A DNA stretch of 64,000 nucleotides, from the NCBI RefSeq assembly GCF_003254505.1, contig NZ_QFYP01000001.1, positions 3,270,001 to 3,334,000 of the forward strand, read 5' to 3'. Shown piece by piece: positions 1 to 64,000 of this stretch. Position numbers and translations under genes: made by a program. Positions within the stretch are counted from its first letter, which is position 1, and every line of letters starts with the position of its first letter. The DNA comes from Phenylobacterium hankyongense. Lineage in GTDB: Bacteria; Pseudomonadota; Alphaproteobacteria; Caulobacterales; Caulobacteraceae. Under the pieces are notes generated by a model. It did no database searches. It was not told where the DNA came from and was given only the letters and a program-made list of their open reading frames with translations.

Positions 1-231
1 CACCGCCGCGGAACTGGCGGGCAGCATGACGCCCACCCGCTCGCCGGGCCGGGTGAAGGCCGCGATCTTGCGGCCGAGCGCGAAGGCCGCGCGGATCAGG
101 TCGGTGTAGGTGAGGGGATTGCGTTCCTGATCCTCAAGGATCGGCTTCTTGGCGCCGTAGGTCTGGCGGGCCTCGACCAGGGCGTCGAAAAGCGACGTCT
201 GGGCCTGGGCGGAATCGAACGTACGCGACAA
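1..231 (-). CDS. Acyl-ACP/acyl-CoA synthetase-like protein (5' end only)
   Basis: The first 77 residues of a leftward gene whose remainder lies outside the window. The N-terminus includes LFDALVEARQTYGAKKPILE, then a Tyr-containing LTYTDLIRAAFALGRK stretch and GERVGVMLP. This is the start of the AMP-binding (adenylate-forming) fold and most resembles the synthetase half of Aas (2-acylglycerophosphoethanolamine acyltransferase/acyl-ACP synthetase), which reactivates fatty acids for phospholipid repair. The proposed start is TTG at 231, because GGGGAGG lies about 10 nt upstream; no ATG or GTG fits better. The catalytic core is not visible, so a generic acyl-CoA ligase is possible. Confidence 0.6.
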   Translation of the reverse strand, partial: MSRTFDSAQAQTSLFDALVEARQTYGAKKPILEDQERNPLTYTDLIRAAFALGRKIAAFTRPGERVGVMLPASSAAV

Positions 232-384
232 AGGCGAATACCTCCCCGGACTCCTGCCGGTATTGTTGGCGCGGAGCCTATAGCCGGACTTCAGCCTTGA
301 AAAGATTCGTCACAGTTCGTGAGCTGGCGGCGCTGTGCGAATTCGCGACTTGATCCGAAGTCGATGACCGCCGATCTAGGGGCC

Positions 385-1347
385 ATGGCCGTGGTCATCG
401 ACACCGTCGGGCAGGTGCGCCCCCGACACCCCGAGAAGCAGGCGCGTCCCGACAGCCCGCTGTTGCGTAAACCCGACTGGCTGCGCGTCCGCGCGCCGGG
501 CTCGCCGGGCTACAACGCCACGCGCGCGATCGTGAAGGATCACGGGCTGGTCACCGTCTGCGAGGAAGCGGCCTGCCCGAACATCGGCGAGTGCTGGTCG
601 AAGAGCCACGCCACCATGATGATCATGGGCGAGGTCTGCACCCGCGCCTGCGCCTTCTGCAACGTGGCGACCGGCAAGCCCGACGCCCTCGACCCCACCG
701 AACCCGCCCGCGTCGGCGACGCGGTGGCCAAGATGGGCCTGAAGCACGTGGTCATCACCTCGGTGGACCGCGACGACCTGGCCGATGGCGGCGCGGCCCA
801 CTTCGCCGCCGTCGTGCGGGCGATCCGCGCCGCCGCGCCGGGCACCACCATCGAGATCCTGACCCCGGACTTCCTGAGGAAGCCGGTCAGCGCCGCCCAC
901 GAGGTGATCGATTCCAAGCCCGACGTCTTCAACCACAACCTGGAGACCGTGCCGCGCCTCTACCTCTCCATCCGTCCGGGCGCCCGCTACTACCATTCGC
1001 TGCGCCTGCTGGAGCGGGTGAAGGAACGCGATCCGACCCAATTCACCAAGTCGGGCGTTATGGTCGGGCTGGGCGAGGCCAAGGAAGAGGTCATGCAGGT
1101 CATGGACGACATGCGCTCGGCCGGCGTCGACTTCATCACCATCGGCCAATACCTGCAGCCGACCCGCAAGCACGCCGCCATCGACCGCTTCGTCCATCCC
1201 GACGAGTTCCGGGCCTATGAAGAGATCGCCCGGGCCAAGGGCTTCCTGATGGTCTCGGCCAGCCCGCTGACCCGCTCCTCACACCACGCCGGCGAGGATT
1301 TCGCCCGCCTGCAGGCGGCGAGGATGGCGCGGGAAGCAGCGGCCTGA
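385..1347 (+). CDS. lipA: Lipoyl synthase
   Basis: Radical-SAM enzyme that inserts two sulfurs into protein-bound octanoyl groups to make the lipoyl cofactor of 2-oxoacid dehydrogenases and the glycine cleavage system. The auxiliary cluster cysteines are C59, C64 and C70 ([12 protein letters not shown]). The radical-SAM cysteines are C85, C89 and C92 (CTRACAFC). The C-terminal RSSHHAGED segment supplies the serine that ligates the auxiliary cluster. The 320-residue length is normal. The frame is open further upstream, but ATG 385 follows an AGGGG sequence and gives an N-terminus (MAVVIDT) like that of Caulobacter LipA. The START-domain gene follows after 10 nt and is probably co-transcribed. 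Confidence 0.95.
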
Positions 1348-1357
1348 GGCCGGCGTT

Positions 1358-1867
1358 TTGCGGCACCACGTCTCAAAGCTTCTGCCCTACACGCCCGAGC
1401 AGCTGTTCCAGCTGGTCGGCGACGTGGACGCCTATCCGCAGTTCGTGCCGTGGATCAACGCCATGCGCACCTGGAACCCCCGCAGCCTGAGCGAGGGCGT
1501 GGACGCGGTCGACGCCGAGGCCGGCGTCGGCTTCTCGTTCCTGAAGGAGCGGTTCTCCACCCGCGTGCGCCGTGACGCCCGCAATCGGCAGATCGACGTC
1601 AGCCTGATCTCCGGCCCGTTCAAGAAGCTGGACAACCGCTGGCGCTTCCTGGACGCCGGCCATGGCTGCACGCGCGTCGAGTTCGACATCGACTTCGCCT
1701 TCCAGTCGCGGCTGCTGGAAGCCCTGCTCACCGCCAACTTCGCGCACGCGGTGGACAAGCTGATGACCTGCTTCGAGGCGCGGGCGAAGGCGCTGTACGG
1801 GCAGGCCGAGGCCACCGCCGACGTCGCCCCCGCGGCCGTCGGAGAGGGATCGGGCGAAGCCGCCTAG
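1358..1867 (+). CDS. Coq10/RatA-type START-domain protein
   Basis: A 169-residue protein of the polyketide cyclase/START superfamily. It opens with the family signature of YTPEQLFQLVGDVDAYPQFVPW and has the conserved FKKLDNRWRF and FDIDFAFQSRLLEALL stretches, followed by a C-terminal helix. Members bind ubiquinone or other lipids (Coq10) or are annotated as RatA; the respiratory role is the more likely one in alphaproteobacteria. The start is TTG 1358, 10 nt after lipA, and the pair lipA plus this gene is a common alphaproteobacterial arrangement. The last 20 residues are a low-complexity Ala/Gly tail. The stop overlaps the end of convergent cinA by 4 nt. Confidence 0.8.
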   Translation: MRHHVSKLLPYTPEQLFQLVGDVDAYPQFVPWINAMRTWNPRSLSEGVDAVDAEAGVGFSFLKERFSTRVRRDARNRQIDVSLISGPFKKLDNRWRFLDAGHGCTRVEFDIDFAFQSRLLEALLTANFAHAVDKLMTCFEARAKALYGQAEATADVAPAAVGEGSGEAA

Positions 1868-2355
1868 GTCATCCGGTCGCGGAGCATCTGCAGGGCGGCC
1901 TGCACCGCGGCCAGCTGGATGCCTTCGCGGGTATCTTCCTCGAAGAGCTCGTGGCGGTGCATCAGGCCGTGGTTCGAGCGGGCGGTGGCGATGTGGACGG
2001 TGCCGACCGGCTTCATGGGCGTGCCGCCGCCGGGGCCGGCGACCCCGGTGATCGCCACGGAGATGTGGGCGTTGGAGTTCTCCAGGGCGCCCTCGGCCAT
2101 CATCCGCGCCACCGGCTCCGAGACCGCGCCCAGGTCGGCGATCAGGTCGCCGGGCACCCCGAGCAGCTCCTGCTTGGCGCGGTTGGAATAGGTCACGAAG
2201 CCGCGCTCGAAGACGTCGGACGCTCCCGACACCGAGCAGATCGCGCCGGCCACCAGACCGCCAGTGCAGCTCTCCGCCGTGACGATCCGCAGCGAGCGCT
2301 CCCGGGCCTCGTCGACGAGCAGGCGGGCCAGCGTGACGATCTCGAGGGAAAACAT
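1864..2355 (-). CDS. cinA: CinA C-terminal domain protein, nicotinamide-nucleotide amidohydrolase
   Basis: A stand-alone CinA C-terminal domain of 163 residues. This domain deamidates NMN to NaMN in the pyridine-nucleotide salvage cycle. The family signature TAESCTGGLVAGAI is near residue 30, with SNRAKQELLGV and the Gly-rich ITGVAGPGGGTPMKPVGTV further on. The N-terminal molybdopterin-binding-like domain of long CinA is absent, as in PncC. ATG 2355 is chosen over a longer open frame because AGAGG precedes it and MFSLEIVTLARLLV matches family N-termini. The gene converges on the START-domain gene. Confidence 0.88.
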   Translation of the reverse strand: MFSLEIVTLARLLVDEARERSLRIVTAESCTGGLVAGAICSVSGASDVFERGFVTYSNRAKQELLGVPGDLIADLGAVSEPVARMMAEGALENSNAHISVAITGVAGPGGGTPMKPVGTVHIATARSNHGLMHRHELFEEDTREGIQLAAVQAALQMLRDRMT

Positions 2356-2442
2356 CGGCGGCGACCTCTGACAAACGACTAGGCGGAAGCGGAGCGAGAC
2401 CACAACATCGGCGGCCGCGTCGATTCAAGGTGATTTGCGCCC

Positions 2443-4719
2443 ATGACCTCGATCCCCGCCGACCAACGCGCCGGCGTCCTGCCGCCGCGGGCGCTGTTCG
2501 CGGTCACGGTGTTCGCCAGCGCCGCGCTGGTCTTCCTGGTCGAGCCGATGGTGGCCAAGCTGGTCCTGCCGCAGCTGGGCGGCAGCCCGTCGGTGTGGAA
2601 CACCAGCCTGGCCTTCTTCCAGATCGCCCTGCTGGCCGGCTACGGCTACGCCCACGCGCTGCAACGATTGCGCACGGTGCGGGCCCAGGCGCTGGTCCAC
2701 TGCGCCGTCCTGGTGCTGGCGGCGCTGGCCCTGCCGCTGCGGGTCAACGCGGTGTTCGGGCCGCCGTCCTCGCAGTATCCGAGCCTGTGGCTGCTGGGCG
2801 TGCTCGCGGTCTCGATCGGCGCGCCGTTCGCGGCGCTCTCCGCCACCGCGCCCCTGGTGCAGGCCTGGTACGCCCGGGTGGTCGGCGGCGGCGAGGGCCG
2901 CGAGCCCTATGTGCTCTATGCGGCCAGCAACCTCGGCAGCCTGCTGGCGCTGCTGGCCTATCCGGTCCTGGTGGAGCCGACGTTGACCCTGGAAGGCCAG
3001 CGGCTGGGCTGGAGCGCCGGCTATGCGGTGTTCGTGCTGCTGATCGGAAGCCTGGCGCTCACGGTCGTGCGCGCCCCGCAGCTACCCGCGCCGGCCGCCA
3101 CTCAAACCGCCGCGAAGCCGGTGCTCTGGGTCGAGCGCCTGCGCTGGGCGGCGCTGGCCGCCATCCCGTCGAGCCTGATGCTCGGGGTCACCACTCACAT
3201 CACCACGGACGTGGCTTCCGCGCCCTTCCTCTGGGTGCTGCCGCTGGCGCTCTACCTGCTGACCTTCGTGATCGCCTTCCAGGCCAGGCCCGCGATCCCG
3301 CCCAAAGTGACCCTGACGGTCCAGGCCGCGCTGGTGGCCGCCTGCGCCGCCATCCTGCCGTTCAGCGGCCTGCACATCGCCCTGCAGTTCGCCATCCACA
3401 TCGGCGCGTTCTTCTTCACCGCCCTGATGTGCCACCAGGCGCTGGTGGCGCAGCGGCCGGAACCCGCCCGGCTCACCGAGTTCTATCTGTGGATGTCGGT
3501 GGGCGGGGTGGTCGGCGGCGGCTTCAACGCCTTCATCGCCCCGGTGATCTTTGACAACGTCTGGGAGTATCCGCTGGTGCTGGCGCTCTCCTGCCTGGCG
3601 CGGCCCTGGGGGAACTGGCGGATCGAGCCGCAGGCCTGGGTGATGCTCGGCATGGGCATGGTCTGCGCCCTGGCGACGGTGGCGATCACCAGCTTCCGCA
3701 GCCACTTCCCGGGCCACGAGGTTGTCGGCGACCTCAACCTGCTGCAGCTGGTGACCATCGCCCTGATGATGGCGGCGGCGATCGCCGCCTTCATTGTGCG
3801 CGGCCGGGCGCTGCTGTTCTTCGCGGTGATCTCGGTGCTGTCGATGTCCGCCGACGCGGCGTCCGACCGGGCGACCACGACGCAGAGCTGGCGGAGCTTC
3901 TTCGGCGTGCTGAGGCAATCGCAGGCCGAGGTCCCGGCGCTGGGCGGAACCGTGCGGATGCTGGCCCACGGCACCACCCTGCATGGGGCGCAGGCCGCGA
4001 ACCCGGCCTGGCGCTGCCATCCGCTGGTCTACTACACCCCCAGCACTCCGATCGGTCAGGTGTTCGCCGCCCTGCAGAAGGAGCGGCCGGACCTGCGCAT
4101 CGGCGCGGTCGGCCTCGGCACCGGCTCGGTGGCCGCCTACGTCCGGCCCGGCGACCACCTGACCTTCTTCGAGATCGATCCCCTGGTGATCCGCATCTCC
4201 ACCAACCCGGCGCACTTCAGCTACACGACCGCCTGCGCCAAGGGGCCGGTCGACTATGTGGTGGGCGACGCGCGCCTGACGGTGGCGAAGCAGCCGCCCG
4301 CCGCCTTCGACATCCTGCTGATCGACGCCTTCTCGTCCGACGCTGTGCCGGCGCACCTGCTCACCGCCGAGGCCGTGCGCGGCTACCTGACCCACCTGAA
4401 GCCCGACGGGGTGCTGATCCTGCACCTGTCGAACCGCAACCTCGACCTGAAGGGCCCGGCCCAGGCGGTGGCGCGTGCGGCCGGTGGCGTCGCCCTCCTG
4501 CAGCAACGCCGCATCGCGAAGGGGCAGGGCGCCTTCTGGGAGGCCGACGAGGATGCGCTGGTCATCGGCCGCTCGCCGACGGCGCTGGCCCGGTTCGCCG
4601 GCGATCGGCGCTGGACGCCGTCCGACCCCACCAAGGTGCGGCCCTGGACCGACGACTACGTGAACCTGCCAGGCGCCCTGTGGCGGCGGATGAAGGAGCG
4701 GGCCGTCGGCGACCGTTAG
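2443..4719 (+). CDS. Membrane protein fused to a spermidine-synthase-like methyltransferase-fold domain
   Basis: A 758-residue protein. The first ~470 residues are a series of hydrophobic helices (about a dozen by eye), opening near residue 15 with [20 protein letters not shown]. The C-terminal ~250 residues have the polyamine-synthase Rossmann fold: [18 protein letters not shown] is the nucleotide-binding loop, FFEIDPLVI carries the acidic residue, and [14 protein letters not shown] is the catalytic Asp loop. Such fusions are widespread in proteobacteria, and whether they make polyamines is not established. The start ATG 2443 lies 87 nt from divergent cinA. The stop overlaps convergent ispDF by 4 nt. 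Confidence 0.8.
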
Positions 4720-5861
4720 AGCGGCGTCTCCACCGAGACCACGGCCTGGGCCATCAGCCCTTCCTCGCGGCCGGTGAAGCCCATGCCCTCGGTGGTGGTG
4801 GCCTTGACGCTCACCCGCTGGATCGGCAGGCCCAGCAGGTCGGCGATCCGCTGGCGCATGGCGTCGCGGTGCGGCCGGATCTTCGGCCGCTCGCAGATCA
4901 GGGTCACGTCGGCATTGAGGATCCGCCCCCCCTGGGCGGCCACCAGCTTCACGGCATGGGTCAGGAACTGGTCGGAGGACGCGCCCTTCCACCGCGGGTC
5001 GGTGGGCGGGAAATGCTCGCCGATGTCGCCGTCGGCGATCGCCCCGAGCACGGCGTCGGTCAGGGCGTGGAGGCCGCAGTCGGCGTCGGAATGACCTATC
5101 AGGCCCAGCTCGTGCTCGATGCGGATGCCGCACAGCCAGACCACGTCGCCCGGGCCGAAGCGGTGGGCGTCGATGCCCTGGCCCATCCGTACGATGCGCC
5201 GCGAGGCGGCCAGCTGCTCGGCCATGAGGAAGTCCTCAGGGTAGGTCAGCTTCATCAGCATCGGGTCGCCGGGGATCATCGCCACGTGGCCGCCGGCGCG
5301 CTCCAGCACCGAGGCGTCGTCGGTCGGCTCCTCGTTGGCCGGCCAGCGGCGGTAGGCCGCCTTCAGGCGGCCGAAGCGGAAGGCCTGCGGGGTCTGGGCG
5401 CGCCACAGACCCTCGCGGGACACCGTCTCGTCGATCAGGCCGTCGCCGCGCTTCAGGGTGTCGGGAACGGGCAGGGCGGGCACCGCGCCGTCGGCCAGGT
5501 CCAGCGCCGCCAGCAGCCGGTCTACGTGATGACGGGCGACAAATGGACGCGCCGCGTCGTGCACCAGAACCGGCTGGTTGCGGCCGGCGCTGATCGCCGC
5601 CAGGCCGGCCTGAACGGACTCGGCGCGGGTCCGGCCGCCCGTCACGGCGGTCCAGCCCACCAGGCCTTCCAGCGCGGCGTCGACCTGTCCCAGGCGGTCG
5701 TGGGCGACGACGACCACGACTTCGCGCGCGCCGGCCGAGAGCAGGCCCTCCACCGACCAGCGGATCAGCGGCCGCGCGCCCAGCATGCGCCAGGCCTTCG
5801 GTTCGCCCGGCCCGGCCCGCAAGCCCGCCCCCGCCGCGACTATCACCGCGGAAAAACTCAT
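4716..5861 (-). CDS. ispDF: Bifunctional IspD/IspF of the MEP isoprenoid pathway
   Basis: Fusion of 2-C-methyl-D-erythritol 4-phosphate cytidylyltransferase (IspD, residues 1 to ~225) and 2-C-methyl-D-erythritol 2,4-cyclodiphosphate synthase (IspF, the rest), two non-consecutive steps of the MEP pathway. The IspD CTP-binding loop is [20 protein letters not shown] at the start, and VHDAARPFV follows. IspF begins at [14 protein letters not shown] with the zinc-binding Asp-x-His, and contains [15 protein letters not shown] and [14 protein letters not shown]. The fused form is usual in alphaproteobacteria and the 381-residue length fits. ATG 5861 is chosen over an upstream in-frame start by homology. 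Divergent from dusB. Confidence 0.95.
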
Positions 5862-5962
5862 GTGCACGTGTTTAGGGCGCTCAATGGCGTTGTCCAGTTC
5901 AAGCCGGGCTTTACGACGCTGCATAATGTGCCTAAAAAGACGCCGGCGGGAATGAGTAAAAA

Positions 5963-6970
5963 ATGGGCAACACGCTCGAGCTTGGCGATGTGGCGGTCCA
6001 CGGACGCGCCTGGATCGCGCCGATGACGGGGGTCTCCGATCTGCCGTTCCGGCGGGCGGCCAGCCGCCAGGGCGCCGCCTACGTCGCCACCGAGATGGTC
6101 GCCTGCGATGAATTCTCCCGCGGTCGTCCCGACGTGGTGCGCCGCGCCGCGGTGGGCGAGGGGCTGCCGCTGATGGTGGTGCAGCTGGTCGGCCGCGAAC
6201 CGCGGCACATGGCCGAGGGCGCGCGGCTCGCCGCCCGGGCCGGCGCCCAGATCATCGACCTCAATTTCGGCTGCCCGGCCAAGGAAGTCACCGGCGCGCT
6301 GTCCGGCTCGGCGCTGATGCGCGATCCCGAGCTCGCCGCCAGCCTGATGGCCGCCGCGGTGGACGCCGTCGACGTGCCGGTGACGGTGAAGATGCGGCTC
6401 GGCTGGGACGACGCCTCGAGGAACGCCCCGGAGATCGCCGCCCGCGCCGAGGCGCTGGGCGTCAAGGCGGTCACCATCCACGGACGCACCCGCTGCCAGT
6501 TCTACAAGGGCGCCGCCGACTGGTCGGCGGTGCGGGCGGTGAAGCAGGCGGTCTCGATCCCGGTCATCGTCAACGGCGACATCGTCGATGGGGCGAGCGC
6601 GCGCATGGCCCTGGCGGCGTCCGGGGCCGACGCGGCGATGGTCGGCCGCGGGGTCTACGGCAAGCCGTGGATCGCCGCCCAGATCGAGGCGGAGCTGGCG
6701 GGCCTGGACTACCAGGAGCCCGAGGTCGAAGACCGATTGGCGATCGCGCTGGAGCACCTGCGCGAAAGCCTCACATTCTATGGCGACCGCCTGGGCCTGC
6801 GGATCTTCCGCAAGCACCTGGCCGCCTATATCGAAAGCGCCCCCTGGCCTGCGTCCGCGCAGGCCCGGAGAGAAGCGCGCTCGGCCATGTGCCGCCTGGA
6901 GGATGCCCGCGACGTCGAAAGAGGGCTTACCGCCCTCTGGCGCACCCCAGACCACAGGTTGGCGGCATGA
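5963..6970 (+). CDS. dusB: tRNA-dihydrouridine synthase B (NifR3)
   Basis: FMN-dependent enzyme that reduces uridine in the tRNA D-loop. It has the TIM-barrel features of the family: [12 protein letters not shown] near the N-terminus, the active-site cysteine in [24 protein letters not shown], and the FMN-phosphate segment VNGDIVDG with [13 protein letters not shown]. The 335-residue length is normal. It is the first gene of the conserved alphaproteobacterial nifR3-ntrB-ntrC operon; its stop overlaps the ntrB start (ATGA). The 101-nt spacer to divergent ispDF is the only place for a promoter. Confidence 0.95.
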
Positions 6971-8085
6971 ACGGCAGAACACTAAGCCAGGCGCCCGGGA
7001 TAGACCCCGCCGCCTTGAAGGCTGCGGCCTTCGACCTCAGTCCCGATCCCGCCCTGGTGGTGGACGGCGAAGGCGCCCTGGTGGCGGTGAACGAAGCCGC
7101 CGAGGCGCTGTTCGGCCAGGGACTGGGCCTCCTCGCCCGCGGCCGCTTCCGCGCCGCCCTGCCGCCGGGCTCGGCGCTGGTCTCGCTGCTCAACCGCGCC
7201 CTGGAGGAGGACGCCCGGGTGCGCGAGCGCGGCGTCGAGATCAACCTGTTCGGCCTGCCGCCCTTCGAGGCGGACGGAGCGGCCGCGCCGCTCGGCGACG
7301 GCTCGGTGCTGCTGACCCTGGCCATCAAGGCCGGCCTCGGGACCGAGCGCGGCGGGGTGGAAGCTGCCAACCTGCGCTCCATCGTCGGGCTCGGGCGCAT
7401 GCTGGCCCACGAGATCAAGAACCCGCTGGCCGGCATCCGCGGCGCGGCGCAGCTGTTGAAGTCGGGCGCCAAGGCCGAGGACGCGCCGCTGGCCCAGCTG
7501 ATCGTCGACGAGACCGACCGCGTGCGCCGGCTGGTGGACCGGATGGAGGCCTTCTCCGACGACGCCCTGCCCAAGCTCGATCAGATCAACATCCACCAGG
7601 TGCTCGACCGCGTGCGGGCGCTGGCCGCCAACGGGGTGGCCGACGGCCTGGTGCTGCGCGAGGCCTACGATCCGTCGCTGCCGCCGGTGCTCGGCGACGA
7701 GGATCAGCTGATCCAGATCTTCCTCAACCTGGTGAAGAACGCCGCCGAAGCTGCGCACGCCCGCGGCGACGGGCGGGGCGAGATCGCCATCCACACCGCC
7801 TACCGCCACGGCGTGCGGGTCCGCGCCGCCAAGGGCCAGGCCCTGCGCGGCGCGCCGATCGAGATCCGCGTGCAGGACAACGGCCCCGGCGTGCCGGCGC
7901 ACCTGCGCGAGCACCTGTTCCAGCCGTTCGTCAGCTCCAAGGCCAACGGGGCGGGGCTGGGGCTCGCCCTGGTCACCAAGCTGGTCGCCGGACATGGCGG
8001 CCTGATCGACTTCGAATCCGAGCCCGGGCGGACCATCTTCCGGGTGCTGCTGCCAGTCGCGCCCGAAGAAGGTGTCTCCGCATGA
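6967..8085 (+). CDS. ntrB: Nitrogen regulation sensor histidine kinase NtrB
   Basis: Cytoplasmic kinase/phosphatase that, under PII control, sets the phosphorylation of NtrC. A PAS domain occupies roughly residues 20-125 ([20 protein letters not shown]). The H-box [15 protein letters not shown] carries phospho-acceptor His148. The ATPase domain shows an N-box ([14 protein letters not shown]), G1 (VQDNGPGVP), F-box (LFQPFVSSK) and G2 (GAGLGLALV). No membrane segment is present, as expected for NtrB. ATG 6967 overlaps the dusB stop, and the stop overlaps the ntrC start, so translation of the three genes is coupled. Length 372 residues. Confidence 0.95.
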
Positions 8086-9503
8086 ACGCGTCCGGGAAGA
8101 AGATCCTGATCGCCGACGACGACTCCTCGATCCGGCTGGTGCTGAGCCAGGCCTTCACCCGGCTGGGATATCAGGTCCGCGCCACCGGCAACGCCACCAC
8201 CCTCTTGAAGTGGGTGACCGACGGCGAGGGGGACCTGGTGGTCACCGACGTGGTGATGCCCGACGAGAACGTCTTCGACGTGCTGCCGCGCATCCGCAAG
8301 CAGCGGCCGAAGCTGCCGATCATCGTGATGAGCGCGCAGAACAACCTGATCACCGCGGTCAACGCCGCCGATGCCGGCGCCTTCGACTACGTGCCCAAGC
8401 CCTTCGACCTCGACGACATGACCTCGGCCGCACGCCGGGCGCTGTCGCGGCCGGCCGACGCCGACGCCGCCAAGGCCCAGGCCCGGGCGGTGCGCGACGA
8501 CCGGCTGCCGCTCATCGGCCGCTCCGGGCCGATGCAGGACGTCTACCGCACCATCGCCCGCCTGGTCGGGGCGGACCTGACCGTGCTGATCACTGGCGAG
8601 TCCGGCACCGGCAAGGAGCTGGTCGCCCGCGCCCTGCACGACATGGGCCGTCGCCGCGACGGCAAGTTCGTGGTCATCAACCTGGCCGCCGTGCCCCGCG
8701 AGCGGGTCGAGACCGAGCTGTTCGGCAAGGAAGACGGCGACAGCGGCAAGCTGGTGGACGCCGACGGCGGCACCCTGTTCCTGGACGAGATCGGCGACAT
8801 GCCGCTGGACGCCCAGACCCGGCTGCTCAGGGTCATCGACGGCTCCGAGCCGGCGCTGAACCCGAAGACCGGCCGCCGCCCGAACGTGCGGATCATCGCC
8901 GCCACCAACCGCGACCTGCGCGGCCTGATCCAGCAGGGGCTGTTCCGCGAGGACCTGTTCTTCCGTCTCAACGTCGCCCCGCTGCGCCTGCCGCCGCTGC
9001 GCGACCGGGCCGACGACATCCCCGACCTGGCGCGCGCCTTCCTGCTGCGGGCGAATCGCGAGGGCCTGCCGTCCAAGACCATCGACGCCGCGGCCCTGGA
9101 ACGACTGAAGCTGCACGCCTGGCCGGGCAACGTCCGCGAGCTGGAGAACCTGGTCCGGCGGATCTGCGCCCTCTATGGCGAGGACCTGATCACCGCGCGG
9201 ATCGTCGAGCGCGAGCTCGCCGACCATCAGCCCGTCGTCGAAGGGCAGGAGGGTCCGAGCACGCTCGCCCAACTGGTCGAGCGCAAGCTCTCCGGCTACT
9301 TCGCCGACCAGCCCGACGGCCTGCCGCCGCCCGGCCTCTACGATCGGGTGCTGGAGGAGGTGGAGCGTCCGCTGATCCAGCTGACCCTGGCGGCGACCCG
9401 CGGCAACCAGGTCCGCGCCGCGGAGATCCTCGGCCTCAATCGCAACACCCTGCGCAAGAAGATCCAGGACCTGGGGGTCGAGATGAGCCGCGGCCGCCGC
9501 TGA
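8082..9503 (+). CDS. ntrC: Nitrogen response regulator NtrC, variant lacking the GAFTGA loop
   Basis: 473 residues: receiver (1-120, phospho-acceptor D56, K106), AAA+ domain (~143-380) and Fis-type HTH ([20 protein letters not shown]). Walker A is GESGTGKE (172-179), Walker B is TLFLDEIGD, and [10 protein letters not shown] is the sensor II region. Between ELFGKED and GGTLFLDE only about 10 residues remain, and the sigma-54-contacting GAFTGA motif is absent. The family's usual ELFG(H)EKGAFTGA segment has been shortened. NtrC without this loop is known from Rhodobacter capsulatus, where it works with the housekeeping sigma factor, so a sigma-54-independent mode is inferred here. It follows ntrB with a 4-nt overlap. 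Confidence 0.93.
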
Positions 9504-9600
9504 CCCGCCGCGTCCGCGACCACCGGGGCTAGGTCACACTGACGCTTCCCCGCAACATGCCTGTTGAGTTTGGAGCACAGTGCCGTAGGCTCTGAGCCCT

Positions 9601-11820
9601 ATGTCGTTGCTGGTTGACCACATGCGGACCAGCGCCGGGGCTCAACGCCTCTGGCGCGCGATCCAGTCCCGCGTCGTGCTGGGTGTCGGCTACGGGGTGG
9701 CGGTCGTCCTCACGGGCGTCAGCATCCTGCTCGCCGCCTCGCCGCCGGCCAGCGGACCGGTCGGCCCCGCCAGCGAGATGATCCTCACCGTCCTGGGCCT
9801 CAACCTGGTGCTGATCCTGGCGCTGACCATGGTCGTGGCGCTGCGGTTCGTGGCCCTGATCAACGCCCGGTCGCGCGACGCCGGCGCGCGCCTGCACCTG
9901 CGATTCGTCACCCTGTTCGCGCTCGCCGCGGTGGCCCCGGCCGTGGTGGTGGCGCTGTTCATGGGCGTGCTGGTCAGTCAGGGCGTCGACCGCTGGCTGG
10001 GCCTGCGCGTGCAGACCGTGGTCGAGAACTCCGCCACCGTGTTCCGGTCCTACGTCGACGACCAGAAGCGCTACATCGGCGACCACGTCACCCTGATGGG
10101 CGCCGACCTCAACCGCGAGGCGCCCCACCTGCAGACCAGTCCGGTCAGCTTCAGCCACTACCTGGCGGTGCTGACCTCCTATCACGCCTTTCCGGCCGCC
10201 TATCTGGTGGACCGCCAGGGCCGGGTGCTGGCGCGGGCGGAGAGCACGGACGCGCCGCCCTACGTCATCCCGCCGGAGTCCAGCTTCAGGGCCGCCGACG
10301 AAGGCGACATCTCGGTGCGGCCGGTGGAGCAGGCCGACCTGATGCGGGCGGTCTATCGCCTCACCGGCTACGCCGACGCCTACCTCTACGTGATCAAGCC
10401 GGTGGAGAAGGGCATCCTCAACCACCTGCGCGAGGCCGAGGGCTCGCTGGTCTCCTATCGCGAGGCCGCGCAGAGCCGCGAACGCATCCAGACCATCTTC
10501 GCCCTGAGCTACGCCGAGACGGCGCTGCTGGTGCTGGTGGGGGCCGTATGGCTGGGGATGAGCGCCGCCAACGCCATCTCCGGGCCGGTCGGGCGGCTGG
10601 TGCAGGCGGCGGGCCGGGTGGCCGGTGGCGATCTCAGCGCCCGCGTCGACGCCGAGGACGACCCTGAAGAAATCGCCGTATTGTCTCGTGCTTTCAACAG
10701 CATGACGCACGATCTTCAGGCGCAGCAGGCGGCCCTGAAACGCGCCAGCGAGGAGGCGGAGAGCCGCCGCCAGTTCATCGAGACCGTGCTGGCGGAAGTC
10801 AGCGCCGGGGTCATCGGCCTGGACGCGCGCGGCAGGATCTCCGCGGCCAACCGCCAGGCGGCGCTGCTGTTGGCCTTGCCGGGCGACCATGGCCGCGGCC
10901 GCAAGCTCGCCGACCTCGCTCCGGAGTTCGCCGCCGTCCTGGAGGCCGCCGCCCGCGGGGCAGAGCCGGAGGACGAGGTGGATGTGGTCCGCGGTCGCGA
11001 GACGCGCCGCCTGCGGGTCCGCGCCAGCCACAGCGAAGGCGGGCTGGTGCTGACCTTCGACGACATCACCCGCCTGGTCACCGCCCAGCGCAACGCCGCG
11101 TGGCGCGACGTCGCGCGCCGCATCGCCCACGAGATCAAGAACCCGCTGACGCCGATCCAGCTGTCGGCCGAGCGGATCCGCAAGAAGTACCGCAAGGACA
11201 TCGCCGAATCGGAGCTGGAGACCTTCGACCGCTGCACCGACACCATCGTGCGCCAGGTGGGCGACATCGGCCGGATGGTCGACGAATTCTCCGCCTTCGC
11301 CCGGATGCCGGCTCCGAAGTTCGCCGAGCAGGACGCCGCCGAACTGCTTCGCGCGGCGGTGTTCGCCCAGCGGGTCGCCAGTCCCGAGCTGGAGATCGAG
11401 CTGGAGGAACCGGCCCAGGTCACCTTGTTGGCCGACGGCCGCATGCTGGCCCAGGCCCTGACCAACGTGCTGAAGAACGCCGCCGAGGCGGTGGACGCCC
11501 ATCGCGCCGCCTCGCCAAAGCTGCAGGGCCGGATCCGGGCGCGCCTCGTCGCCGACGACGGCGGGGTGGCGTTCGAGGTCGAGGACAACGGCGTCGGCCT
11601 GCCCGACAAGGACCGCGACCGGCTGACCGAGCCCTATGTGACGACGCGGGAAAAGGGCACCGGCCTCGGCCTCGCGATCGTGAAGCGAATTCTGGAAGAC
11701 CACGGCGGTGAGCTCGAGCTCACCGACGCCAGGACCGGCGGCGGGGCGCTCGCCATCCTGTGGCTGCCCGCCAGCGCGCGCGTGCGCCGCGAAACCGCAC
11801 CTCAATCCGTGACCGCGTGA
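9601..11820 (+). CDS. ntrY: Membrane sensor histidine kinase NtrY
   Basis: 739-residue inner-membrane kinase partnered with NtrX. It has three N-terminal membrane segments (around residues 25-45, 57-80 and 102-125), an extracytoplasmic loop, a fourth hydrophobic segment near 305-320 (ETALLVLVGAVWLGMSAANA) and a HAMP domain (VGRLVQAAGRVAGGDLSARV). A PAS domain follows, then H510 in [20 protein letters not shown]. The kinase domain shows NVLKNAAEAV, EDNGVGLP and GTGLGLAIV. This layout is diagnostic of NtrY. It begins 97 nt after ntrC and is followed by ntrX 8 nt after its stop. Known roles include nitrogen and redox/microaerobic sensing; the signal is not evident from sequence. Confidence 0.93.
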   Translation: MSLLVDHMRTSAGAQRLWRAIQSRVVLGVGYGVAVVLTGVSILLAASPPASGPVGPASEMILTVLGLNLVLILALTMVVALRFVALINARSRDAGARLHLRFVTLFALAAVAPAVVVALFMGVLVSQGVDRWLGLRVQTVVENSATVFRSYVDDQKRYIGDHVTLMGADLNREAPHLQTSPVSFSHYLAVLTSYHAFPAAYLVDRQGRVLARAESTDAPPYVIPPESSFRAADEGDISVRPVEQADLMRAVYRLTGYADAYLYVIKPVEKGILNHLREAEGSLVSYREAAQSRERIQTIFALSYAETALLVLVGAVWLGMSAANAISGPVGRLVQAAGRVAGGDLSARVDAEDDPEEIAVLSRAFNSMTHDLQAQQAALKRASEEAESRRQFIETVLAEVSAGVIGLDARGRISAANRQAALLLALPGDHGRGRKLADLAPEFAAVLEAAARGAEPEDEVDVVRGRETRRLRVRASHSEGGLVLTFDDITRLVTAQRNAAWRDVARRIAHEIKNPLTPIQLSAERIRKKYRKDIAESELETFDRCTDTIVRQVGDIGRMVDEFSAFARMPAPKFAEQDAAELLRAAVFAQRVASPELEIELEEPAQVTLLADGRMLAQALTNVLKNAAEAVDAHRAASPKLQGRIRARLVADDGGVAFEVEDNGVGLPDKDRDRLTEPYVTTREKGTGLGLAIVKRILEDHGGELELTDARTGGGALAILWLPASARVRRETAPQSVTA

Positions 11821-11828
11821 AGGACTAG

Positions 11829-13223
11829 ATGATGGCGTCAGACGTTCTGGTGGTCGACGACGAGGCGGACATCCGCGACCTCGTGGCGGGCATCCTCTCC
11901 GATGAGGGTTATGCAGTCCGCACCGCCACGGACTCCGAATCCGCCCTGGCGGAGGTGCGGGCCCGCAAGCCCGCGCTGCTGATCCTCGACATCTGGATGC
12001 AGGGCGGCGGCATGGACGGGCTGGAGCTGCTCGACCTGGTCAAGCGCCTGGACGGCGACCTGCCGGTGATCATGATCTCCGGCCACGGCAACATCGAAAC
12101 CGCGGTCAGCGCCATCAAGCGCGGCGCCTACGAGTTCCTGGAGAAGCCGTTCAAGTCCGACCGGCTGCTGCTGGTGGTCGAGCGCGCCCTGGAGGCGGCC
12201 AACCTCAAGCGGGAGAACCGCCGCCTGCGCGCCCAGGCGATGACGCCCGAGGGCCTGATCGGCCGCTCGATGGCCGCCCAGCAGCTACGCCAGATGATCG
12301 CCAAGCTGGCGGGCGCCAACAGCCGGGTGCTGATCTCCGGCCCCGCGGGCTCGGGCAAGGAGACGGTGGCCCGCCTGATCCACGCCGGCTCCAACCGCGC
12401 CCGGGCCGAATTCGTGGCGATCAGCGCCGCCGGCATGACCCCGGAGCGGATGGACATCGAGCTGTTCGGCGAGGAAGGCGAGGGGGGCCGGACGGCCAAG
12501 ATCGGGGTGTTCGAACGCGCCCACGCCGGCACGCTCTACCTCGACGAAGTGGCCGACATGCCGCGCGAGACTCAGGGGCGGATCCTGCGCGTGCTGGTGG
12601 ACCAGCGGTTCCGCCGCGTCGGCGGGGACTCCGACGTCCAGGTGGACGTGCGCGTGGTCTCCTCCACCTCCCGCGACCTGCGCGAGGAGATCGCCGCGGG
12701 CCGCTTCCGCGAGGACCTGTTCCACCGGCTGAACGTCGTGCCGGTGAACGTGCCCGGCCTGTCGGAGCGGCGCGAGGACATCCCCGAGCTGCTCGAATAT
12801 TTCATCGACCGCATCTGCGGCGCCACCGGCATGCCGCGGCGCAAGCTCGCCGACGACGCGCTGGCCACCCTGCAGGTCCGCGCCTGGCCGGGGAACCTGC
12901 GCCAGCTGCGCAATAACGTGGAGCGGATGCTGATCCTGGCCTCCGGCGCGCCGGCGGAGCCGATCACCGCCGACATGCTGCCCGCCGAGGCCACCGTGAA
13001 CGACCAGGCGGCCAGCCTGGGGGCCGAGCGGATCATTGCGCTACCGCTGCGCGAGGCGCGCGAGGTGTTCGAGCGGGAATACCTCAACGCCCAGATGCTG
13101 CGCTTCTCCGGCAACATCTCCCGCACCGCCGCCTTCATCGGCATGGAGCGCTCGGCGCTTCACCGCAAGCTGAAGTCGCTGGGCCTGTCCGGAGGCCGGC
13201 CGCTCGAAGAAGAGGTCGGCTGA
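11829..13223 (+). CDS. ntrX: Response regulator NtrX
   Basis: 464 residues with a receiver (D54, K106), an AAA+ domain (Walker A GPAGSGKE at 171-178, Walker B GTLYLDEVADM) and a C-terminal Fis-type HTH (NISRTAAFIGMERSALHRKL). The GAFTGA motif is absent: ELFGEEGEGG runs into KIGVFERAHAGTLYLDE. This is characteristic of alphaproteobacterial NtrX, which controls nitrogen, respiratory and envelope genes and acts at sigma-70 promoters in several species. ATG ATG at 11829/11832 leaves two possible starts. The stop overlaps the next gene (TGATG), so the aminotransferase is part of the operon. Confidence 0.93.
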   Translation: MMASDVLVVDDEADIRDLVAGILSDEGYAVRTATDSESALAEVRARKPALLILDIWMQGGGMDGLELLDLVKRLDGDLPVIMISGHGNIETAVSAIKRGAYEFLEKPFKSDRLLLVVERALEAANLKRENRRLRAQAMTPEGLIGRSMAAQQLRQMIAKLAGANSRVLISGPAGSGKETVARLIHAGSNRARAEFVAISAAGMTPERMDIELFGEEGEGGRTAKIGVFERAHAGTLYLDEVADMPRETQGRILRVLVDQRFRRVGGDSDVQVDVRVVSSTSRDLREEIAAGRFREDLFHRLNVVPVNVPGLSERREDIPELLEYFIDRICGATGMPRRKLADDALATLQVRAWPGNLRQLRNNVERMLILASGAPAEPITADMLPAEATVNDQAASLGAERIIALPLREAREVFEREYLNAQMLRFSGNISRTAAFIGMERSALHRKLKSLGLSGGRPLEEEVG

Positions 13224-14086
13224 TGGGCCGGATCGCCTACGTCAACGGCCGCTTCCTGCCGCAGCGCGAAGCCACGGTCCACATCGAGGATCGCGGCTAC
13301 CAGTTGGCCGACGCCGTCTACGAGGTCTGGGCGCTGTTCGACGGCAAGCTGACGGACGCGGAGGGCCATTTCACGCGGCTGGAGCGCAGCCTCTCCGAAC
13401 TGCGCATCCCCATGCCGATGAGTCGGCGGGCGCTGACGCTGGTGCTGCGCGAGGCGGTGCGCCGCAACCGCATCCGTGACGGCCTGGTCTACCTGCAGGT
13501 CAGCCGCGGCGTCGCCCCGCGCGACCATGCCTTCCCGACCCAGCCTGTCGCGCCCGCCATGGTCATCACCGTCAGCGCCGTCGACCGGGTGGCCGCCGAG
13601 ATCCGCGCCGCCAAGGGCATCGGCGTGATCACCACCCCGGAGAACCGCTGGGGGCGCTGCGACATCAAGACCGTGGGCCTGCTACCCAATGCGCTCGCCA
13701 AGCAGAAAGCCCGCGAGGCGGGGGCCACGGAAGCCTGGTTCGTGGACGAGCTGGGCTTCGTCACCGAAGGGGCTTCCTCAAACGCCTGGATCGTCGATGG
13801 GGAAGGGCGCCTGCGGACCCGCGACGCCAACGCCAACATCCTGCGCGGCATCACCCGCCACACCCTGCTGGACGTGATCGCCCAGGCCGGGCTGGAGGTG
13901 GACGAGCGGCCATTCACGCCCGACGAAGCTGTCGCCGCCCAGGAGGCGTTCATAACCGGGGCCGGGACACTTGTTCTGCCGGTAATCGCCGTCGATGGCC
14001 GTCCGGTGGGCAAAGGCGCGCCGGGACCGGTGGCGGCGAGGCTGCGTCGTCTCTATATCGAGCGGGCGAGAGCGACAGCGATCTAG
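13223..14086 (+). CDS. dat: PLP class IV aminotransferase, D-amino-acid transaminase type
   Basis: 287-residue fold-type IV PLP enzyme. The N-terminus IAYVNGRFLPQREATVHIED followed by RGYQLADAVYEV is typical of D-alanine aminotransferases. The Schiff-base lysine is in CDIKTVGLLPNALAKQKA. The phosphate-binding and specificity segments are FVTEGASSNAWIV, NILRGITRHTLL and AFITGAGTLVLPV. It would interconvert D-amino acids and 2-oxo acids, for example supplying D-Glu or D-Ala. Branched-chain aminotransferase or aminodeoxychorismate lyase are less likely, because the lysine region and the N-terminal ED-RG motif favour the D-amino-acid group. It overlaps ntrX by 1 nt, and the same order is common in related genomes. 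Confidence 0.85.
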   Translation: MGRIAYVNGRFLPQREATVHIEDRGYQLADAVYEVWALFDGKLTDAEGHFTRLERSLSELRIPMPMSRRALTLVLREAVRRNRIRDGLVYLQVSRGVAPRDHAFPTQPVAPAMVITVSAVDRVAAEIRAAKGIGVITTPENRWGRCDIKTVGLLPNALAKQKAREAGATEAWFVDELGFVTEGASSNAWIVDGEGRLRTRDANANILRGITRHTLLDVIAQAGLEVDERPFTPDEAVAAQEAFITGAGTLVLPVIAVDGRPVGKGAPGPVAARLRRLYIERARATAI

Positions 14087-14100
14087 GTCGCGACCTGTGA

Positions 14101-14128
14101 TTGCGTCCGTCACAATTCCCGTTCTAGC
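14101..14128 (+). promoter_or_regulatory. Possible housekeeping promoter for hfq
   Basis: TTGCGT at 14101-14106 and TCTAGC at 14123-14128 are separated by 16 nt, in the short spacer between the aminotransferase stop and the hfq start. The match to sigma-70-type hexamers is partial, so this is only a candidate. Confidence 0.3.
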
Positions 14129-14187
14129 GTGACTTTGCGTGTGTGGGTGGCGCTTGGCCGCCCAATCATAACAAGAGGCGAAAAGCC

Positions 14188-14433
14188 GTGAGCGATAAGA
14201 AACAGAACCTTCAGGACACCTTCCTCAACAGCGTGCGGAAATCGAAGACGCCGCTCACCATCTTCCTGGTCAACGGCGTGAAGCTGCAGGGCGTCGTGAG
14301 CTGGTTCGATAACTTCTGCGTTCTGCTCCGCAGGGACGGGCAATCGCAGCTCGTCTACAAGCACGCCATTTCCACCATCATGCCGGCTCAGCCTGTGCAG
14401 CTGTATGAGCCCGGCGAAGACGAGCCCGATTGA
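14188..14433 (+). CDS. hfq: RNA chaperone Hfq
   Basis: 81-residue Sm-like protein that forms a hexamer and mediates sRNA-mRNA pairing. Sm1 is [20 protein letters not shown] and Sm2 contains [11 protein letters not shown], with the distal and proximal RNA-binding residues conserved ([17 protein letters not shown] at the N-terminus). The short acidic tail (EPGEDEPD) is typical of Caulobacterales. The start is GTG 14188: it is preceded by AAGAGGCG and gives [10 protein letters not shown], matching other Hfq N-termini, whereas the longer open frame adds an unrelated leader. The hflX start codon overlaps the stop, the usual hfq-hflX arrangement. Confidence 0.96.
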
Positions 14434-15749
14434 CCTCATCCAAATCGATTGACCGTGAGGCGCCCGTCCAGGGCGCCGTCGTCATCCACCCCGATCGTGA
14501 AGGCCGCGGCGTTTCGCGGGACGCAGACGCGCGTCTCGAGGAAGCCGTGGGCCTGGCGCGCGCCCTCGACCTCGAGGTCCGCGAGACCCTGATCGCTTCG
14601 CTCCGCCGGCTGACCCCCGCCACCCTGTTCGGCAAGGGGAAGGTCGAGGAGATCGGCCTCACCATCCAGGCGGTCGAAGCCGACGTGGCCATCGTCGACG
14701 ATGCGCTGACGCCGGTGCAGCAGCGCAACCTCGAGAAGGCCTGGCAGGTGAAGGTCATCGACCGCACCGGCCTGATCCTGGAGATCTTCGCCCGCCGCGC
14801 GCGGACCCGCGAAGGCCGCCTGCAGGTGGAGCTTGCCCGGCTTTCCTACGAGCGCTCGCGCCTGGTGCGGACCTGGACCCACCTGGAACGCCAGCGCGGC
14901 GGCTTCGGGGTGATGGGCGGTCCCGGCGAAACCCAGATCGAGACGGACCGCCGGCTGCTGGCCGAGAAGATCGGCAAGCTGAAGCGCGAACTGACGGAGG
15001 TCCGCCGAACGCGCACCCTGCAGCGCTCGGCGCGCGGCCGGGTGCCGTACCCGACCGTGGCGCTGGTGGGCTACACCAACGCCGGCAAGTCGACGCTGTT
15101 CAACCGGCTGACGCAGTCGGAGGTGGTCGCCGAGGACATGCTGTTCGCCACCCTCGACCCGACGCTGCGGATGCTGAAGCTGCCCGACGGGCGGCCGGCC
15201 ATCCTCTCCGACACCGTGGGCTTCATCTCCGACCTGCCGCACGAACTGGTGGAGGCCTTCCGCGCCACCCTCGAGGAGGTCAAGGAGGCCGACGTGGTGC
15301 TGCACGTCCGCGACATCGCCAGCCCCGAAAGCCAGGCGCAGGCGCAGGACGTCCGCACCGTGCTGGAGCGGCTGGGCGTCGACATGGACGAGCGCAGCAT
15401 CCTGGAGGTCTGGAACAAGGTCGACCTGCTGCCGGAGGACGCGCGCGCCGCGGTCGCCGGCGACGCCCGCCGGGCCCATCCGCCGGCGGTGCTGGTCTCG
15501 GCGGTGACGGGGGAGGGCTGTCCGCAGCTGCTGTCGACCGTCGCGGGCCTGGTGGACGAGGCGCCGCCGGTGGACGTCTATGCGCCGGCCGGCGAGGGCG
15601 CGGCGATCGCCTGGCTCTACCGCCACGGCCGCGTCATCGAGCGCAACGAGGGCAAGGACGGCTCGGTCCGCTTGGCGGTCAGTCTCTCGGCCCAGGCGCT
15701 CGGCCAGTTCGAGCAGCTGTTCCCGTCGAGCGAGATCCGGCCGCACTAG
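14430..15749 (+). CDS. hflX: Ribosome-associated GTPase HflX
   Basis: 439 residues: an N-terminal HflX domain with the glycine-rich [16 protein letters not shown] and a helical [15 protein letters not shown] segment, then an Era-like G domain with G1 [13 protein letters not shown]3 [11 protein letters not shown] and G4 NKVD. HflX binds the 50S E-site region and rescues or splits stalled ribosomes, particularly under heat stress. The proposed start TTG 14430 overlaps the hfq stop, which implies translational coupling. The exact start is uncertain, as the first ~25 residues are not conserved in the family. Confidence 0.93.
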
Positions 15750-15755
15750 CCGCCG

Positions 15756-16073
15756 ATGATGGACGATCGCGATCCCATCGGCCGCTATGAGGACCTCGCG
15801 GAGGCCTTCGCGGAGGATCCGACGGTCACCCGACCGGAGCGGCGCGGCTTCGCCCAGGGCGCGCTGACGCGGAACGGCAAGCTGTTCGCCACCCTGCGGG
15901 GCGAGACGCTGCTGTTGAAGCTGCCGGCCGCGCGGGTGGCGGAGCTGATCGCCGCCGGCGTCGGCTCGCCGTTCGACGCCAACAAGGGGCGGCCGATGAA
16001 GGAATGGGTGACGGTCGGCGCCGAGGCCGGCTGGCTGGCCCTGGCGCGGGAAGCCGCCGCCTTCGTGGGCTGA
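15756..16073 (+). CDS. TfoX/MmcQ-like small protein
   Basis: A 105-residue soluble protein starting ATGATG, 6 nt after hflX. The core includes FAQGALTRNGKLFATLRGET and LLLKLPAARVAELIAAGVG, and the end is rich in Gly/Trp (GRPMKEWVTV). This pattern resembles the N-terminal domain of TfoX/Sxy proteins (a short beta-sheet with KLFA and LLLKL strands), but the full TfoX architecture is absent. No catalytic motif is visible, so the function is unknown. It is probably co-transcribed with hflX and converges on mazG. Confidence 0.6.
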   Translation: MMDDRDPIGRYEDLAEAFAEDPTVTRPERRGFAQGALTRNGKLFATLRGETLLLKLPAARVAELIAAGVGSPFDANKGRPMKEWVTVGAEAGWLALAREAAAFVG

Positions 16074-16075
16074 AG

Positions 16076-16888
16076 CTAGGCCTTCTCGGCCACCTTCGCC
16101 TCGTCCCAGAGCGCGTCCATCTCGGCGAGGTCGGACTGGTCCGGGGTCTTGCCCCGCGCGGCGAGGCGTTCCTCGATATAGCGGAAGCGGCGGCCGAACT
16201 TGGCGTTGGTGAAGCGCAGGGCGTCCTCCGGATCGACGTCCAGGGTGCGCGCCAGGTTGGCCACCACGAACAGCACGTCGCCCATCTCCTGGCGCGCCTT
16301 CTCCAGGTCGCCGGCGGCGATCTCGGCCTCCAGTTCCTCGACCTCCTCGTGCAGCTTCTCCAAGACCTCCTTGGCGGAGGGCCAGACGAAGCCGACGCCG
16401 GCGGCGCGCTTCGACAGCTTCACGGCGCGGGTGAGGGCGGGCAGGCCCACCGGCACGTCGTCGAGCAGGCTCTGGTTGCGGCCCTTGCTCTCGCGTTCGG
16501 CGGCCTTCAGCGCCTCCCAGCCGTCCTTCTGGTCGGCCAGGGAGGCGTAGGACTCCTGGGCGAACACATGCGGGTGGCGGCGGATCATCTTGTCGTTGAT
16601 GGCGCGGGCCACGTCCTCGAAGGCGAAGGCGCCTTGCTCCTCGGCCATGCGGCTGTGGAACACCACCTGCAGCAGCAGGTCGCCGAGTTCCTCCTTCAGG
16701 TCGGAAAGGTCGCCGCGCTCGATGGCGTCGGCCACCTCATAGGCTTCCTCGACGGTGTAGGGGGCGATGGTGGCGAAGGTCTGCTCGACGTCCCAGGGGC
16801 AGCCGCTCTCGGGATCGCGCAGGCGCGCCATGATGGCGAGCAGCCGGTCGATCGGCCGCAGGTCGGAGGGCGGAGCAGAAGAGGTCAT
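16076..16888 (-). CDS. mazG: Nucleoside triphosphate pyrophosphohydrolase MazG
   Basis: 270 residues with two tandem MazG domains, the full-length housekeeping form that removes non-canonical or excess NTPs. The first metal-binding helix pair is EEAYEVADAIERGDLSDLKE followed by EELGDLLLQVVFHS. The second is EEVEELEAEIAAGDLEKARQ followed by EMGDVLFVVAN. The preceding SGCPWDVEQTF segment is diagnostic (CPWD). A start at ATG 16888 is supported by homology. It is the second gene leftward after the secreted protein at 16971-17459, with paired hairpins in the spacer. Confidence 0.94.
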   Translation of the reverse strand: MTSSAPPSDLRPIDRLLAIMARLRDPESGCPWDVEQTFATIAPYTVEEAYEVADAIERGDLSDLKEELGDLLLQVVFHSRMAEEQGAFAFEDVARAINDKMIRRHPHVFAQESYASLADQKDGWEALKAAERESKGRNQSLLDDVPVGLPALTRAVKLSKRAAGVGFVWPSAKEVLEKLHEEVEELEAEIAAGDLEKARQEMGDVLFVVANLARTLDVDPEDALRFTNAKFGRRFRYIEERLAARGKTPDQSDLAEMDALWDEAKVAEKA

Positions 16889-16915
16889 CGATGTCCCTGG
16901 ACGCAGATAGCCGAA

Positions 16916-16962
16916 CGGCGCGCGGCGATGAGACCGCGCGCCGCTGACGGACGCAAGTCCGT
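16916..16962 (-). terminator. Tandem hairpins between the secreted-protein gene and mazG
   Basis: Two inverted repeats fill the 82-nt spacer. A 10-bp perfect stem pairs 16916-16925 (CGGCGCGCGG) with 16934-16943, and a 6-bp stem pairs 16947-16952 (ACGGAC) with 16957-16962. Transcription is leftward, so the small stem forms first. No U-tract follows, so this may be a factor-dependent terminator, a 3'-end stabiliser or an attenuation-like element for mazG. Confidence 0.45.
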
Positions 16963-16970
16963 GGGCGGGC

Positions 16971-17459
16971 TTAGCGGCTGGCCAGCGCCCGGCCGCGGCT
17001 CAGCTGGCCGGCGAAGCGGTCGAAAGTCCAGGTCGCGTCCGACCAGGTCCAGTTGGCCCGCGCGAAGCGGATGTCGGTCTCGTACCACTTGTAGGCCAGG
17101 GGGGTGACCGTGCCGTCCGGCGCGATGGCGCGGCCGGCGATCTCGGCGCCGCCGATGCCGAAGCTGTCGTACGACAGACCCGGCGTGTCGCCGAGCTGCT
17201 TGAAGGTCGGCCGGTTGGGCTGGGCGTCGACGAGGGTCAGCTCGACCCGGGCGCCGTCGTAGGCGCCGGTCTTGGTCAGCTCGCGCAGCACGTCCTTGCG
17301 AAGTTCGTCGGCCAGGTTGGCGACTTCCTTCACGCCGTAGGTCTTGTGGGCCTTGGCCTGCATTTTCGGCGAAAGATCGACGGTGACCGAGGCCGGCGCC
17401 GCGAGGGCGGCCGAGCTGCTCATCAACAGCGCTGCGGCGGCGAGAGCGAAGGTGCGCAT
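16971..17459 (-). CDS. Secreted protein of unknown function
   Basis: 162 residues with a clear Sec signal peptide (MRTFALAAAALLMSSSAALA, cleavage before APAS). The mature part has a helical segment (VKEVANLADELRKDVLREL), then beta-rich sequence containing LTLVDAQPNRPTFKQL, FGIGGAEIAGRA and TPLAYKWYETDI. The alternating pattern and single-domain size suggest a small periplasmic beta-sandwich, but I do not recognise the family. ATG 17459 is preceded by AGGGGA. It lies 135 nt from the divergent metallophosphatase gene. Confidence 0.7.
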   Translation of the reverse strand: MRTFALAAAALLMSSSAALAAPASVTVDLSPKMQAKAHKTYGVKEVANLADELRKDVLRELTKTGAYDGARVELTLVDAQPNRPTFKQLGDTPGLSYDSFGIGGAEIAGRAIAPDGTVTPLAYKWYETDIRFARANWTWSDATWTFDRFAGQLSRGRALASR

Positions 17460-17593
17460 GGGATTCCCCTGTGGGTACAGTAAGAACTTAATAGATGGGC
17501 GCCGAAGCGTCACGTCACAAGGTCGAGATGGGGGTCCGTTATATAAATGTCACCTGGGAGCCGCATATCGGTCTTCCAGATTCAGGGGGTTGC

Positions 17594-18988
17594 ATGGGCT
17601 CGATCGCCAGGGCTGCCGCGAAGGCTTTGCTCCTGCTCGGAGCGCTGTCGGCCGGGCTCCCTGCGCAGGCCGAGGTGCTGGCTCGCTACGTCGTCATGGG
17701 TCCAGGCGGCGCGGCGAGCGCGCGTGTCATCGCCTCGGGAGCCACGTGCCCGACCATCGTCGTGGACGGCCGGCGGCGGGCGATGCAGGTCCGGGCCAAG
17801 GCCGAAACCCTGGCGCAGCGGCCGACCTCGTCCAAGCCGGAGCTCTCCAAGCCCAGCGCCTTTCCGGTCACGACCTGCGAGGCCGCCATCCCCCAAGGCG
17901 CTGTGCGCGCCGTCGTGGCGGGCCGCGCGCTGCCGCTGCGCCATGGACGCGTCGACCGGATCGTGGTCGTCGGCGACACCGGCTGCCGGCTGAAGGCCAG
18001 CGACAGCGCCTACCAGCGCTGCAACGATCCGAAGGCCTATCCCTTCGCCACGGTGGCGGCGCGGGCCGCGGCGTGGAAGCCCGACCTGATCGTGCACGTC
18101 GGCGACTACGAATACCGCGAAAACCCGTGCCCCGAGGCGACGGACGGCTGCCGCGGGTCACCGTGGGGATATGGCTGGGACGCCTGGAACGCCGACTTCT
18201 TCACACCGGGCGCGCCACTGCTGGCCGCCGCGCCGCTGGTGCTGGTGCGGGGCAACCACGAAAACTGCGCGCGCGCCGGGCAGGGGTGGTTCCGCATGCT
18301 CGACGCGAGCCCGCTCACGGCCGGCCATGACTGCAACGATGCGGCGAACGACCTGGTCGGCGACTACAGCGCGCCCTACGCGGTGCCGCTGGGGGGCCGG
18401 GAACAGATCGTGGTGATGGACCTGGCCATCGCGGGCAACAAGCCGCTCAAGCCGGGTGACCCCCGCAGGGCGCAGTTTCGCTCGGCCTACGAGGACCTGA
18501 AGGCGCTTTCCGCGAAGTCGGGCATGACCTTCATGGCCACGCACAAGCCGACGCTGGGCTTCACCGCCGAGGACGTGGGCGGCAAGCTCACCCTGTTGCC
18601 GGGCAACCAGGCGATGCAGTCGGCTTTCGCCGCCGCTGACCCGAGTCTGTTCCCGCCGGGCGTCGACGTGCTGCTCTCGGGCCACGTGCACCTTTGGCAG
18701 CAGGTCAGCTTCGCGAGCGCGCATCCGACCCAGTTCATCGCCGGCTTCTCCGGCACGCAGGAGGATGTCGTGCCGATCCCGGAAACCCTGCCGGCGGACG
18801 CGACGCCGGCGCCGGGCGCGCTGGTCGACCACTTCAGCTCCTGGGTCGACGGCTTCGGCTACATGACGCTGGAGCGGGCCGGGCGTGACCGGTGGGACGT
18901 CAAGGTCTGGAACCTCGAGGGCGTCGTGGCGAACCACTGCCGCATCGCCGGCCGGCGCTCGGTCTGCGATCGCCCACAGGTGCATTGA
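17594..18988 (+). CDS. Secreted calcineurin-like metallophosphoesterase
   Basis: 464 residues with a signal peptide (ALLLLGALSAGLPAQA). The metal-binding blocks of the calcineurin-like fold appear in order: VVVGDTGC (variant of GDxG), VHVGDYEY, VLVRGNHENC (GNHE), MATHKPTLG and LSGHVHLWQQ (GHxH). All five di-metal motifs are therefore present. The substrate is unknown; secreted members hydrolyse phosphomonoesters, nucleotides or phospholipids. Several Cys residues (for example CEAA, CRLK, CPEATDGC) could form disulfides, consistent with a periplasmic or extracellular site. ATG 17594 is chosen over a longer frame because AGGGGG precedes it and a signal peptide follows at once. Confidence 0.85.
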   Translation: MGSIARAAAKALLLLGALSAGLPAQAEVLARYVVMGPGGAASARVIASGATCPTIVVDGRRRAMQVRAKAETLAQRPTSSKPELSKPSAFPVTTCEAAIPQGAVRAVVAGRALPLRHGRVDRIVVVGDTGCRLKASDSAYQRCNDPKAYPFATVAARAAAWKPDLIVHVGDYEYRENPCPEATDGCRGSPWGYGWDAWNADFFTPGAPLLAAAPLVLVRGNHENCARAGQGWFRMLDASPLTAGHDCNDAANDLVGDYSAPYAVPLGGREQIVVMDLAIAGNKPLKPGDPRRAQFRSAYEDLKALSAKSGMTFMATHKPTLGFTAEDVGGKLTLLPGNQAMQSAFAAADPSLFPPGVDVLLSGHVHLWQQVSFASAHPTQFIAGFSGTQEDVVPIPETLPADATPAPGALVDHFSSWVDGFGYMTLERAGRDRWDVKVWNLEGVVANHCRIAGRRSVCDRPQVH

Positions 18989-19055
18989 GGGTCGGGTGGC
19001 TGGTGAGGGCGGCCCAGCTCCGGCCGAGCCATACCTATTTCGCGCCTAAGGAAGA

Positions 19056-19676
19056 TTATCGGAAATTACCATGGGACCCCAAGGCGATCTGGCCCTCGGC
19101 GATCCGTTGCAGCGTTTCGACGTAGAACGCCGGCTCCGCTGCGGTCACCCGGGCTTCCAGGCTCTCCGGCGTGTCGCCGGCCTCCACCGGCACCGGCCGC
19201 GCGGCGATCTCCGGACCGCGGTCGTATTCCTCGTCCACCAGATGGATGACGATGCCGCTCTGCGCCACGCCGGCCGCCAGCACCGCCTCGTGCACCCGGC
19301 GGCCGTACATCCCGTGGCCGCCGAACGCCGGCAGCGGCCCCGGATGGATGTTGAGGATCCGCCCGGCGTAGCGGCTCAGCACCTGCGGCCCCAGGCGCCG
19401 CAGATAGCCCGACAGCACGATCAGCTCGACGCCGTGCGCCGTCATCTCCCGCGCCAGGCGCGCGTCGGCCGCCTCGGCGTCGGCCTGGGTGGGAATGCAG
19501 AGCGCCGGAAAGCCGGCCGACCGGGCGAACTCCAGCGCCGGCGCGGCCTTGATGTTGCTGACCATCAGCCGCGGCTCGGCGGCCAGGCGGCCGTCCCGCG
19601 CCGCGTTAACGATTGCGCGCGCGCTGGAGCCGTTTCCCGACGCGAGGAAACCGAGCTTAAGTGGCGCAACAATCAC
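19056..19676 (-). CDS. purN: Phosphoribosylglycinamide formyltransferase
   Basis: 206 residues. GAR transformylase catalyses the third step of purine synthesis with 10-formyl-THF. The phosphate-binding loop is LASGNGSSARAI, where family members usually have GSGSN. The catalytic Asn and His lie in ILNIHPGPLPAFGGHGMYG, and Asp is in VDEEYDRGPEI. The GGHGMYG variant belongs to a known PurN subgroup. It is the last gene of the leftward rlpA-tmk-holB-tatD-MBL-purN operon, and its start overlaps the preceding stop by 4 nt. It is not next to purM, the more common arrangement. Confidence 0.85.
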   Translation of the reverse strand: MIVAPLKLGFLASGNGSSARAIVNAARDGRLAAEPRLMVSNIKAAPALEFARSAGFPALCIPTQADAEAADARLAREMTAHGVELIVLSGYLRRLGPQVLSRYAGRILNIHPGPLPAFGGHGMYGRRVHEAVLAAGVAQSGIVIHLVDEEYDRGPEIAARPVPVEAGDTPESLEARVTAAEPAFYVETLQRIAEGQIALGSHGNFR

Positions 19677-20497
19677 AGGAATTCCGCTCCGAGTTCATGT
19701 TCCAGCCGCAGGCCGTCGAAGGCCGGGATGACGTTCGGTGGCAGCTCGGCGGCCAGGGTCTCGTAGTCCAGGTCGATGTGCATGTTGGTGAGCACAGCGC
19801 GTCTTGGCCGCACGCGCTCGATCCACTCCAGCGTCCGCGCCAGGTGCGCGTGCGTCGGATGCGGCCGGTGGCGCAGGGCGTCGACGATCCAGAGGTCGAG
19901 GTCCGCCAGCGCCTCGAACGCCGCCTCGTCCAGCGCCACCACGTCGCTGGAATAGGCCACGCCGCCGAACCGGTAGCCCACCGAGCGCACGCCGCCATGA
20001 TCCTGGTCGAAGGTGACCACGGGGATCGCGCCGGACGGGCCGTCCACCACCCACGGCTGTCCATGCGCCGGGATCGGGCGGCGGTCGCAGATCGCCGGAT
20101 AGCCGCCCTCGCCTTCGAAGATGTAGCCGAAGCGGCGCATCATGGTGGCCTCGGTGGCGGCGTCCATGTGGCAGGTGATCCGCGCGCCCTGGCGCAGGAA
20201 GAAGGCGCGGACGTCGTCGATGCCGTGCACCTGGTCGGCGTGGTCGTGGGTCAGCAGCACGGCGTCCAGACGCTTCACTCCTGCCATGGCGCTCTGCAGG
20301 CGGAAGTCGGGCGCGGTGTCGACCACCGCGGTGGTCTCCTGCTCGGGCGCCTCGCCGCGCCGACGCACCAGCAGCGAGCAGCGGGTGCGCAGGTTCTTCG
20401 GATCGGCCGGATCGCAGACGCCCCAGTTCCCGTCCGCCCGCGGCACGCCGCCGGAGGAGCCGCAGCCGAGCACGGTGATCTCCAGCACGCCGCTCAC
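19673..20497 (-). CDS. MBL-fold metal-dependent hydrolase (PhnP-like)
   Basis: 274-residue metallo-beta-lactamase-fold protein. It begins LEITVLGCGSSGGVPRADGN, has a four-cysteine-type loop (NWGVCDPADPKNLRTRCSLL), and the zinc-binding HxHxDH-type motif LLTHDHADQVHGIDD. The C-terminal strand GGVAYSSDVVAL and TNMHIDLDYETL complete the active site. This is the PhnP/carbon-phosphorus-lyase accessory phosphodiesterase subgroup, often encoded beside tatD and holB with no phn genes, so its substrate is probably a cyclic nucleotide or similar phosphodiester. GTG 20497 overlaps the tatD stop (GTGA). Confidence 0.82.
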   Translation of the reverse strand: MSGVLEITVLGCGSSGGVPRADGNWGVCDPADPKNLRTRCSLLVRRRGEAPEQETTAVVDTAPDFRLQSAMAGVKRLDAVLLTHDHADQVHGIDDVRAFFLRQGARITCHMDAATEATMMRRFGYIFEGEGGYPAICDRRPIPAHGQPWVVDGPSGAIPVVTFDQDHGGVRSVGYRFGGVAYSSDVVALDEAAFEALADLDLWIVDALRHRPHPTHAHLARTLEWIERVRPRRAVLTNMHIDLDYETLAAELPPNVIPAFDGLRLEHELGAEFL

Positions 20498-21270
20498 GGC
20501 CGCGGAATCCGGTCGAACACCGCGAAGAAGGCGTCCTCCGTCCGCGCCTCGGCCTCCGCCAGGTCCCAGCCGCGGATCTCCGCCAGCCTGGCGAGCACAT
20601 GCGGCAGCATGGCCGGCTCGTTGCGCCGACCGCGATAGGGCACCGGCGCGAGGTAGGGGCAGTCGGTCTCCACCATGATCCGGTCGCCGGGCATCTCGCG
20701 GATCACCGCCCGGACATCCTCGGCCGCCCTGAAGGTGGCGATGCCCGAGACCGAGAACCAGGCGCCCAGGGCCGCCACCCGACGGGCGAGCTCCGGGCCC
20801 GAGGTGTAGCAATGCATCAGGATGCGGAAGGCGCCGCGCGCATGCTCTTCGTCCAGGATGTCGCCCATCACCTGGTCGGCCTCGCGGGTGTGGACCACCA
20901 GCGGCAGGCCGGTCTCGCGCGCGGCGGCGCAATGGGCGCGGAACACCTGGGCCTGCACGTCGCGCGGGCTGAGGTCGTAGTGGAAGTCCAGGCCGCACTC
21001 GCCGATGCCCACCACGCGGCGGTCGGCGGCGATGGCCACCAGCGTCTCCGCGGACAGCCCGGGATTCTCCTTGGCCTCGTGCGGATGGGTCCCGACGGTG
21101 CACCAGATGTCGGGATGCTGGGCCACCAGCCGCACGGCCTCGTAGTTCGAGACTTTGTCGCAGATGTTGACCATCAGCCGCACGCCGGCCGCCAGCGCCC
21201 GCGAGATCACCGCCTCGCGGTCCTCGTCGAATTGCGGGGCGTGCAGGTTGACGTGGCTGTCGATCAGCAT
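20494..21270 (-). CDS. tatD: TatD-family metal-dependent hydrolase
   Basis: 258-residue amidohydrolase-fold protein of the TatD DNase family. The first motif is LIDSHVNLHAPQF, where the usual HxH is degenerate to His-Val-Asn. Metal-binding residues follow in IGECGLDFHYD (Glu), PLVVHTREAD (His), LMHCYTSG (His) and VETDCPYLAP (Asp). The second histidine of the first motif is replaced by Asn, as in some family members. ATG 21270 is preferred over a longer frame because MLIDSHVN is the family N-terminus. It sits between holB and the MBL hydrolase, a widely conserved alphaproteobacterial order. Confidence 0.9.
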   Translation of the reverse strand: MLIDSHVNLHAPQFDEDREAVISRALAAGVRLMVNICDKVSNYEAVRLVAQHPDIWCTVGTHPHEAKENPGLSAETLVAIAADRRVVGIGECGLDFHYDLSPRDVQAQVFRAHCAAARETGLPLVVHTREADQVMGDILDEEHARGAFRILMHCYTSGPELARRVAALGAWFSVSGIATFRAAEDVRAVIREMPGDRIMVETDCPYLAPVPYRGRRNEPAMLPHVLARLAEIRGWDLAEAEARTEDAFFAVFDRIPRP

Positions 21271-21290
21271 CGGGGTCTTGTCGGTCGCGC

Positions 21291-22292
21291 TCAGGCCTGT
21301 GCGGCCCGACGCAGCTCCGTCAGCGCGGTGAACAGCGCATCCGTGCGGTCGAGGTTGAGCGCCTCGACCTCCCGCGGCAGGCGTTGCAGCGTCTCCCACG
21401 CCTGCGCCCAGCGATCAAGCGCACCGATCCCCTGCCCGGCCCGGTCCACGGCCAGGCCGTGGATGCGCTCCGCCAGCCGGTCGAACAGCAGGTTGAACTG
21501 CGCCTGCCCCTCCCCGCCGCGGAACCGGTCGGCGAGCGACAGCGCCATGGCCTCGTCCAGCCGCGGCAGGTCGCCGACGATGGCGCGGGCCGCGTCGTCC
21601 ATGGCGATGGCCGCGGCCGCCGCCAGCGCCAAAGTCCGCCCGGGCGCGCCGCCGGACATCCTGGCGAGCCGCAGGGCGTCTTCCGCGTTCACCTCCGTCC
21701 GCGACCGCACGAAGGCGGCGGCCTCCTCCAGCGGAAGCGGCGCGAAGGCCAGCCGGCGGCAGCGGGAGCGGATGGTGGGCAACAGGCGCCCCGGCGAATG
21801 GGCGACCATCAGCAGCACGCCGCGCGGCGGCGGCTCCTCCAGGGTCTTCAGGAGGGCGTTGGCGGCGTTGACGTTGAGGTCGTCGGCGGCGTCGACGATG
21901 GCCACCCGGTGCGGGGCGCTGGCCGGCGACTTGGAGAAGAATTCCGAGAGCTTGCGGGCGTCGTCGACAGGGATGTTCTTCCGCGGCTTGCCGTCCTCGG
22001 CGACGCGTTCCAGCACCAGGATGTCGGGATGCGAGCGGGCGATGATCTGGCGGCTGACCGGATGGTCGGGCGAGGCGCCCAGGGTCCCGTACGCCGGGTC
22101 GGCCGGCGCCCCCAGCAGCCGGCGCGCGGCGCGATAGGCGAAGGTGGCCTTGCCGACGCCTTCGGGACCGGTGAGCAGCCAGGCGTGGTGCAGACGCCCC
22201 CGCGCGCGGCTGGCCTCGAACGCCTCCTCGGCCGCCTCGTGCCCCTGCAGCTGGAAGACCTCGCGCGGGTGCGGGACCTCGACGTCAGCCAT
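21291..22292 (-). CDS. holB: DNA polymerase III subunit delta'
   Basis: 333-residue clamp-loader AAA+ subunit. The sequence shows HHAWLLTGPEGVGKATFAYR (P-loop region), IVDAADDLNVNAANALLKTL followed by EEPP (the Walker B/SRC-adjacent region) and TIRSRCRRLAF (SRC arginine motif). Delta' is the stator of the clamp loader and does not need to hydrolyse ATP. The C-terminal third is helical and poorly conserved. Its start overlaps the end of tmk by 8 nt, and the order rlpA-tmk-holB-tatD is consistent with a replication/nucleotide operon. Confidence 0.92.
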   Translation of the reverse strand: MADVEVPHPREVFQLQGHEAAEEAFEASRARGRLHHAWLLTGPEGVGKATFAYRAARRLLGAPADPAYGTLGASPDHPVSRQIIARSHPDILVLERVAEDGKPRKNIPVDDARKLSEFFSKSPASAPHRVAIVDAADDLNVNAANALLKTLEEPPPRGVLLMVAHSPGRLLPTIRSRCRRLAFAPLPLEEAAAFVRSRTEVNAEDALRLARMSGGAPGRTLALAAAAAIAMDDAARAIVGDLPRLDEAMALSLADRFRGGEGQAQFNLLFDRLAERIHGLAVDRAGQGIGALDRWAQAWETLQRLPREVEALNLDRTDALFTALTELRRAAQA

Positions 22293-22920
22293 GGACCGCG
22301 AGCCGTTCGGCGACCGTCTCCCAGACCTGCGTCTCCACCGCGTCCAGCGAGCCGGCGGCGTCGATCACCGCGCAGCGCTCCGGCTCGGCCCGGGCGATGG
22401 CCAGGAAGCTGGCGCGCAGCCGTTCGTGGAACGCCATGCCCTTGGACTCGAAGCGCATCTCGGCGCCGGCGCGGGCGTGCGCCCGGGCCAGTCCGACGTC
22501 GGTGGGCAGGTCGAAGACCAGCGTCAGGTCGGGCCGGGTGTCCTCCAGGATATGGACCTCCAGCGCCTTGATCAGCTCGGGATCCGTACCGCCGGCCGCG
22601 CCCTGGTAGGCCCGCGTCGAATCGGCGAACCGGTCGCAGACCACCCAGGCGCCGCGCGCCAGCGCCGGCCGGATCACCCGCTCGATATGGTCGCGCCGCG
22701 AGGCGTACATCAGCAGGGTCTCGGTGACCGGGCTCCAGCGATCGGCGTCGCCCCGCAGCACCAGGTCGCGGATGCTCTCGGCGCCCGGCGAGCCGCCGGG
22801 TTCGCGGGTCGCCACGACCTCATGGCCCTGCGCTTCCAGGCGCGCGACCAGCCGCTGGAGCTGGGTGGACTTGCCCGCCCCCTCACCGCCTTCGAATGTG
22901 ATGAACCTGCCGCGCGCCAC
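22285..22920 (-). CDS. tmk: Thymidylate kinase
   Basis: 211 residues. It phosphorylates dTMP to dTDP. Walker A is FEGGEGAGKSTQ near residue 10, the DR(Y/F) motif appears in VVCDRFADSTRAYQG, and TREPGG carries the substrate-binding arginine. GTG 22920 is chosen because it yields MARGRFITFEGGEGAGKST, the standard start. The open frame upstream extends 117 nt but is not conserved. The gene follows rlpA after 31 nt and precedes holB with an overlap. Confidence 0.94.
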   Translation of the reverse strand: MARGRFITFEGGEGAGKSTQLQRLVARLEAQGHEVVATREPGGSPGAESIRDLVLRGDADRWSPVTETLLMYASRRDHIERVIRPALARGAWVVCDRFADSTRAYQGAAGGTDPELIKALEVHILEDTRPDLTLVFDLPTDVGLARAHARAGAEMRFESKGMAFHERLRASFLAIARAEPERCAVIDAAGSLDAVETQVWETVAERLAVHG

Positions 22921-22951
22921 GGCTCCAAATTGGCCGGTTCGCGGCAGAAGT

Positions 22952-23539
22952 CTAGAAGGGCGCGTCGACGCGGGCGTCGAGAAGCGCCGTCCGGTCGTTC
23001 GGCGGGGCGTCGGCCCCGAGGTAGCGGACCCGTACATGGGCCAGGCCCCGGCCCTCGAAGCCGAGCTCGCGCGCCGCCTCCTGGCTGAGGTCGATGATCC
23101 GCCCGGAGACGAACGGCCCGCGGTCGTTGACCCGCACGTGGATGCGCTTGCCGTTGTCGAGGTTGGTCACCTCCACCACGGACGGCAGCGGCAGGGTCTT
23201 GTGGGCGGCGGTCACCCGGTTCAGGTCGAACCGCTCGCCGTTGGCGGTGGGCTTGCCCTGGTGCTGCGGGCCGTACCAGGAGGCGAGCCCCACCTCGTCG
23301 TAGTTCGGCTGCGCCTTGGGCGTGTACCAGACTCCGCCCACTTGGTAGGGCTTGCCGATCTTCTGGCCCTGGGCGCGCGGGGCCGGCGCAGGCTGGGTCG
23401 CATAGCGCGGCTCGACGGTGGCGCAGGCCGCCAGCGAGGCGCCCGCGGCGAGCACGACGGCCAGGCGCGAAAAGCGCGTGAAAGAGTGGTGATCCAAACC
23501 CGAACCCCAGCATGCGGCTCGTCCCCCGAGCTGCGCCAT
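22952..23539 (-). CDS. rlpA: Septal-ring lipoprotein RlpA (RlpA-like double-psi beta-barrel)
   Basis: 195 residues at the longest start. The lipobox LAAC near residue 38 indicates an outer-membrane lipoprotein. The core is the double-psi beta-barrel: GLASWYGPQHQGKPTANGER, VTAAHKTLPLPSVVEVTNL and VNDRGPFVSGRIIDLSQEAA with the catalytic-type Asp. In other bacteria RlpA is a lytic transglycosylase acting on denuded septal peptidoglycan. The SPOR domain usually found at the C-terminus is absent. ATG 23539 is the first start; TTG 23497, which places the lipobox at a more typical distance and has GGGG upstream, is an equally good alternative. Confidence 0.85.
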   Translation of the reverse strand: MAQLGGRAACWGSGLDHHSFTRFSRLAVVLAAGASLAACATVEPRYATQPAPAPRAQGQKIGKPYQVGGVWYTPKAQPNYDEVGLASWYGPQHQGKPTANGERFDLNRVTAAHKTLPLPSVVEVTNLDNGKRIHVRVNDRGPFVSGRIIDLSQEAARELGFEGRGLAHVRVRYLGADAPPNDRTALLDARVDAPF

Positions 23540-23626
23540 GGATAAGGATGCCGCCGGAAGTTTGCCCTGCGGTTAACCGCCGCGCCGGTGGAGCCGCCTG
23601 CCCGCGCCTGCTATAGGCCCGCCTCC

Positions 23627-23716
23627 GGACGGGTGGCCGAGTGGTTTAAGGCAGCGGTCTTGAAAACCGCCGTGGGTGAAAGCCCACCGTGGGTTCGAAT
23701 CCCACCCCGTCCGCCA
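23627..23716 (+). tRNA. tRNA-Ser (anticodon UGA)
   Basis: A 90-nt cloverleaf with CCA encoded. The acceptor arm GGACGGG pairs with CCCGTCC, followed by discriminator G and CCA. The D-loop contains GTGGTTTAAGGC. The anticodon stem GCGGT/ACCGC encloses loop CTTGAAA, giving anticodon TGA. A long variable arm (GTGGG-TGAAAG-CCCAC) marks it as class II serine tRNA. The T-loop is GGTTCGAATC. It borders the accessory stretch to the right, and tRNA-Ser genes are frequent integration targets. Confidence 0.97.
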
Positions 23717-23921
23717 ATCTCGCCCCGTTTTTAAGGGCCTGCGTAGCGCCTCTGATAGGGTCGCCCAGCGGATCGCCGGGCCAGCTTCACAGGCCGGGCG
23801 CAAACCGTCGTTACCGAAGCTTTGCGGATGTTTCACCGCCTTGTCGCACATTTCAGCGACCCTGGCCGCAACAGGGGGCGCCGCGGCCAATCACGCGCGG
23901 GCGCGCGGGGCGGCGAAGATC

Positions 23922-24446
23922 TTGCGTTATGGTATCGTGCGGGACGGCGACGGACTGCCTCCCGCGACTTTGCAACGACTGGGTTTGGAGCGGGCGGCGT
24001 GCGACCTCATCGTCGAGGAAGGGCGCGTTACCGAGCAACGGCGCCTGGACCGGCTGCTGCTGCGCCTGCGGAGCGGCGACGAGGTCCTGGTCTACAGCCT
24101 GGCGGCGATTCAGCGCCCGGCGGGCGAGGTCGCCCAGCTGCTCCGGCATCTGATCCGCACCGGCGTGATCTTTCGGCTCGCAGACGAGAACGAGAGGTTC
24201 GTGCCGATCGCCAAGACCAAGGCGGCGCGTCGGATCGTCGAGCTGCTGGCCGCGCATGAGGATCATCGCCGCGGGCGGCCCAACGCGCAGTGCGTGCGCG
24301 GCGGTAGCCGCAACCCGCTGTCCCGATTCCAGATCGACTATGCCCGCAAGCTGCACAAGCAGGGGGCTCCGCTTCGGACCATCGGCCTGATCTTCCAGCT
24401 TCCCCCGGATGAGATCTGGGAGCTGATCAGCGAGCCTCGGGCTTAG
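23922..24446 (+). CDS. Serine-resolvase-fold protein lacking catalytic residues, with C-terminal HTH
   Basis: 174 residues from TTG 23922. The first ~110 follow the resolvase N-terminal domain: RYGIVRDGDG at the position of GYARVSTxxQ, RLDRLLLRLRSGDEVLVYSL matching LDxLLxxLRPGDxLVV, then GVIFRLADEN. The catalytic Ser (aligned to Arg) and the first active-site Arg (aligned to Ile) are lost. The DRLGR motif reads AAIQR, so one of its two arginines remains. The C-terminus (QIDYARKLHKQGAPLRTIGL) is a helix-turn-helix. It may be a DNA-binding remnant or a domesticated regulator. The start is uncertain: the frame is open back into the tRNA, and TTG 23841 is an alternative. Neighbours are tRNA-Ser and a receptor pseudogene. 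Confidence 0.65.
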   Translation: MRYGIVRDGDGLPPATLQRLGLERAACDLIVEEGRVTEQRRLDRLLLRLRSGDEVLVYSLAAIQRPAGEVAQLLRHLIRTGVIFRLADENERFVPIAKTKAARRIVELLAAHEDHRRGRPNAQCVRGGSRNPLSRFQIDYARKLHKQGAPLRTIGLIFQLPPDEIWELISEPRA

Positions 24447-24563
24447 CGCCGCCTGGCCGCACGAACACACGCTGGCGATTGCGCGCCGGCGTGTGCCCAG
24501 AACCAGACGGTGGTGGAGGAAGCGCCCAGCGTCATCGCGACGCCGGGCCCACCCTCGGGGTCG
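24447..24563. other. Non-coding spacer in the accessory block
   Basis: Between the resolvase-fold gene and the receptor remnant I see no credible reading frame, hairpin with a U-tract, or repeat. With the pseudogene and 25041-25305 it forms an ~860-nt stretch without an intact gene. Confidence 0.5.
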
Positions 24564-25040
24564 TCAGAAGTTCACCGACGCTTCCACGCCGAAGGTGCGC
24601 GGCGCGTTGAAGTTGCCGTAGTCGCCAAGCGTCGAGCGGTTGGCCGGATGCGGCGGTAGACGTACTGCTCGTCGAGCAGGTTGCGCGACCAGAGCGAGAG
24701 GGTCAGCTTCGAGCCGTCGCCGCGGACGTCGATGTCGGCAAGCGAAAGGCGGCCGTTCTGCCCTGGACCTGCACGAGCGGCGGCAGCGGGCGGACGGTCC
24801 CGGCCGGAAGCGTGCCCGTGGCCGGCCCGATGGGCATGTTCAACGGGTTGTAGTTCAGCAGCTGGCTGTAGAACGGCGTGCTGGCGTCGCGGCCCACGTC
24901 ATAGGAGTAGTCGGCCGTGAAGTTGTCGGTCGGCTTCCAGCGCGCGCTGAAGCGCAGGCGCTGACGATCGAAGTAGTTCCAGCCGGTGCTGCCCGGCAGC
25001 GGGTCCTTCGTGGTGGCGTCCTGGTGCTGGGCCACTACCG
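24564..25040 (-). pseudogene. C-terminal remnant of a TonB-dependent receptor
   Basis: Leftward fragments of an outer-membrane receptor barrel, split by at least one frameshift. One frame reads GWNYFDRQRLRFSARWKPTD and DYSYDVGRDASTPFYSQLLN. A second frame, nearer the 3' end, reads LTLSLWSRNLLDEQYVYR. The end, in a further frame, resembles the terminal beta-strand (EASVNF then stop at 24564-24566). These are typical of the last ~200 residues of TonB-dependent receptors. Plug, signal peptide and most of the barrel are missing, so the gene is dead. It does not obviously match the intact receptor at 28857-31697. Confidence 0.7.
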
Positions 25041-25305
25041 AAGGCGACATTCCGCCGCGTCCGGGGTCGGCTATTAGGGGCCGACTGTGACGGGGCGGTA
25101 TCGATGGCGTGACGGTTCCGCGTCGGCCAGCGGTGTGGCCGAAAGGACGCACTTCGGGGCAGGGAGCCGGCCCCCTCTCCTCTCGCGACATCGGATCGCC
25201 GTCAGGGCGGAGGCGCGGGCCCGCCCACGCGCGCAGCCGCGTTTGATCGTTTGGCAGGTCCCAGGCGTTTCGTAGGGAATCCCACAGCTACGAGACCCCG
25301 TTGCG
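25041..25305. other. Spacer upstream of the KaiC-like gene
   Basis: 265 nt without a credible gene. It should contain the promoter of the kaiC-kinase pair. The 20 nt before the start codon (ending CCCCGTTGCG) contain no Shine-Dalgarno sequence. A weak GGAAT (25276-25280) to CGTT (25299-25302) arrangement is present, with an 18-nt spacer. Confidence 0.4.
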
Positions 25306-26805
25306 ATGAATACCGTTCCTGTCCAGGTCGCCGATCAGGCATTGACCGGCGTGCCTGGTCTTGACGACATCCTTGCGGGCGGGCTCGCCAAGGACCGGCT
25401 CTATCTGTTCGAAGGCAGCCCCGGCACCGGCAAGACCACGGCCGCCCTGAGCTTCCTGCGCGCCGGCGCCGAGATCGGCGAGCGGGTGCTCTACATCTCG
25501 CTCGCCGAGACCGAGGAGGAGCTGCGCGAGAGCGCCCTGTCACACGGCTGGATGCTGGAAGGGGTGGAGATCTTCGAGCTGATCCCGCCCGAGAGCCTGC
25601 TGGACGACCGGCAGCAGCAGAGCCTGCTCTACTCGTCCGACCTCGAGTTGGGCGAAACGACCCGGATGATCTTCGAGGCCGTCGAGCGGGTGCAGCCGTC
25701 GCGGGTGGTGATCGACAGCCTGTCGGAGATCCGGCTGCTGGCGCAGAGTTCGCTGCGCTACCGCCGCCAGGTGCTGGCCTTGAAGCACTATTTCGCCAAG
25801 CACCGGGCCACCGTCCTGCTGCTGGACGACCTGACGACCGACACCCTCGACAAGACCGTCCACAGCGTCGCCCATGGCGTGGTCCGCCTGGAGGAGCTGG
25901 CCCCGGAGTATGGCGCCGAGCGGCGGCGCATCCGGGTGGTGAAATACCGCGGACGCAAGTTCCGCGGCGGCTATCACGACTTCACCATCAAGACCGGCGG
26001 ACTGGAGGTCTATCCCCGCCTGGTCTCGGCCGAGCACAAGACGGCGTTCGAGCGGGCCCCGCTGCCTAGCGGCATCACCGGCCTCGACTCCCTGCTGGGC
26101 GGCGGCGTCGAGCGCGGCTCGAGCTGCCTGATCCTGGGCCCGGCCGGCACCGGCAAGTCGCTGATGAGCGTCTATTTCGCGATCACCGCCATCGCCCGCG
26201 GCGATCGCGCCGCGCTGTTCATCTTCGACGAGGAACTGGGCTTGCTGTTCGATCGCACCCGCGCCCTGGGAATCGACCTGGAGGGTCTGCGGGACCGCGG
26301 CGACCTCCTGATCCACCAGGTCGACGCCGCCGAGCTGTCACCCGGCGAGTTCACCGCCCGCGTCCGCGAGTGCGTCGACAAGGCCGATATCAGGGTCGTG
26401 GTGGTCGACAGCCTCAACGGCTACCAGGCGGCGATGCCCGAGGAGAAATTCCTGCTGCTGCACATCCACGAGCTGCTCCAGTACCTCAACCGCCAGGGGG
26501 CGACGACATTCCTGACCGTGGCCCAGCACGGGCTGGTCGGCGACATGAAGGCGCCGGTGGATGTCACCTACCTGGCGGACACCGTGCTGCTGCTGCGCTA
26601 TTTCGAGGCGATCGGTGAAGTCCGCAGGGCCGTCTCAGTGATCAAGAAGCGCGCGGGCCGCCACGAAAAGACCATCCGCGAATATGAAATCACCGATACT
26701 GGGCTCAGCGTCGGGCCACCCCTGGTCAACTTCCAGGGCGTATTGCGCGGCGTGCCGAATTTCGTGGGGCCAGGGGCCGGTCTGATGGGCGAGCGCACCG
26801 CATGA
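25306..26805 (+). CDS. KaiC-like circadian-clock-family ATPase with two RecA-type domains
   Basis: 499 residues with tandem KaiC domains. Domain 1 opens ALTGVPGLDDILAGGLAKDR, with Walker A GSPGTGKTT (37-45). Domain 2 opens GITGLDSLLGGGVERG, with Walker A GPAGTGKS. The segment matching the end of KaiC CII is VTYLADTVLLLRYFEAIGEV, then SVIKKRAGRHEKTIREYEIT. Residues aligned to KaiC Ser431/Thr432 are Thr421-Tyr422. The second domain has FDEE near the position of the catalytic carboxylate pair; the first has AET. KaiC oscillates as a hexameric autokinase/ATPase in cyanobacteria; outside them it works in stress or time-keeping signalling. It overlaps the downstream kinase by 4 nt, with no kaiB nearby. 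Confidence 0.88.
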   Translation: MNTVPVQVADQALTGVPGLDDILAGGLAKDRLYLFEGSPGTGKTTAALSFLRAGAEIGERVLYISLAETEEELRESALSHGWMLEGVEIFELIPPESLLDDRQQQSLLYSSDLELGETTRMIFEAVERVQPSRVVIDSLSEIRLLAQSSLRYRRQVLALKHYFAKHRATVLLLDDLTTDTLDKTVHSVAHGVVRLEELAPEYGAERRRIRVVKYRGRKFRGGYHDFTIKTGGLEVYPRLVSAEHKTAFERAPLPSGITGLDSLLGGGVERGSSCLILGPAGTGKSLMSVYFAITAIARGDRAALFIFDEELGLLFDRTRALGIDLEGLRDRGDLLIHQVDAAELSPGEFTARVRECVDKADIRVVVVDSLNGYQAAMPEEKFLLLHIHELLQYLNRQGATTFLTVAQHGLVGDMKAPVDVTYLADTVLLLRYFEAIGEVRRAVSVIKKRAGRHEKTIREYEITDTGLSVGPPLVNFQGVLRGVPNFVGPGAGLMGERTA

Positions 26806-28715
26806 CCACGCCTGCGGCGTCACGGTCCGAACGGGTCCTGATCCTGGCGCCGCTGGGCCGCGACTCGCAGATCGCGGCCGCTATCCTGCATGAGGCGGGC
26901 CTGTCGGTCAGCGTCTGCCGCGACCTCGCCGAGCTTCGCACCGAACTCGACGGCGAGGCCGGCGCGGCCCTGATCGTCGAGGAGGCGCTGCAGGGGCCTC
27001 ACTACACGGACCTGGTCGGGTGGATCGACACGCAGCCGGCCTGGTCGGATTTCCCGATCGTCATCCTGGCCGGCCGTGGCGGCGGCCTGGAGCGCAATCC
27101 GGAGGTCCGGCGCTTCAGCGAAGCGTTGGGCAACGTCAGCTTCCTGGAGCGGCCGTTCCACCCGACGACCCTGGTCAGCATCATGCGCACCGCCCTGCGG
27201 GGGCGGCGGCGGCAATACGAGGCCCGCGCGCGGATCGAGGCCATCCGGGCGGCCGACGAACGCCTCAGGCTCAGCGAGGCCTCCCTGCGCCTCGCCACCG
27301 AGGCGGCCGAGGTCGGGACGTGGGACCTCGACCTGCAGACCAACGCCCTCACCTGGTCGGACCGGACCAAGGCGATGTTCGGCATCTCGCCGGACCGGCA
27401 CTGCAGCATGGATGACTTTTACGCCGGCCTGCACCCCGAGGACGCGGCGGCGACCAGCGTGGCGTTCGCCTCGGCGCTCGATCCCGAACTCCGCGCCAGC
27501 TACGACGTGGAGTACCGGACCATCGGCCGGGAGGATGGGGTCGTCCGCTGGGTGGCCGCCAAGGGCAAGGGCCTGTTCGACGACCTGGGCCGTTGCGTCC
27601 GCGCCATCGGCACCGCCCTCGACGTCACCCAGCGCAAGGCGATCGAGGAGCGCCTGCGCAACAGCGAGGCCAGCTTGCGGCTGGCGCTGGACGCCGGCCG
27701 GCTCGGGGCGTGGGAGCTGGATCTGCCCGACCAGATCCTGCGCGCTTCGCTCACCTGCAAGGCCAACTTCGGCCGCGAGCCCGACGAGCGGTTCACCTAC
27801 GAGGATCTGCTGGCGAGCGTTCATCCGGAGGACCGGTCGCAGATGCTCGGCCAGCTGCGCCAAGCCGTCGAGAGCGGCCGGGACTACGACCTCGAGCATC
27901 GCGTGCTGCGTCCCGACGGCCGTATCGCCTGGGTGCTGGTGCGGGCGCAGACGACCTATGCGCCCGACGGCTCGCCGGTGCGGATGACCGGCGTCTCCCT
28001 CGACATCACCGAGCGCAAATATGCCGAAGAGCACCTGCGGTTGATGGTCAACGAACTCAATCACCGGGTGAAGAACTCGCTCGCCACGGTCCAGGCGATC
28101 GCGGCCCAGACTCTGCGGCGCGAGGAGATTCCTGCGCACATCCGCGAGTCGCTGACCTCGCGGCTCCTGGCCCTGGCCCGCGCCCACGACGTGCTCACCG
28201 ACGAGAAGTGGTCGGGCGCCAGCCTGCGCGAGATCGCCCATCAGACCGCGGCGCCCTACGAGCATGCGGAAAACGACCGCTTCTCGATCAGCGGACCGCC
28301 GCAGACGCTGCCGCCAAAGACGGCGATCGCCGTCGCCCTGGCCTTCCACGAGCTGGCCACCAACGCGGCGAAGTACGGCGCGCTCTCGGTTCCCGACGGC
28401 CGCGTGTCGATCGAATGGAGCGTCGCGCCGCATCCTACCGACGTGGCGCTGCGCCTGGTCTGGCGCGAGACCGGCGGCCCGCCGGTTTCTCCGCCCGAGC
28501 GCACGGGCTTCGGCACCCGGCTGATCGAGCGGGGGCTTTCCGCCGACCTGGGCGGCGCCGTGAAGGTGAGCTACCCCGCCACCGGCGTCGTCTGCACCAT
28601 CGAGGCCGTCCTGCCCGCCAGCCTCACGGAAGACGAGCCCGCGCGCATTTCGGAGCGCCCCGACGCACGGCGCTGGCAGGTCCGCGCCGGAGACGCCAGC
28701 AGTAGCGTCAACTGA
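26802..28715 (+). CDS. HWE-family PAS histidine kinase coupled to KaiC-like protein
   Basis: 637 residues, soluble. Residues ~8-140 look like a receiver (VLILAPLGRDSQIAAAIL, FPIVILAG), but the phosphoacceptor region reads LIVEEAL, so the Asp is missing. Two PAS/PAC domains follow (~165-285 and ~295-410; each ends with a DVTQRKAIEE- or DITERKYAEE-type linker). The HWE dimerisation/phosphotransfer segment is NELNHRVKNSLATVQAIAAQ with His421. The ATPase domain shows LAFHELATNAAKYGAL, the Trp-Glu of LVWRETGGPP and GTRLIERGL. HWE kinases are common in alphaproteobacteria and often feed general-stress or light signalling. Coupled translation with the KaiC-like gene (ATGA) suggests a shared pathway. 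No partner response regulator is adjacent. Confidence 0.9.
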   Translation: MTTPAASRSERVLILAPLGRDSQIAAAILHEAGLSVSVCRDLAELRTELDGEAGAALIVEEALQGPHYTDLVGWIDTQPAWSDFPIVILAGRGGGLERNPEVRRFSEALGNVSFLERPFHPTTLVSIMRTALRGRRRQYEARARIEAIRAADERLRLSEASLRLATEAAEVGTWDLDLQTNALTWSDRTKAMFGISPDRHCSMDDFYAGLHPEDAAATSVAFASALDPELRASYDVEYRTIGREDGVVRWVAAKGKGLFDDLGRCVRAIGTALDVTQRKAIEERLRNSEASLRLALDAGRLGAWELDLPDQILRASLTCKANFGREPDERFTYEDLLASVHPEDRSQMLGQLRQAVESGRDYDLEHRVLRPDGRIAWVLVRAQTTYAPDGSPVRMTGVSLDITERKYAEEHLRLMVNELNHRVKNSLATVQAIAAQTLRREEIPAHIRESLTSRLLALARAHDVLTDEKWSGASLREIAHQTAAPYEHAENDRFSISGPPQTLPPKTAIAVALAFHELATNAAKYGALSVPDGRVSIEWSVAPHPTDVALRLVWRETGGPPVSPPERTGFGTRLIERGLSADLGGAVKVSYPATGVVCTIEAVLPASLTEDEPARISERPDARRWQVRAGDASSSVN

Positions 28716-28796
28716 TCCGCCTGCGCCGACGAGAAGCGGCGGCCTGTAGTCCCAACGCGAAGAGGCGCGCCCAACCTTCGCCGGGCGCACCTCCCA

Positions 28797-28818
28797 GCCC
28801 CGGCGCGGACGCCGGGGC
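28797..28818. terminator. Hairpin between convergent genes
   Basis: A perfect 9-bp stem (GCCCCGGCG at 28797-28805 with 28810-28818), loop CGGA, lies between the convergent kinase and TonB-receptor genes. There is no strong U-tract on either strand. The position suggests a bidirectional terminator. Confidence 0.5.
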
Positions 28819-28856
28819 CTTGATCTTCAACGCCGTCGCGAAACGGCGCCTCGGCC

Positions 28857-31697
28857 TTAGAACTCGAACTTCAGCCCGGCCACGTAGTAGCGCCCGACGA
28901 CGTCGTAGAGCGACTGCTGCGAGGGGTAGAACTCGGTCGGTTGTCCGGTCGAGGGCATGAACACGAACTTGTTCGTCAGGTTGGTGACGTTCGCATAGGC
29001 CGTGAACTTGTGGCCGCGCACTTCGAAGTCGTACGCCGCGTTCAGGTCCACGTAGGTGACCGCCGGGATCTTGTTGTCGGTGTAGTAGACCCCCGGGGTG
29101 GTGGTGCGGGTGACCGCGCCCAGGTAGCGGGCCTGCACCCCGAAGCTCAGCGGGCCGTCGGTGTAGGTGGCGCCGACATTGACCTTGTTCTTCGGGATGA
29201 AGGTGACCAGGCCGGCCTCTTGGACCGGGGCCACGCCCGGGCCGGACTGCGCCTTGAAGCTCGGCGTGTAGTTGCCGATCAGCCGCAGGTCGACCCGCGC
29301 ATTGGAGCTGGAGAAGAAGCGGTCCAGCGGCAGGCGGTAGTTCGCCTCGTAGTCGATGCCATGCATGTAAATCATGGCCTGGTTGAACGGCACCGTGATC
29401 AGGTTCGTCGGGAAGTTCGCGGCCGAAGTATCGGAGTAAGGCAGCGGCCGGACGATGTACTGGCAGATGCTGGCGGTGCCGTGGCTGTTCTCGCACTGCT
29501 GGTTGAGGTCAGTGGTCGTGAGCTTGGTGATCGCACCGCGGATCGTCAGGTCGAAGTAGTCCAGCGAGGCGCTGAAGCCCGGGATGTAGTCAGGCTGCCA
29601 GATCACTCCCAACGTCGTCGTACGACCGATTTCCGGCTTCAGGTTCGGATTGCCCATGCTGAGCGTGATCGTGTTGGTGTTGGCGCCGGTGTGGATGTCG
29701 TTGAACGTGCCGCGGGTGGCGGACGTCCCGGCGAACAGTTCATAGAGCGTCGGCGCGCGGATATCCTGCGAGAGGTTGGCGCGGACGCGCAGTTCGTGGA
29801 TCGGGGTCCAGCTGGCGCCGATCTTCCACGTATTGACGCTGCCGCTGACGCTGTAGTCGGTGTAGCGGGCGGCGCCGTTCAGATCGAGGCTCTCGGCGAA
29901 CGGCACGTCCCGCAGGATCGGCACGGCGACTTCGACGAAGGCTTCCTTGACCGACTCCTGACCGTTGGCCTTGCCGACGTTGGTGCTGTTGTACGTCAGG
30001 ACGAACGGCGAGACGGTCGTGCGCAGGCCGGTCTGGTCGATCGGCGTGCTGGGATCGTTGTTGCTCTCTTCGACCAGGGTCTGGTGGCGCCATTCCGCAC
30101 CGACGGCGGCCTGGATCGGACCGGCCGGGAGTTCGAAGACCGAGCCGGAGATCTGGCCCGCGAAGTCGTCCTGCTTGTTCCGCACCTGGAACTGCGAGAC
30201 GCCCAGGATGTAGTTGTAGGCCGCCGCCGAGGGCGCGCCGTTGCCGAACGGGTTCCAGGGAACGCATCCGGGATAGAGGCCCGGATTGGTGATGCTGGTG
30301 CGGCAGACGATATTGCCGTTCGGACCCTTCACGGCGTCGAGCGCCGCGTACCAATGGGACTGGTTGAAGTTGCCGTAGTGGTCGGTGCGCAGCAGCGAGT
30401 CGCCGTGGGAGTAGTTGATCCCCCAGTTGTAGTCGCCGATCTTGCCGGTCAGGCCGGTGAGGAACGTGTAGACGACGTTCTTGGTGACGGCGCGCTTCGG
30501 CGGCTGGTCGGCCTCGATGCGGCTGGCCGTGAACGGGCCGGTCATCGCCGCGGCGACGCTGGCCGGCAGGAAGGCGTTGTCCGGATAGATCTTGAACGCG
30601 TTCAGCTGGGTGCCGGCGGCGACCGTGACGTACTCGGAGTCGCCTTCGGAGAAGCTGAACTGCGAGAACGCGTGGATGTCCGGGGTCAGCTCGTAGTCGA
30701 ACCGGCCGAACGCCTGGTTGGTGTTGAGGCTCGACGTCAGGGTCGCGCCGTAGGCCACGCCGCCCTCGCCGCCGACGTTGAAGTTCGCCGTGCCCGTGGG
30801 CGTGCCCATGTTGGGCTTGTACGGCGTGCCGTCCGGCATGAAGGCGAAGCCGACGCAGCAGGCCACGCCGTTGATCGTCGAGCCCGGGGCGAACGAGCCC
30901 GAGTTGATGAAGGTGCCGTAGGTGGCGTTGCCGAACCGCACGTTGTTGGTCGGCGTGTAGGGGTTGCTCGCGGTGCCGTTGCCGGTTTCCACCCAGCCGC
31001 CGCCGAGATCAGCGCCGTTCGGCCGATCGGCGTTGCTCTTGATGCCGGGCTGCTCGAAGTGGTCGAGGCTGAACTCGAAGTGGCCCTTGCCGTCGTTGAA
31101 GTTGGTGCCGCCGGCGAGGCTGAACTTGAACTGCTCGTCGTCCGAGTACTGCGAGATGCCGGTTTGCACCTGGCCCTTCAGGCCATTGAACTTGGTGTCG
31201 AGGATGAAGTTGATCACCCCTGACACGGCGTCGGAGCCGTAGGCCGCCGAGGCGCCGCCGGTGACGATGTCGACGCGCTGAATCAGCGCCTGCGGAATGA
31301 TGTTGGTGTCCACCGTGCCGTCGAAGCTGGTGGGCGGCAGGCGCTGACCGTCCAGCAACACTAGGTTCTCGTTCGAGCCCAGGTGGCGAAGGTTCAGGTA
31401 GTTGCCGGCGCTGGGCGTGCCGGCCTGCGTGCTCTGCGCGTTGGAGCCGGCGGTGGCGGCGAATTGCGGCAGCTTCTCGAGGCCGGCGGAAATGCTCTCC
31501 GGGGCGCTCTTCTGCAGTTCTGTGGTGCTGACGACGGTGACCGGCGTCGGCGCGGTGTAGCCGTTGGCCACGATGCGCGAGCCGGTGACGACGACTTCTT
31601 CGACGTCCTTGGGGGCGGCGTCTTGAGCGAAGGCGCTGGTGGCCATCGCGAAGGTGCTGGCGCCGACGAGCAGCGCCGCAAGGCTATAGGACTTCAT
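28857..31697 (-). CDS. TonB-dependent outer-membrane receptor
   Basis: 946 residues. Signal peptide is LLVGASTFAMATSAFA. The start of the plug is VEEVVVTGSRIVANG, followed by SAPESISAGLEKLPQF and GSNENLVLLDGQRLPPTSFD. The plug core motif RVDIVTGGASAAYGSDAVSG is present. Next comes a long 22-strand-type barrel ending VGRYYVAGLKFEF, with a terminal aromatic. No N-terminal transcription-signalling extension or cysteine/histidine cargo motif is seen. It imports scarce ligands with TonB energy. ATG 31697 follows GGGAGG. The same-strand quinoprotein and cytochrome genes upstream, and a shared palindrome, suggest it takes up a substrate or cofactor for that oxidation system; the cargo is inferred. 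Confidence 0.9.
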   Translation of the reverse strand: MKSYSLAALLVGASTFAMATSAFAQDAAPKDVEEVVVTGSRIVANGYTAPTPVTVVSTTELQKSAPESISAGLEKLPQFAATAGSNAQSTQAGTPSAGNYLNLRHLGSNENLVLLDGQRLPPTSFDGTVDTNIIPQALIQRVDIVTGGASAAYGSDAVSGVINFILDTKFNGLKGQVQTGISQYSDDEQFKFSLAGGTNFNDGKGHFEFSLDHFEQPGIKSNADRPNGADLGGGWVETGNGTASNPYTPTNNVRFGNATYGTFINSGSFAPGSTINGVACCVGFAFMPDGTPYKPNMGTPTGTANFNVGGEGGVAYGATLTSSLNTNQAFGRFDYELTPDIHAFSQFSFSEGDSEYVTVAAGTQLNAFKIYPDNAFLPASVAAAMTGPFTASRIEADQPPKRAVTKNVVYTFLTGLTGKIGDYNWGINYSHGDSLLRTDHYGNFNQSHWYAALDAVKGPNGNIVCRTSITNPGLYPGCVPWNPFGNGAPSAAAYNYILGVSQFQVRNKQDDFAGQISGSVFELPAGPIQAAVGAEWRHQTLVEESNNDPSTPIDQTGLRTTVSPFVLTYNSTNVGKANGQESVKEAFVEVAVPILRDVPFAESLDLNGAARYTDYSVSGSVNTWKIGASWTPIHELRVRANLSQDIRAPTLYELFAGTSATRGTFNDIHTGANTNTITLSMGNPNLKPEIGRTTTLGVIWQPDYIPGFSASLDYFDLTIRGAITKLTTTDLNQQCENSHGTASICQYIVRPLPYSDTSAANFPTNLITVPFNQAMIYMHGIDYEANYRLPLDRFFSSSNARVDLRLIGNYTPSFKAQSGPGVAPVQEAGLVTFIPKNKVNVGATYTDGPLSFGVQARYLGAVTRTTTPGVYYTDNKIPAVTYVDLNAAYDFEVRGHKFTAYANVTNLTNKFVFMPSTGQPTEFYPSQQSLYDVVGRYYVAGLKFEF

Positions 31698-31814
31698 ATT
31701 CCCTCCCGATCCCGAGCGATCGTGTCTGAGATGATTTCCGCCCCTCGGGAGTGGCGGGTTCACCGTGTTGTTGAGCGATCCGATGGCGGAACGCCGTGCG
31801 TCAGAAGCTGGCTA

Positions 31815-31824
31815 CTGTATACAG
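31815..31824. promoter_or_regulatory. CTGTATACAG palindrome upstream of the TonB receptor
   Basis: Perfect 10-bp palindrome CTGTATACAG 118-127 nt upstream of the receptor start. A related sequence (TAGTATACAG) lies upstream of the cytochrome/quinoprotein genes at 34525-34534. TGTATACA-type sites are common operators of GntR-family regulators. No regulator gene is nearby, so binding is inferred. Confidence 0.4.
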
Positions 31825-31865
31825 ATAGGCCTGTAAAGACGGTGTTCCGCTACCGAAACAAGTTC

Positions 31866-33509
31866 CTAGCGGGGTGTGGCGCCGGCGACCTGGCTGTCGG
31901 GCAATGTGAAGGCGTAGAGGCTGTCGCCGGCCGCCATCAGCATCCACTGCTTGCCGTCGAGCATGTAGGTCACGGGACCGTTCGACTGGTTGGCCGGGGC
32001 CTTGTAATGCCAGAGGATTTCGCCATCCGTGGCGCGGTAGGCGATCATGTTTCCCTGGTCGTCGCCGGTGAAAAGCAGGTTGCTGGCGGTGCTGATCAGG
32101 CCCGGCCCGATGGTGCTGCCGGCGCCGTGGATGTTGGGATAGACGTGTTCCCAGGCCCGCTTGCCGGTCAGCGGATCGATAGCCAGCAGCACCCGCTGCG
32201 ATTCGCCGAGGCCGGCGACTGTGCCGCTGTAACCGGCCGGCTTCGGGCTGGTGTCCAGCAGGTAGTAGATGTTCATGCCCCGCATGGAGTTCACGTAGAA
32301 CAGGCGCGAGGTCTCGCTGTAGGTCGGGTTGAACCAGTTGGTCGGGTTGTTGTTGCTGATCGAGCCCTCGACCTTAGGGTCGTCGTTACGGTCGGAGATC
32401 GGTTCGCCGGTGACCGGATTGCGGCCCTTCACCCATTTGATGTCGTCGATGTAGGGCTGCGACACCAGGAACTTGCCCGTCACCCGGTCGAGGGTGACGA
32501 ACCAGCCGCTGCGGGCGGCCAGCGACAACAGCTTGCGCGGCTTGCCGTCCACCGTGGCGTCGAACAGCACCGGCATGTTGGTGTTGTCGAAGTCGTGGGT
32601 GTCGTGCGGCATCGACTGGAAGTGCCACTTCAACTTTCCGGTATCGACGTCGAGCGCGACGATCGAGGCCGTGTAGAGGTTGTCGCCCTTCCGGCCCTGG
32701 CCGGCGTAGACCGGGTTGGCGTTGCCGGTGCCCCAGTAGATCGTGTTCAGCTCGGGATCGTAGCTGCCGGGCATCCAGGTCCCTGCCCCGCCGCGCAGCG
32801 AGGTCGCCACGTCCGGCCAGGTCTCGATGCCCGGCTCGCCGGCCGCGGGCGTGGTGTAGAACTTCCACTGCTCGGCGCCGGTCTGCGGATCGAGCGAGAG
32901 CAGGAAGCCGCGGATGTCCATGGCGTCACCGCCGACTCCCACCAGGACGTGGTCCTTGGCGACGATCGGCGCGGAGGTGGTGAAGTACTGCTCGCGCGCG
33001 TTGGCGATCTCTTTTTTCCAGATCTCCTTGCCGGTCTTGGCGTCCAGGCAGATCACCCAGTCGTCCGGACCCATGAAGTAGATCAGGTTCTTCCACATCC
33101 CGACGCCGCGGTTGCCGACGAGGTGGCCGCCCTTGTCGTGCCAGGTGTAGGTCCACAGCCGCACGCCGGTGCGCGCGTCCATCGCATAGACGTAGTTCGG
33201 CAGGGTGACGTAGAGCACCCCGTCGACCATCAGCGGCGTGCCCTTGATCACCGGGGTCGGCGCGCCGCGTTGCGGGCCCACGTCGGCGAAGCTGGCGATC
33301 CAGGCCGGTCGCAGGGTGTCGACGTTCTTCTCGTTGATCTGGGTCAGCGTCGAGAAGCGCCGGCCGCTGAAGTCGCCGTTGAACGTCGGCCAGGACCCGA
33401 CCGGCGGCTGGCCGACCTTGGACATGTCGAGGGTCTGGGCCTGCGACGGCGCGACGGCGAGCAGGGAGACGGCCAGGGCCGCGGCCCAGGCAGCGGATTT
33501 CACGCTCAT
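31866..33509 (-). CDS. PQQ-dependent quinoprotein dehydrogenase (periplasmic)
   Basis: 547 residues with a signal peptide (AALAVSLLAVAPSQA). It is an eight-bladed beta-propeller with W-motif repeats: YAMDARTGVRLWTYTW, ICLDAKTGKEIWKKE, LSLDPQTGAEQWKFY and ATDGEILWHY. Family active-site stretches include NTIYWGTGNANP (Asn near PQQ) and WHFQSMPHDTHDFDNTNMPV. There is no fused cytochrome domain and no vicinal disulfide (Cys-Cys), unlike methanol dehydrogenases. The substrate is probably an alcohol, sugar or aldehyde. It overlaps the end of the diheme cytochrome gene (ATGA), so electrons likely pass to that protein. No pqq biosynthesis genes are in the window. Confidence 0.85.
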   Translation of the reverse strand: MSVKSAAWAAALAVSLLAVAPSQAQTLDMSKVGQPPVGSWPTFNGDFSGRRFSTLTQINEKNVDTLRPAWIASFADVGPQRGAPTPVIKGTPLMVDGVLYVTLPNYVYAMDARTGVRLWTYTWHDKGGHLVGNRGVGMWKNLIYFMGPDDWVICLDAKTGKEIWKKEIANAREQYFTTSAPIVAKDHVLVGVGGDAMDIRGFLLSLDPQTGAEQWKFYTTPAAGEPGIETWPDVATSLRGGAGTWMPGSYDPELNTIYWGTGNANPVYAGQGRKGDNLYTASIVALDVDTGKLKWHFQSMPHDTHDFDNTNMPVLFDATVDGKPRKLLSLAARSGWFVTLDRVTGKFLVSQPYIDDIKWVKGRNPVTGEPISDRNDDPKVEGSISNNNPTNWFNPTYSETSRLFYVNSMRGMNIYYLLDTSPKPAGYSGTVAGLGESQRVLLAIDPLTGKRAWEHVYPNIHGAGSTIGPGLISTASNLLFTGDDQGNMIAYRATDGEILWHYKAPANQSNGPVTYMLDGKQWMLMAAGDSLYAFTLPDSQVAGATPR

Positions 33510-34372
33510 TTCAGCGTCTCCAGATAGGTCGTGACGTCGGTCATGTCCCGGTCCTTCAGGGTCCTGGCCAGCTCGCGGTGCGCCTGCAGGGGATCGACGA
33601 TCTGCACTTTCACGTCCTTGCCGCGGTTGAAGGCGTGGACCGCGCCGGCGGCATCGACGATCACCACCTGGAAGTCGTCCACCTGGCGCACCCGGCCCTT
33701 GAACACGCCGGTGGGCGTGGTCACCGTGGCCTGGAAGGCGCGCGGCCCGTCGGCCGGGTCGCGCGGCGGGAAGATCCAGTTCCGCTGCAGGTCCAGCGGC
33801 CGGTACTTGGCGCCGAGCCCCTTCAGGTCGCCGGTCAGCGAGTGGCAGCTGGCGCAGTTCTTCTTCACGAAGGCCGCGCCGCGCTTCTTGTCGCCCACCA
33901 GGATGTTGTTCTTGTTCTCGTAGGTGCCCCGGTTGGCGATGAGCTCGACCTGCTGGTGGAGGAACTCGGTGATGTCCACCCGGTCGCGGTCGGACAGGCC
34001 GGCGAAGGCCGGCATGCCCTTGTCGGGCCGCCCGACCTTGAGAAACGGCGCGAGCTTCTCGCCGTGGTCGTCGTCCAGCACCAGGGAAGAGTGCACCAGG
34101 CTGGGCCCGATGCCGCCGCGACCGGTCTCGCCGTGGCAGGCGGAGCACTGGGCGACGAACAGGGGCTGGCCGCGGGCGGCGGCGGCGGCGTCCGGCGCGG
34201 TTCCGAGGCCGAGGAATTCGCGGGTGGACTCTGCGCGCTGGGCGGCCGTTCCGCCGCGGCGACCCGCGGCGGCGGGAGCCTTGCCCTGCGCGGGCATCGG
34301 CGGCGGATCGTCAGCCAAGGCGACGCCGGCGGCGAGGGCAAACCCCGCCGAGAGCAGAATCAAACGGCGCAT
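33506..34372 (-). CDS. Diheme cytochrome c with an inserted beta domain
   Basis: 288 residues. Signal peptide RRLILLSAGFALAAGVALA. Haem 1 is CSACH (76-80) with a Met ligand near residue 120 (KGMPAF). Haem 2 is CASCH (173-177). Between the second haem and its probable Met ligand (M277 in DRDMTDVTTYL) lies an insertion of about 75 residues with a beta-rich pattern (TTPTGVFKGRVRQVDDFQVV, VHAFNRGKDVKVQIVD). Such inserted domains occur in cytochromes next to quinoproteins. It probably accepts electrons from the neighbouring PQQ dehydrogenase. It is the first gene of the leftward pair, with upstream DNA holding a TAGTATACAG site. Confidence 0.87.
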   Translation of the reverse strand: MRRLILLSAGFALAAGVALADDPPPMPAQGKAPAAAGRRGGTAAQRAESTREFLGLGTAPDAAAAARGQPLFVAQCSACHGETGRGGIGPSLVHSSLVLDDDHGEKLAPFLKVGRPDKGMPAFAGLSDRDRVDITEFLHQQVELIANRGTYENKNNILVGDKKRGAAFVKKNCASCHSLTGDLKGLGAKYRPLDLQRNWIFPPRDPADGPRAFQATVTTPTGVFKGRVRQVDDFQVVIVDAAGAVHAFNRGKDVKVQIVDPLQAHRELARTLKDRDMTDVTTYLETLK

Positions 34373-34524
34373 GTAGGCTCCTGTGACCTCGTCCTGCCCT
34401 TGAATTTCTTGTCGGCCCCGGGTCAAGAGAGCCTGCTCGGGCGCGGCGCCGTCGAGCGACGGCTCCAACACTCCAGGCTAGTCTTGCCCCGACGGTTTCG
34501 TTGACCGGTTGGCTTGCTTGAACA

Positions 34525-34537
34525 TAGTATACAGTTG
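34525..34537. promoter_or_regulatory. TAGTATACAGTTG site, related to the receptor palindrome
   Basis: GTATACAG shared with the palindrome at 31815-31824; two mismatches in the left half. It is in the 294-nt spacer between the divergent cytochrome and beta-propeller lipoprotein genes, so it could control both directions. Nothing else is recognisable in this spacer. Confidence 0.35.
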
Positions 34538-34666
34538 TCGTCAACTCCCTGCGCGGGCGATCTCGCCCACACCGGCACTGATGTTGCGACGCCCGCGTCC
34601 CGCGGAACAGGCCCTGGGGAGGCCCTGCGACACTGCGGCCGCGCCCCGGGTAATCTGGAGAAGTGA

Positions 34667-35740
34667 ATGAAACCGTATGTTCGCGTCGCGGCGCTGGCCG
34701 CCCTGGCGCTCGGCCTGCCGCTCTCCGCCTGCGGCAAGCGTAGCGCCGCCCCGACCGCGGCGGACGGAGCTGCGGCGCAGGGCGCCTATCGGGTCTATGT
34801 CACCAACGAGCGCTCCGATGACCTGACGGTGATCGACGGGGCGAGCCGGCAGGTGGTCGCCACGATCCCGCTCGGCAAGCGCCCCCGCGGCATCCGGCTC
34901 AGCGCCGACGGCCGCACCCTCTACATCGCGCTGAGCGGCTCGCCGATCGCCGGCCCCGGGGTCGACGAATCGAAGCTGCCGCCGCCCGACAAGGCGGCCG
35001 ACGGGATCGCCGTGTTCGACGTCGCCAGCGGCAAGATCCAGCGGATCATCAAGGGGGTTTCCAACCCCGAACAGCTGGCCGCCTCGAAGGACGGCCGGCT
35101 CTACGCCGCCGACGAGGACGCCGGCAAGTTGATGGTGCTCGACATCGCCACCGGCCGCACGGTGGCGCAGATCCCGGTGGGATCGCAGCCGGAAGGCGTC
35201 GCGCTGACCCCGGACGGGAAGCAGGTCTGGGTGACCTCGGAAGGCCAGTCGCAGGTCACCGCGATCGACACCGCGACGCTGAAGCCACTGACCGCCATCC
35301 CGGTGGGCGAGCGGCCGCGCAACACCGCCTTTTCGCCGGACGGGCGCCGCGCCTTCGTCGCCGGCGAATCGAACCGGGTGATGAAGGTGATCGACACCCA
35401 GGCGCTCACCACCCTCAACACCACCACCCTGGCCGGCGAGACCCTAAAGCCGATGGGGATGGCGGTCTCCAACGACGGCCGGACCCTCTACGTCTCCGCC
35501 GGGCGCGGCGGCCAGGTCCTGGCCCTCGATGCGGCCTCGCTCAGCGTCCAGGGCGTCGCCCAGACCGGCGGCCGGCCCTGGGGCGTCGCGCTCAGTCCGG
35601 ACGGCAAACTGCTCTACAGCGCCAACGGCCCCGCCAATGAGGTCAGCGTCATCGACACTGCAACCATGAAGGTCATCGCCACCGTGAAAGCCGGAACCAG
35701 CCCCTGGACCGTCGCCGTCGTCCCCACGGTGCGCCCGTGA
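34667..35740 (+). CDS. YVTN-type beta-propeller lipoprotein
   Basis: 357 residues. The signal peptide ends in a lipobox (LPLSAC, Cys22). The mature protein is a run of seven or so YVTN repeats, for example YRVYVTNERSDDLTVIDGAS, GRLYAADEDAGKLMVLDIAT, KQVWVTSEGQSQVTAIDTAT and KLLYSANGPANEVSVIDTAT. Such proteins are often next to PQQ dehydrogenases and cytochromes, where they are proposed to be scaffolds or sensors. ATG 34667 follows a GGAGAAGTG sequence. It is divergent from the cytochrome and overlaps galM by 4 nt, so the two are probably one operon. Confidence 0.85.
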   Translation: MKPYVRVAALAALALGLPLSACGKRSAAPTAADGAAAQGAYRVYVTNERSDDLTVIDGASRQVVATIPLGKRPRGIRLSADGRTLYIALSGSPIAGPGVDESKLPPPDKAADGIAVFDVASGKIQRIIKGVSNPEQLAASKDGRLYAADEDAGKLMVLDIATGRTVAQIPVGSQPEGVALTPDGKQVWVTSEGQSQVTAIDTATLKPLTAIPVGERPRNTAFSPDGRRAFVAGESNRVMKVIDTQALTTLNTTTLAGETLKPMGMAVSNDGRTLYVSAGRGGQVLALDAASLSVQGVAQTGGRPWGVALSPDGKLLYSANGPANEVSVIDTATMKVIATVKAGTSPWTVAVVPTVRP

Positions 35741-36900
35741 TCGCCCGCCTGGCTCTGGCCTCGCTGGCCTGCCTCGCCCTCGCCGGCCCGACCGTCGCCG
35801 CCGAGGCCTCGCGCGCGCCCTACGGCGTCACGAAGACCGGTGAGGCGGTCGAGGCGATCACCCTGAAGAACGACCGCGGCATGACCGTGCGCATCCTGAC
35901 GCTCGGCGGCATCATCGACGAGGTCCGCACGCCGGACCGCCACGGCCGCCTCGCCAACGTCATCGTCGGCCTGCCGGACCTCAAGGCCTACGAGGCCAAC
36001 GGCTCGTTCAACAGCATCGTCGGCCGCTTCGCCAACCGCATCGCCGGCGGCGGTTTCACGCTCGACGGCGCGACCTACAAGCTGCCTTCCAACCCCAAGG
36101 GCATCGCCATGCACGGCGGCCCTCACGGGTTCGGAAGCCGGATCTGGCAGGCCCGGCCGTTCAGCGGCCACGGCCGCGCCGGCGTCACCCTCTCCTACCG
36201 CAGCGCCGATGGCGAGAACGGCTATCCGGGCGCCCTCGACGTCAGCGTCACCTACACGCTCGACGACAAGAACGCCCTGCGCCTCGACTACGAGGCGAAG
36301 ACCGACAAGCCGACGATCGTGAACCTCACCAATCACAGCTACTTCAACCTGGCCGGCGACGCCGCGCGGGACGTCTACGACCATCGGCTGCAGATCTTCG
36401 CCGACCGCTACACGCCCACCGACGAATCCCAGATCCCGACCGGCGAGTTCGCCTCGGTGGCCGGCACGCCGTTCGACCTGCGCCAGCCCGCCCGCATCCG
36501 CGACCGCGTGGCCTCGGCCCACCCGCAGATGTTGCTGGCGCGCGGCTTCGACCAGAATTTCGTGGTGCGGAAACAGCCCGGCGATCCCCTGCCCCTGGCG
36601 GCGCGGCTGGAGGATCCGGACAGCGGACGGGTCATGGAGATCCGCACCACCCAGCCCGGCGTCCAGGTCTACACCGCCAATGGCTTCAACGGCTCGCAGC
36701 TGGGGTCGGGCGGCGGCGCCCTGCGCCAGGGCTACGGCGTCGCCTTCGAAACCGAGCACTATCCCGACAGCCCCAACAAGCCGCAGTTCCCCTCGACGGT
36801 GCTGCGGCCGGGTCAGGTGTTCCGCGAGTCGACGGTGTTCAGCTTCCCGACGCCGGTCCGGCCAGCCGCTCGGCATGCCAGCGCAGGTGGTCAGCCATGA
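35737..36900 (+). CDS. galM: Secreted aldose 1-epimerase
   Basis: 387 residues. Signal peptide LASLACLALAGPTVAAEA. Mutarotase features are NRIAGGGFTLDG, HGGPHGFGSRIW (first catalytic His), NLTNHSYFNLAG (second catalytic His) and a Glu-rich end around VAFETEHYPDSPNKPQF with the catalytic Glu. It interconverts alpha and beta anomers of sugars such as glucose or galactose; periplasmic forms are usual in Caulobacterales. GTG 35737 overlaps the lipoprotein gene by 4 nt. Its last 62 nt overlap the convergent fghA gene, an unusually long overlap. Confidence 0.9.
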   Translation: MIARLALASLACLALAGPTVAAEASRAPYGVTKTGEAVEAITLKNDRGMTVRILTLGGIIDEVRTPDRHGRLANVIVGLPDLKAYEANGSFNSIVGRFANRIAGGGFTLDGATYKLPSNPKGIAMHGGPHGFGSRIWQARPFSGHGRAGVTLSYRSADGENGYPGALDVSVTYTLDDKNALRLDYEAKTDKPTIVNLTNHSYFNLAGDAARDVYDHRLQIFADRYTPTDESQIPTGEFASVAGTPFDLRQPARIRDRVASAHPQMLLARGFDQNFVVRKQPGDPLPLAARLEDPDSGRVMEIRTTQPGVQVYTANGFNGSQLGSGGGALRQGYGVAFETEHYPDSPNKPQFPSTVLRPGQVFRESTVFSFPTPVRPAARHASAGGQP

Positions 36901-37699
36901 AGGTGGAGACGAAATAGTAGCTGTGGTCGTAGCCCGGCTGCATCCGCAGGGTCAGCGGGATGCCCGCCGCCTCGCAGGCCTGGGCCAGCAGCTCGGGCTT
37001 CAGCTGGGTCTTCAGGACGCCGTCGGCCTCGCCCTGGTCCACCAGCAGGTGGTCCAGGCGAGCGCCGTCCTCGATCAGGGCGGTGGCGTCATAGCGCCGC
37101 CACGCGGCCTCGTCGCGGCCGAGATAGCCTGCTAGCGCCTTCTCGCCCCAGGGGCAGCGCATCGGGCTGGAGATCGGCGCGAAGGCCGAGACGCTCCGCC
37201 AGCGGCCGGGGTTCTTCAGCGCCAGGGTGAGCGCCCCGTGCCCGCCCATCGAATGGCCGGTGATCGCCTCGCGCGCCATGTCGACCGGGAAGTTGGCGGC
37301 CAGCACGTCGGGCAGTTCCTGGACCAGATAGCTCTCCATCCGGTAGTTGGCGGCCCAGGGCGGCTGGGTGGCGTCGAGGTAGAAGCCGGCGCCCAGGCCG
37401 AAGTCGTAGGCCCCCTCGGGATCGTCCGACACGCCCTCCCCGCGCGGACTGGTGTCCGGCGCGACGAGGATCAGGCCGAGCTCGGCGCAGGTCCGCTGGA
37501 ATTGCCCCTTCTCGGTGACATTGGCGTGGGTGCAGGTGAGACCCGAAAGGAACCAGACGACCGGACAGGGCCCGGCCTCGGCCTGTGGCGGCAGGTAGAC
37601 GCTGAACACCATGTCGGTGCCCGTCTCCCGGCTCTTGTGGCGGTAGACGCCCTGGACGCCGCCGAAGCTGCGCGCCGTGGAGACGGTTTCGATCCTCAC
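36839..37699 (-). CDS. fghA: S-formylglutathione hydrolase
   Basis: 286-residue serine esterase that hydrolyses S-formylglutathione to formate and glutathione, completing formaldehyde detoxification. The nucleophile is in ITGHSMGGHGAL (Ser in GHSMGG). The oxyanion-region FLSGLTCTHANVTEK is diagnostic, as is the C-terminal PGYDHSYYFVSTFM with catalytic His and Asp upstream. GTG 37699 lies 1 nt after the adhC stop, so both are in one operon. The stop codon is inside galM on the other strand. Confidence 0.94.
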   Translation of the reverse strand: MRIETVSTARSFGGVQGVYRHKSRETGTDMVFSVYLPPQAEAGPCPVVWFLSGLTCTHANVTEKGQFQRTCAELGLILVAPDTSPRGEGVSDDPEGAYDFGLGAGFYLDATQPPWAANYRMESYLVQELPDVLAANFPVDMAREAITGHSMGGHGALTLALKNPGRWRSVSAFAPISSPMRCPWGEKALAGYLGRDEAAWRRYDATALIEDGARLDHLLVDQGEADGVLKTQLKPELLAQACEAAGIPLTLRMQPGYDHSYYFVSTFMADHLRWHAERLAGPASGS

Positions 37700-37700
37700 G

Positions 37701-38810
37701 TCAGTAGACCACGACGCTGCGGATGCTCTCGCCCCGATGCATCAGGTCGAAGGCGTCGTTGATCCGTTCCAGCGGCATCTTGTGGGTGATCATCGGGTCG
37801 ATCTCGATTTTCCCGTCCATGTACCAGTCGACGACCTTCGGCGTGTCGGTGCGCCCGCGCGCGCCGCCGAAGGCCGTGCCCTTCCAGACCCGCCCGGTGA
37901 CCAGCTGGAACGGCCGCGTGGCGATCTCCTTGCCGGCCTCGGCCACCCCGATGATGATGCTCTCGCCCCAGCCGCGGTGGCAGGCCTCCAGCGCCTGGCG
38001 CATGACCGTCGTGTTGCCGGTGGCGTCGAAGGTATAGTCCGCGCCGCCGTCGGTCAGCTGGACCAGATGGGCGACCAGGTCGCCATCCACGGTCTTCGGG
38101 TTGACGAAGTGGGTCATGCCGAAGCGCCGGCCCCACTCCTCGCGATCGGGGTTGAGGTCGACGCCGACGATCATTCCCGCGCCGACCATCTTCAGGCCCT
38201 GGATGACGTTCAGCCCGATGCCGCCGAGGCCGAAGACGATGCAGTTGGCGCCCGGCTCCACCTGGGCGGTGTTGACCACGGCGCCGACCCCGGTGGTCAC
38301 CCCGCAGCCCACGTAGCAGGCGGTCTCGAAGGGCGCGTCGGAGCGGATCTTCGCCACCGCGATCTCCGGCAGGACCGTGAAGTTCGAGAAGGTCGAGCAG
38401 CCCATGTAGTGGAAGATGGTCTGGCCCTTGTAGGAGAACCGGCTGGTCCCGTCCGGCATCAGCCCCCGCCCTTGCGTGGCGCGGATCGCGGTGCAGAGGT
38501 TGGTCTTGCGCGAGAGGCAGCTTTTGCACTGCCGGCATTCCGGCGTGTAGAGCGGGATCACGTGGTCGCCCGGCTTCACGCTGGTGACGCCCGGCCCGAC
38601 CTCGACGACGACGCCGGCGCCCTCGTGACCGAGGACGGAGGGGAACAGGCCCTCCGAGTCCAGGCCGTCCAGGGTGTAGGCGTCGGTGTGGCAGATCCCG
38701 GTGGCCTTGATCTCCACCAACACCTCGCCGGCGCGCGGTCCCTCGAGATCTAGCTCGACGATCTCCAGGGGCTTCTTGGCTTCGAAGGCGACGGCGGCGC
38801 GGGTCTTCAT
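37701..38810 (-). CDS. adhC: S-(hydroxymethyl)glutathione dehydrogenase / class III alcohol dehydrogenase
   Basis: 369 residues, zinc-dependent MDR. Catalytic zinc ligands are Cys in [14 protein letters not shown] and His/Glu in GHEGAGVV. The structural zinc cluster is [16 protein letters not shown]. The NAD-binding motif is [13 protein letters not shown], and the family-specific [16 protein letters not shown] is present. It oxidises S-hydroxymethylglutathione (formaldehyde adduct) to S-formylglutathione, and acts as GSNO reductase. ATG 38810 is preferred over an upstream in-frame start by homology. It is first in the leftward operon with fghA, and its upstream region faces the short gene at 38936. 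Confidence 0.95.
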
Positions 38811-38935
38811 GACGATCCTGTGGGCTGCGTGAGTCGCCGGGACCATTTCCCATGCTGGCGGTAATGTGAAGGGCCCGGATATCGGGCCGCCCGGCCGCGC
38901 GGCAACAGAGCGCCGCTGTCGGCGTTACAAGACCT

Positions 38936-39193
38936 ATGATCGACCCACACGACCTTCCCCCCGACGAACGCGAGGTGCTGAAGTCCGCCCTCGACCGACC
39001 GCTGGCCGAGCGCGATCCCGTCACCGTCGGCCTATGCCTGAGGCTTTGCGGCCGCAGGCTCCTGCAGCGCGCCGGCGCCGCCGCCCAGGCGAACGGATGG
39101 GACGGCTCGCCCCACGCTTTCGTCCTCACCCGCGAGGGCTGGGCCTATCTGAAGGCCGAACACCGACGCGCGCCGCTTCGGCGCACCGGCTGA
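38936..39193 (+). CDS. Small protein of unknown function
   Basis: 85 residues, with highly charged termini and no signal peptide. It has two short helical parts (DEREVLKSALDRPLAERD, LTREGWAYLKAEHR) and the stretch VGLCLRLCGRRLLQRAG, which contains two Cys. ATG 38936 opens a frame with typical local codon bias and no competing gene, so it is probably real. I do not recognise it. The region to the right, up to 39388, is comparatively AT-rich. Confidence 0.5.
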   Translation: MIDPHDLPPDEREVLKSALDRPLAERDPVTVGLCLRLCGRRLLQRAGAAAQANGWDGSPHAFVLTREGWAYLKAEHRRAPLRRTG

Positions 39194-39301
39194 TAAATGC
39201 CAAGCTTAGGCCGGCACCATAGCCGATCTGAGGACCGGCTCATTTTCAATTGATCGGTAATTTCCGACTTCACGAAGATATTCCGTTTCGATCACATTTT
39301 C

Positions 39302-39326
39302 GGAACCAGCAGACCAGACCTCGGTT
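39302..39326 (+). promoter_or_regulatory. Possible general-stress (EcfG-type) promoter
   Basis: GGAAC (39302-39306), 16-nt spacer, GGTT (39323-39326). The alphaproteobacterial EcfG consensus is GGAAC-N16/17-CGTT, so the match has one deviation. It is 63 nt before the start of the Thr/Gly/Ser-rich lipoprotein. Confidence 0.4.
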
Positions 39327-39388
39327 GCTGCACGCGAGCCGCGCCCACCGGGCCGCTCCGCCATTCGCAAGCTGAGGAGACCTGCTCG

Positions 39389-39754
39389 ATGTCACCGAGA
39401 TCTTCGCGTACAGCCCTGCTCGCCGCGGGCGCCGTCCTGGCGGCCTCCAGCCTGATGGTGGCCGGCTGCTCCAAAAAGACCGACACCACGGGCGCCGGCG
39501 CGACCACGACAACGACGACGACGGACACGACCGGCACGGCGGGCACGGCCGGCGGCATGGCGGACACCTCCGGCGCCGCGGGCACGACCGGCGCGGGGAG
39601 CACGACCGGCTCGACGAGTTCCGGCGCGAGCGGCGCGGGCATGAACTCCGGTTCGACCGGAACCACGACCAGCGGCTCGGGGACGACCGGAGCCACTCCC
39701 GGAACCGCGGGCTCGACAGGGACATCGGGCTCGTCCGGTTCAAGCCCGCACTGA
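39389..39754 (+). CDS. Low-complexity Thr/Gly/Ser/Ala-rich lipoprotein
   Basis: 121 residues. Signal with lipobox VAGC (Cys27), followed by SKKTD and about 90 residues made almost only of Thr, Gly, Ser and Ala (for example TTTTTTDTTGTAGT). No domain is recognisable; the disordered tail would extend from the outer membrane. Repetitive tracts may slip during replication. ATG 39389 has GAGGAGA upstream. A GGAAC-type promoter precedes it and a hairpin follows it. Confidence 0.65.
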   Translation: MSPRSSRTALLAAGAVLAASSLMVAGCSKKTDTTGAGATTTTTTTDTTGTAGTAGGMADTSGAAGTTGAGSTTGSTSSGASGAGMNSGSTGTTTSGSGTTGATPGTAGSTGTSGSSGSSPH

Positions 39755-39776
39755 CACCGTTCCCCTGGAGCGACGG

Positions 39777-39804
39777 CGCGAGCCGGCCCTTACGCCGGCT
39801 CGCG
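39777..39804. terminator. Hairpin between lipoprotein and MFS genes
   Basis: Perfect 11-bp stem (CGCGAGCCGGC at 39777-39787 paired with 39794-39804), loop CCTTAC, between convergent genes ending at 39754 and 39813. No U-tract on either strand; a bidirectional terminator by position. Confidence 0.5.
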
Positions 39805-39812
39805 ATCCCGTA

Positions 39813-41258
39813 TCAGTCGTCGGCGACGAGCGAGAGCGGCCGCGACACCTCTTCCAGCGACTGCCGCTCGGCCGAAACGCCCAGCACCAGCTCGGTGACC
39901 GCCGCGCCCAGCATCAGGACGCCGCCGAGCAGGTAGCCCATGAAGATCTGCCCCCGCTCCCCAGTGTCGATCAGCATCCCGAACAGCGCCGGACCGCCCA
40001 CCCCGCCCAGCAGGGTGCCGAAGGCGTAGAACAGCGAAATGGTCACCGCCCGGATCTCCAGCGGGAAGAGCTCGCCCACCGTCAGATAGGCGGCGCTGGC
40101 GGCCGCCGAGGCGAAGAAGAAGATTACCGTCCAGGCGATGGTCTGGCTGCCGGCGGTGAGCAGGCCATGGGCGAACATCCAGCCGGTCAGGATCAGCAGC
40201 GCGCCCGCCAGCCCGTAGGTCCCCGCGATCATGGTCTTGCGGCCGAGGCTGTCGAACATCCGCCCCAGCAGCAGCGGCCCGGCGAAGTTGCCGAGCGCGA
40301 AGGGCAGCATGAACCAGCCGATGTTCCGCGGCTCGACCCCGTAGAACTTCGTGAGAATCAGGGCGTAGGTGAAGAAGATGGCGTTGTAGCAGAAGGCCTG
40401 GGTGGCCATCAGCACCACGCCCAGGAACGTCCGCCGCGGATGGGTGCGGAACAGGCTCCCGGCGATCTCCATCCAGCTGGTGGGGCCGCGGCTGACGAAG
40501 CGCAGCTTCGGGAAGGGTCGGAACATCGCCGGCAGGGCGCGGTGGCGCTCCACCTTCCGCTCGATGTCGCGCACGATCGCCTCGGCCTCCTCGGGCCGGC
40601 CGTGGGTCATCAGCCAGCGTGGGCTTTCCGGGATGAACCGGCGGATGAAGATGATGATCAGCGCCAGCAGCCCGCCGGTGACGAAGGCCAGCCGCCAGCC
40701 CCAGGCCTGCGGGACGAGGTCCGGGTCGAGCACCACGATCGAGCCGACCGCGCCCAGCGCCGCGCCCACCCAGAAGCTGCCGTTGACCGCCAGGTCGGTG
40801 TAGCCGCGCCGGCGGGCCGGGATCAGCTCCTGGATGGCGGAGTTGACCGCGCCGTACTCCCCGCCGATGCCCGCCCCGGTCAGGAAGCGGAACAGCATGA
40901 ACGACCAGAAGTCCCAGGAGAGCCCCGTGGCGACGGTGGCCAGCAGGTAGACGCCCACGGTGATGGTGAACAGCCGGCGTCGCCCGAGCGTGTCGGTGAG
41001 CCGCCCGAACACCAGGGCGCCGAGCACCGCGCCCAGGATGTAGGCGCTGCCGGTGTAGCCGATCTGGGCCGCGCTGAGGTTCAGCGCCTGGCGCCCGGCG
41101 ATCGCCGGCGACAGCGACCCGACCAGCGTCACCTCCAGCCCGTCGAGGATCCAGGTGATCCCCAGCGCCACGACCACCAGCCAGTGGAACCGGCTGAACG
41201 GCAGCCGATCCAACCTCGCCGGCACATCCGTGGCGAAAACCTCCCCCGCTTGCCGCAT
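39813..41258 (-). CDS. MFS transporter of the sugar/aromatic-acid porter type
   Basis: 481 residues, twelve membrane helices with a central loop. The N-half has GYTGSAYILGAVLGALVFGR followed by LTDTLGRRRLF (the loop 2-3 motif), and FLTGAGIGGEYGAVNS. The start of the C-half has MEIAGSLFRTHPRRTFLGV. The C-half motif is RMFDSLGRKTM, and LTVGELFPLEIRA is the sugar-porter PESPR-like region (RFIPESPRWL is also present). The substrate is not predictable. ATG 41258 is chosen for its GGGAGG Shine-Dalgarno; a longer open frame upstream overlaps the divergent TusA-like gene. Confidence 0.88.
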   Translation of the reverse strand: MRQAGEVFATDVPARLDRLPFSRFHWLVVVALGITWILDGLEVTLVGSLSPAIAGRQALNLSAAQIGYTGSAYILGAVLGALVFGRLTDTLGRRRLFTITVGVYLLATVATGLSWDFWSFMLFRFLTGAGIGGEYGAVNSAIQELIPARRRGYTDLAVNGSFWVGAALGAVGSIVVLDPDLVPQAWGWRLAFVTGGLLALIIIFIRRFIPESPRWLMTHGRPEEAEAIVRDIERKVERHRALPAMFRPFPKLRFVSRGPTSWMEIAGSLFRTHPRRTFLGVVLMATQAFCYNAIFFTYALILTKFYGVEPRNIGWFMLPFALGNFAGPLLLGRMFDSLGRKTMIAGTYGLAGALLILTGWMFAHGLLTAGSQTIAWTVIFFFASAAASAAYLTVGELFPLEIRAVTISLFYAFGTLLGGVGGPALFGMLIDTGERGQIFMGYLLGGVLMLGAAVTELVLGVSAERQSLEEVSRPLSLVADD

Positions 41259-41342
41259 CCCGCCTCCCGCTACTCCCGGTTGGATGACAACGCACACAGG
41301 CCAAGCTTGGGTTCCCGAAGCCATCCAGTGTATGCGCCGCTG

Positions 41343-41588
41343 ATGGCTTGCGAAGAGATCCTGGTCGACGCCCGCGGGCACCGCTGCCCGGTGCCGACGC
41401 TGCGGCTGCGGCGCGCGCTGGAGGCGGCGGCGCCCGGCGCGCGGGTGCGGCTGCTCGCCGACGACCCGCTGGCGCGGATCGACGTGCCGCACTTCGCCGC
41501 CCAGGCCGGCGCCGAGGTGGTCGAGCAAGGCGAAGCCGGCGGTGTGTTCAGCTTTCTGGTGGCGAAACCACCGGCCGCGCGCCCCTGA
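41343..41588 (+). CDS. TusA/SirA-family sulfur-carrier protein
   Basis: 81 residues. The family motif DARGHRCPVPTLRLRRAL carries the CPxP cysteine that accepts persulfide sulfur. A typical beta-alpha-beta arrangement follows (RVRLLADDPLARIDVPHFA, GVFSFLVAK). It may relay sulfur to tRNA thiolation or other acceptors; not enough is seen to assign tusA itself. ATG 41343 is 85 nt from the divergent MFS start. Its last 41 nt overlap the convergent yihY gene. Confidence 0.85.
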   Translation: MACEEILVDARGHRCPVPTLRLRRALEAAAPGARVRLLADDPLARIDVPHFAAQAGAEVVEQGEAGGVFSFLVAKPPAARP

Positions 41589-42504
41589 GGTCGGGCAGCA
41601 GCGGCTTGCTCCGCGCCGCCTGGGCGTCGATCGACAGCTCCACCTCGGTCGCCAGGGCGCCGCCGAAGAAGATGGCGTTCACGTTCCACGACAGCCAGAT
41701 CAGGAACACCACCACGGTGGCGATGGAGCCGTAGGTCGCGCCGAGCTGGGCGACCTGCTCGACGTAGAAGGCGATGGCCCAGGAGGCGAACAGACAGAGC
41801 ACCGCCGCCACCCCGCCGCCGAGGAACGAGGCCCGCCAGTCCACCGGCCGCCGCGACATGGCGAAGCGGTAGATGAAGGCCATGCCCAGCGTCAGCCCGG
41901 CGCTGGCCCAGGTCCACTCGCTGTAGAGCCAGGAGACCCCGCGCAGGGGCCGCAGGGCGAAGGCCGAGCCCATCACCCGCAGGCCGAAGAACGCCGCCGA
42001 GATCACCGCCAGGCCGGCGAAGGTGGCGACCAGCACCACCAGGGCCATGAGGTTGAAGCCCACGAAGCCGCGCGGCTCGTCCTCGTCATGGATGAACGAC
42101 AGGCCGGCCAGCAGGGCCTTGAAGCCGCGGTGCGCGGCGTACATGCCGATCAGCAGGGCCAGGCCGCTCTGGGTGGACATGGCGCCGTGCGGCGCATGCG
42201 CCAGTCGCAGCAGCTCACTCTGGAAGATCTCCCGCGCGCCCGCCGGGATCAGCGTCGACAGCGCCTCGCCTTCGCGGGCGGCCTGGGCCGGATCGGAGAG
42301 CAGGCTGTAGAGGCTGATCAGGATCGCCAGCGCCGGGAAGATGGCGAGCATGGCGAAGAACGAGACGCCGCCGGTGTACAGCATGACGTCGCGGCCCCAC
42401 AGGCGCGTCAGGGCCTTGCCCAGCACCTGCAGGGTCACCCGCAGCCAATAGAGCGGATCCCAGTCGACCTCGCGCAGGCGCTGCAACTGTGGCCGGATCC
42501 TCAT
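41548..42504 (-). CDS. YihY/virulence factor BrkB family membrane protein
   Basis: 318-residue inner-membrane protein. About six hydrophobic helices: MLYTGGVSFFAMLAIFPALA, QSGLALLIGMYAAHRGFKAL, VGFNLMALVVLVATFAGLAV, ASAGLTLGMAFIYRFAM, ASFLGGGVAAVLCLFASWAI and SIATVVVFLIWLSWNVNAIF. The motif VSFFAMLAIFPAL and the YGS-x-ATVVVFLIWL region are characteristic of the family (formerly misassigned as RNase BN). Function is unresolved. ATG 42504 lies 42 nt below the start of a terminator-like hairpin. Confidence 0.87.
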   Translation of the reverse strand: MRIRPQLQRLREVDWDPLYWLRVTLQVLGKALTRLWGRDVMLYTGGVSFFAMLAIFPALAILISLYSLLSDPAQAAREGEALSTLIPAGAREIFQSELLRLAHAPHGAMSTQSGLALLIGMYAAHRGFKALLAGLSFIHDEDEPRGFVGFNLMALVVLVATFAGLAVISAAFFGLRVMGSAFALRPLRGVSWLYSEWTWASAGLTLGMAFIYRFAMSRRPVDWRASFLGGGVAAVLCLFASWAIAFYVEQVAQLGATYGSIATVVVFLIWLSWNVNAIFFGGALATEVELSIDAQAARSKPLLPDLRGARPVVSPPES

Positions 42505-42545
42505 CGCCGCGGAAGGTGGTGAAGCTCGCGCACTCTGGCAAGCCT

Positions 42546-42590
42546 TGAAAAATGGAAACGGCGCGCCACCGGTTTAGGGGTGGCGCGCCG
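42546..42590 (-). terminator. Rho-independent terminator of the CoA-transferase gene
   Basis: On the minus strand, a 12-bp perfect stem (42559-42570 with 42579-42590, CGGCGCGCCACC) and an 8-nt loop are followed by TTTCCATTTTT (42558-42548). It lies 116 nt downstream of the CoA-transferase stop, before yihY. Confidence 0.75.
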
Positions 42591-42705
42591 CCGATGGGCG
42601 TGTCGTTCCATCAGGTGGTCCGCCGCTTCGAGGGACGGGAGAGCGCGACGAACAACCTTGGGGCACATTGCAGTCCGGCGGCTGAACCCAACCTGAACGT
42701 AACCT

Positions 42706-43851
42706 TCAGGAAACAGGCTCCACGGCGATCGCGCCGGCGGCGGCCAGCCGCTCGATGTCGGCGGCCGATAGGCCCCAGTCGGCGAGCGCGCTGCGATCGT
42801 GGGCGCCGATCGCCGGCGGCGGCCCCTGGATGGCGCCCGGCGTGGCGGAGAACCGCGGCGCCGGCGCGGGCTGGGTGACGCCGGCGACCTCCACGAAGGT
42901 CTCGCGGGCGGCGTTGTGCGGGTGGTTCGGGGCCTCGTCGAGGTCGAGGACCGGGGCGAAGCAGACATCGGTGGCGTCCATGATCGCGCACCACTCGGCC
43001 TGGGTCTTGCGGGCGATCACCGCGGCGAGCTTCTCGCGCAGCTGCGGCCAGGCCGCGCGGTCCATCTGGCGCGTGAAGTCGGGGTCGTCGACGCCGGTCT
43101 TCTCCAGCAGCAGGGCGTAGAACTGCGGCTCGATCGAGCCGATCGAGATCCATTTGCCGTCGGCGCACCGGTAGGTGTCGTAGAAGTGCGCCCCGCCGTC
43201 CAGCAGGTTGGCGCGGCGCTGCTCCTGCCACATGCCCGAGGCCTTGAAGCCGTAGAACATCGCCATCAGCGAGGCGGCGCCGTCGCTCATGGCGCAGTCG
43301 ATCACCTGCCCCTGCCCGGTCTCGCGGGCGTGGATCACCCCGGCCAGCAGGCCGAACGCCAGATAGAGCGCGCCCCCGCCGAAGTCGCCCACCAGGTTCA
43401 GCGGCGGCACCGGCTTGTCCTGCGTGCCGATGGCGTGCAGCGCGCCGGTGATGGCGATGTAGTTCATGTCGTGGCCGGCGGCGTTGGCGTAGGGGCCGGT
43501 CTGTCCCCAGCCGGTCATCCGGCCGAACACCAGCTTCGGGTTGCGCGTCAGGGCGACCTCGGGCCCGAGGCCCAGGCGCTCCATGACCCCGGGCCGGAAA
43601 CCCTCGATCACCGCGTCGGCCTTCTCCATCAGCTGCAGGCAGGTCTCGATGGCCGCCGGCGTCTTCAGGTCCAGCGCCACCGAGCGGCGGCCGCGGGCGG
43701 TGACGTCGGAGGGCGCGCCGCCGCGCGCGCCCTTGCGGTCGATCCGCACCACGTCGGCGCCCAGGTCGGAGAGCAGCATGCCGCAGAACGGACCGGGACC
43801 GATGCCGGCGAACTCCACGACCTTCAGCCCGGTCAGCGGTCCCTGGCGCAT
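42706..43851 (-). CDS. CaiB/BaiF-family CoA transferase, alpha-methylacyl-CoA racemase type
   Basis: 381 residues. Class III CoA-transferase/racemase fold: [20 protein letters not shown] followed by [10 protein letters not shown] at the start, then [36 protein letters not shown] and the [13 protein letters not shown] stretch. The [17 protein letters not shown] segment contains the His/Asp typical of alpha-methylacyl-CoA racemase, which epimerises branched-chain acyl-CoAs. The most likely function is racemisation of 2-methylacyl-CoA in branched fatty-acid or sterol/bile-acid side-chain oxidation. It follows the SDR after 75 nt, and a terminator-like hairpin ends it. Confidence 0.85.
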
Positions 43852-43926
43852 CTCGTCACTCCCTGTTCGAGGCCAGTAAAGCGCCCTGCCCCTCGGTCAG
43901 CCAACCTCCCGGCGACAAATTTGGGG

Positions 43927-44703
43927 TCAGCCGCCGCCGGGCAGCGACTGGCCGTCGTCGACGGTGATGACGCTGCCGGTGATCGCCCGCGCCGCGGGAC
44001 CCGCAAGCATCAGGAAGGCGGCGTCGAGGTCGCTGGCGTCCATCAGCCGGCGGCGGGGAAAGGCCTTCAGCTGCTTCTGGCCGCCGTCGGTCCTGAACCA
44101 GTCGGCGTTGATGTCGGTCTCGATGTAGCCGGGGCAGAGCGCGTTGACGGCGATCCCGCGCCGCGCCCACTCCCGCGCCAGGCTCTGGGTCAGCATGGCG
44201 ACCGAGGCCTTGGAGGCGCAGTAGGCCGCGAGCCCGGGCAGCACCGTGTGGCTGGCGATCGAGGCGATGTTGACGATGCGCCCCTCCCCGCGCCCGGCGA
44301 CGCCGGAGGCGATCATCCGCCTGGCCGCCTCGCGCGCCGCCAGGAAGGTCCCGCGGACGTTGACGGCGAAGGTGTTGTCCCAGTCCTCCACGGACACCTC
44401 CAGCGCCAGACCCTCGCCGCCGACGCCGGCGTTGTTCACCAGGATGGTCAGCGGGCCGAGCGCGGCCTCCGCCTCGTCCAGCGCCGGTCCGATGGCGGCG
44501 GCGTCGGCGACGTCGAGCCTCAGCGCCAGGGCCCGGCCGCCCTCGCCGGCGATCTCCCGGGCCAGGGCCTCGACCCGCTCCAGCCTGCGCGCCGCCAGCG
44601 CCACGGCGGCGCCTTCGGCGGCCAGCAGGCGGGCGAAATGCGCGCCGAGTCCGCCCGAAGCGCCGGTCACGATGGCCACCTGTCCGGCCAGCAAACCCGC
44701 CAT
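43927..44703 (-). CDS. Short-chain dehydrogenase/reductase
   Basis: 258 residues, classical SDR. Cofactor loop TGASGGLGAHFARLLA, NNAG motif VNNAGVGG, catalytic Ser in IVNIASIASHTVLPG and YxxxK in AAYCASKASV. The C-terminal CPGYIETDINADWF and TVDDGQSLPGGG are typical of 3-oxoacyl-ACP/hydroxyacyl-CoA reductase-like members. The N-terminal loop and Arg in AARRLERVE favour NADP(H). Its neighbour is the acyl-CoA racemase-like gene, suggesting acyl-CoA metabolism. Divergent from popA with 121 nt between. Confidence 0.85.
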   Translation of the reverse strand: MAGLLAGQVAIVTGASGGLGAHFARLLAAEGAAVALAARRLERVEALAREIAGEGGRALALRLDVADAAAIGPALDEAEAALGPLTILVNNAGVGGEGLALEVSVEDWDNTFAVNVRGTFLAAREAARRMIASGVAGRGEGRIVNIASIASHTVLPGLAAYCASKASVAMLTQSLAREWARRGIAVNALCPGYIETDINADWFRTDGGQKQLKAFPRRRLMDASDLDAAFLMLAGPAARAITGSVITVDDGQSLPGGG

Positions 44704-44824
44704 TCCACCCTCCCGCGACGCCGCGACTCTGCTGCAACCAGGCCGCGCGGTCTATTCTGCCCACTTCCACCCGTGCGCGATTCCGTGCTTAGCACGGCGG
44801 GTGGTGGCTTCAGGGATGGGGGAA

Positions 44825-46156
44825 ATGGCGCAAGGCGTCCAGGCGCGGGTGTTGATCGTCGCGCGTGACGACGTCCTGGCGGGTCCCCTCGCCGAGGGGC
44901 TCGACCGGCTGGGCTGGCGCACGATCACCGCGCGCGGCCAGTACGCTGCCATGGCCAGCCTCGGCGACCTGCAGATCGAAGCCGCGATCATCGACCTCGG
45001 CCAGGGCGGCGAGGAGGTGCTGGCGCTCGCCAAGCGCCTGAAGGCCGCCTGCGCGCCGCGCCGCCTGCCGGTGATCGCCATCGGCGATCCCGACCCGTCG
45101 CTGCAGACCCACGGCTTCGACCTCACCCTCGCCGCCCCGCTGCATCCCTCGCAGGCTGCGATGCGGCTGGAGAGCCTGGTGCGGCTGGCGGTGTCGGAGG
45201 AGGAGTTCGAGCTGCGGCTGGAGACCTTCGCCGACCGCGGCCGGCGGCTCGACCTGCCGGATCCGGACGTCTCGCCCCTTCGGGTGCTGGCGATCGGCGA
45301 GCCGGCCCCGCAGTTCCTGGCGCTGTCCAACGCCCTGACGCAGCGCGGCGCCGACGTGGTGGGCGCCTTCACCGCCTACACCGCCTTCGACTACCTGCAC
45401 GAGCGGGCCTTCGACGCGGTGGTGCTGTGGGCCGGCGAGAACCCGCAGGAGGCGCTGTCGATCGCGGCAGGGCTTAGGCGCAACACCCGCCTCTACCACA
45501 CGCCCGCCCTGCTCTACATGCGCCGCGAATCCTATGTGACCACCTCGGAGGCCTACCATCGCGGGGTCTCCGACGTGGCGTCGCCCGAAACGCCGGAGGA
45601 CGAGACCGCGCGCCGCGTCCTGGAGCTGGCGCGCAACTACCGCCGCCAGACCTCCGTGCGCCAGGCGCTGGAGAAGGCCCGCAGCTCCGGCCTGATGGAC
45701 GCCGCCACCGGCCTCTTCACCCGCGACCTGTTCGCCGCCCACCTGGCGCGCCTGGCCCAGGCCTCCCGGGTCCGCAACCGGCCGCTCTCGGTCTGCGTGC
45801 TGAAGGTCTCCGACCGGCCGGAGGTCAAGGCGGCCCGCGTCGGCGGCTGGCTGGACCGCGCCATTCCGCAGATCGGCTCGATGATCGGCCGGCTGGTGCG
45901 CGTCGAGGACACCGCCGCGCGGCTGGGTCCCGAGGTGTTCGCCCTGGCCCTGCCTGCCACGCCCCTGCTCGCCGGCCGCGCCGCGGGCGAGCGGATCGCC
46001 GCGGTCATCGGCTGCACTGCGTTCGAGGCCGGGGACGGCAAGCCGCCGTTCGTGGCCGACTTCGACATCGGCGTGGCCGAGGTGGGGTCCGCCGACACCG
46101 CCGGGCGCGCGCTCGAGGAAGCCGCCCTCCAGGCGCAAGGACTCAAAGCGAGCTGA
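44825..46156 (+). CDS. popA: PopA-type c-di-GMP receptor: two receivers and a degenerate GGDEF domain
   Basis: 443 residues in a PleD-like order. Receiver 1 (residues ~8-125) keeps a phosphoacceptor-like Asp57 in AAIIDLGQGG. Receiver 2 (~150-270) has VVLWAGEN where the Asp should be, so it is degenerate. The GGDEF domain reads RLGPEVFAL at 366-374 in place of RYGGEEF, so the cyclase active site is lost. The I-site RxxD is intact (RVED, 359-362), in the same spacing as in PleD. This matches Caulobacter PopA, which binds c-di-GMP through that site and delivers RcdA and CtrA for ClpXP degradation. ATG 44825 follows GGGGGA. The CcdC-like gene overlaps its stop. Confidence 0.85.
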   Translation: MAQGVQARVLIVARDDVLAGPLAEGLDRLGWRTITARGQYAAMASLGDLQIEAAIIDLGQGGEEVLALAKRLKAACAPRRLPVIAIGDPDPSLQTHGFDLTLAAPLHPSQAAMRLESLVRLAVSEEEFELRLETFADRGRRLDLPDPDVSPLRVLAIGEPAPQFLALSNALTQRGADVVGAFTAYTAFDYLHERAFDAVVLWAGENPQEALSIAAGLRRNTRLYHTPALLYMRRESYVTTSEAYHRGVSDVASPETPEDETARRVLELARNYRRQTSVRQALEKARSSGLMDAATGLFTRDLFAAHLARLAQASRVRNRPLSVCVLKVSDRPEVKAARVGGWLDRAIPQIGSMIGRLVRVEDTAARLGPEVFALALPATPLLAGRAAGERIAAVIGCTAFEAGDGKPPFVADFDIGVAEVGSADTAGRALEEAALQAQGLKAS

Positions 46157-46668
46157 TGCACGGCTACCCCGGCAATGTGGGCTACGGGGCCTACCTGTTC
46201 CCGCTGGTGTTCATCGCGCTCGCCATCCTGCGCAACGCCCGGGTCCGCAACCTGAAGGTCGAGCGGCTGTGGATCGCGCCGCTGATGATCCTGGCCGCCA
46301 CGGTGCTGTCGTTCAGCCAGCAGCAGGCGCCGGGCCCGGTGATGATCGCCGCCGACATCGCGGCCCTGGCGGCCGGCGCGGCGCTCGGCTGGTGGCGCGG
46401 GCGGTTCACCAAGATCACCGTCAACCGCGAGACCCATGCCCTGACCAGCCAGGCCTCGCCGGTGGGCATGCTGCTGATCCTGGGGATCTTCGCGATCCGC
46501 ATGGGCCTGCGCACCTATGCGGCCGAGAACGCCAGCGCCCTGCACGTCTCGGTGACCGACATCACCGACGCCTTCCTGCTGCTCGCGGTGGGCCTGGTCT
46601 GCGCCCAGCGCTTGGAGATGGCGCTGCGGGCGACCCGGCTGGTGAACGAGGCTCGCGCCTCCAACTAG
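46156..46668 (+). CDS. CcdC/DUF1453-like inner-membrane protein
   Basis: 170 residues with about four hydrophobic segments (AYLFPLVFIALAILR, LWIAPLMILAATVLSF, GPVMIAADIAALAAGAALGW and VGMLLILGIFAIRMG) and a last one near residue 140 (DAFLLLAVGLVC). The RNARVRNLKVERLWIAPL and LGWWRGRFTKITVNRET pieces fit the CcdC/DUF1453 family, whose role is poorly known. The start ATG 46156 overlaps the popA stop (TGATG), so the two are translationally coupled. Confidence 0.7.
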   Translation: MHGYPGNVGYGAYLFPLVFIALAILRNARVRNLKVERLWIAPLMILAATVLSFSQQQAPGPVMIAADIAALAAGAALGWWRGRFTKITVNRETHALTSQASPVGMLLILGIFAIRMGLRTYAAENASALHVSVTDITDAFLLLAVGLVCAQRLEMALRATRLVNEARASN

Positions 46669-46850
46669 GTCGTATACTCATAACGCTCAAAGACGCCCGC
46701 GAGGTAGCGACCCCGATAAGCGGTCTCTCTGAATGTCTGAGATGGGTGGAATGCCGCCGTCCCTCTTTCGTCGGATGCAGCGGCCAACATTGCCCACGCA
46801 GCGTCGCTACAATCATGTAGCAGCATCATTCTAAAAGCTGTATCTGCAGG
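46669..46850. other. Spacer upstream of the MarR gene
   Basis: 182 nt with no credible gene. It contains the 16-nt palindrome at 46806-46821, annotated separately. Relatively AT-rich near 46800-46850. Confidence 0.4.
46806..46821. promoter_or_regulatory. Candidate MarR operator
   Basis: GCTACA (46806-46811), spacer ATCA, TGTAGC (46816-46821): a perfect inverted repeat 30 nt before the marR start ATG 46851. Its size and place suit autoregulation by the adjacent MarR protein. Confidence 0.4.
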
Positions 46851-47300
46851 ATGATGAGCCCTGACGACGTCGCGATGTTCTGTTTCGGCCACCGCAGCCG
46901 TAAGGCCGCGCGGGCGGTCACCCGGGCGTTCAACCAGCGGCTCAAGCCCCTGAACCTCCAAATCACCCAGTTCATCCTGCTCGGGGCCATCGCACGGGAG
47001 GGCGACCGGTCCATCGCGGCCTTGGCGGATGACGTGGGCGTAGAGCCCTCCGCCGTGCTGCGGAACCTCAAGATTCTGGAAGAGCGGGGGCTGGTGAGCA
47101 ATTCGGGCGGTCGCGGTCGGGGTGGCCGGAAGGTGCGCGTGACCGAGGCCGGCCGGGCGCTGATCGCCGGCAGCATGCCGGCCTGGCGGCAGGCGCAGGC
47201 GGATCTGGCGGCCCTGCTGGACGGCCGCGCCGACGAGACGCGGGAGGCGCTGGTGCGGCTGGAGCGGGCCGCGCTCGCGCTGGAGCGATCGGAAGGATGA
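46851..47300 (+). CDS. MarR-family transcriptional regulator
   Basis: 149 residues. Winged-HTH: FNQRLKPLNLQITQFILLGA, recognition helix DDVGVEPSAVLRNLKILEER and the wing NSGGRGRGGRKVRVTEAGRA, with dimerisation helices at both ends. MarR proteins generally repress neighbouring genes until a small phenolic or acyl ligand binds. ATG ATG at 46851/46854. The downstream fabF-like gene overlaps the stop (ATGA), so the regulator and the synthase are one transcript; a 16-nt palindrome precedes them. Confidence 0.88.
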   Translation: MMSPDDVAMFCFGHRSRKAARAVTRAFNQRLKPLNLQITQFILLGAIAREGDRSIAALADDVGVEPSAVLRNLKILEERGLVSNSGGRGRGGRKVRVTEAGRALIAGSMPAWRQAQADLAALLDGRADETREALVRLERAALALERSEG

Positions 47301-48571
47301 GTACGATGCGTCGAGTGGTGGTGACCGGCCTGGGCGTGGTGTCGCCGCTGGGCGTCGGAACGGAGGCCGCCTGGGCGCGGCTGTTGGCGGGTCGTTCCGG
47401 GATCACTCGCCTGCCGGCGGACTTGGCGCCCGACGTGCCGGCGCAGGTCGCCGGACGGGTGCTTTCGATTGCGGAGGACTCGGAGGCCGGCTTCGACATC
47501 GACGCCGCGGTCTCGGGGAAGGACCAGAAGAAGATGGACCGGTTCATCGCCTTCGCCATCGCCGCGGCGGACGAGGCGATCGCCCAGGCCGGATGGGCTC
47601 CGCAGGACGAGAGGCAGAAGGCCAGAACGGCCACGGTGATCGCCACGGGGATCGGCGGCTTCCTGGCGATCGCGGAGGCCGTGCGGACCACCGACGAGCG
47701 CGGCGTGCGGCGGCTGTCGCCGTTCACGGTCCCGGCGTTCCTCGCCAACCTCGCCGCGGGCTGGGTCTCCATCAGGCACGGGTTCAAGGGACCGCTCGGC
47801 GCGCCGGTGACCGCCTGCGCGGCGGGGGTCCAGGCGATTGGCGACGCGGCGCGCATGATCCGGGCGGGTGAGGCCGACATCGCCGTCTGCGGCGGGGCGG
47901 AGGCCACGATCGACCGCGTGAGCCTGGGCGCCTTCGGGGCGGCCCGAGCTCTGTCGACCGGCTTCAACGAGGCGCCGGAGAAGGCGTCGCGGCCGTTCGA
48001 CCAGGCCCGCGACGGCTTCGTCATGGGCGAGGGTGCGGGCGTCATGGTGATCGAGGCGCTGGAGCACGCCGAGGCGCGGGGCGCGAAGATCGTCGCCGAA
48101 CTCGTCGGCTATGGCACGAGCGCCGACGCGTACCACCTGACCGCCGGACCGGCCGATGGCGATGGGGCGGCGCGATCCATGCGCATGGCCCTCGATCAGG
48201 CGGGCCTTGCGCCCGAGGCGATCGGCCATCTGAACGCCCACGCCACGTCCACGCCGGTCGGGGACAGGGGGGAGCTGGCGGCTGTCCGCTCGGTTTTCGG
48301 CGAGAACGGTCCGGCCATCAGCGCCACCAAGTCGGCCACCGGCCACCTCCTCGGGGCGGCCGGCGGGTTGGAGGCGATCTTCACGGTGCTCGCCCTGCGG
48401 GACCAAGTGGCGCCGCCGACTCTGAACCTGGAGACTCCCGACGCCGCTGCCGCGGGCCTCGACCTCGTAGCGCTCGAGGCGCGGAAGGTCGGCTTCGATT
48501 ATGCCTTGTCCAACGGCTTCGGGTTCGGCGGCGTGAACGCCAGCGCGATCTTCAAGCGCTGGCAGGCATGA
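47297..48571 (+). CDS. fabF: Beta-ketoacyl-ACP synthase II (FabF-type), MarR-linked
   Basis: 424-residue condensing enzyme. Catalytic Cys174 is in VTACAAGVQAIGD. The two histidines are in HLNAHATSTPVGD and KSATGHLLGAAGG, and the C-terminal NGFGFGGVNAS is present. FabF elongates C16:1 to C18:1 and contributes to temperature adaptation. It has no neighbouring acpP, fabG or fabD, and it is coupled to a MarR regulator, so it may be a secondary, inducible synthase. A role in a specialised lipid or polyketide is possible. The 48572-48784 spacer to the next gene has no gene. Confidence 0.88.
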   Translation: MSTMRRVVVTGLGVVSPLGVGTEAAWARLLAGRSGITRLPADLAPDVPAQVAGRVLSIAEDSEAGFDIDAAVSGKDQKKMDRFIAFAIAAADEAIAQAGWAPQDERQKARTATVIATGIGGFLAIAEAVRTTDERGVRRLSPFTVPAFLANLAAGWVSIRHGFKGPLGAPVTACAAGVQAIGDAARMIRAGEADIAVCGGAEATIDRVSLGAFGAARALSTGFNEAPEKASRPFDQARDGFVMGEGAGVMVIEALEHAEARGAKIVAELVGYGTSADAYHLTAGPADGDGAARSMRMALDQAGLAPEAIGHLNAHATSTPVGDRGELAAVRSVFGENGPAISATKSATGHLLGAAGGLEAIFTVLALRDQVAPPTLNLETPDAAAAGLDLVALEARKVGFDYALSNGFGFGGVNASAIFKRWQA

Positions 48572-48729
48572 ATAGCCGACCTCGCAGCTACATCATTGGC
48601 TCCATCGATCAGGTCGGCGCAGCCATTCAGGCCGCGTGACGGCGGACCTCCCGAAGGGCTGCCACGGGTCGAAAGGCGCTATTAGCCCGCGACCGCACAG
48701 CAGACGTTGGGCCAATCTGCCAAGCAGCG

Positions 48730-48744
48730 GACCTTCCGAAGGTC
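48730..48744. promoter_or_regulatory. Palindrome upstream of the HAD hydrolase
   Basis: GACCTTCCGAAGGTC: 7-bp arms around a central C, 40 nt before the gph-like start, with a flanking CTGCC (48717-48721)/GGCAG (48745-48749) pair. An operator or part of a repeat remnant; nothing decides between them. Confidence 0.3.
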
Positions 48745-48784
48745 GGCAGGGTGGCAAGCGGACGTCTCGAAGTTAAGCTGACGC

Positions 48785-49450
48785 ATGGCCGCTCCGCCCC
48801 TCTCGATATTGTTTGACCTGGACGGCACCGTCGTCGACTCCAAGCCCGGCATCCTGGCGAGTTGCAGCGCGGCTCTCCGCTCGCTGGGGCATCGGCCCGA
48901 CGGCCTGGACGTCGGCAATCTGATCGGCCCACCGCTGGAAGAGGTCCTGGCCGAGGTGCTGGGCCGGTTCGGCGACGACCGTGTGGCCGAGGCCGTGCTC
49001 GCCTATCGCGACCACTATGGATCGGCTGGCTTCCGCGAAACGACGGTCTATCCAGGGCTGGCGGCCGCGCTGGACCAACTCCTGACCCGGAAGGCGAAGC
49101 TGTACATCGCCACGTCGAAACGGAGGATCTTCGCCGAGCAGATCCTGGAGCACCTCGGTCTAATCGATAGGTTCGCGGGTGTGCACGGCTCCGAGCCCGG
49201 CGGGGCCCTCGACAGGAAGGCCGACCTGATCGCCGATGTGCTTCGGCGACATGAACTGAGCGCGGACCGATGCCTCATGGTTGGAGACCGACGCCAGGAT
49301 GTGGAGGGCGCGCGGGCGAACGACATTTCCACGGTCGGCGTCCTGTGGGGCTATGGCGACCGCGATGAACTCGAATCCGCCGGCGTCATGCAGATCGCCG
49401 CGGACCCCGCCGATCTGATCACGATCGCGAAGGGCCACGGCGAAGGGTAG
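48785..49450 (+). CDS. HAD-superfamily phosphatase, phosphoglycolate-phosphatase-like
   Basis: 221 residues. Motif I is FDLDGTVVDS with the nucleophile Asp. Motif II is YIATSKRR, motif III is the Lys of GGALDRKADLIADV, and motif IV is MVGDRRQDVEGA. The cap domain sits between motifs I and II, as in Gph. It would dephosphorylate phosphoglycolate or a similar small phosphate; paralogues with different substrates are common, so gph is not assigned. Its end is 9 nt from the convergent mfd gene. Confidence 0.85.
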   Translation: MAAPPLSILFDLDGTVVDSKPGILASCSAALRSLGHRPDGLDVGNLIGPPLEEVLAEVLGRFGDDRVAEAVLAYRDHYGSAGFRETTVYPGLAAALDQLLTRKAKLYIATSKRRIFAEQILEHLGLIDRFAGVHGSEPGGALDRKADLIADVLRRHELSADRCLMVGDRRQDVEGARANDISTVGVLWGYGDRDELESAGVMQIAADPADLITIAKGHGEG

Positions 49451-49458
49451 CGGCCGCC

Positions 49459-52400
49459 CTAGGCGGCCAGCTTCGCCAGTTCGGTCAGCACCTTCTCGGC
49501 GGCGTTGAGGCGCTGCTCGGGGGTTTCCCACTCGCCCTTCACCACCACCTTGTGGTCCGGGCGCAGGCGCCAGGCGATCTGGTTCTTGGCGATGAAGCCG
49601 ATCAGGCCCGCGGGGTTCTTGAAGTCGTCGCCGCGGAAGGTGACCACGGCGCCCTTCGGCCCGACGTCGATCTTGGCGACATTGGCTTCGCGGCACAGGC
49701 CCTTGATGGCGACGACCTTGAGCAGTTGGCCGGCTTCCGGCGGCAGCGGCCCGAAGCGGTCGATCAGCTCGGCGGCCAGGGCTTCGCGCTCCTGCGACTT
49801 CTCGGCGTCGGACAGGCGGCGGTAGAGCGACAGCCGCACGTTGAGGTCCGGCACGTACTCCTCGGGGATCAGCACGGCCGCGCCGGTGTTGATCTGCGGC
49901 GACCATCCCCGGTCGTGTTCGAGGCCTTCCGCGCCGGCCAGGGTCTTCAGCTCGTTGACCGCGTCCTCCAGCATCTGCTGGTAGAGCTCGACCCCGATCT
50001 CGCGGATGTGGCCGGACTGCTCGTCGCCGAGCAGGTTGCCGCCGCCGCGGATGTCCAGGTCGTGGCTGGCCAGCTGGAAGCCGGCGCCCAGGCTGTCGAG
50101 GGACTGCAGGACCTTCAGGCGCTTCTCGGCCGACTGGGTGATCTGCTTCTCGGCCGGCGTGGTCATGTAGGCGTAGGCCCGCGACTTGGCCCGGCCGACC
50201 CGGCCCCGCAACTGGTAGAGCTGGGCCAGGCCGAACATGTCGGCGCGGTGGATGATCAGGGTGTTGGCGGTCGGGATGTCGAGCCCGCTCTCGACGATGG
50301 TGGTCGACAGCAGCACGTCGTACTGGCCCTCGTAGAAGGCGCCCATGACCTCTTCGAGCTGGGTCGGCGACATCTGGCCGTGGCCGACCACGAAACGCAC
50401 CTCCGGCACCTGCTCGCGCAGATAGCGCTCCAGCGCCGGCAGGTCGTTGACCCGCGGGGCGACGTAATAGGCCTGGCCGCCGCGGTACTTCTCGCGCAGC
50501 AGCGCCTCGCGGACGACCACCGGATCCCAGGGCGTGATGTAGGTGCGGACCGCCAGGCGATCGACCGGCGGGGTGGCGATGATCGACATCTCGCGGATGC
50601 CGGAGAGCGACATCTGCAGGGTGCGCGGGATCGGCGTCGCGGTCAGCGTCAGCATGTGCACGTCGGTGCGAAGCTCCTTGAGCTTCTCCTTGTGCTTGAC
50701 CCCGAAGTGCTGCTCCTCGTCGACGATCACCAGGCCGAGGTCCTTGAAGCCGACCTGCTTGGAGAGCACCGCATGGGTGCCGACGACAATCTCGACCTCG
50801 CCGTTCTTCAGCGCCTCGCGGGTCTCGGCGGCCTCCTTGGGCGGCGCCAGGCGCGACAGGCGCCGCACCTTCACCGGCCAGCCCTCGAAGCGTTCGCTGA
50901 AGGTCTTGTAGTGCTGGCGCGCCAGCAGCGTCGTCGGCGCGACGATGGCCACCTGCTGGCCGCTCATGGCCACCACGAAGGCCGCCCGCAGGGCGACCTC
51001 GGTCTTGCCGAAGCCCACGTCGCCGCAGATCAGCCGGTCCATCGGCTTGCCGGCGGAGAGGTCCTCCAGCACGTCGCCGATGGCGGCGAGCTGGTCCTCG
51101 GTCTCCTCGTAGGGGAAACGGGCGCAGAACTCGTCGAACACCCCGTGCGGCGGGTCCACCGGATCGGTGGACTTGGTCGCCCGCTCGGCGGCGATGCGGA
51201 TCAGGCCGACCGCCATCTCGCGCAGCCGCTCCTTGGCTTTGGCCTTGCGCGCCTGCCAGGCCGCGCCGCCCAGCCGGTCGAGCTGCACGCCCTCGGAATC
51301 CGAGCCGTAGCGGGTCAGCAGGTCGATGTTCTCCACCGGCAGGTAGAGCTTGGCCTCGCCGCCGTAGTGGATCTCCAGCGTGTCGTGCGGCGCGCCCTGC
51401 ACCTCCAGGGTCTTCAGGCCGTCGTAGCGGCCGATGCCGTGGTCGATGTGCACGACCAGGTCGCCGGGCGTCAGCGACGAGGCCTCCGCCAGGAAGTTCG
51501 ACGCCCGCCGCCGCCGCCGCGGCCTCGCCAGCCGGTCGCCCAGGATGTCGGTCTCGGAGATCACCGCCAGGCTGTCGGTCTCGAAGCCGGCGTCCAGCGG
51601 CAGGACGACCCGTTGCGGGGTCTTCGGGTCACCGGCCCTGGCGGCGTCCCAGTAGGGCGCGAACGGGATGTTCTTCAGCCCGTGGTCGGCGAGCATCGAG
51701 CCCAGCCGGTCGGAGGAGCCGTCGGACCAGGAGGCGAACAGCACGCGCTTGCCGTCGGCCGCCAGCTTGCGGGCGTGGTCGGCGGTGGCCTCGAACAGGT
51801 TGACGCTGTCGCGCTGGCGCTCGGGGGCGAAGTTGCGGCCCTGGCGCGCGCCCATGTCGATGACCGCCTCGCCTCCCGCCTCCTGGAAGGACGAGAACCG
51901 GCGCGTCGCGCGCTTGGCGAGCAGGTCCTTCCACTCGTCGGCGGTCAGGTAGAGCCGGTCCGGCTCCAGCGGGTGGTAGTGGACCTTGCGCTCGGTCTGG
52001 TTCCGGCTCTCGAAGGCGTCGTGGATGATCGACAGCCGCTCGTCGCGCGCCTCGCGGCTCAGGTGATCGAGGGCGATCACCGCCTCCTTGGGCAGGAAGT
52101 CGAACAGCGTCGCCATCTGCGGATAGAACAGCGGCAGCCAGTGCTCCATGCCGGCCCGGCGGCCGCCTTCGGAAACGGTGGCGTAGAGCGGATCGTCGCC
52201 GGGCGCGCCGAAGGTCTCCAGATAGCCGGTGCGGAAGCGGCTGATCGCCTCGGCGTCCAGCAAGGCCTCGCTGACCGGCAGGAGGCTGACCTCCTTCAAC
52301 TGCTTGGTGGAGCGCTGGGTCTCGGGATCGAAGGCGCGGATGGATTCCAGGGTGTCGCCGAACAGGTCCAGGCGCACCGGCTCCTCAGCGCTGGGCGGGA

Positions 52401-52950
52401 AGACGTCGATAACGCCGCCGCGGATCGCGAACTCCCCGTGCTCGGAGACGGTGGAGGCGCGCTGGTAGCCGTTGATGGCGAAATAGGTCTCGAGGTCGGC
52501 GATCTCGACGGTGTTGCCGCTCCGGGCCGAATAGCTGGCCCGCTGGATGGCCTTCTTCGGCGGCACGCGCTGGATCAGCGCCGGCACGGAGGTGACCAGC
52601 AGCGTCGGCGTCTTCTCGTCCACCCCGGCCGCCAGCCTGGACAGCGTGGTCATCCGCTGGGCGGCGATGCCCGGCGACGGGCCGATGCGGTCGTAGGGCA
52701 GGCAATCCCACGCCGGGAAGGTCATCACCTCGACGTTGGGCGCGAAGAACCGGAAGGCGTCGACGAAGGCCGACAGCCGCGCGCCGTCGCGGGCGACGAA
52801 GACCGACAGCCCTTTGCGGGCGCGGACCACGTCGGCCATGACCAGGGCGTCGAAGCCTTCCGGCGCGCCGACCAGGTCCAGGCGGCCGGGATCGTCGGAG
52901 ACGCGTCGAAGCGCGGCCTGGCTCAGGGGCCGGGAACCGTCAGCCGCCAT
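49459..52950 (-). CDS. mfd: Transcription-repair coupling factor Mfd
   Basis: 1163 residues, the expected size. Domains in order: UvrB-homology module (residues ~25-350), the RNA-polymerase-interacting Tudor-like domain (PGDLVVHIDHGIGRYDGLKT, ~475-540), the SF2 translocase with Walker A GDVGFGKTEVA, DEEQHFGVKHKEKL, the RecG-like ATTPIPRTLQMS-type TRG region and LRGRVGRAKSRAYAY, and a C-terminal UvrA-interaction domain. It releases RNA polymerase stalled at DNA lesions and recruits UvrA. ATG 52950 overlaps the sdhE stop by 11 nt. The gene converges on the HAD hydrolase. Confidence 0.97.
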   Translation of the reverse strand: MAADGSRPLSQAALRRVSDDPGRLDLVGAPEGFDALVMADVVRARKGLSVFVARDGARLSAFVDAFRFFAPNVEVMTFPAWDCLPYDRIGPSPGIAAQRMTTLSRLAAGVDEKTPTLLVTSVPALIQRVPPKKAIQRASYSARSGNTVEIADLETYFAINGYQRASTVSEHGEFAIRGGVIDVFPPSAEEPVRLDLFGDTLESIRAFDPETQRSTKQLKEVSLLPVSEALLDAEAISRFRTGYLETFGAPGDDPLYATVSEGGRRAGMEHWLPLFYPQMATLFDFLPKEAVIALDHLSREARDERLSIIHDAFESRNQTERKVHYHPLEPDRLYLTADEWKDLLAKRATRRFSSFQEAGGEAVIDMGARQGRNFAPERQRDSVNLFEATADHARKLAADGKRVLFASWSDGSSDRLGSMLADHGLKNIPFAPYWDAARAGDPKTPQRVVLPLDAGFETDSLAVISETDILGDRLARPRRRRRASNFLAEASSLTPGDLVVHIDHGIGRYDGLKTLEVQGAPHDTLEIHYGGEAKLYLPVENIDLLTRYGSDSEGVQLDRLGGAAWQARKAKAKERLREMAVGLIRIAAERATKSTDPVDPPHGVFDEFCARFPYEETEDQLAAIGDVLEDLSAGKPMDRLICGDVGFGKTEVALRAAFVVAMSGQQVAIVAPTTLLARQHYKTFSERFEGWPVKVRRLSRLAPPKEAAETREALKNGEVEIVVGTHAVLSKQVGFKDLGLVIVDEEQHFGVKHKEKLKELRTDVHMLTLTATPIPRTLQMSLSGIREMSIIATPPVDRLAVRTYITPWDPVVVREALLREKYRGGQAYYVAPRVNDLPALERYLREQVPEVRFVVGHGQMSPTQLEEVMGAFYEGQYDVLLSTTIVESGLDIPTANTLIIHRADMFGLAQLYQLRGRVGRAKSRAYAYMTTPAEKQITQSAEKRLKVLQSLDSLGAGFQLASHDLDIRGGGNLLGDEQSGHIREIGVELYQQMLEDAVNELKTLAGAEGLEHDRGWSPQINTGAAVLIPEEYVPDLNVRLSLYRRLSDAEKSQEREALAAELIDRFGPLPPEAGQLLKVVAIKGLCREANVAKIDVGPKGAVVTFRGDDFKNPAGLIGFIAKNQIAWRLRPDHKVVVKGEWETPEQRLNAAEKVLTELAKLAA

Positions 52951-53230
52951 GGTCGTCTCCGCGCGCTTCGTGAGCTTCGAAGCGGAATTGCTTGATGCGG
53001 TTCATGATTTCGCCGTCGAACTCCGGCGGCGTCGGCGTCCGGCCGATGATCCAGTTGTAGAGGTCGTGGTCGGGTTGTTCGAGCAGGTCCTCGAAGAAAT
53101 CGAGCTCCGCCGCGGTGAACCCCTGGACATGCCTGTCCGCGAACGGCCCCAGAATGAGGTCCGCTTCCCTGAAGCCCCGGCGCCAGGCGCGGAACTTCAG
53201 CTTCTTGAGCCGTGCTTCATCGATGATCAT
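52940..53230 (-). CDS. sdhE: Succinate dehydrogenase assembly factor SdhE
   Basis: 96 residues, the flavinator of SdhA (DUF339/Sdh5). The sequence LKFRAWRRGFREADLILG contains the RGxxE motif essential for FAD insertion, and the rest is the usual helical bundle (EFDGEIMNRIKQF). ATG 53230 is chosen by homology over a longer open frame. It overlaps mfd by 11 nt; sdhE-mfd with divergent recG is a conserved alphaproteobacterial arrangement. Its upstream region, 59 nt, is shared with recG. Confidence 0.9.
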   Translation of the reverse strand: MIIDEARLKKLKFRAWRRGFREADLILGPFADRHVQGFTAAELDFFEDLLEQPDHDLYNWIIGRTPTPPEFDGEIMNRIKQFRFEAHEARGDDHGG

Positions 53231-53289
53231 CAGGAAGTCGTGGATATAGAGGGCGCATACCCCCAGCGCCAGTCGGGTATGCTGCAATC

Positions 53290-55362
53290 ATGCGGCCCGA
53301 GATTCTGTTCCCGCTCTACGCCCCCATAACCTCGCTGAAGGGGGTGGGGCCGCGCGTGGCGCCGCTGCTGGACAAGCTGGCCGGCCCCATCGTCCGCGAC
53401 GTGCTGTTCCTGAAGCCGCATTCGGTGGTGCGCCGGACGCCCGCGACCATCTCCGCCGCCATCGACGGCGAGGTGATGACCTTCCAGGTGACGATCGAAT
53501 CCTTCCAGGCGCCGCGCGGGCCGCAGCCCTGGCGAGTGCGGGTGTTCGACGAGACCGGCTTCATGACCCTGGTGTTCTTCGGCAGCTTCGGCTCGCAGCT
53601 GGAGCAGCGCCATCCGGTGAACGCCCGTCGGGTGATCTCCGGCAAGGTCGAGGACCAGGGCTACGGCTGGCAGATGGTCCACCCGGACTACATGCTGGCG
53701 CCGGAGAAGGCCTCGGAGATCCCCGAGCTGGAGCCGGTCTACCCGGCCACCGCCGGCCTTCCCGCCCGCACGGTCCGCAGGTTCGTGCAGGAGGCGCTGC
53801 AGCGGGCCCCGGAGCTGCCGGAGTGGCAGGACGCCGCGTGGGCGGCCCGCGAGCGCTTCCCCACCTGGCGCGAGGCTCTGGGACGGCTGCACGACCCGGA
53901 GAGCGACGCCGACATCTCGCTCCAGGCCCCGCACTACCGCCGCCTGGCGTATGACGAGCTGCTCGCCCAGCAACTGGCGATGGCGCAGCGCAAGGCCGAG
54001 CGCAGGCGCGAGGCCGCCGCGAAGATTCCCGCCAGCACGGTCGCCGAAGCCATCCGCGCCGACCTGCCGTTCGCCTTCACCGGCGCCCAGACCCGGGCGC
54101 TGGGCGAGATCCGCCACGACTTCGCGCTCGGCGAGCGGATGAGCCGGCTGATCCAGGGCGATGTCGGATCCGGCAAGACGGTGGTGGCGATGTGCGCCAT
54201 GGCCGACGTCGCCGCGGCCGGCGGCCAGACCGCGCTGATGGCGCCCACCGAGATCCTGGCCCGCCAGCACTTCGAGACCATCTCCGGCCCCCTCACCGCT
54301 CACGGCATCGCCGTCGTCCTGCTGACCGGGCGCGACAAGGGCGCGGCGCGGGCGGAGAAGCTGCGCGCCCTGGCGTCCGGGGCGATCCAGGTGGCGGTCG
54401 GCACCCATGCGCTCTTTCAGGACGAGGTGGCGTTCCATCGGCTGGAGCTGGCCGTCATCGACGAGCAGCATCGGTTCGGCGTCGCCGAGCGCCAGCGGCT
54501 GCAGGCCAAGGGCCAGGGCACGCACTTCCTGGCGATGTCGGCGACGCCGATCCCGCGCACCCTGGAGCTCACCGTCTACGGCGACCTCGACGTCTCCAAG
54601 ATCGACGAGAAGCCGCCGGGCCGCACGCCGGTCGCCACCCGCGCCGCGCCCATGGGTCGGATCGGCGAGGTGGAGGCGCGGCTGCGCGAGGCGGTGGCCG
54701 GCGGCGCCCAGGCCTTCTGGATCTGCCCGCTGGTCTCGGAGTCCGAGCTGGTGGACCTGAAGGCGGCGGAGACCCGCGCCGAGGAGCTGAAGGCCACCAT
54801 CGGCCCCAGCGTCGGCCTGATCCACGGCAAGATGGCGCCGGCCGCCAAGGACGCGGTGATGGCCGACTTCGCCGACGGCCGTCTGTCGGTGCTGGTGGCG
54901 ACGACGGTGGTCGAGGTCGGCGTTAACGTGCCCAACGCCACCATCATGGTCATCGAGCAGGCTGAGCGCTTCGGCCTCGCCCAGCTGCACCAGCTGCGCG
55001 GCCGGGTGGGCCGTGGGCGCCGCGAGAGCGCCTGCGTGCTGCTCTACGACCCGCCGCTGTCGGAGACCGCCCAGAAGCGGCTCGACATCCTGCGGCGCAC
55101 CGACGACGGCTTCCTGATCGCCGAGACCGACCTGGAGCTGCGCGGCGGCGGCGACGCGCTGGGCCTGCGGCAGTCGGGGTTCCCGGACTACGTCTTCGCC
55201 GACCCCTTCGCACACCGCGACCTGATCGCCGCCGCCGGCGACGACGCCCGCCTGATCGTCGGCCGCGACCCCGCCCTCACGTCCGAGCGCGGCAAGGCGC
55301 TGCGGATCCTCGAAGAGCTGTTCGACTGGAAGGCCGGCCTCGGCCTGCGCGACGCCGGCTAA
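53290..55362 (+). CDS. recG: ATP-dependent DNA helicase RecG
   Basis: 690 residues, usual length. The N-terminal wedge domain includes LFPLYAPITSLKGVGPRVAP. The OB fold is residues ~65-150. The SF2 helicase core has Walker A GDVGSGKTVVA, DEQHRFGVAERQRL, SATPIPRTLELTVYGD and the TRG-type RLRGGGDALGLRQSG region, plus LHQLRGRVGRGRRES. It regresses stalled replication forks and branch-migrates Holliday junctions. It is divergent from sdhE-mfd and converges on the oxidoreductase gene across a composite repeat. Confidence 0.96.
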   Translation: MRPEILFPLYAPITSLKGVGPRVAPLLDKLAGPIVRDVLFLKPHSVVRRTPATISAAIDGEVMTFQVTIESFQAPRGPQPWRVRVFDETGFMTLVFFGSFGSQLEQRHPVNARRVISGKVEDQGYGWQMVHPDYMLAPEKASEIPELEPVYPATAGLPARTVRRFVQEALQRAPELPEWQDAAWAARERFPTWREALGRLHDPESDADISLQAPHYRRLAYDELLAQQLAMAQRKAERRREAAAKIPASTVAEAIRADLPFAFTGAQTRALGEIRHDFALGERMSRLIQGDVGSGKTVVAMCAMADVAAAGGQTALMAPTEILARQHFETISGPLTAHGIAVVLLTGRDKGAARAEKLRALASGAIQVAVGTHALFQDEVAFHRLELAVIDEQHRFGVAERQRLQAKGQGTHFLAMSATPIPRTLELTVYGDLDVSKIDEKPPGRTPVATRAAPMGRIGEVEARLREAVAGGAQAFWICPLVSESELVDLKAAETRAEELKATIGPSVGLIHGKMAPAAKDAVMADFADGRLSVLVATTVVEVGVNVPNATIMVIEQAERFGLAQLHQLRGRVGRGRRESACVLLYDPPLSETAQKRLDILRRTDDGFLIAETDLELRGGGDALGLRQSGFPDYVFADPFAHRDLIAAAGDDARLIVGRDPALTSERGKALRILEELFDWKAGLGLRDAG

Positions 55363-55370
55363 ACCGAAGT

Positions 55371-55475
55371 TCCTCCCCCTCTGGGGGAGGTGGCGCGAAG
55401 CGCCGGAGGGGGTTGGCGCCGCCCTCGGAGGACCCCCTCAGTCAGCTTCGCTGACAGCTCCCCCGGCGGGGGAGC
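55371..55475. repeat. Composite palindromic intergenic repeat
   Basis: Between convergent recG and the oxidoreductase. Four small stems are nested: CCTCCCCC/GGGGGAGG (55372-55390), GGCGC/GCGCC (55392-55404), GTCAGC/GCTGAC (55441-55455) and CTCCCCC/GGGGGAG (55458-55474). An outer pairing of GAGGGGG with CCCCCTC is also possible. The layout is that of dispersed intergenic repeats common in Caulobacterales genomes; copy number cannot be judged from one window. It may also terminate both transcripts. Confidence 0.7.
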
Positions 55476-55482
55476 AACTAGG

Positions 55483-56484
55483 CTAGCGCACCTTCACCAT
55501 CCGCTTGCCGCGGTTCTCCCCGGCCAGCAGGCCCACGAGCGCGGCCGGCGTGTTCTCCAGCCCCTCGATGATGTCCTCGTGGACCTTCAGCCGGCCCTCG
55601 GCGACCCAGGTTTGCAGGTCCCGCAGCGCCTGGCTGCGCTTGTCGTCGAAGTCGGAGACGATGAACCCGCGCAGGGTCAGCCGCTTGGTGACGATCAGGC
55701 CGGGCACGCCGCGCGGGCCGTGGCGCGGAGCCTCGCCGTCGTACTGCGAGACGGCGCCGCAGCAGGCGATCCGGCCGAAGGTGTTCATGGCGAACAGGCA
55801 GGTCTCGAACACGTCGCCGCCGACGTTGTCGAAGTAGACGTCGATGCCGCCCGGCGCGGCCTCCTTCAGCTGGCGGCGCAGGTCGCCGGCCTTGTAGTCG
55901 ACGGCGGCGTCGAACCCGAGTTCCTCGGTCAGCCAGCGGCCCTTCTCCGCCCCGCCGGCGACGCCGACCACCCGGCAGCCCTTGAGCTTGGCGATCTGGC
56001 CGACGATCGAGCCGACGGAGCCTGCCGCCGCCGACACCACCACGGTCTCGCCGGGCTTGGGCTGGCCGCATTCCAAGAGGCCGAAGTAGGCGGTGAGCCC
56101 GGCCACGCCGAACACGCTGAGCAGGTGGGTCCGGGGCTCCAGCGCCGGCAGCTTCGCCAGCCGCTTGGTGGGCACGATGGCGTAGTCCTGCCAGCCGGTG
56201 TCGGCGAACACCAGGTCGCCGGGCAAGAGGTCGGAGTCCGGCGCCTCCACCACCTCGGCGAGCGCGCCGCCGGCCATCACCTGCCCGGCCGACAGCGCCG
56301 AGCGGTAGGTGGCGCCCTGCATCCAGGCGCGGTTGGCGGCGTCCAGCGAGATGTAGTGGGTCCGGACCAGGGCCTCGCCCGGTCCAGGCGTCGGACGCTC
56401 GCCCTGCACGAGGCGGAAATGGTCGGCGCTGAGCCGCCCCTGCGGCAGCTGGTCCAGGACGATCTGACGGTTGGCCTCGGCCAT
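55483..56484 (-). CDS. NADP-dependent zinc-free MDR oxidoreductase (CurA/PTGR-like)
   Basis: 333 residues. The leading MAEANRQIVLDQLPQGRLSA segment with HFRLVQGERPTPGPGEALVR is the signature of the CurA/prostaglandin reductase/leukotriene hydroxydehydrogenase group. The cofactor loop is SAAAGSVGSIVGQIAKLKGC, with VYFDNVGGDVF and FGRIACCGAVSQYD typical of NADPH-binding medium-chain reductases without zinc. It reduces alpha,beta-unsaturated ketones. ATG 56484 has GGGAGC in front. It follows the DUF3089 gene after 62 nt. Confidence 0.87.
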   Translation of the reverse strand: MAEANRQIVLDQLPQGRLSADHFRLVQGERPTPGPGEALVRTHYISLDAANRAWMQGATYRSALSAGQVMAGGALAEVVEAPDSDLLPGDLVFADTGWQDYAIVPTKRLAKLPALEPRTHLLSVFGVAGLTAYFGLLECGQPKPGETVVVSAAAGSVGSIVGQIAKLKGCRVVGVAGGAEKGRWLTEELGFDAAVDYKAGDLRRQLKEAAPGGIDVYFDNVGGDVFETCLFAMNTFGRIACCGAVSQYDGEAPRHGPRGVPGLIVTKRLTLRGFIVSDFDDKRSQALRDLQTWVAEGRLKVHEDIIEGLENTPAALVGLLAGENRGKRMVKVR

Positions 56485-56546
56485 GGCGCGCTCCCTTTTT
56501 CCTTGTTGGGAGGAGCTAAGACCCGAACGCCGGGCCGCGCCAAGCC

Positions 56547-57650
56547 TCAGTGACCGGTGAGCGTGGCGACCCGGGCCTTCGCGTCGGCCTCGAGGTCCGC
56601 ATAGAAGAGGTTGTAGCCGGGGACCTTGCGCTGGTCGGCCCAGGAGCCCTGGCGCTTCAGCGACGCCGACTTCGGATGGGTGACGCGCAGCACGCCGCCG
56701 CGGCACACCGCCGAGACCTGGCGGCCGAGGAAGGCGGGGCGCGCGCCCCACTCCAGCCCGGTGGCGTTCGCGGCCCCCAGGTGCAGGCGGGCCGGCGCGG
56801 GGTCCTGGGTCACCGCCCCCAGGATCGGGTTGAAGCACAGCGCCGCGCGGTCGTTGAGGTTCACCAGCTCGCCCTGCGAATTCCAGACGACGGCGCGGTC
56901 GAGCAGCAGCTGGGCGTGGTCGATCTGGCCATCGAAGACGCTGGCCCAGGCCGCCAGGCACCCGGCCTGGCCGCGGCGCATGCACGGCGGGATCGGCGGA
57001 TCGACGGCGGGTATCACCGTCTCGATCAGGTAGGCGGCCGCCAGCCGGGCCCGAAGGTCGGGATTGGGCGCCACCTCCTCCGCCAGCAGCCGGGCGGCGA
57101 GCGTGCCGCCCTGCTCCACCCCCACGATGACGAACGGCCGGCCGCTGTTGTAGCGGTTGAGGTATTCGTGGAAGGCGCGCGCCACGTCGCCGTAGGCGAA
57201 CTGGCGGGCCTCGCGGGCGTCCTCCCGCAGGGTCAGCAGGCTGTAGAGGCTGGCCTGGCGGTAGCGCGGCGCGAAGATCCGGCCGACCCGCACGAACGGC
57301 CCGGCGTAGTTGGGCGCCATCACCCGACGGAACAGCCGGTCGGCCTTCGGCTCATGGATCGGCGCGTTCCAGTCGTGGCCGCCGTCGAAGGTGGTCGGCG
57401 AGACGAAGAAGACGTCGGCCGGCGGATCGCCCGCGGTGGCGTCCGGACGGGTGGGCATCAGCGCCCAGCTCTGGCGGCTGGCGTAGTCGGGCGCCGGCGG
57501 CGGCCTGTAGGTCTGGAACGGCGACTTGGGATCCAGCGCCGAGCGCATCAGGTCGCCCCAGAACACCCCCGTCGCCAGGCCGAGGAACAGCACCACCCCG
57601 ACCACGGACAGGGCCAGCCAGCGGCGGCTGCGGGGTGCGCCCGGCGGCAT
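56547..57650 (-). CDS. DUF3089 protein without the expected serine nucleophile
   Basis: 367 residues. An N-terminal membrane anchor or signal (WLALSVVGVVLFLGLATGVF) is followed by the DUF3089 alpha/beta-hydrolase-like region: FFVSPTTFDGGHDWNAPI, VGRIFAPRYRQASLYSLLT and FHEYLNRYNSGRPFVIVG. The nucleophile elbow, normally GHSQG in this family, reads GVEQG (177-181), so Glu179 replaces Ser. A hydrolase function is therefore doubtful. The rest of the family signature (C-terminal GLEWGARPAFLGRQVSAV) remains. ATG 57650 is 2 nt upstream of hldD's stop, so it is in the hldE-hldD leftward operon. Confidence 0.75.
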   Translation of the reverse strand: MPPGAPRSRRWLALSVVGVVLFLGLATGVFWGDLMRSALDPKSPFQTYRPPPAPDYASRQSWALMPTRPDATAGDPPADVFFVSPTTFDGGHDWNAPIHEPKADRLFRRVMAPNYAGPFVRVGRIFAPRYRQASLYSLLTLREDAREARQFAYGDVARAFHEYLNRYNSGRPFVIVGVEQGGTLAARLLAEEVAPNPDLRARLAAAYLIETVIPAVDPPIPPCMRRGQAGCLAAWASVFDGQIDHAQLLLDRAVVWNSQGELVNLNDRAALCFNPILGAVTQDPAPARLHLGAANATGLEWGARPAFLGRQVSAVCRGGVLRVTHPKSASLKRQGSWADQRKVPGYNLFYADLEADAKARVATLTGH

Positions 57651-57652
57651 GG

Positions 57653-58654
57653 CTACCGGTAGGGGTCCGGCTGGCTGAGGTAGCGGGTGACGTAGTCGTG
57701 GATGCCGTCTTCCAGGGCGGTCATCGGCTTGTCGTAGCCGGCGGCGTAGAGCCGCTCCATGCGCGCCTCGGTGAAGTACTGGTACTTGTCGCGGATGGCC
57801 GGCGGCATCGGGGTGTAGTCGATCTCGGCGTTCTTGCCGGCGGCGGTGAACACCGCCCGGGCCATGTCCTCGAAGCTGCGCGCGGTTCCCGAGCCGAGGT
57901 TGAAGACGCCGTTGACCTGCGGGTTCTGCATCAGCCAGTCGGTGACGTCGGTGATGTCGCGGACGTAGACGAAGTCGCGCTTCTGGCCGCCGTCGGGGAC
58001 GTCTGAGCGGTAGCTCTTGAACAGCTGCACGCCATGGCCCTCGCGGACCTTTGGCCAGATCTGCGAGGCCACCGACTTCATCGAGTGCTTGTGCTCCTCG
58101 TTGGGGCCGTAGACGTTGAAGAACTTCAGCCCCACCCACTGCGGCGGCGCGTAGTCGCGCGCCGCCTGGCGCGCCGCGAACAGGTCGAACAGCGCCTTCG
58201 ACCAGCCGTAGGTGTTCAGCGGCCGCAGCGCGGCCAGCGCCTCGTAGTCGTTGTCGTCGTCGAAGCCGTGCGCCCCGTCGCCGTAGGTCGCCGCCGAGGA
58301 GGCGTAGATCAGCCGGCGCTGGCGGTCGGCGCACCAGCGGAACAGGTCGCGGCTGAGGGTGAAGTTGGAGTGGACGATCTTGTCGGCGTCCGGCTCGGTG
58401 GTCGAGGAGATGGCGCCCATGTGGATCACCACCTCGACGTCGCGCCAGCGCTTCTCCAGCCAGTCGAACATGTCCTCCGGGGCCACGAAGTCGCCGATCG
58501 GGTGCTTGGCGATGTTGCGCCACTTGCCGAGCTCGGCTTCGCGCAGGCGGTCGCAGACCACCACGTCGAGGCTGCGGTCCTCGGCCAGCCTGGCGGCGAT
58601 GTTGGAGCCGATGAAACCGGCGCCGCCGGTGACGAACGCGATCCGGCGGTTCAT
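57653..58654 (-). CDS. hldD: ADP-L-glycero-D-manno-heptose 6-epimerase
   Basis: 333 residues, extended SDR. The NADP-binding loop is VTGGAGFIGSNIAARL, catalytic Ser/Tyr/Lys in YASSAATYGDGAHGF and YGWSKALFD, and the substrate stretch MGAISSTTEPDADKI. It epimerises ADP-D-glycero-D-manno-heptose to the L-form used in LPS inner core. ATG 58654 overlaps the hldE stop (ATGA), and the DUF3089 gene follows after 2 nt. Confidence 0.95.
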   Translation of the reverse strand: MNRRIAFVTGGAGFIGSNIAARLAEDRSLDVVVCDRLREAELGKWRNIAKHPIGDFVAPEDMFDWLEKRWRDVEVVIHMGAISSTTEPDADKIVHSNFTLSRDLFRWCADRQRRLIYASSAATYGDGAHGFDDDNDYEALAALRPLNTYGWSKALFDLFAARQAARDYAPPQWVGLKFFNVYGPNEEHKHSMKSVASQIWPKVREGHGVQLFKSYRSDVPDGGQKRDFVYVRDITDVTDWLMQNPQVNGVFNLGSGTARSFEDMARAVFTAAGKNAEIDYTPMPPAIRDKYQYFTEARMERLYAAGYDKPMTALEDGIHDYVTRYLSQPDPYR

Positions 58655-60123
58655 GCCTTGGCCTTCTGGGTCATCCGCGCGATGGCGGCGGTGGTGGAAT
58701 AGCCGTCGACGATCTGGGCCAGCCGGACCTCGCCGCCCCAGGCCTTGACCAGGTCGGCGCCGACCACTTCGCTCTCGGCGTAGTCGGCGCCCTTGACCAG
58801 CACGTCGGGCCGCGCGGCCTCGATCAGCTTGAGCGGGGTGTCGTCCTCGAACGGCACGACCAGGTCGACGGAGCCCAGGCCCGCCAGCACCAAGGCGCGG
58901 CTCTCCAGGTCGTTGACCGGCCGGCCCTCGCCCTTCAGCGCCCGCACGGAGTCGTCGGAGTTGAGGCCGACGATCAGCCGGTCGCACCAGGCCCGCGCCT
59001 GGGCGAGATAGGCCACGTGGCCCTTGTGCAGGATGTCGAAGCAGCCGTTGGTGAAGCCGACCCGCAGGCCCTTGGCGCGCCAGCGGGCGACCTCGTCGGC
59101 CATCCGCTGCGGGGTGGCGATCTTGGCCTCGGCGGGCGCCATGTGGGCGCTGATCGTCGCCTCCACCAGCTCCTCGGGGCTGACGGTGGCGGTGCCGACC
59201 TTGCCGACCGCTACGCCCGACGCCAGCTGGGCGAAGGCGATGGCGTCGTTCAGCGGCGCCCCGGCCGCCAGCGCCAGGCCGAGCGCCGCCAGCGTGGTGT
59301 CGCCGGCCCCGGAGACGTCGAACACCTCGCGCGGCGCGGTCGGCACGTGACGCACCGGCTCGCCGCGGACGGCCAGCGAGACCCCCTTGGCGGCGCGGGT
59401 CACCAGGATGGCCCTGGCCTCCCAGAGCTCCAGGGCGCGGGCCAGGGCGACCTCGATCTCGGCGTCCGTGCCGGTCGGCAGGTCGGTGGCGTGGGCAAGC
59501 TCGGCGGCGTTGGGCTTGATCAGGTCCACCGCGCCGTAGCGGGCGAAGGAGCGGGCCTTGGAGTCCACCACCAGCTTGGCGCCGGCGGCCTGGGCCGCCT
59601 CGCGCGCGGCGGCGATCACCGCGTCGGTGACCACCCCCTTGCCGTAGTCGGAGAGCAGGATGGCGCCGGCCCCCTGCGCCGCGTCGCGCAGGGTGCGGAC
59701 CAGCCGCTGCTCGACCTCGCCCGTGGCCGCGCGGCTGGCCTCCAGGTCGACGCGCAGCAGCTGCTGGCCGCCGGAGACGAAGCGGGTCTTCAGGGTGGTC
59801 GGGCGATCGGCGTCGGTGACCAGGTAGCCCTCGACGTGGCCTTCCTCGCCCACCAGCCGCGACGCCTCGTGGCCGTCGGCGTCGCCGCCCACCAGCCCCA
59901 CCAGGCAGACCGAGCCGCCGAGCGCGGCGACGTTGCGCGCCACGTTGCCGGCCCCGCCCAGCATCACCAGCTCTCGGGTCCGCGCCAGCACCGGGATCGG
60001 CGCCTCCGGCGAGACCCGGCTGACGTCGCCATAGACGAAGCGGTCGACCATCAGGTCGCCGACACAGGCCACCCGGCGGCCCGGGACCAGGCCCAGGAGA
60101 TGCTGGAGCGCGGAAAGATCCAT
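58651..60123 (-). CDS. hldE: Bifunctional heptose 7-phosphate kinase / heptose 1-phosphate adenylyltransferase
   Basis: 490 residues, two domains. The N-terminal PfkB-type kinase (1 to ~330) has VACVGDLMVDRFVYGDVSRV, GGAGNVARNVAALGG, NAAELAHATDLPTG and the catalytic FDVSGAGDTTLAALGLAL motif. The C-terminal cytidylyltransferase-like domain (~350-490) has FTNGCFDILHKGHVAYLAQA, with HxGH. Together they make ADP-D-glycero-beta-D-manno-heptose for the LPS core, which hldD then epimerises. The start ATG 60123 is followed 48 nt downstream (to the right) by the kdsA stop, so kdsA may be upstream in the same leftward transcript. Confidence 0.96.
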   Translation of the reverse strand: MDLSALQHLLGLVPGRRVACVGDLMVDRFVYGDVSRVSPEAPIPVLARTRELVMLGGAGNVARNVAALGGSVCLVGLVGGDADGHEASRLVGEEGHVEGYLVTDADRPTTLKTRFVSGGQQLLRVDLEASRAATGEVEQRLVRTLRDAAQGAGAILLSDYGKGVVTDAVIAAAREAAQAAGAKLVVDSKARSFARYGAVDLIKPNAAELAHATDLPTGTDAEIEVALARALELWEARAILVTRAAKGVSLAVRGEPVRHVPTAPREVFDVSGAGDTTLAALGLALAAGAPLNDAIAFAQLASGVAVGKVGTATVSPEELVEATISAHMAPAEAKIATPQRMADEVARWRAKGLRVGFTNGCFDILHKGHVAYLAQARAWCDRLIVGLNSDDSVRALKGEGRPVNDLESRALVLAGLGSVDLVVPFEDDTPLKLIEAARPDVLVKGADYAESEVVGADLVKAWGGEVRLAQIVDGYSTTAAIARMTQKAKA

Positions 60124-60171
60124 GGCGACTAGCGTGTGCGGCGGGTCGGGGAACGGGTCAAGCGGCGGCCC

Positions 60172-61026
60172 TCAGCGGTTCGCCACGGCGTGCAGCGCCT
60201 TCAGCGTGCCCAGGAGGTCCTTGGCGCCCGCCAGCGGCAGGCAGCTGGGCGCGTCGCAGAGCGCCTTGTCGGGGTCGGGGTGGAACTCCAGGAACACCCC
60301 GTCGGCGCCGGAGACCACGGCGGCCTTGGCGATCACCGCCACGCCCTCCCGCCGGCCGCCGGTGGACTCGCCGCCGGTGCGCGGATCGGCGCCCGGCAGC
60401 TGCACCGCATGGGTGGCGTCGATGGTCACCGGCACGCCGAGCTTCTTCATCTCGCCGATCCCCAGCATGTCGACCACCAGGTTGTTGTAGCCGAACGAAT
60501 TGCCGCGCTCGCATAGGATGGTGATGTCGGCGCCGTCCACCGCCTCCTGCACCTTGGAGACGATGTTCTTGCAGTCCCAGGGCGCCAGGAACTGGCCCTT
60601 CTTGACGTGCAGCCAGCCACCGGCCCGATGGATCGCGCGGGCCGAGGCCACCACCAGATCGGTCTGCCGGCAGAGGAAGGCGGGGATCTGCAGGACGTCG
60701 ATCACCTCGGCCAGGGGCTCGGCCTGGGCGATCTCGTGGATGTCGGTGGCCACCGGCACGTCCACCTCGGCCTTCACCCGGCGGAAGATCTCCAGCCCCT
60801 GGTCCAGGCCCGGCCCGCGATAGCTCTTGATCGACGACCGGTTGGCCTTGTCGAAGCTCGCCTTGAACACATAGGGCAGCCCAAGCTCGCCGCAGATCGC
60901 CTTCAACTGGCGGGCGGTCTCGATGGCGAGCTCGGGGGTCTCCAGGACGTTCAGCCCGGCGATCACGGTCAGGGGCTGGCCGTCGCCGATGGCGACGTTC
61001 CAGCGATCGAGCTTCAGGACGGGCAT
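60172..61026 (-). CDS. kdsA: 3-deoxy-8-phosphooctulonate synthase
   Basis: 284 residues. Condenses PEP and arabinose 5-phosphate into Kdo-8-phosphate for lipid A/LPS. Signature pieces are VFKASFDKANRSSIKSYRGP, PVATDIHE, LQIPAFLCRQTDL, KKGQFLAPWD and the C-terminal FLEFHPDPDKALCDAPS. The first loop reads VIAGLNVLET, with Asn where the metal-dependent class has Cys, so this should be the metal-independent form as in E. coli. ATG 61026 is immediately upstream of an intergenic region facing cfa. Confidence 0.95.
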   Translation of the reverse strand: MPVLKLDRWNVAIGDGQPLTVIAGLNVLETPELAIETARQLKAICGELGLPYVFKASFDKANRSSIKSYRGPGLDQGLEIFRRVKAEVDVPVATDIHEIAQAEPLAEVIDVLQIPAFLCRQTDLVVASARAIHRAGGWLHVKKGQFLAPWDCKNIVSKVQEAVDGADITILCERGNSFGYNNLVVDMLGIGEMKKLGVPVTIDATHAVQLPGADPRTGGESTGGRREGVAVIAKAAVVSGADGVFLEFHPDPDKALCDAPSCLPLAGAKDLLGTLKALHAVANR

Positions 61027-61201
61027 GGCGCTCCCCGGCGTTGCAATTCAGTCGCCGGCTAAGTGGCGCGCGCCGCCAGGCTTCACAAGCGCCAAGTGCC
61101 GCGACCCGGCGGCGTGCCGCCCTCCCTGCCGCCCGCGAATCGGGCGCTCGCGCCGCGGCTGATCGGTGTTAAGGTTGGTCAAGTTCCTCGGGGGAGCCGG
61201 C

Positions 61202-62458
61202 ATGAGCCTTGCCCACGAGACGTCGCTTGCGACGCTCGCAGTGAACTCCAGAGCGTTCCGGCGGCTGCCGGAGCTGGCGGATGCGCCCAGGGCCTTCCGC
61301 GCCGCCCTGCTGTTGATGGCCCGCAACTGGCTGGCGGGCTCGCTGACCTTCGTCACCCCCACCGGCGGCGAGCTGCCGCTCAGGGGACGCGAGCCCGGTC
61401 CGGACGCCCGGCTGGTGGTCCGCGACTTCCGCTTCATGCGCCGGGTGCTGGCCTCCGGCGATATCGGCTTCGCCGAAGGCTACATGGCCGGCGAGTGGGA
61501 CACGCCGGACCTGTCGCGATTGCTGGAAGTGCTGGCCGTCAACTTCAACCGCCTGCACCGCGTGGCGCTGGGCAACCCGCTGATGTGGGCGGCCGAGCGG
61601 CTGCGCCACGCCCTGCACGGCAACAGCCGCGAGGGGGCCCGGCGCAACATCCACGCCCACTACGACCTGGGGAACGCCTTCTATTCCCGCTGGCTGGACC
61701 CGACGATGACCTACTCGTCCGCCCGCTACGCCGAGCCGGGACAGCCGCTCGCCGAGGCGCAGCGCAACAAGTACCGCACGCTGGCCGAAGGCATGGCGCT
61801 GGCCCCCGACCACCACGTGCTGGAGATCGGCTGCGGTTGGGGCGGCTTCGCCGAGTTCGCCGCCCGCGACGTGGGCGCGCGGGTCACCGCCATCACCATT
61901 TCCCAGGAGCAGTACGACTTCGCCCGCCGCCGGATGTTCGAGCAGGGTCTCGCCGAGCGCGCCGAGGTGCGGATGATCGACTACCGCGACGTCGAAGGCG
62001 CCTTCGACCGGGTGGCCTCCATCGAGATGTTCGAGGCGGTGGGCGAACGCTATTGGCCGGCCTATTTCGGCAAGATCCGCGACGTGCTCGCGCCCGGCGG
62101 CCGGGCCGGCCTGCAGATCATCACCATCCGCGACGAGCTGTTCGAGGGCTATCGCCGGCGCGCCGATTTCATCCAGAAGTACGTCTTTCCGGGCGGCATG
62201 CTGCCCTCCGAAGCCCGCCTGAAGGCGGAGACCGACCGCGTCGGCCTGCACTGGCAGGGCATCGCCCGCTTCGGCCAGCACTACGCCGACACCCTGGCCG
62301 AATGGGGCGAGCGTTTCGACGCCGCCTGGGCCGACATCCGCACCCTCGGCTTCGACGAGCGCTTCCGCCGCCTGTGGCGCTTCTACCTGAGTTATTGCGA
62401 GGCCGGCTTCCGCACCGGACGCACCGACGTGGTGCAGCTCAGCCTGGCGAAAGGCTGA
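61202..62458 (+). CDS. cfa: Cyclopropane-fatty-acyl-phospholipid synthase
   Basis: 418 residues. The N-terminal lipid-binding half has FAEGYMAGEWDTPDLSRLLE; the SAM-dependent half has HYDLGNAFYSRWLDPTMTYS, the SAM loop LEIGCGWGGFAEFAA, ITISQEQYDFARRRM, IEMFEAVGERYW (active-site Glu/His region) and FIQKYVFPGGMLPS. It adds a methylene bridge to unsaturated fatty acids, usually in stationary or stressed cells. ATG 61202 is chosen over a 36-nt upstream alternative by its GGGAGCCGGC leader and family N-terminus. A 43-nt gap to cysK. Confidence 0.94.
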   Translation: MSLAHETSLATLAVNSRAFRRLPELADAPRAFRAALLLMARNWLAGSLTFVTPTGGELPLRGREPGPDARLVVRDFRFMRRVLASGDIGFAEGYMAGEWDTPDLSRLLEVLAVNFNRLHRVALGNPLMWAAERLRHALHGNSREGARRNIHAHYDLGNAFYSRWLDPTMTYSSARYAEPGQPLAEAQRNKYRTLAEGMALAPDHHVLEIGCGWGGFAEFAARDVGARVTAITISQEQYDFARRRMFEQGLAERAEVRMIDYRDVEGAFDRVASIEMFEAVGERYWPAYFGKIRDVLAPGGRAGLQIITIRDELFEGYRRRADFIQKYVFPGGMLPSEARLKAETDRVGLHWQGIARFGQHYADTLAEWGERFDAAWADIRTLGFDERFRRLWRFYLSYCEAGFRTGRTDVVQLSLAKG

Positions 62459-62501
62459 CACCCCCTGTTCGCCGCCGCCCGCCACGCTTAAGTAGCCGCC
62501 C

Positions 62502-63503
62502 ATGGAAGTTGCAAACAGCGTCCTGGACGCCATCGGAAACACGCCGCTCATCCGCCTTCGCCGGGCCAGCGAGATCACCGGCTGCGAGATCCTCGCCAAG
62601 GCGGAGTTCATGAATCCCGGCCAGTCGGTGAAGGACCGGGCCGCCCTCTACATCATCCGCGACGCCGAACAGCGGGGCCTGTTGCGGCCCGGCGGCCGGA
62701 TCGTGGAGGGCACGGCGGGCAACACCGGCATCGGCCTGGCCATGGTCGGCAAGGCCATGGGCTACAAGGCGACCATCGTCATCCCCCGGACCCAGAGCCA
62801 GGAGAAGAAGGACGCCATCCGGCTCTACGGCGCCAACCTCGTCGAAACCGACGCCCTGCCCTATTCGAACGAGATGAATTACGTCCACGTTTCCCGCCGC
62901 TTGGCGGAGGAACTTGACGCGAAGGAGCCGAACGGCGCGGTGTGGGCCAACCAGTTCGACAACGTCGCCAACCGCGAGGCCCACGTCCGCGGCACCGGCC
63001 CGGAGATCTGGCGCCAGACCGACGGGCGCATCGACGGCTTCATCTGCGCCGTGGGCTCGGGCGGGACCTTGGCGGGGGTGGCCGAGGCGCTGCGGGAGCG
63101 CAAGCCGGACATCCGCATCGGCCTCGCCGACCCGCACGGGGCCTCGCTCTATTCCTGGTACACGGACGGCGAGCTGAAGGCCGAAGGGACCTCGATCAGC
63201 GAGGGCATCGGCCAGGCGCGGATCACCGCCAACCTCGTCGGCCTGACCATCGACCACGCCTACCGCATCTCCGACGAGGAGATGCTGCTCGCCATCTACG
63301 ACCTCATCGAACACGAGGGGCTGGTGATGGGCGGCTCGACCGGAATCAACGTCGCCGGCGCCATCCGCCTGGCCAAGGACCTCGGCCCCGGCCACACCGT
63401 GGTGACCGTGCTCTGCGACCACGGCCAGCGCTACCAATCGAAGATCTACAACCCGGGCTTCCTCGCCGAGCGCGGCCTGCCCGCCCCGGCCTGGCTGGAG
63501 TGA
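62502..63503 (+). CDS. cysK: Cysteine synthase A
   Basis: 333 residues, PLP-dependent. The PLP lysine is in NPGQSVKDRAALYII, the phosphate/acetylserine loop is VEGTAGNTGIGLAM (TAGNTG in place of the usual TSGNTG), and GSGGTLAGVAEAL is the PLP-phosphate region. The C-terminal LVMGGSTGINVAGAIRLA is typical. It makes cysteine from O-acetylserine and sulfide. ATG 62502. The next gene, a mercaptopyruvate sulfurtransferase, starts 2 nt after the stop, giving a cysteine/sulfur operon. Confidence 0.93.
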   Translation: MEVANSVLDAIGNTPLIRLRRASEITGCEILAKAEFMNPGQSVKDRAALYIIRDAEQRGLLRPGGRIVEGTAGNTGIGLAMVGKAMGYKATIVIPRTQSQEKKDAIRLYGANLVETDALPYSNEMNYVHVSRRLAEELDAKEPNGAVWANQFDNVANREAHVRGTGPEIWRQTDGRIDGFICAVGSGGTLAGVAEALRERKPDIRIGLADPHGASLYSWYTDGELKAEGTSISEGIGQARITANLVGLTIDHAYRISDEEMLLAIYDLIEHEGLVMGGSTGINVAGAIRLAKDLGPGHTVVTVLCDHGQRYQSKIYNPGFLAERGLPAPAWLE

Positions 63504-63505
63504 CC

Positions 63506-64000
63506 ATGGACCCGCTTGTCTCCACCGCCTGGCTGGCCGAGCGCCTGGCCGACCCCGACGTGCAGGTGGTCGACGCCACCTGGTACATGCCGGGCGAGCC
63601 CCGTTCCGGCCGCGAGGACCATGCGGCCGGGCATATCCCCGGCGCGGTGTTCTTCGACATCGACGAGATTTCCGACCACGGGACCGACCTGCCGCACATG
63701 CTGCCGACGCCCGAGGCGTTCGCGGCGGCGGCCGGAGCGCTGGGCCTGCGCCGCGACGCGACGGTGGTGGTCTACGACGGCCAGGGCATATTCTCCGCGC
63801 CGCGGGTCTGGTGGACGCTGCGGACCATGGGCTTCCCCAAGGTCGTGGTGCTCGACGGCGGCCTCAAGAAATGGCGCGCCGAAGGCCGGCCGGTTGAGAC
63901 CGCCGAGACGCAAGCTACGCCCACCCGCCTGGAGCCGGCCTTCGATCCCGCCCGAGTCCGCGACCTCGACGCCGTGCGCGGCCTGCTGGACGGCGGCGCG
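63506..64000 (+). CDS. sseA: 3-mercaptopyruvate sulfurtransferase / rhodanese (5' part)
   Basis: First 165 residues; the gene runs off the window. The rhodanese N-domain starts VSTAWLAERLADPDVQVVDA, then AGHIPGAVFFDIDEISD and LPHMLPTPEAFAAAAGALGL. The next segment is VVVYDGQGIFSAPRVWWTLR followed by FPKVVVLDGGLKKW. These match tandem-domain sulfurtransferases (SseA/TST); the catalytic Cys loop is in the second domain and is not visible. ATG 63506 is 2 nt after cysK. Confidence 0.85.
   Translation, partial: MDPLVSTAWLAERLADPDVQVVDATWYMPGEPRSGREDHAAGHIPGAVFFDIDEISDHGTDLPHMLPTPEAFAAAAGALGLRRDATVVVYDGQGIFSAPRVWWTLRTMGFPKVVVLDGGLKKWRAEGRPVETAETQATPTRLEPAFDPARVRDLDAVRGLLDGGA

Follow-up and report, generated by a model that had tools for sequence, protein, structure and literature searches.

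A small serine recombinase encoded in a 64,000-nucleotide stretch of the Phenylobacterium hankyongense genome (hereafter the window) has very likely lost the ability to cut DNA, and we propose, with a probability of roughly 0.55, that it belongs to a catalytically dead family whose members were recruited as DNA-binding regulators within the Pho regulon. We favour this reading because the cutting site is lost, the gene is intact in relatives, and in most of them it comes with a phosphate-starvation-type switch and with phosphate or secretion genes as neighbours. Its interpretation as a pseudogene, an att-site factor or an active recombinase is disfavoured, and the copy in the window appears to be a somewhat eroded instance of the family, with a weaker promoter box, no evident -10 element and a broken receptor neighbour.

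Table 1. Features of the window, and neighbour classes of the 32 family loci (the window and L041-L071), classed by eye
Feature	Position or loci	Strand	Basis or remark
tRNA-Ser(TGA)	23627-23716
Candidate PhoB-type box GTTTCAC-CGCC-TTGTCGC	23830..23847	+	74 bases ahead of start codon
Dead serine-recombinase-like gene	23922..24446	+	174 codons, TTG start, TAG stop; open frame, PF00239, relatives
Recombinase-fold domain, residues 1-118	23922..24275	+	Alignment to Gin and gamma-delta resolvase, residue census, model
HTH-like three-helix C-terminal domain, residues 135-170	24324..24431	+	Model, invariant residues, dN/dS; DNA binding predicted
TonB-dependent receptor remnant, C-terminal end	24564..24650	-	Reads ...GDYGNFNAPRTFGVEASVNF-stop, resembles end of L041 receptor
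TonB-dependent receptor remnant, middle part	24703..25035	-	47% identity to L041 receptor in alignment; no Pfam match alone
T2SS cluster, GspO side	L042-L046, L049, L055, L065		8/32 loci
ElpS-like lipoprotein and TonB receptor	L050-L054, L056-L062, L066, L067		14/32 loci
T4SS genes or contig edge, without ElpS-like/TonB pair in the stretch	L047, L063, L064		3 loci
pst-adjacent	L068-L070		3/32 loci
Kinase and LysR neighbours shared, nothing else	L071
TonB receptor of 800-806 aa, or remnant	window, L041, L048		3 loci

Gene, start codon and predicted fold

An earlier note, made from the letters of the window, had described an intact frame of 174 codons with a resolvase domain, ending in a helix-turn-helix (HTH), and each of these features was recovered. 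With regard to the start, ATG, GTG or TTG stands at the residue of the window TTG in all 29 aligned rows (in L007, the GTG sits just ahead of the first codon of the row), which makes TTG 23922 a credible start codon; from there, the frame is open to the TAG ending at 24446. The Pfam Resolvase model PF00239 matches residues 18-113 of the window protein with 30.9 bits (cut-off 23.3), and its PHROGs match is DNA invertase-like (E 6.9e-8). A PDB profile search with the window protein and 28 relatives retrieved Gin invertase (E 5.8e-16), together with gamma-delta and Tn3 resolvases.

Structure prediction, a check that the note had proposed, agrees with this assignment. The AlphaFold2 model, built from the window protein and 28 relatives, has a mean pLDDT of 89.4 and displays a recombinase-like core up to residue 117, a segment of low confidence (123-128) and three C-terminal helices (135-170) that correspond to the HTH of the note. 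Tn3 and gamma-delta resolvase-DNA complexes are its top Foldseek matches (E 1e-7); the full-length TM score reaches only about 0.5 because the placement of the domains differs from that in the complexes. Pfam HTH models gave no match to the window protein, and six residues of the HTH-like domain (G148, R152, I154, G155, F158 and P162) are invariant in the 29 aligned rows. By homology, as judged from the similarity of fold and domains, the protein is a small serine recombinase; it resembles Gin invertase and the gamma-delta/Tn3 resolvases in fold, domain order, catalytic domain and three-helix C-terminal domain.

Loss of the active site

Residues were numbered through a profile alignment to Gin invertase and gamma-delta resolvase, which is free of gaps at the N-terminus. 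The window protein keeps Arg8 (R7) and Arg71 (R65), and has lost Ser10 (G9), Asp67 (A61) and Arg68 (A62). The earlier note had read the catalytic Ser as Arg; since the N-terminal alignment has no gap, that register is two residues out, the Arg in question being R7, i.e., the retained Arg8. The Ile reported in place of a paired Arg falls in a column that is not catalytic. As for DRLGR, given by the note as AAIQR, the change is correct for Asp67 and Arg68, both Ala, and mistaken for the last Arg, which is the retained Arg71. Despite the register error, the note's broader finding of damage to the nucleophile and to the DRLGR motif holds.

Structures show contacts of Arg8 and of Arg68 with the scissile phosphate, and a similar contact has been proposed for Arg71 (excerpts of PMC4499144). 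Compared with the set that marks an active enzyme, namely Ser10 with Arg8, Arg68 and Arg71, the window protein has Arg8 and Arg71, with Gly and Ala at the two other positions. Since Ser10 and Arg68 are missing, it is very likely, from its sequence, that the protein is unable to cut DNA, as the note had concluded.

In a census of 32 family rows, Arg68 is lost in all of them, and the other residues are retained to varying extents (Arg8 in 23, Ser10 and Asp67 in 15 each, Arg71 in 10); Ser10, Arg8 and Arg71 differ freely among close relatives. The census includes L003, L033 and L034, which stand outside alignment A1 and the promoter counts (in L003, whose frame is shifted, the Arg8 and Ser10 positions are blank), and leaves out the ordinary resolvases L009, L029, L031 and L038, the fragments L010 and L030, and L039. 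Ordinary resolvases of the same bacterial family, the Caulobacteraceae, retain Arg8, Ser10, Arg68 and Arg71 in 24 of 24 cases (4 + 20, the residues of the 20 controls being counted by eye), and the sole exception at Asp67 among the 24 is a Ser in L160. The absence of Arg68 from all its members, and of Ser10 from about half of them, also distinguishes the family from Gin and the gamma-delta/Tn3 resolvases.

A still active recombinase, whose unusual active site would make do with R7, R65 and another nucleophile, could draw on the partial retention of Arg8, Ser10 and Arg71 across the census and on L002 and L012, where few of the listed catalytic residues are missing. We regard it as highly improbable, given that Arg68 is gone from every row, that the three other residues vary between close relatives, and that the plasmid and phage records searched (see below) yielded no match.

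Distribution and ancestry

Matches to the single window protein at E <= 0.001 were found in 30 of 101 genomes of the genus; 26 of these carry a near-full-length family gene, G099 carries a fragment, and G018, G072 and G089 contain ordinary resolvases only. One of the 26 genes, in G011, is shifted in frame at its start: the N-terminus of this copy (L003, LRYGIVRE..., near 4702770 of contig C1) was found in another frame, and the copy is therefore frame-shifted or mis-sequenced. Of 298 Caulobacteraceae genomes, 27 have a profile match at E <= 1e-30, six of these lying outside the genus, and the next-best score below the family (88.3 bits, G089) belongs to an ordinary resolvase. In a class-wide search of 385 genomes at E <= 1e-22, the window's own genome was the sole match among a limited number of candidates scored per genome. 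No match was obtained in 72,556 plasmid records queried with the relative L019, or in 50,697 phage records queried with the window protein, and plasmid or phage cargo was rejected on these grounds.

The family forms one split, with support of 100/98, in a tree with only four ordinary resolvases. When L039 and 24 ordinary resolvases were included, the family came out on one branch in 28% of bootstrap trees, L033 and L039 being long branches, so that a single origin is only a possibility in this larger tree. L039 (G141:C36:17545-17973, locus L073) is a more distant relative from another genus, in which DVFGR replaces DRLGR and Arg68 is consequently absent; it lies between two PstS-cluster genes, and may represent a lineage that split off early in the same proposed recruitment.

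The tRNA-Ser neighbour

The earlier note had placed the gene beside tRNA-Ser and had suggested a directionality factor as a possible role. The adjacency is real, the gene beginning 205 bases 3' of the tRNA, and would suit a directionality factor or the relic of an element integrated at this site. However, the 25-base 3' end of the tRNA occurs once in the 64-kb window, with no repeat, a tRNA of any kind is present in 5 of the 31 relatives' stretches scanned, the nearest about 2.9 kb off the family gene, and neither phage nor plasmid relatives were found in the records searched. With regard to the tRNA itself, tRNA-Ser(TGA) was detected in 19 of 28 scanned stretches around the rlpA loci of relatives, and 29 rlpA loci, covering up to 1.5 kb per side, contain no family gene, receptor or KaiC gene. 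Because tRNA-Ser accompanies rlpA and the family genes of relatives occur without it, the neighbour is, on this comparison of loci, incidental. The association with a tRNA or att site was accordingly rejected, and a directionality factor or integration relic is scarcely credible. The note had named orthologues that keep their catalytic residues next to att sites as evidence against its own reading; none was found among the relatives.

Neighbouring genes in relatives

Gene calling around the family relied on a home-made script based on codon usage, which missed the family gene itself in L055, L062, L063, L064 and L066. Family models confirm PstS, PstC and PstB in L055, PstS in L069, PhnC in L045 and a PhnD-like protein in L049, as well as the prepilin peptidase in L045, GspL in L055, and T2SSG, VirB4, SLT and TonB receptors among the neighbours; the remaining neighbour names reflect cluster membership only. 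The ElpS-like and porin-like proteins gave no firm match to family models. The label 'ElpS-like' denotes position, a lipoprotein-like start and published gene order, sequence comparison with ElpS being no part of it; in Caulobacter, this order is cc0170-cc0171-gsp (excerpts of PMC2996285).

The ElpS-like gene is present in 50 of the 101 genomes of the genus, and its distribution follows that of the family gene: it occurs in 23 of 26 genomes that have the latter versus 27 of 75 that do not (Fisher p 2.9e-6, uncorrected for relatedness). In three genomes (G000, G098 and G017), the family gene occurs without the ElpS-like gene, and the same three have the other TonB receptor as its neighbour. T2SSG was found in 20 of the 101 genomes and is absent from the window genome, and the T2SS was therefore rejected as an obligate partner.

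A PhoB-type box in most promoters of the family

The PhoB consensus is CTGTCAY-N4-CTGTCAY. Upstream alignments of the family genes revealed a conserved 7-4-7 repeat, and a direct repeat is the form given for the PhoB binding box in excerpts of PMC10294691. At least 11 of the 14 consensus positions are matched in 20 of 29 family promoters, versus 83 of 584 other genes of the same loci; p-values for such comparisons are too small, because the promoters share descent. One PstS type, searched for across the genus, turned up in no more than 4 of 101 genomes, and for this reason the scoring matrix, seeded with the Pho consensus, was trained on a mixture of 24 non-family promoters (ElpS-like, PstS, porin-like and PhnD-like). 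With this matrix, 28 family promoters reach a median of 15.4 bits, versus 2.7 for 536 other genes, and 18 of them exceed 14.6 bits, the 95th percentile of the background. In a shuffle test, 26 of the 28 outscored 95 or more of 100 shuffled versions; the two others, L028 (2.7 bits) and L014 (7.9 bits), did not. L006, which has a very short upstream stretch, is among the 29 promoters counted by consensus and outside the 28 scored by matrix and shuffling. Scored separately, L039 has 14.5 bits, L033 6.5, L034 12.0, L003 22.2 and L030 16.3. Ordinary resolvases have a median of 3.9 bits, with 0 of 24 above 14.6 and a maximum of 13.3 (L158); one of these controls, L151, has an upstream stretch of 26 bases only. 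Both this box and the phosphate and secretion genes that the family adjoins set it apart from Gin and the gamma-delta/Tn3 resolvases.

By eye, a -10-like hexamer follows the box by some ten bases in about 13 of 18 printed promoters, and none is evident after the box in the window and L011. In 12 of 28 promoters, the highest-scoring box is on the strand that points away from the family gene; where this gene is divergent from a small protein (C3) or a kinase (C33), the box may therefore serve either of the two genes. In most of these gene clusters, the remaining members (GspO, C1 receptor) lack a PhoB-type box of their own.

The candidate box of the window matches the consensus at 10 of 14 positions and scores 12.6 bits, which is the 94th percentile of background genes and lies below the 14.6 line. 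One of 100 shuffles scored as high, 6 of 536 genes equalled it at the same offset and strand, and a single further site in the 64-kb window reaches 12.5 bits. Its position matches that of the boxes of relatives and is the same in L011, and the window genome encodes a PhoB scoring above the curated cut-off.

Two further observations concern the genes next to the family. Nine of the 14 loci with an ElpS-like lipoprotein and a TonB receptor also carry VirB-type T4SS genes adjoining this pair (L050-L052, L054, L056, L057, L059, L060 and L062), and two (L066, L067) carry T2SS genes. The divergent stretch between the lipoprotein gene and the SLT (virB1-like) gene scores high when searched for this box (median of 16.2 bits for C4), which suggests that the T4SS of these loci may be phosphate-controlled, the C4 box being possibly the lipoprotein's own training site. 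C3 is a cluster of small, secreted-looking proteins of about 90-110 aa with no Pfam match, often divergent from the family gene (L042-L047, L049-L051, L055, L057 and L061; e.g., L049:8636-8938), and 6 of its 12 promoters exceed 14.6 bits for the box.

Surroundings of the window gene and selection

The receptor remnant of the window lies downstream of the family gene and is convergent with it, as is the full-length receptor gene in L041; the receptor gene is intact in L041 and L048. The genus-wide search of 101 genomes found neither an ElpS-like gene nor T2SSG in the window genome. At 25306-28715, a KaiC-type ATPase gene is directly followed by a PAS/HWE histidine kinase gene.

The earlier note had ascribed the intact frame to selection and had named dN/dS as a check. 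Nei-Gojobori values range from 0.17 to 0.50 over 36 family pairs, which is not near 1, although they are approximate because dS exceeds 1 in many pairs. For the window and L011, the nearest pair, dN/dS is 0.33; taken separately, the catalytic part gives 0.39 and the HTH gives 0.16. These ratios support retention of the gene by purifying selection, acting most strongly on the HTH, and a pseudogene was rejected in view of the open frame and the nearest-pair value.

The window gene could still be an orphan in early decay within a family that functions elsewhere. Such a history would account for its weak box without an evident -10 element, for the receptor gene in pieces, for a genome without an ElpS-like gene or T2SSG, and for a tRNA neighbour that relatives do not share. 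Yet the frame is intact, the dN/dS with L011 is low, above all in the HTH, and the branch of the window (0.18) is no longer than that of its sister (0.37). Furthermore, the ElpS-less genomes G000, G098 and G017 have their receptor neighbour in common. On balance, we consider early decay improbable.

Possible function and significance

The suggestion of the earlier note that the protein is kept as a DNA-binding regulator fits its retention, the PhoB-type box and the phosphate-gene neighbours, with the regulation itself being predicted from sequence. Phosphate starvation would activate PhoB, which would turn on transcription of the family gene in most species. The resulting protein would probably dimerise through the resolvase fold, bind DNA with its HTH without cutting it, and tune its neighbours, namely, the TonB receptor and ElpS-like lipoprotein, the T2SS or T4SS cluster, and the pst/phn transporters. 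We advance more tentatively, as a possibility short of even odds, a wider claim that the whole lineage consists of PhoB-switched transcription factors coordinating phosphate scavenging with T2SS/T4SS, in which the recombinase fold would serve for dimerising or sensing and the HTH for operator binding.

A retained DNA-binding or structural protein that exerts no control on transcription, for example, a dead dimer bridging DNA or hampering an active resolvase and co-expressed with the Pho regulon, seems unlikely. The resolvase fold and HTH are both preserved, synaptic complexes can still form with NM S10A, a Tn3 resolvase variant without catalytic activity (excerpts of PMC4499144), and no operator was found for the protein, all of which would agree with such a role; however, the family is tightly linked to particular phosphate and secretion loci, and not to resolvase genes.

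The closest known setting for the recruited regulator that we favour is the Pho regulon of Caulobacter, which comprises pstSCAB, the T2SS, several TonB receptors and ElpS (excerpts of PMC11208175 and PMC2996285). The kinds of neighbours and the promoter box of the relatives resemble this regulon, whereas phosphate control of the family gene is deduced from its promoter. The words resolvase and recombinase are absent from the main text of PMC11208175, PMC2996285 and PMC5590869 (Brevundimonas). No paper treating a catalytically dead resolvase as part of the Pho regulon was recognised, by title or start of abstract, among the matches listed in a literature search, a weak result, the subscription literature being under-covered. 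The retention of an element-type DNA enzyme for a host function recalls Hin and other recombinases recruited by hosts from mobile elements; the serine-recombinase examples given in excerpts of PMC8987985 act by DNA inversion, whereas the chemistry appears lost here.

If the proposal is correct, the family would clearly exemplify the retention of small serine recombinases after the loss of their chemistry, in which the promoter indicates a defined signal, phosphate, and the neighbours constitute a testable set of targets. The annotation 'resolvase' would mask such a regulator, and the finding would suggest an unrecognised second-tier regulator near the Pho-linked secretion genes of the Caulobacteraceae.
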